A stretch of DNA of 7,792 nucleotides, from the NCBI GenBank assembly GCA_015711875.1, contig JACVJG010000109.1, forward strand, positions 1-7,792, in the 5' to 3' direction. Below are positions 1 to 7,792 of the stretch, piece by piece (within the stretch, counting starts at the first letter, position 1; each line of letters begins with the position of its first letter). Under the pieces are notes generated by a model that was given only the letters and a program-made list of their open reading frames with translations, had not been told where the DNA came from and made no database searches. Made by a program: the position numbers and the translations under genes. This DNA is from Candidatus Solincola jinzensis (lineage in GTDB: Bacteria > Actinomycetota > Geothermincolia > Geothermincolales > RBG-13-55-18).

Positions 1-763
1 GCACCTCGCCTTCGTAGGTGCCCGCGATGATCTCCTCCGCAGCGCGGTTGAGCTCCTCGATGGGCCGGGCCACATACTTGCGGGTGAAATAGCGCAGCCC
101 AAAGGTGGTGATCAATAAGCTGAAGGCAACCGCAATGGCCGAGACCACCGCGAGCCTGGCGATGAGGTTGTTTCTCTGGTCCTCGAAATAGCTCTCCACC
201 GCGGCCATCTCGGCCGTGCGGTCCGACACTATGTTCACCTGGAACTCTTCCAAGCCCACCACGCTGAGATCGATGGGGTAGAAAAAGGAGATGAAGGTGC
301 CTTCCCGGTCACCGAAGCGGTCAAGCACCTGATAATCGCCGGAAGGTCCCGAGGTCGGCATCTTCTCCGCATCGATCTCCACTCCCTTCAGGGCTCGATA
401 TGAGACCAGCTTTCCGCCTCTGATCACCCCTATGTACTCGATGGGATAGAAATTGATGGCGAAGTCCCCGATGAAGTCGTAAAAAACCTCCCAGTCGCCT
501 CCCAGGATCTTATATATCACCTCCTGGTTGAACATGCCGACCATGCGGGTATCGTCGGTCATCCTCGTGATGTTCTCCCCGATTTCGGCCAGCGCGAGCA
601 CCGATTGCTCGATCACCAGCTCTTTGTCTCGCTCGATGTTGCGATTGGTGGTCAGTATGACGTCAACCATGAAATAGGCGATGGTGGCGAGCACCAGCGC
701 GAGCGTCACCGCGGAGACCGCCAGCATGAGCTTGCGCATCTCCCTGCCAGTCTTTGCCTTCAT
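1..763 (-). CDS. Membrane sensor protein, N-terminal part (TM, sensor domain, TM, HAMP)
   Basis: The minus strand is open from the left edge to a start at 761-763, giving 254 codons of an incomplete gene. The product begins with a short basic segment (KAKTGREMRK). A hydrophobic helix follows at about residues 12-33, then a mostly hydrophilic region of about 165 residues, a second hydrophobic helix at about 200-222, and a charged segment with YVARPIEELNRAAEEI. That last part carries the conserved proline (about residue 234) of a HAMP linker. The architecture is that of an extracytoplasmic, cache-like ligand sensor passing a signal through HAMP to a cytoplasmic output domain. The output domain lies beyond the window, so histidine kinase, methyl-accepting protein and nucleotide cyclase remain equally possible. 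An in-frame ATG at 767-769 is an alternative start, but the purine-rich GAGGGGGG at 770-777 is better spaced for 763. The gene is divergent from the AOR gene; no functional link is visible. Confidence 0.85.
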   Translation of the reverse strand, partial: MKAKTGREMRKLMLAVSAVTLALVLATIAYFMVDVILTTNRNIERDKELVIEQSVLALAEIGENITRMTDDTRMVGMFNQEVIYKILGGDWEVFYDFIGDFAINFYPIEYIGVIRGGKLVSYRALKGVEIDAEKMPTSGPSGDYQVLDRFGDREGTFISFFYPIDLSVVGLEEFQVNIVSDRTAEMAAVESYFEDQRNNLIARLAVVSAIAVAFSLLITTFGLRYFTRKYVARPIEELNRAAEEIIAGTYEGEV

Positions 764-769
764 ATCCAT

Positions 770-1184
770 CCCCCCTCGCCAGGTCGGAAAAAGTTACCTG
801 TCGTTCACCTGTACAAGTATCGTCCCACGATGTAATAAACTTGAAATATTACCATGCAATACCATAGATTGCCGTTTTCTCGTGAGTTAGAGAAATAATC
901 CCCAAAACATGCCTCTAGCCGGCGCGTAAACCAGCCGGATGGCGACATGGGTGTTGGCTATCCGTAGTGGCCTTGTGTTGCGATGCGCTTGCTTGCCGTG
1001 GAAGAGATGAACACCCCGTTTGAATATCGCACGGACAACGGTCGCCTTGCTTTGTACGTTTAAACATCGGGGCACCACTAGGTCTCGCTCAAGGATAAAT
1101 AGGCGTCTAAGAGCGAAGGTTATACAATGGCGGTGAGCAGATGTCGAGCCGCATACATGCCTGGCCTTGGCCCGGCGGCGCCAT
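770..1184. other. Divergent intergenic region, no gene recognised
   Basis: This stretch separates the minus-strand sensor from the plus-strand AOR gene. The part around 820-900 is clearly more AT-rich than its surroundings, as expected for a promoter region. On the plus strand a loose -35/-10 pair is visible (TTGAAA at 841-846, TAGATT at 865-870, 18-nt spacer), but it lies 330 bp before the AOR start. No convincing promoter for the sensor gene stands out. I looked for a riboswitch-like fold (molybdenum/tungsten cofactor type, given the AOR gene) and recognised none. The remainder, 900-1110, holds no pattern I can name. Confidence 0.5.
1121..1128 (+). promoter_or_regulatory. Possible -10 box for the AOR gene
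   Basis: TATACAAT resembles a sigma-70 -10 element and would place a transcript start near 1134, about 68 nt before the chosen AOR start at 1202. No good -35 hexamer lies 16-18 nt upstream, so this is only a candidate. The upstream in-frame ATG at 1127 lies inside this box, which is one more reason not to use it as the start codon. Confidence 0.3.
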
Positions 1185-1192
1185 GGAGGAGG
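1185..1192 (+). promoter_or_regulatory. Ribosome binding site that sets the AOR start
   Basis: GGAGGAGG lies 9 nt before the ATG at 1202. It supports that start over the in-frame ATG at 1127, which has no comparable purine tract upstream. The protein from 1202 begins MKGGGYTGNMLTIDL, matching the usual AOR-family beginning (M-x-GYTGKxLxVDL). Confidence 0.75.
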
Positions 1193-1201
1193 TTGGCCTC
1201 G

Positions 1202-3040
1202 ATGAAAGGTGGAGGCTATACGGGAAACATGCTGACCATAGACCTGGGACGTCTAGAATCCTCCATCTCTATGTATCCCGAGGAATACGCGGATCACTAT
1301 CTCGGCGGCTTCGGTGTCAACAACCGCCTTTTCCTGGAGCGCTCACGCCCGGGGACCGATCCCCTTGACCCCGGCAACCCTCTGGTATTGGGCGCTGGCC
1401 CCCTGGTGGGAACCGCCGTACCGGGGACCTCCAGGGTGATGGCCAACGCGCGTGTGCCCCTCACGGGCGCGGTGGCCTCGGCCAGCGGAAGCATGGGGCT
1501 GGGGGTGCAAATGAAGCGGGGCGGGCTCGATCACATCGTACTGTTGGGAAAGGCTTCCGAGCCGACCATTATACGTATAGAGGACGGACACGCGGAGTTC
1601 ATCTCCGCCGCCTCATTTTGGGGGAAGGGCATCCTCGAAACCACCAGGGCCTTAAGGCAGGCCTACCCCGGCTCCTCGGTGCTCGCCATAGGTCCGGCGG
1701 GAGAGAACCTCGTCCACCTCTCCCTGGCCATGATCGACGCCTGCGCAACCCTGGGCAGAGGCGGCCTCGCGGCGGTCCTGGGCTCCAAGAACGTCAAGGC
1801 GGTGGTGGTTAAGGGTTCCGGCGTGTTGAAGGTGGCTGACCCCAAGCGCCTCAAGGAGCTGCTGCGTGGGCTTCACGAACGCCAGGCGCGCTGGGACATG
1901 CGCAAGGCAGCGCTGGAGTTGGGCATGATCGGGGCTTGGCCCATGTACGCTAACCAGCTCATGCCCTATGGCGCTGGCGAGGATGACCTGCGCGAGATGA
2001 CGGAGCGTTTCGGTCCCGGCGCCTACCTGAAGCTCAAGAAGCGCAGGATTGCCTGCCCCTCGTGTTTCCTCGCGGACAAGGACGAACTCCAGCTTCCGTC
2101 CACGGGTGAAAGCGTCTATTCCACCTCCTTCCTCAACGCTGCCATTATCGGCTGCGCCCTGGGGATGAAAGACGCCGAGGAGGCTGCCTCTACCCTGGCG
2201 ATGCTCGACGACCTGGGGCTGGATTTCATGACCCTGAGCTGGCAGGCCGCTTACCTGCTGGAGCTTCACGAGCACGGCCTGCTGGAAACCGGTGACGCGG
2301 AGGGCATCCCTCTATCAAGGGGGGCCGGGATCCTGCGTGAGCTTGCCGTAAGGGTAACGCGGCGCAAAGGCGAGATAGGGGAGGCGCTGGCGCGGGGATG
2401 GCGCGGGGCCTTTGAGCTCTTCGGCGAGGATACCCGACGCTTTACCATGCTGGTGCGCGACCAGGACTGCCTTTACGACCCCCGCGTCAGCGGGCTGGGG
2501 ACCATGGAATTCGAGCAGATCGTGTCGCCGCGCGGACCGACCTCGGCCAGCGCTGGCTCCGCCACCTATGTGCCCGGACTGCCATTGGATGACCTGCGGC
2601 GCCTTACCCAGAGGATGGGGGTAGGCGAGGGTGCGCTGGACCGCATCTTCTCACCGCCCTGGGGCATGAACGTGGGGAGGCTGACGCGCTATTCCGAGGA
2701 CTGGTTCAGCCTGTTCTCCAGCCTTGGCATCTGCAACCGCTTCCAGATCAACCGCTTCTACCACGCTGCGCTCATCCGTGACCTGCTGGCGGCGGTGACC
2801 GGGGTGGAGATGGAGACGGAGGAGATGATGAACAAGGCGGCGGCGGGCTTCGAGCTCTACCGGGAGCTGAGCGCGCGCGAGGGCCTGGGGAGGGAAAAAG
2901 ACATTCCGCCGGAAGCCTGGTTCGAGGATAGCCCGCTCTGGGGCCGGGGCGGGAGGTTGAGGGATTACTTCGGAAACCCGCTCAGCCGAGAGGACGTAAT
3001 AACCCTTTTGAGCGATTACTACGACGAGAGGAGCAGGTAA
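1202..3040 (+). CDS. Aldehyde ferredoxin oxidoreductase (AOR) family protein, divergent cofactor site
   Basis: The product has 612 residues, the usual AOR-family length. Family members carry a tungsten or molybdenum bis-pyranopterin and one [4Fe-4S] cluster and oxidise aldehydes or related substrates in the cytoplasm with ferredoxin. Visible signatures are the N-terminal GYTG...IDL, GRGGLAAVLGSKNVKA at about 185-200 (family GRGGLGAVMGSKNLKA), and the pterin-binding DxxGLD motif at 336-341. The cluster region reads C285-x2-C288-x3-D292, with a distant cysteine at C511 in SSLGIC. Canonical enzymes have C-x2-C-x3-C plus a C-terminal DxxGLC, so here the third cysteine is Asp and the Asp five residues before the last cysteine is Ser506. 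The usual RGACH segment appears as RGPTSAS, apparently without the histidine. It may therefore act on a different substrate or be a non-canonical paralogue; the substrate cannot be deduced. No partner subunit is adjacent, and tadA follows after 90 nt. Confidence 0.9.
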   Translation: MKGGGYTGNMLTIDLGRLESSISMYPEEYADHYLGGFGVNNRLFLERSRPGTDPLDPGNPLVLGAGPLVGTAVPGTSRVMANARVPLTGAVASASGSMGLGVQMKRGGLDHIVLLGKASEPTIIRIEDGHAEFISAASFWGKGILETTRALRQAYPGSSVLAIGPAGENLVHLSLAMIDACATLGRGGLAAVLGSKNVKAVVVKGSGVLKVADPKRLKELLRGLHERQARWDMRKAALELGMIGAWPMYANQLMPYGAGEDDLREMTERFGPGAYLKLKKRRIACPSCFLADKDELQLPSTGESVYSTSFLNAAIIGCALGMKDAEEAASTLAMLDDLGLDFMTLSWQAAYLLELHEHGLLETGDAEGIPLSRGAGILRELAVRVTRRKGEIGEALARGWRGAFELFGEDTRRFTMLVRDQDCLYDPRVSGLGTMEFEQIVSPRGPTSASAGSATYVPGLPLDDLRRLTQRMGVGEGALDRIFSPPWGMNVGRLTRYSEDWFSLFSSLGICNRFQINRFYHAALIRDLLAAVTGVEMETEEMMNKAAAGFELYRELSAREGLGREKDIPPEAWFEDSPLWGRGGRLRDYFGNPLSREDVITLLSDYYDERSR

Positions 3041-3130
3041 TATGCGCTCTGCGCGCCTTTGGCTTCCGGCCATGGCGTGAAACGGGATGAGGGCGGGGCG
3101 GAAAGAGGAAAGCTGGTGCTGGAGACGGGC

Positions 3131-3613
3131 GTGAGCGCGATGTTTTCGGTGGACAGAGAATACATGTCGCTGGCTCTTGAGGAGGCGCGCATGGCGGCGG
3201 CCGAAGGGGAGGTCCCCGTGGGGGCGGTGCTGGTGAAGGAGGGAAAGGTGATCGCCAGCACCCACAACCGCAGGGAGGCCACGGGGAACCCCCTTGACCA
3301 TGCCGAGATACTGGCCCTGGTGGAGGGAGCGCGTAGGCTCGGGAACTGGCGCCTGGAAGGAACTACCATGTACGTGACCCTCGAGCCTTGCCCAATGTGC
3401 GCGGGTGCCATGGTGCAGGCGCGGGTGGCGAGGTTGGTGTTCGGGGCGCGCGACATAAAACTGGGAGCCGCGGGCAGCCGCTATAATCTCGTGCACGACG
3501 AGACCACCCATCACCGCCTGGAGGTGACCGACGGCATCCTGGAGGAGGAATGCCTGGAGGTGTTGCGCGGTTTCTTCGAGGCCAGGCGCAATGGTGGCAG
3601 GCGGACTGAGTGA
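3131..3613 (+). CDS. tadA: tRNA-specific adenosine deaminase TadA
   Basis: TadA deaminates A34 to inosine in tRNA-Arg(ACG), allowing it to read CGN codons. It is a zinc enzyme of the cytidine/deoxycytidylate deaminase fold. The zinc and catalytic motif HAE is visible (H57, E59) together with PCPMC (C87, C90). The family signatures GEVPVGAVLV, LEPCPMCAGAM and the C-terminal FFEARR are also present. From the GTG at 3131 the protein is 160 residues, within the usual 150-170, and the motif numbering equals that of the E. coli enzyme. I chose this GTG because GGAG at 3121-3124 is well spaced for it. The ATG at 3140 and a GTG at 3116 (after GAGG at 3105-3108) are alternatives that change only the N-terminus. 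It follows the AOR gene in the same direction after 90 nt; co-transcription is possible but there is no functional link. Confidence 0.93.
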   Translation: MSAMFSVDREYMSLALEEARMAAAEGEVPVGAVLVKEGKVIASTHNRREATGNPLDHAEILALVEGARRLGNWRLEGTTMYVTLEPCPMCAGAMVQARVARLVFGARDIKLGAAGSRYNLVHDETTHHRLEVTDGILEEECLEVLRGFFEARRNGGRRTE

Positions 3614-3614
3614 G

Positions 3615-3651
3615 CATCATCGCGCCTTCGTGCGGTAACGGCGCGATAATG
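3615..3651 (+). terminator. Hairpin after tadA, possible terminator
   Basis: Two 12-nt arms (3615-3626 and 3640-3651, core ATCGCGCC/GGCGCGAT) pair with one mismatch around a 13-nt loop, directly after the tadA stop codon. There is no downstream T tract, so this is not a textbook intrinsic terminator. Its position between tadA and the separately promoted tRNA gene fits transcription termination or 3'-end protection. Confidence 0.4.
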
Positions 3652-3720
3652 ACCGGCAACGGCCTCTCTCCGCTCTCGATATGTTTCCCGCCGCCTCTGT
3701 CGCCGTTGCCCTTGCGCCGC

Positions 3721-3726
3721 TATAAT
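3721..3726 (+). promoter_or_regulatory. -10 box of the tRNA-Ser gene
   Basis: A perfect TATAAT ends 10 nt before the first base of the mature tRNA, giving a transcript start only a few nucleotides upstream of it. The matching -35 is poor (TGTCGC at 3698-3703, 17-nt spacer). Confidence 0.55.
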
Positions 3727-3736
3727 GTTGGTGCGC

Positions 3737-3828
3737 GGAGAGGTGCCAGAGCGGACGAATGGGGCGGTCTCGAAAACCGTTGAGCCCTTCGCGGGGCTCC
3801 GTGGGTTCGAATCCCACCCTCTCCGCCA
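3737..3828 (+). tRNA. tRNA-Ser (anticodon CGA, reads UCG)
   Basis: A complete class II cloverleaf can be folded by eye. The acceptor arms are GGAGAGG (3737-3743) and CCTCTCC (3818-3824), followed by G73 and an encoded CCA (3826-3828). The anticodon stem is GCGGT/ACCGT around the loop CTCGAAA, with anticodon CGA at 3771-3773. A long variable arm (GAGCCC...GGGCTC, about 3782-3798) is diagnostic for the serine/leucine/tyrosine class. The T arm is GTGGG-TTCGAAT-CCCAC (3801-3817). The G discriminator base and the anticodon identify serine. Confidence 0.97.
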
Positions 3829-3868
3829 TCCTCAGGGGCTATGGCCGCAACTCATACACGCCCGCGGC

Positions 3869-4297
3869 TCAGAGCCTGCCACCGGCTTTGCCTCTCCTCC
3901 GTCGCTCCACCATCACGCAGAGGTCGTGAAGGGCCTTGATGCCCTTCTCCGCGCAGAAACTGATGGCCTGGGGGGATTCCGCCCCCGGTTGCATCCAGGC
4001 CTTGTCTATGCCCAGGGCGGCCATTTCCCGCAGCGTCTTCTCGGTTACGGCGGGTGGGCAGACGAACTCCACCACCTCGGGCTTTTCGGGCAGGGACGCC
4101 AGGTCGGGATAACACCTGTCGCCGAAGATGTCGTCGTATAGCGGGTTGACGGCGTATACTTTGTAGCCGCCCTCCTTGAGGTCGCGGTATACCCTATATC
4201 CGTATTTCCCCGTGTCGGTGGAAACCCCCACCACGGCGTAAACCCGCGCGGAGAGGAACTCCTCCACCAGTTCTCCCTGGTTGCCGAAATCGCTCAT
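3869..4297 (-). CDS. CoA-binding (Rossmann-fold) domain protein
   Basis: The product is 142 residues, a stand-alone single-domain protein of the CoA_binding_2/YccU type. It shows the nucleotide-binding loop AVVGVSTDTGKYGYRV (about 21-36), the following YKVYAVNP strand-turn, and the family-typical WMQPGAES and C-terminal LHDLCVMVE segments. Related domains form the N-terminal part of acyl-CoA synthetases (ADP-forming) and of succinyl-CoA synthetase alpha subunits. Stand-alone members bind CoA-like ligands but mostly have no established role. The ATG at 4295-4297 is preceded by AAAGGAACGGAA, a reasonable ribosome binding site. The frame stays open upstream to about 4570, but that extension crosses a repeat and shows no family similarity. 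The gene is convergent with tRNA-Ser (40 bp apart) and divergent from the TetR unit. Confidence 0.88.
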   Translation of the reverse strand: MSDFGNQGELVEEFLSARVYAVVGVSTDTGKYGYRVYRDLKEGGYKVYAVNPLYDDIFGDRCYPDLASLPEKPEVVEFVCPPAVTEKTLREMAALGIDKAWMQPGAESPQAISFCAEKGIKALHDLCVMVERRRRGKAGGRL

Positions 4298-4331
4298 TTC
4301 CGTTCCTTTGCCGTGTCTCACTCCCGACATG

Positions 4332-4340
4332 AATATAGCA
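4332..4340 (-). promoter_or_regulatory. Possible extended -10 promoter of the CoA-binding gene
   Basis: On the minus strand the sequence reads TGCTATATT, an extended -10 element (TGn plus a TATAAT-like hexamer). It would start transcription about 30 nt before the ATG at 4297. No clear -35 is present, which extended -10 promoters can do without. Confidence 0.35.
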
Positions 4341-4356
4341 TCTCCACCCCGGAGGA

Positions 4357-4449
4357 ACGCGCCACTCCATGACGCTTTCTGAGCAAACCCCGCCTGTATC
4401 GCCCGGTGATATGCGGATTTCCGCCCGTGGGGCACGCGCCACTCCATGA
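4357..4449. repeat. Two copies of a 16-bp direct repeat, 77 bp apart
   Basis: ACGCGCCACTCCATGA occurs exactly at 4357-4372 and 4434-4449. About 15 bp to the left of each copy are also loosely alike (TCC-CCC-GG pattern). On the minus strand each copy contains an ATG followed by codons for EWR, although neither belongs to a gene I can support. The bases to the right of the copies are unrelated. It may be a remnant of a local duplication or a member of a dispersed short repeat family; one window cannot tell. Confidence 0.6.
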
Positions 4450-4639
4450 TGCCTGCCGGGATGGTCGGTAGCATGGAAGGGTATATCTCCGTCCGGGCGT
4501 CAGGGATCGCGCTCGGAACCCCGGAGGCGACCCGCAAGCTTGAGATGTCGCGAACACGGCCGCACGCCATTCTCTGGAGAGCCTATTCCGAGGCAGGGCG
4601 TTGGCTGCGCCGTCAGGGCGTACATCCCTGGCGCCTACG

Positions 4640-4668
4640 TTGACTATAATGACTTTGGGTTATATAAT
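4640..4668 (+). promoter_or_regulatory. Near-consensus sigma-70 promoter of the tetR unit
   Basis: TTGACT (4640-4645) and TATAAT (4663-4668) are separated by exactly 17 nt, one mismatch from the full consensus. The predicted transcript start is about 4675, leaving a leader of about 225 nt to the tetR ATG. The nonamer TATAATGAC occurs twice (4645-4653 and 4663-4671), 18 bp apart. Confidence 0.75.
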
Positions 4669-4681
4669 GACCATCAGTCAT
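4667..4681. promoter_or_regulatory. Candidate TetR operator overlapping the -10 box
   Basis: ATGACcatcaGTCAT is a perfect 5-bp inverted repeat with a 5-bp centre. It overlaps the end of the -10 box and covers the expected transcript start. Further TGAC half-sites lie at 4641 and 4651. TetR dimers bind palindromes of this size, and binding here would block RNA polymerase, so autoregulation by the downstream tetR is the natural inference. Confidence 0.45.
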
Positions 4682-4899
4682 AAAAACGGGGGGTCGGCTT
4701 CGCGATATGGCGATCCAGATTGCGTAGTGGATAGTCGGCGTACCGGCACGCCATAACATCATGACTGCCATAGCCGCGGTTTTGAGGAGTGTTGCCTGCC
4801 TGCAAGGTTGACGTTAGTCGAGGCGGGGCACATGGCCTGAAAAAGGCGCCCTCGGACGCCGTTTCATGCGAGTGGCGCCGGGACTACCGGGCGGGTTCC

Positions 4900-5529
4900 A
4901 TGGGCGTTGCTGAGAGAAGAGAGCGCGAGAAGCGGGAGCGCGTGAATACTATCATCCTGGCCGCGAGGGATATCTTCTTCGAGAAGGGATACCGCGCCAC
5001 CATGGATGAGATAGCGGAGCGCGCCGAGCTCTCCAAAGGCACCCTCTATCTTTATTTCAGGAGCAAGGACGAGCTCTATATATCCGTCATCCTGGAAGGT
5101 TTCCATCTCCTGGAAGACCGCCTCAGAAGGGTGCTTAAGCGCGCCAAAGGGGCCGAGAGCCGCGTGAGAGCGGTCTATTACGCTTTCATAGACCACTGTC
5201 TCGAGAACAAGGCCTATTTCCGCACCACCCAGTATTTCCTCACCGAGGACGCGCGGGCCAATACCTCCCCGGACCTGGTGGAAACCATCAATCGCTCCAC
5301 TGGTGAGCTCATGCAGTACGGCGTGAGGGTGATCCGTGAAGGAGTGGAGAAAGGGGTTTTCCGAAAGGACATCGACCCGGGCATAGTGGCCTTGGCGGTT
5401 TGGAGGATGGCGACGGGCATCCTCGACCTTGCGGTGCTGGAGAGCGATGTCGTGGGGGGCAAAAGGCCTTACCAGGAGGTCTTCGATACCGCCATAGAAC
5501 TGGTGCTGAAAGGGATAAGAGCCGGCTGA
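4900..5529 (+). CDS. TetR/AcrR family transcriptional regulator
   Basis: The product has 209 residues, typical of the family. The DNA-binding helix-turn-helix spans about 34-53 (TMDEIAERAELSKGTLYLYF) followed by RSKDELY, the classic TetR N-terminal signature. The rest is a helical ligand-binding and dimerisation domain with no recognisable ligand motif. The ATG at 4900 gives MGVAERREREKRERVN, the normal beginning of such proteins. The frame stays open back to a GTG at 4789, but that extra sequence has no family character. The ribosome binding site before 4900 is weak. The gene lies first in a co-directional run with the small helical protein and the FAD oxidase, so it probably represses its own unit in response to a small hydrophobic or acyl-type ligand; the ligand is a guess. 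It is strongly promoted from 4640-4668. Confidence 0.9.
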   Translation: MGVAERREREKRERVNTIILAARDIFFEKGYRATMDEIAERAELSKGTLYLYFRSKDELYISVILEGFHLLEDRLRRVLKRAKGAESRVRAVYYAFIDHCLENKAYFRTTQYFLTEDARANTSPDLVETINRSTGELMQYGVRVIREGVEKGVFRKDIDPGIVALAVWRMATGILDLAVLESDVVGGKRPYQEVFDTAIELVLKGIRAG

Positions 5530-5548
5530 GCGCGAGAGCGGCGCCGGC
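5521..5548 (+). other. GC-rich inverted repeat at the end of tetR
   Basis: GCCGGC at 5521-5526 and again at 5543-5548 can pair around a 16-nt loop at the tetR stop codon. There is no T tract, so full termination is doubtful. It could attenuate or protect the message between tetR and the next gene. Confidence 0.25.
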
Positions 5549-5559
5549 AGGAAAAACAC

Positions 5560-5568
5560 GGAGGTGAT
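5560..5568 (+). promoter_or_regulatory. Perfect Shine-Dalgarno that implies a TTG start
   Basis: GGAGGTGAT is a full match to the anti-Shine-Dalgarno tail of 16S rRNA. The GTG at 5564 and ATG at 5567 lie inside it and are too close to be used, whereas TTG at 5573 lies 8 nt after GGAGG. The start of the following gene is therefore set at this TTG. Confidence 0.6.
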
Positions 5569-5572
5569 GGCA

Positions 5573-5962
5573 TTGGCGCTCGATCCCGCGGAGGTGTTCA
5601 AGGTCATGCGCTGCGCCTGGCGCCACGGGGTGCTGGACAAGTTCATGGCCATCCAGGGGGAGGCCCTGGAGGGGGTGATGGCGGACACGGGCATGAACAT
5701 GGGCGACCTGCTGAACCGCCTGGACGAGGCGAAGCCGGAGACGGTGGCCAGGGTGGACCGCCTGCTGGAGCGCGCCGGCCCCTTGATGAAGCACCTGGAC
5801 AACGACCGCCTCATGGGTATCGTCTCCCGCCTGCTGGACCTCTCCTTGGTGAGAAAGGCGATGGTGGCGGGCATGCGGGCCAACATGGCCCGGGCGGCCA
5901 CCGGCGCCCCCCGACCCTCCCTCAGAGAGCGGGTGGCGGCGCTTGCGGGCAGGACGGCCTGA
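5573..5962 (+). CDS. Small helical protein of unknown function in the FAD-oxidase unit
   Basis: The product has 129 residues from the TTG at 5573 (132 if the GTG at 5564 were used). I do not recognise the family. It is rich in Leu, Met, Ala and charged residues and looks wholly alpha-helical, with no transmembrane segment, signal peptide or cysteine cluster (a single Cys near residue 14). The middle contains leucine-spaced segments such as RVDRLLERAGPLMKHL, and the C-terminus is basic (RPSLRERVAALAGRTA). It sits 43 nt after tetR and 13 nt before a duplicated start of the FAD-oxidase gene. It is thus probably co-translated with that enzyme and may be an accessory or assembly factor; that is inference from position only. 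Its last five codons and stop lie inside the 120-bp duplicated segment. Confidence 0.72.
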   Translation: MALDPAEVFKVMRCAWRHGVLDKFMAIQGEALEGVMADTGMNMGDLLNRLDEAKPETVARVDRLLERAGPLMKHLDNDRLMGIVSRLLDLSLVRKAMVAGMRANMARAATGAPRPSLRERVAALAGRTA

Positions 5963-6064
5963 GGGAGGTGCGGAGATGATCGCGCGGGACATAAGGGAAA
6001 AGCTCTCCGCCATCGTGGGGGCGGAGGACGTCTCGGAGGACGAGGCCCTCCTCTCCACCTGGCG
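5945..6064 (+). repeat. 120-bp perfect tandem duplication, copy 1
   Basis: All 120 bases are identical to 6090-6209 (offset 145 bp). The segment holds the last five codons and stop of the small helical protein, the GGAGG ribosome binding site (5964-5968) and the first 29 codons of the FAD-oxidase gene. The 25 bp that follow (6065-6089) resemble, with a gap of about 10 nt, the sequence that follows copy 2, so the ancestral unit may have been about 145 bp. Confidence 0.97.
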
Positions 6065-6107
6065 GAGCGGGGGACGGAAAGCGGCCCCGGCGGGCAGGAC
6101 GGCCTGA
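5976..6107 (+). pseudogene. Truncated duplicate start of the FAD-oxidase gene (43 codons)
   Basis: The ATG at 5976 has the same GGAGG and 7-nt spacing as the intact gene and encodes the same first 29-30 residues (MIARDIREKL...STWR). It then diverges through SGGRKAAP and runs into copy 2 of the repeat in the frame of the upstream gene, ending in the same AGRTA-stop. The stop at 6105-6107 is 13 nt before the intact ATG at 6121, the same gap as between the small helical protein and this ORF. It may be translated as a 43-residue leader peptide with re-initiation downstream, but it cannot encode an enzyme. If the duplication is an assembly error, this ORF does not exist. Confidence 0.65.
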
Positions 6108-6209
6108 GGGAGGTGCGGAGATGATCGCGCGGGACATAAGGGAAAAGCTCTCCGCCATCGTGGGGGCGGAGGACGTCTCGGAGGACGAGGCCCTCCTCTC
6201 CACCTGGCG
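6090..6209 (+). repeat. 120-bp perfect tandem duplication, copy 2
   Basis: This is the second copy of 5945-6064, with no mismatch. It carries the ribosome binding site (6109-6113) and start codon used by the intact FAD-oxidase gene; the five codons and stop before them belong to the truncated copy. Confidence 0.97.
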
Positions 6210-7599
6210 CGCCGGGGGAGCGGTCGAGGGAGGGAAGCCCCTGCTCGCGGTGCGCCCCTCCTCCACCGCCGAGGTGCGCGCGCTCATAAAGCTCGCCCGG
6301 GCCGAGAAGCTCAACCTGGTCTTTACCTCCTCCGCCCCTCCCCGACTGCGGGGCGACTCCGTGCCCTCTGGCGAGGGGATCATGGTGGACATGTCCGCCA
6401 TGGACAGGATCGTGCGCCTGGACCGGCGCAACAAGGTGGCCTTGATCGAGCCCGGGGTGACCTTCGAGCGCCTCATCCCCGAGGTGGACAAGGCGGGCCT
6501 CAAGGCGCTTCTGCCCCTGCGCCCCAAGCGGGGGAAGTCCGTGCTCGCCTCCGCCCTGGAGCGCGAGCCCATCCTCATCCCCAAGTACCACTGGGACATG
6601 ACCGACCCCATGCTCTGCACCGAGCTGGTCTTCGGCACCGGCGACCTCTTCAGAACCGGGTCGGCCGCCGGCCCCGGGTCCCTGGAGCAGCAGTGGGCCG
6701 CCGGAGGGGCCCAGAAGAACCCCATGGGTCCCGCCCAGACCGACTTCGTGAGGGTGGTGCAGGGGGCCCAGGGCACCATGGCCGCGGTCACCTGGTGCAC
6801 CTTGAAGCTGGAGATAAAGCCCAGCATCCATAGGATATGGTTCGCCCCCGACGCCAAGCTCTCCCGCCTCTCGGAGTTCACCTACCGCTCCCTGCGCCCC
6901 AAACTGGGGGACGAGTGGCTGATCCTCAACTCCTACGCCCTGGCCTCCCTCATCAGCGAGAGGGGCGCCGAGGAGGTGGACGAGCTGGCGCAAAGGCAGG
7001 CCCCCTGGACATGCGTCTACGGGGTCTCGGGATATGAGTACCTGCCGGAAGAGCGGGTGGCCTACCAGGAAAAGGACCTCTCACGCCACGCCCAGTTCGC
7101 CGGGGTGGCCCCCGTGCCCGAGGTGCCGGGGTGCTCCTGGCGCCGCATGGAGCGCCTCCTCTCCTCCCCCTGCGGGGATCCCTACTACAAGACGCTGCCC
7201 CGGGGCGATTTCTTGGACATCTTCTTCCTCACCACCTTGGACAGGGTGCCCTCCTTCCTGGAGGTCATGGAGGCCGAGGCGGAGCGCTTCTCCTATCCCG
7301 CCCAGAGGATCGGGGTCTACATCCAGCCCATCCAGCAGGGAAGGAACGTGCATCTCGAGTTCACCCTCTACTTCCGGCCCACGGACCGCGAGAAGGCCCT
7401 CGAGCTCTTCCTCTCCGCCTCCCGTGCGCTTTCCGAGGCGGGGGCCTTCTTCTCCCGCCCCTACGGCCCCTGGTCCGAGCTCGCCTACGCCCGCTGCCCG
7501 GACACCGTTTCCGCCCTGCGCAAGGTCAAGGGCATACTGGACCCCGACGGGGTGCTCAACCGCGGCAAGCTGTGCTTCCAGCCCCAGGAGGTGGGCTGA
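6121..7599 (+). CDS. FAD-binding oxidoreductase (glycolate/lactate dehydrogenase-like, PCMH type)
   Basis: The product has 492 residues. The N-terminal FAD-binding (PCMH/VAO-type) domain begins at about residue 40 (LLAVRPSSTAEVRALIKLA) and includes VDMSAMDRIVRLDRRNKVALIEPGVTFERL (about 89-117) and AAGPGSLEQQW near 200. The C-terminus has the family end LDPDGVLNRGKLCF (473-486). Relatives (GlcD, D-lactate dehydrogenases) oxidise 2-hydroxyacids with FAD and pass electrons to an Fe-S partner. The FAD pyrophosphate loop, normally glycine-rich (GGGT-like), reads TSSAPPRLRGDSVP at 69-82, typical of a less studied subgroup whose substrate I cannot name. The ATG at 6121 has GGAGG 7 nt upstream. No membrane segment or cysteine cluster is visible, so an electron-accepting partner is expected, possibly beyond the right edge. 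Its first 30 codons are duplicated upstream and its last codons belong to the terminal tandem repeat. Confidence 0.92.
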   Translation: MIARDIREKLSAIVGAEDVSEDEALLSTWRAGGAVEGGKPLLAVRPSSTAEVRALIKLARAEKLNLVFTSSAPPRLRGDSVPSGEGIMVDMSAMDRIVRLDRRNKVALIEPGVTFERLIPEVDKAGLKALLPLRPKRGKSVLASALEREPILIPKYHWDMTDPMLCTELVFGTGDLFRTGSAAGPGSLEQQWAAGGAQKNPMGPAQTDFVRVVQGAQGTMAAVTWCTLKLEIKPSIHRIWFAPDAKLSRLSEFTYRSLRPKLGDEWLILNSYALASLISERGAEEVDELAQRQAPWTCVYGVSGYEYLPEERVAYQEKDLSRHAQFAGVAPVPEVPGCSWRRMERLLSSPCGDPYYKTLPRGDFLDIFFLTTLDRVPSFLEVMEAEAERFSYPAQRIGVYIQPIQQGRNVHLEFTLYFRPTDREKALELFLSASRALSEAGAFFSRPYGPWSELAYARCPDTVSALRKVKGILDPDGVLNRGKLCFQPQEVG

Positions 7600-7792
7600 G
7601 ATGGCGGCATGGCACGCGCATGGCCGCAAGGCCTCCCCTCCCATGCTCGCCCCGGGGGAGGGAGCAAGCCAGGCCCCCAGCCCCAGGAGGTGGGCTGAGA
7701 TGATGGCGGCATGGCACGCGCATGGCCGCAAGGCCTCCCCTCCCATGCTCGCCCCGGGGGAGGGAGCAAGCCAGGCCCCCGGCCCCAGGAGG
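7578..7792 (+). repeat. 99/102-bp tandem repeat running off the right edge
   Basis: Copy 1 is 7578-7676 (99 bp), copy 2 is 7677-7778 (102 bp), and copy 3 begins at 7779 and is cut by the window edge. Copies 1 and 2 are identical except for a 3-nt ATG insertion after the start codon in copy 2; the base at 7679 (A) is G at the matching place in copy 3 (7781). Each unit carries AGGAGG, the FAD-oxidase stop TGA in its original context, an ATG, a GGCC-GCAA-GGCC mini-hairpin (7622-7633) and a longer GC hairpin (7633-7642 with 7656-7664). Confidence 0.95.
7601..7792 (+). CDS. Open frame with 33/34-codon tandem repeats, 5' end of a possible next gene
   Basis: The ATG at 7601 lies 1 nt after the FAD-oxidase stop, with AGGAGG at 7586-7591 and 9-nt spacing. 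The frame stays open for 64 codons to the edge. Because repeat units are 99 and 102 bp, the frame is kept and the peptide MAAWHAHGRKASPPMLAPGE recurs after 34 residues. I recognise no domain; the peptide is rich in Ala, Pro, Gly and Arg and may be low-complexity rather than a functional protein. In this position an Fe-S partner of the oxidase would be expected, but nothing here shows it. It may be a repeat-extended N-terminus of that gene, or non-coding. Confidence 0.35.
   Translation, partial: MAAWHAHGRKASPPMLAPGEGASQAPSPRRWAEMMAAWHAHGRKASPPMLAPGEGASQAPGPRR

Follow-up and report, generated by a model that had tools for sequence, protein, structure and literature searches.

At the boundary between a small helical gene and the FAD oxidase that follows it we observed a perfect tandem repeat which encloses a leader ORF. 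It is a real and recurrent boundary duplication, most likely tolerated repeat DNA of a repeat-rich clade. The window, the whole stretch of 7,792 nucleotides that was analysed, originates from Candidatus Solincola jinzensis. We consider it rather probable that the tandem duplication is ancestral to the clade, is tolerated and has been renewed by slippage or conversion. The features on which this view is built are:

4900-5529, forward strand: TetR-type regulator (PF00440), upstream and in the same cluster as the oxidase
5567-5962, forward strand: small helical gene, upstream of the oxidase (ORF and gene call), ending with TGA at 5960-5962, without Pfam or NCBIfam match
5945-6064, forward strand: repeat copy 1, comprising the last 5 codons and stop of the helical gene, an SD (GGGAGG), and the oxidase start with the first 29 codons
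5976-6107, forward strand: putative leader ORF, 43 codons plus stop (TGA 6105-6107), composed of copy 1, spacer and the head of copy 2; weakly called by a hexamer gene caller
6065-6089, forward strand: spacer of 25 bp, not a close copy of either flank, weakly similar to the tail of the leader in Ca. S. daggyaiensis
6090-6209, forward strand: repeat copy 2, an exact match to copy 1, with the intact SD and oxidase start
6121-7599, forward strand: FAD-binding oxidoreductase (PF01565), intact, 492 aa, 86% identical in Ca. S. daggyaiensis
7578-7792, forward strand: second tandem array over the oxidase stop, an SD and the next ATG (7601); 2.1 copies with 96% matches according to TRF

Positions 5945-6064 and 6090-6209 form an exact direct repeat of 120 bp with a period of 145. 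The coordinates, the perfect identity and the 145-bp offset had been reported in an initial annotation; an exact-repeat search of the window and TRF (5945-6209, period 145, matches 100%) both reproduced them. Counted from the ATG at 5976, copy 1 extends for 89 nt to 6064, i.e., 29 codons and 2 nt. At a threshold of at least 16 bp this is the longest exact repeat of the window, followed by repeats of 79 and 26 bp, both within the second array, and by one 16-mer. The initial annotation had further described the 25-bp spacer as diverged and as a mild argument against a simple assembly duplication. This holds: the spacer matches neither flank closely. The possibility that it is a plain diverged copy of a flank was examined and rejected. 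In the window the resemblance is suggestive at best (20 of 500 shuffles were as good against the upstream flank, 40 of 500 against the downstream flank), and the corresponding spacer of the relative G015 gave nothing (473 and 163 of 500, respectively).

The helical gene stops with TGA at 5960-5962, 13 nt ahead of the leader ATG at 5976, and the leader stops with TGA at 6105-6107, again 13 nt ahead of the oxidase ATG at 6121; each copy supplies a GGGAGG SD. This is the layout of a coupled leader. As the period of 145 is not a multiple of three, the leader enters the frame of the helical gene and ends at the copied TGA without fusion to the oxidase. Thus, the 43-codon ORF with its two equal gaps and the preserved stop/RBS/start relay, both claimed at the outset, are borne out by the sequence and the ORF list. 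Such a state would arise if a small tandem duplication spanned the junction between two genes that lie near each other on one strand; it would turn one stop/SD/start step into two and insert a 43-codon leader ORF. Because the duplicated unit includes the upstream stop, the SD and the downstream start, the downstream gene would stay whole and the relay would be rebuilt. Ku-dependent end joining with filler was considered as a route and discarded; of the 15 family genomes four had a Ku (PF02735) match, and G001, G015, G002 and G012 were not among them (genome completeness is unstated).

The oxidase is present in 9 of 15 genomes of the family (E 1e-150 or better). The closest oxidases for which DNA is available are those of Ca. 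Solincola daggyaiensis (genome G001, locus L001; 86% identity), of G015 (L030/L077; 84%) and of Ca. S. quzhuomuensis (G002; 80%). Two of the nine genomes, G001 and G015, also carry an extra copy of the oxidase start. The gene of the helical protein (5567-5962) resides directly 5' of the oxidase in many relatives as an uncharacterised partner gene; its orthologues are 85% (L001) and 82% (L030) identical.

In L030 two identical copies of 94 bp (360-453 and 492-585) occupy the same boundary, separated by a 38-bp spacer unrelated to that of the window. The leader ORF extends from 378 to 500, and a gap of 9 nt separates it from the oxidase start. In L001 a 45-codon ORF (527-664) comes after the helical stop; its TGA overlaps the oxidase ATG (ATGA), the stop being supplied by the oxidase's own ATGATC. 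When the first 96 nt of this ORF are aligned with the window leader, anchored at the start, 54 positions match, 51 of them among the 89 nt of the repeat. Equally long 5'-ends of 315 other G001 genes gave at most 45 matches with a mean of 32, i.e., none of the 315 attained 54. When a stretch of 60 nt was compared at any offset with the DNA upstream of the L001 oxidase, the highest count, 33 matches, fell exactly on the leader ATG; 4 of 295 controls were as good. A start-anchored match beyond the controls indicates that L001 carries an old copy of the oxidase start. Judged from these alignments, the extra copy in L001 is old and diverged, and homologous to the window leader.

In all seven non-carrier genomes which possess the oxidase, the helical stop precedes the oxidase start by a short distance (L014, L031-L035, and L036 with 31 nt), a count that leaves out L037, a distant second oxidase copy in G007. 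A slide test over eight loci, including the seven non-carriers, found no copy of the oxidase start upstream of the oxidase (24-29 of 60 nt, within the control range). At more distant loci the gap is 45 nt in L023, another gene is located in between in L017, and the others have short gaps, L020 aside. The initial annotation had proposed a comparison of the junction in related genomes, with this outcome: extra copies of the oxidase 5'-end exist in L001 and L030 and in none of the seven others.

The opposite end of the oxidase presents a similar picture. The second array (7578-7792), which was absent from the initial annotation, has exact copies at offsets of 99 and 102 with exact cores of 26 and 79 bp; the copies 7600-7690 and 7702-7792 are 99% alike. 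The contig end falls inside this array, and the frame from the ATG at 7601 is open up to 7792. The boundary between the oxidase and the subsequent Fe-S gene is also duplicated in all three carriers, the window, L001 and L030. In L001 an extra ORF of 93 nt sits flush with both genes and ends in a copy of the oxidase 3'-end (44 of 52 nt); in L030 exact copies of 36 bp flank a stretch with a run of N. Among the seven leaderless loci with gene calls, the two genes are flush or 1 nt apart in six (L002, L003, L004, L006, L011, L014) and 156 nt apart in L009.

In a tree of 15 oxidases the window, G001, G015, P0003 and P0013 constitute one clade (support 100/99). The three carriers are those clade members whose DNA was read, P0003 and P0013 being included as database proteins. 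A grouping of the three carriers apart from P0003 and P0013 was not supported (3 changes; 4% of 200 bootstrap trees). Inside the repeat, the window and L030 agree in 63 of 76 nt of the shared part, and the copies are identical within each genome. Copies which are identical within genomes that differ from each other were either made recently in each lineage or have been kept alike. Sites that tie the L001 leader to the window number 7, those that tie it to the L001 oxidase number 4, which is not decisive. The weak likeness between the window spacer and the L001 leader (59 of 2000 spacer shuffles were as good) favours one old event for the window and L001. The L030 spacer lends common ancestry no support; 297 of 500 shuffles were as good against the window spacer, 185 of 2000 against the L001 leader.

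On these sequence comparisons we favour ancestry with renewal, and independent events are a serious rival. The duplication event would most likely be older than the split between Ca. S. daggyaiensis, G015 and the lineage of the window. Later renewal by slippage, unequal recombination or conversion between the copies would account for the perfect identity seen in the window and L030, and the extra copy in L001 would have drifted. The duplication may persist since it presumably incurs little cost where the relay is rebuilt, i.e., by near-neutral retention. Single ancestral origin, renewal, near-neutral retention and translation of the leader are what we infer. The initial annotation had attributed the perfect identity to a very recent event, to gene conversion or to an artefact. 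A recent duplication or conversion would indeed explain it. An artefact is unlikely because contigs of two other species bear their own versions, one of them diverged.

Separate duplication of these boundaries in each species, owing to a mutational hot spot, is possible, yet we rate it as rather less than likely. The start-to-start distances do differ (145 nt in the window, 132 nt in L030 and 134 nt in L001), and the L030 spacer is unrelated. Further, two more starts of this cluster are duplicated in G015, that of the TetR gene (74 bp exact, d=107; L166 967-1147) and that of a later FAD oxidoreductase gene (104 bp exact, d=134; L170 1242-1479). In slide tests, however, the TetR starts of the window (4900-5529, searched within the window) and of G001 had no duplicate, nor had the later FAD oxidoreductase start in L001 (5398; 28 of 60 nt, with 115 of 295 controls as good). 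The Fe-S/FAD boundary of G015 is not duplicated. Altogether, four boundaries of one cluster are duplicated in G015, more than a uniform process would suggest. Yet gene-edge duplications are found at 13 places among 604 genes in the 783-kb sample of G015, two of them at the oxidase, the contig of which had been added deliberately. The same two boundaries in three species would require a strong hot spot, and no sequence cause for one was found.

How common are boundary duplications in the family? The DNA sampled amounted to 783 kb of G015 (the oxidase contig deliberately included), 600 kb of G012, 400 kb each of G001 and G002, and 200 kb of G007; a repeat place was defined as an exact repeat of at least 40 bp within 600 bp. 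G015 has 36 such places, of which 29 are outside coding genes. The 36 include at least one CRISPR-looking array (L069); CRISPR-like spacings were removed by a simple rule of period and length only. The corresponding numbers are 10 and 5 in G012, 2 and 2 in G001, 2 and 2 in G002, and 5 and 5 in G007. Small tandem repeats are thus abundant in G015; G001 and G002 are more fragmented, and some of their repeats may have disappeared at assembly breaks. Classified as start, stop, in-gene and other, the places are 3, 10, 13 and 25 in G015; 2, 2, 6 and 5 in G012; 0, 1, 1 and 1 in G001; 1, 1, 1 and 0 in G002; and 2, 1, 0 and 2 in G007. These classes rest on our own hexamer gene caller, the starts of which are fallible (the L001 oxidase was called 75 nt too early, at 586). 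An overall enrichment of start-spanning duplications was not found in the samples of these five genomes.

The 13 gene-edge cases of G015 comprise 3 of the start and 10 of the stop type, one of each at the oxidase. At the pstC-pstA boundary of G015 (L065 11961-12282) a unit of 173 bp (149 exact) creates an extra ORF which overlaps both neighbours; in seven relatives this boundary has no exact repeat of at least 14 bp, except for one 14-mer match in L162. Start-type duplications at other genes exist in G012 (2), G002 (1) and G007 (2). Such duplications thus recur in the family, and as the pstC-pstA case is private, the shared case at the oxidase boundary stands out. Tandem duplications over gene stops and starts also occur in the leaderless relatives G007 (L101 15762-15930, L105 6222-6378) and G002 (L084 5532-5747), hence the process extends beyond the carrier clade. 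G015 also harbours minisatellite arrays with units of 85 and 144 bp (L059 7159-7718, L129 15407-16045, L060 7159-7639). Contig breaks in G015 were considered as a sign of further repeats and dismissed: contigs C28, C26 and C19 merely overlap by 125 bp, which gives the gene order.

A selected translational relay, in which leaders before and after the oxidase adjust or buffer the coupling between the helical protein, the oxidase and its Fe-S partner, appears unlikely, even though it is compatible with either origin. It is attractive insofar as all three carriers have duplications on either side of the oxidase; the diverged first leader of L001 ends with ATGA over the oxidase start, and its second leader is flush between both genes. 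The boundaries are also tight in most other relatives, so coupling as such probably matters. The leader peptide, on the other hand, is not conserved. The window (43 aa) and L001 (45 aa) peptides share 15 identical positions, including a likeness near the spacer (GRKAAP versus GRAAAP); the oxidase N-terminus is identical in 28 of 43 positions. An open frame of this length has a chance of about 0.44 in this composition, for which reason we dropped it as a sign of selection, and the ATGA stop in L001 comes from the oxidase itself. The RNA fold over the leader region is not unusual (z -1.23; 27 of 200 shuffles were as stable), and the region has no Rfam match; a fixed RNA structure or known RNA element was therefore dropped as an explanation. 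What is kept is the geometry, in which every step has its stop, SD and start within a short distance, and a kept geometry is what selection for coupling of the real genes would tolerate. From the sequence, a translational role of the leader is possible. The likelihoods of the competing explanations overlap, because a relay could act under any origin. We regard as improbable a combined version, in which a self-renewing process copies the junctions of the cluster, conversion keeps the leaders identical, and selection maintains them as relay or buffer whatever the peptide, in a layout like that of mycobacterial interspersed repetitive units (MIRUs) yet non-mobile.

An assembly artefact or merged strain variants can be considered very improbable. 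The interruption of the second array by the contig end would fit; against it stand a spacer that is not close to either flank, and two other species with a diverged copy (L001) and a version of their own (L030).

Among known systems the mycobacterial MIRUs, which often occur in tandem, come closest to the boundary repeat. Bacterial minisatellites, i.e., small tandem duplications of the VNTR type, have units of about 100 bp that follow one another almost without mismatch. The present repeat shares with the latter a single locus at which direct copies of the unit are neighbours, and such places in G015 are mostly outside coding genes. It differs in that it spans a stop and a start, recurs at one boundary in three species and adds an ORF. 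In the relevant passage of a review (PMC12548453) MIRUs are described as apparently mobile repeats at start codons with an ORF that couples to the gene (Supply et al. 1997, cited therein), and their impact on expression as likely minimal. Short repeats between co-oriented genes with a small ORF placed for coupling to the downstream start, and presumably little damage to expression, are common to MIRUs, as portrayed in that passage (PMC12548453), and to our case; yet MIRUs are described as repetitive and apparently mobile, whereas the present unit is built from a local stop, SD and start and a gene 5'-end. The same review characterises translationally coupled short ORFs as ending near or overlapping the next start. 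The leader does likewise; it differs in being putative, as deduced from sequence, and in being unconserved.

Insertion of a mobile intercistronic element of the MIRU type at the start codons is the least probable explanation. Where the unit sits, how long it is and the way its small ORF is placed for coupling to the following gene do recall MIRUs as that passage presents them (PMC12548453), yet the unit is put together from gene ends of the locus itself, and no dispersal was observed in G001, G015 or G002. In a search with the 145-bp unit, in which 40 candidates per genome were scored out of 61-102 from a first look, the oxidase locus was the only strong match in these three relatives; four other matches covered 25-34 bp (E 0.004-0.01). 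Dispersed copies at many loci, the hallmark of MIRUs, are thus lacking in the three relatives. The location between co-oriented genes and a coupling-ready small ORF are present (5976-6107; the ATGA overlap in L001), and the MIRU spacing of -4 nt to the downstream start is seen in L001, the gap being 13 nt in the window and 9 nt in L030. The boundary repeat is therefore MIRU-like in layout and fails the test of dispersed copies. Apart from the MIRU passage, no description of duplicated translation starts or intercistronic tandem repeats was encountered among the matches listed in a literature search that left subscription literature mostly outside its scope. Among the matches listed for 'Solincola', titles and abstract beginnings pointed to other bacteria.

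The boundary duplication illustrates a route by which an operon gains a small ORF between closely spaced genes in one step, with both genes intact. In related species such a gain took place, or was retained, at the same two boundaries. If the leaders are translated and useful, this would be a simple route by which local DNA yields new small ORFs and MIRU-like layouts. Otherwise it is a clear example of tolerated repeat DNA which is liable to be reported as small genes by gene finders.

Two further features of the window are recorded here. A tRNA-Ser (cga) at 3737-3828, the sole match of the Rfam scan, has a deaminase gene (PF00383/PF14437) on one side and a reverse-strand gene on the other. 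Two 36-bp copies (4340-4375 and 4417-4452) located upstream of the reverse-strand gene called at 3869-4330 are 81% alike, stand 77 bp apart and share a 16-mer.
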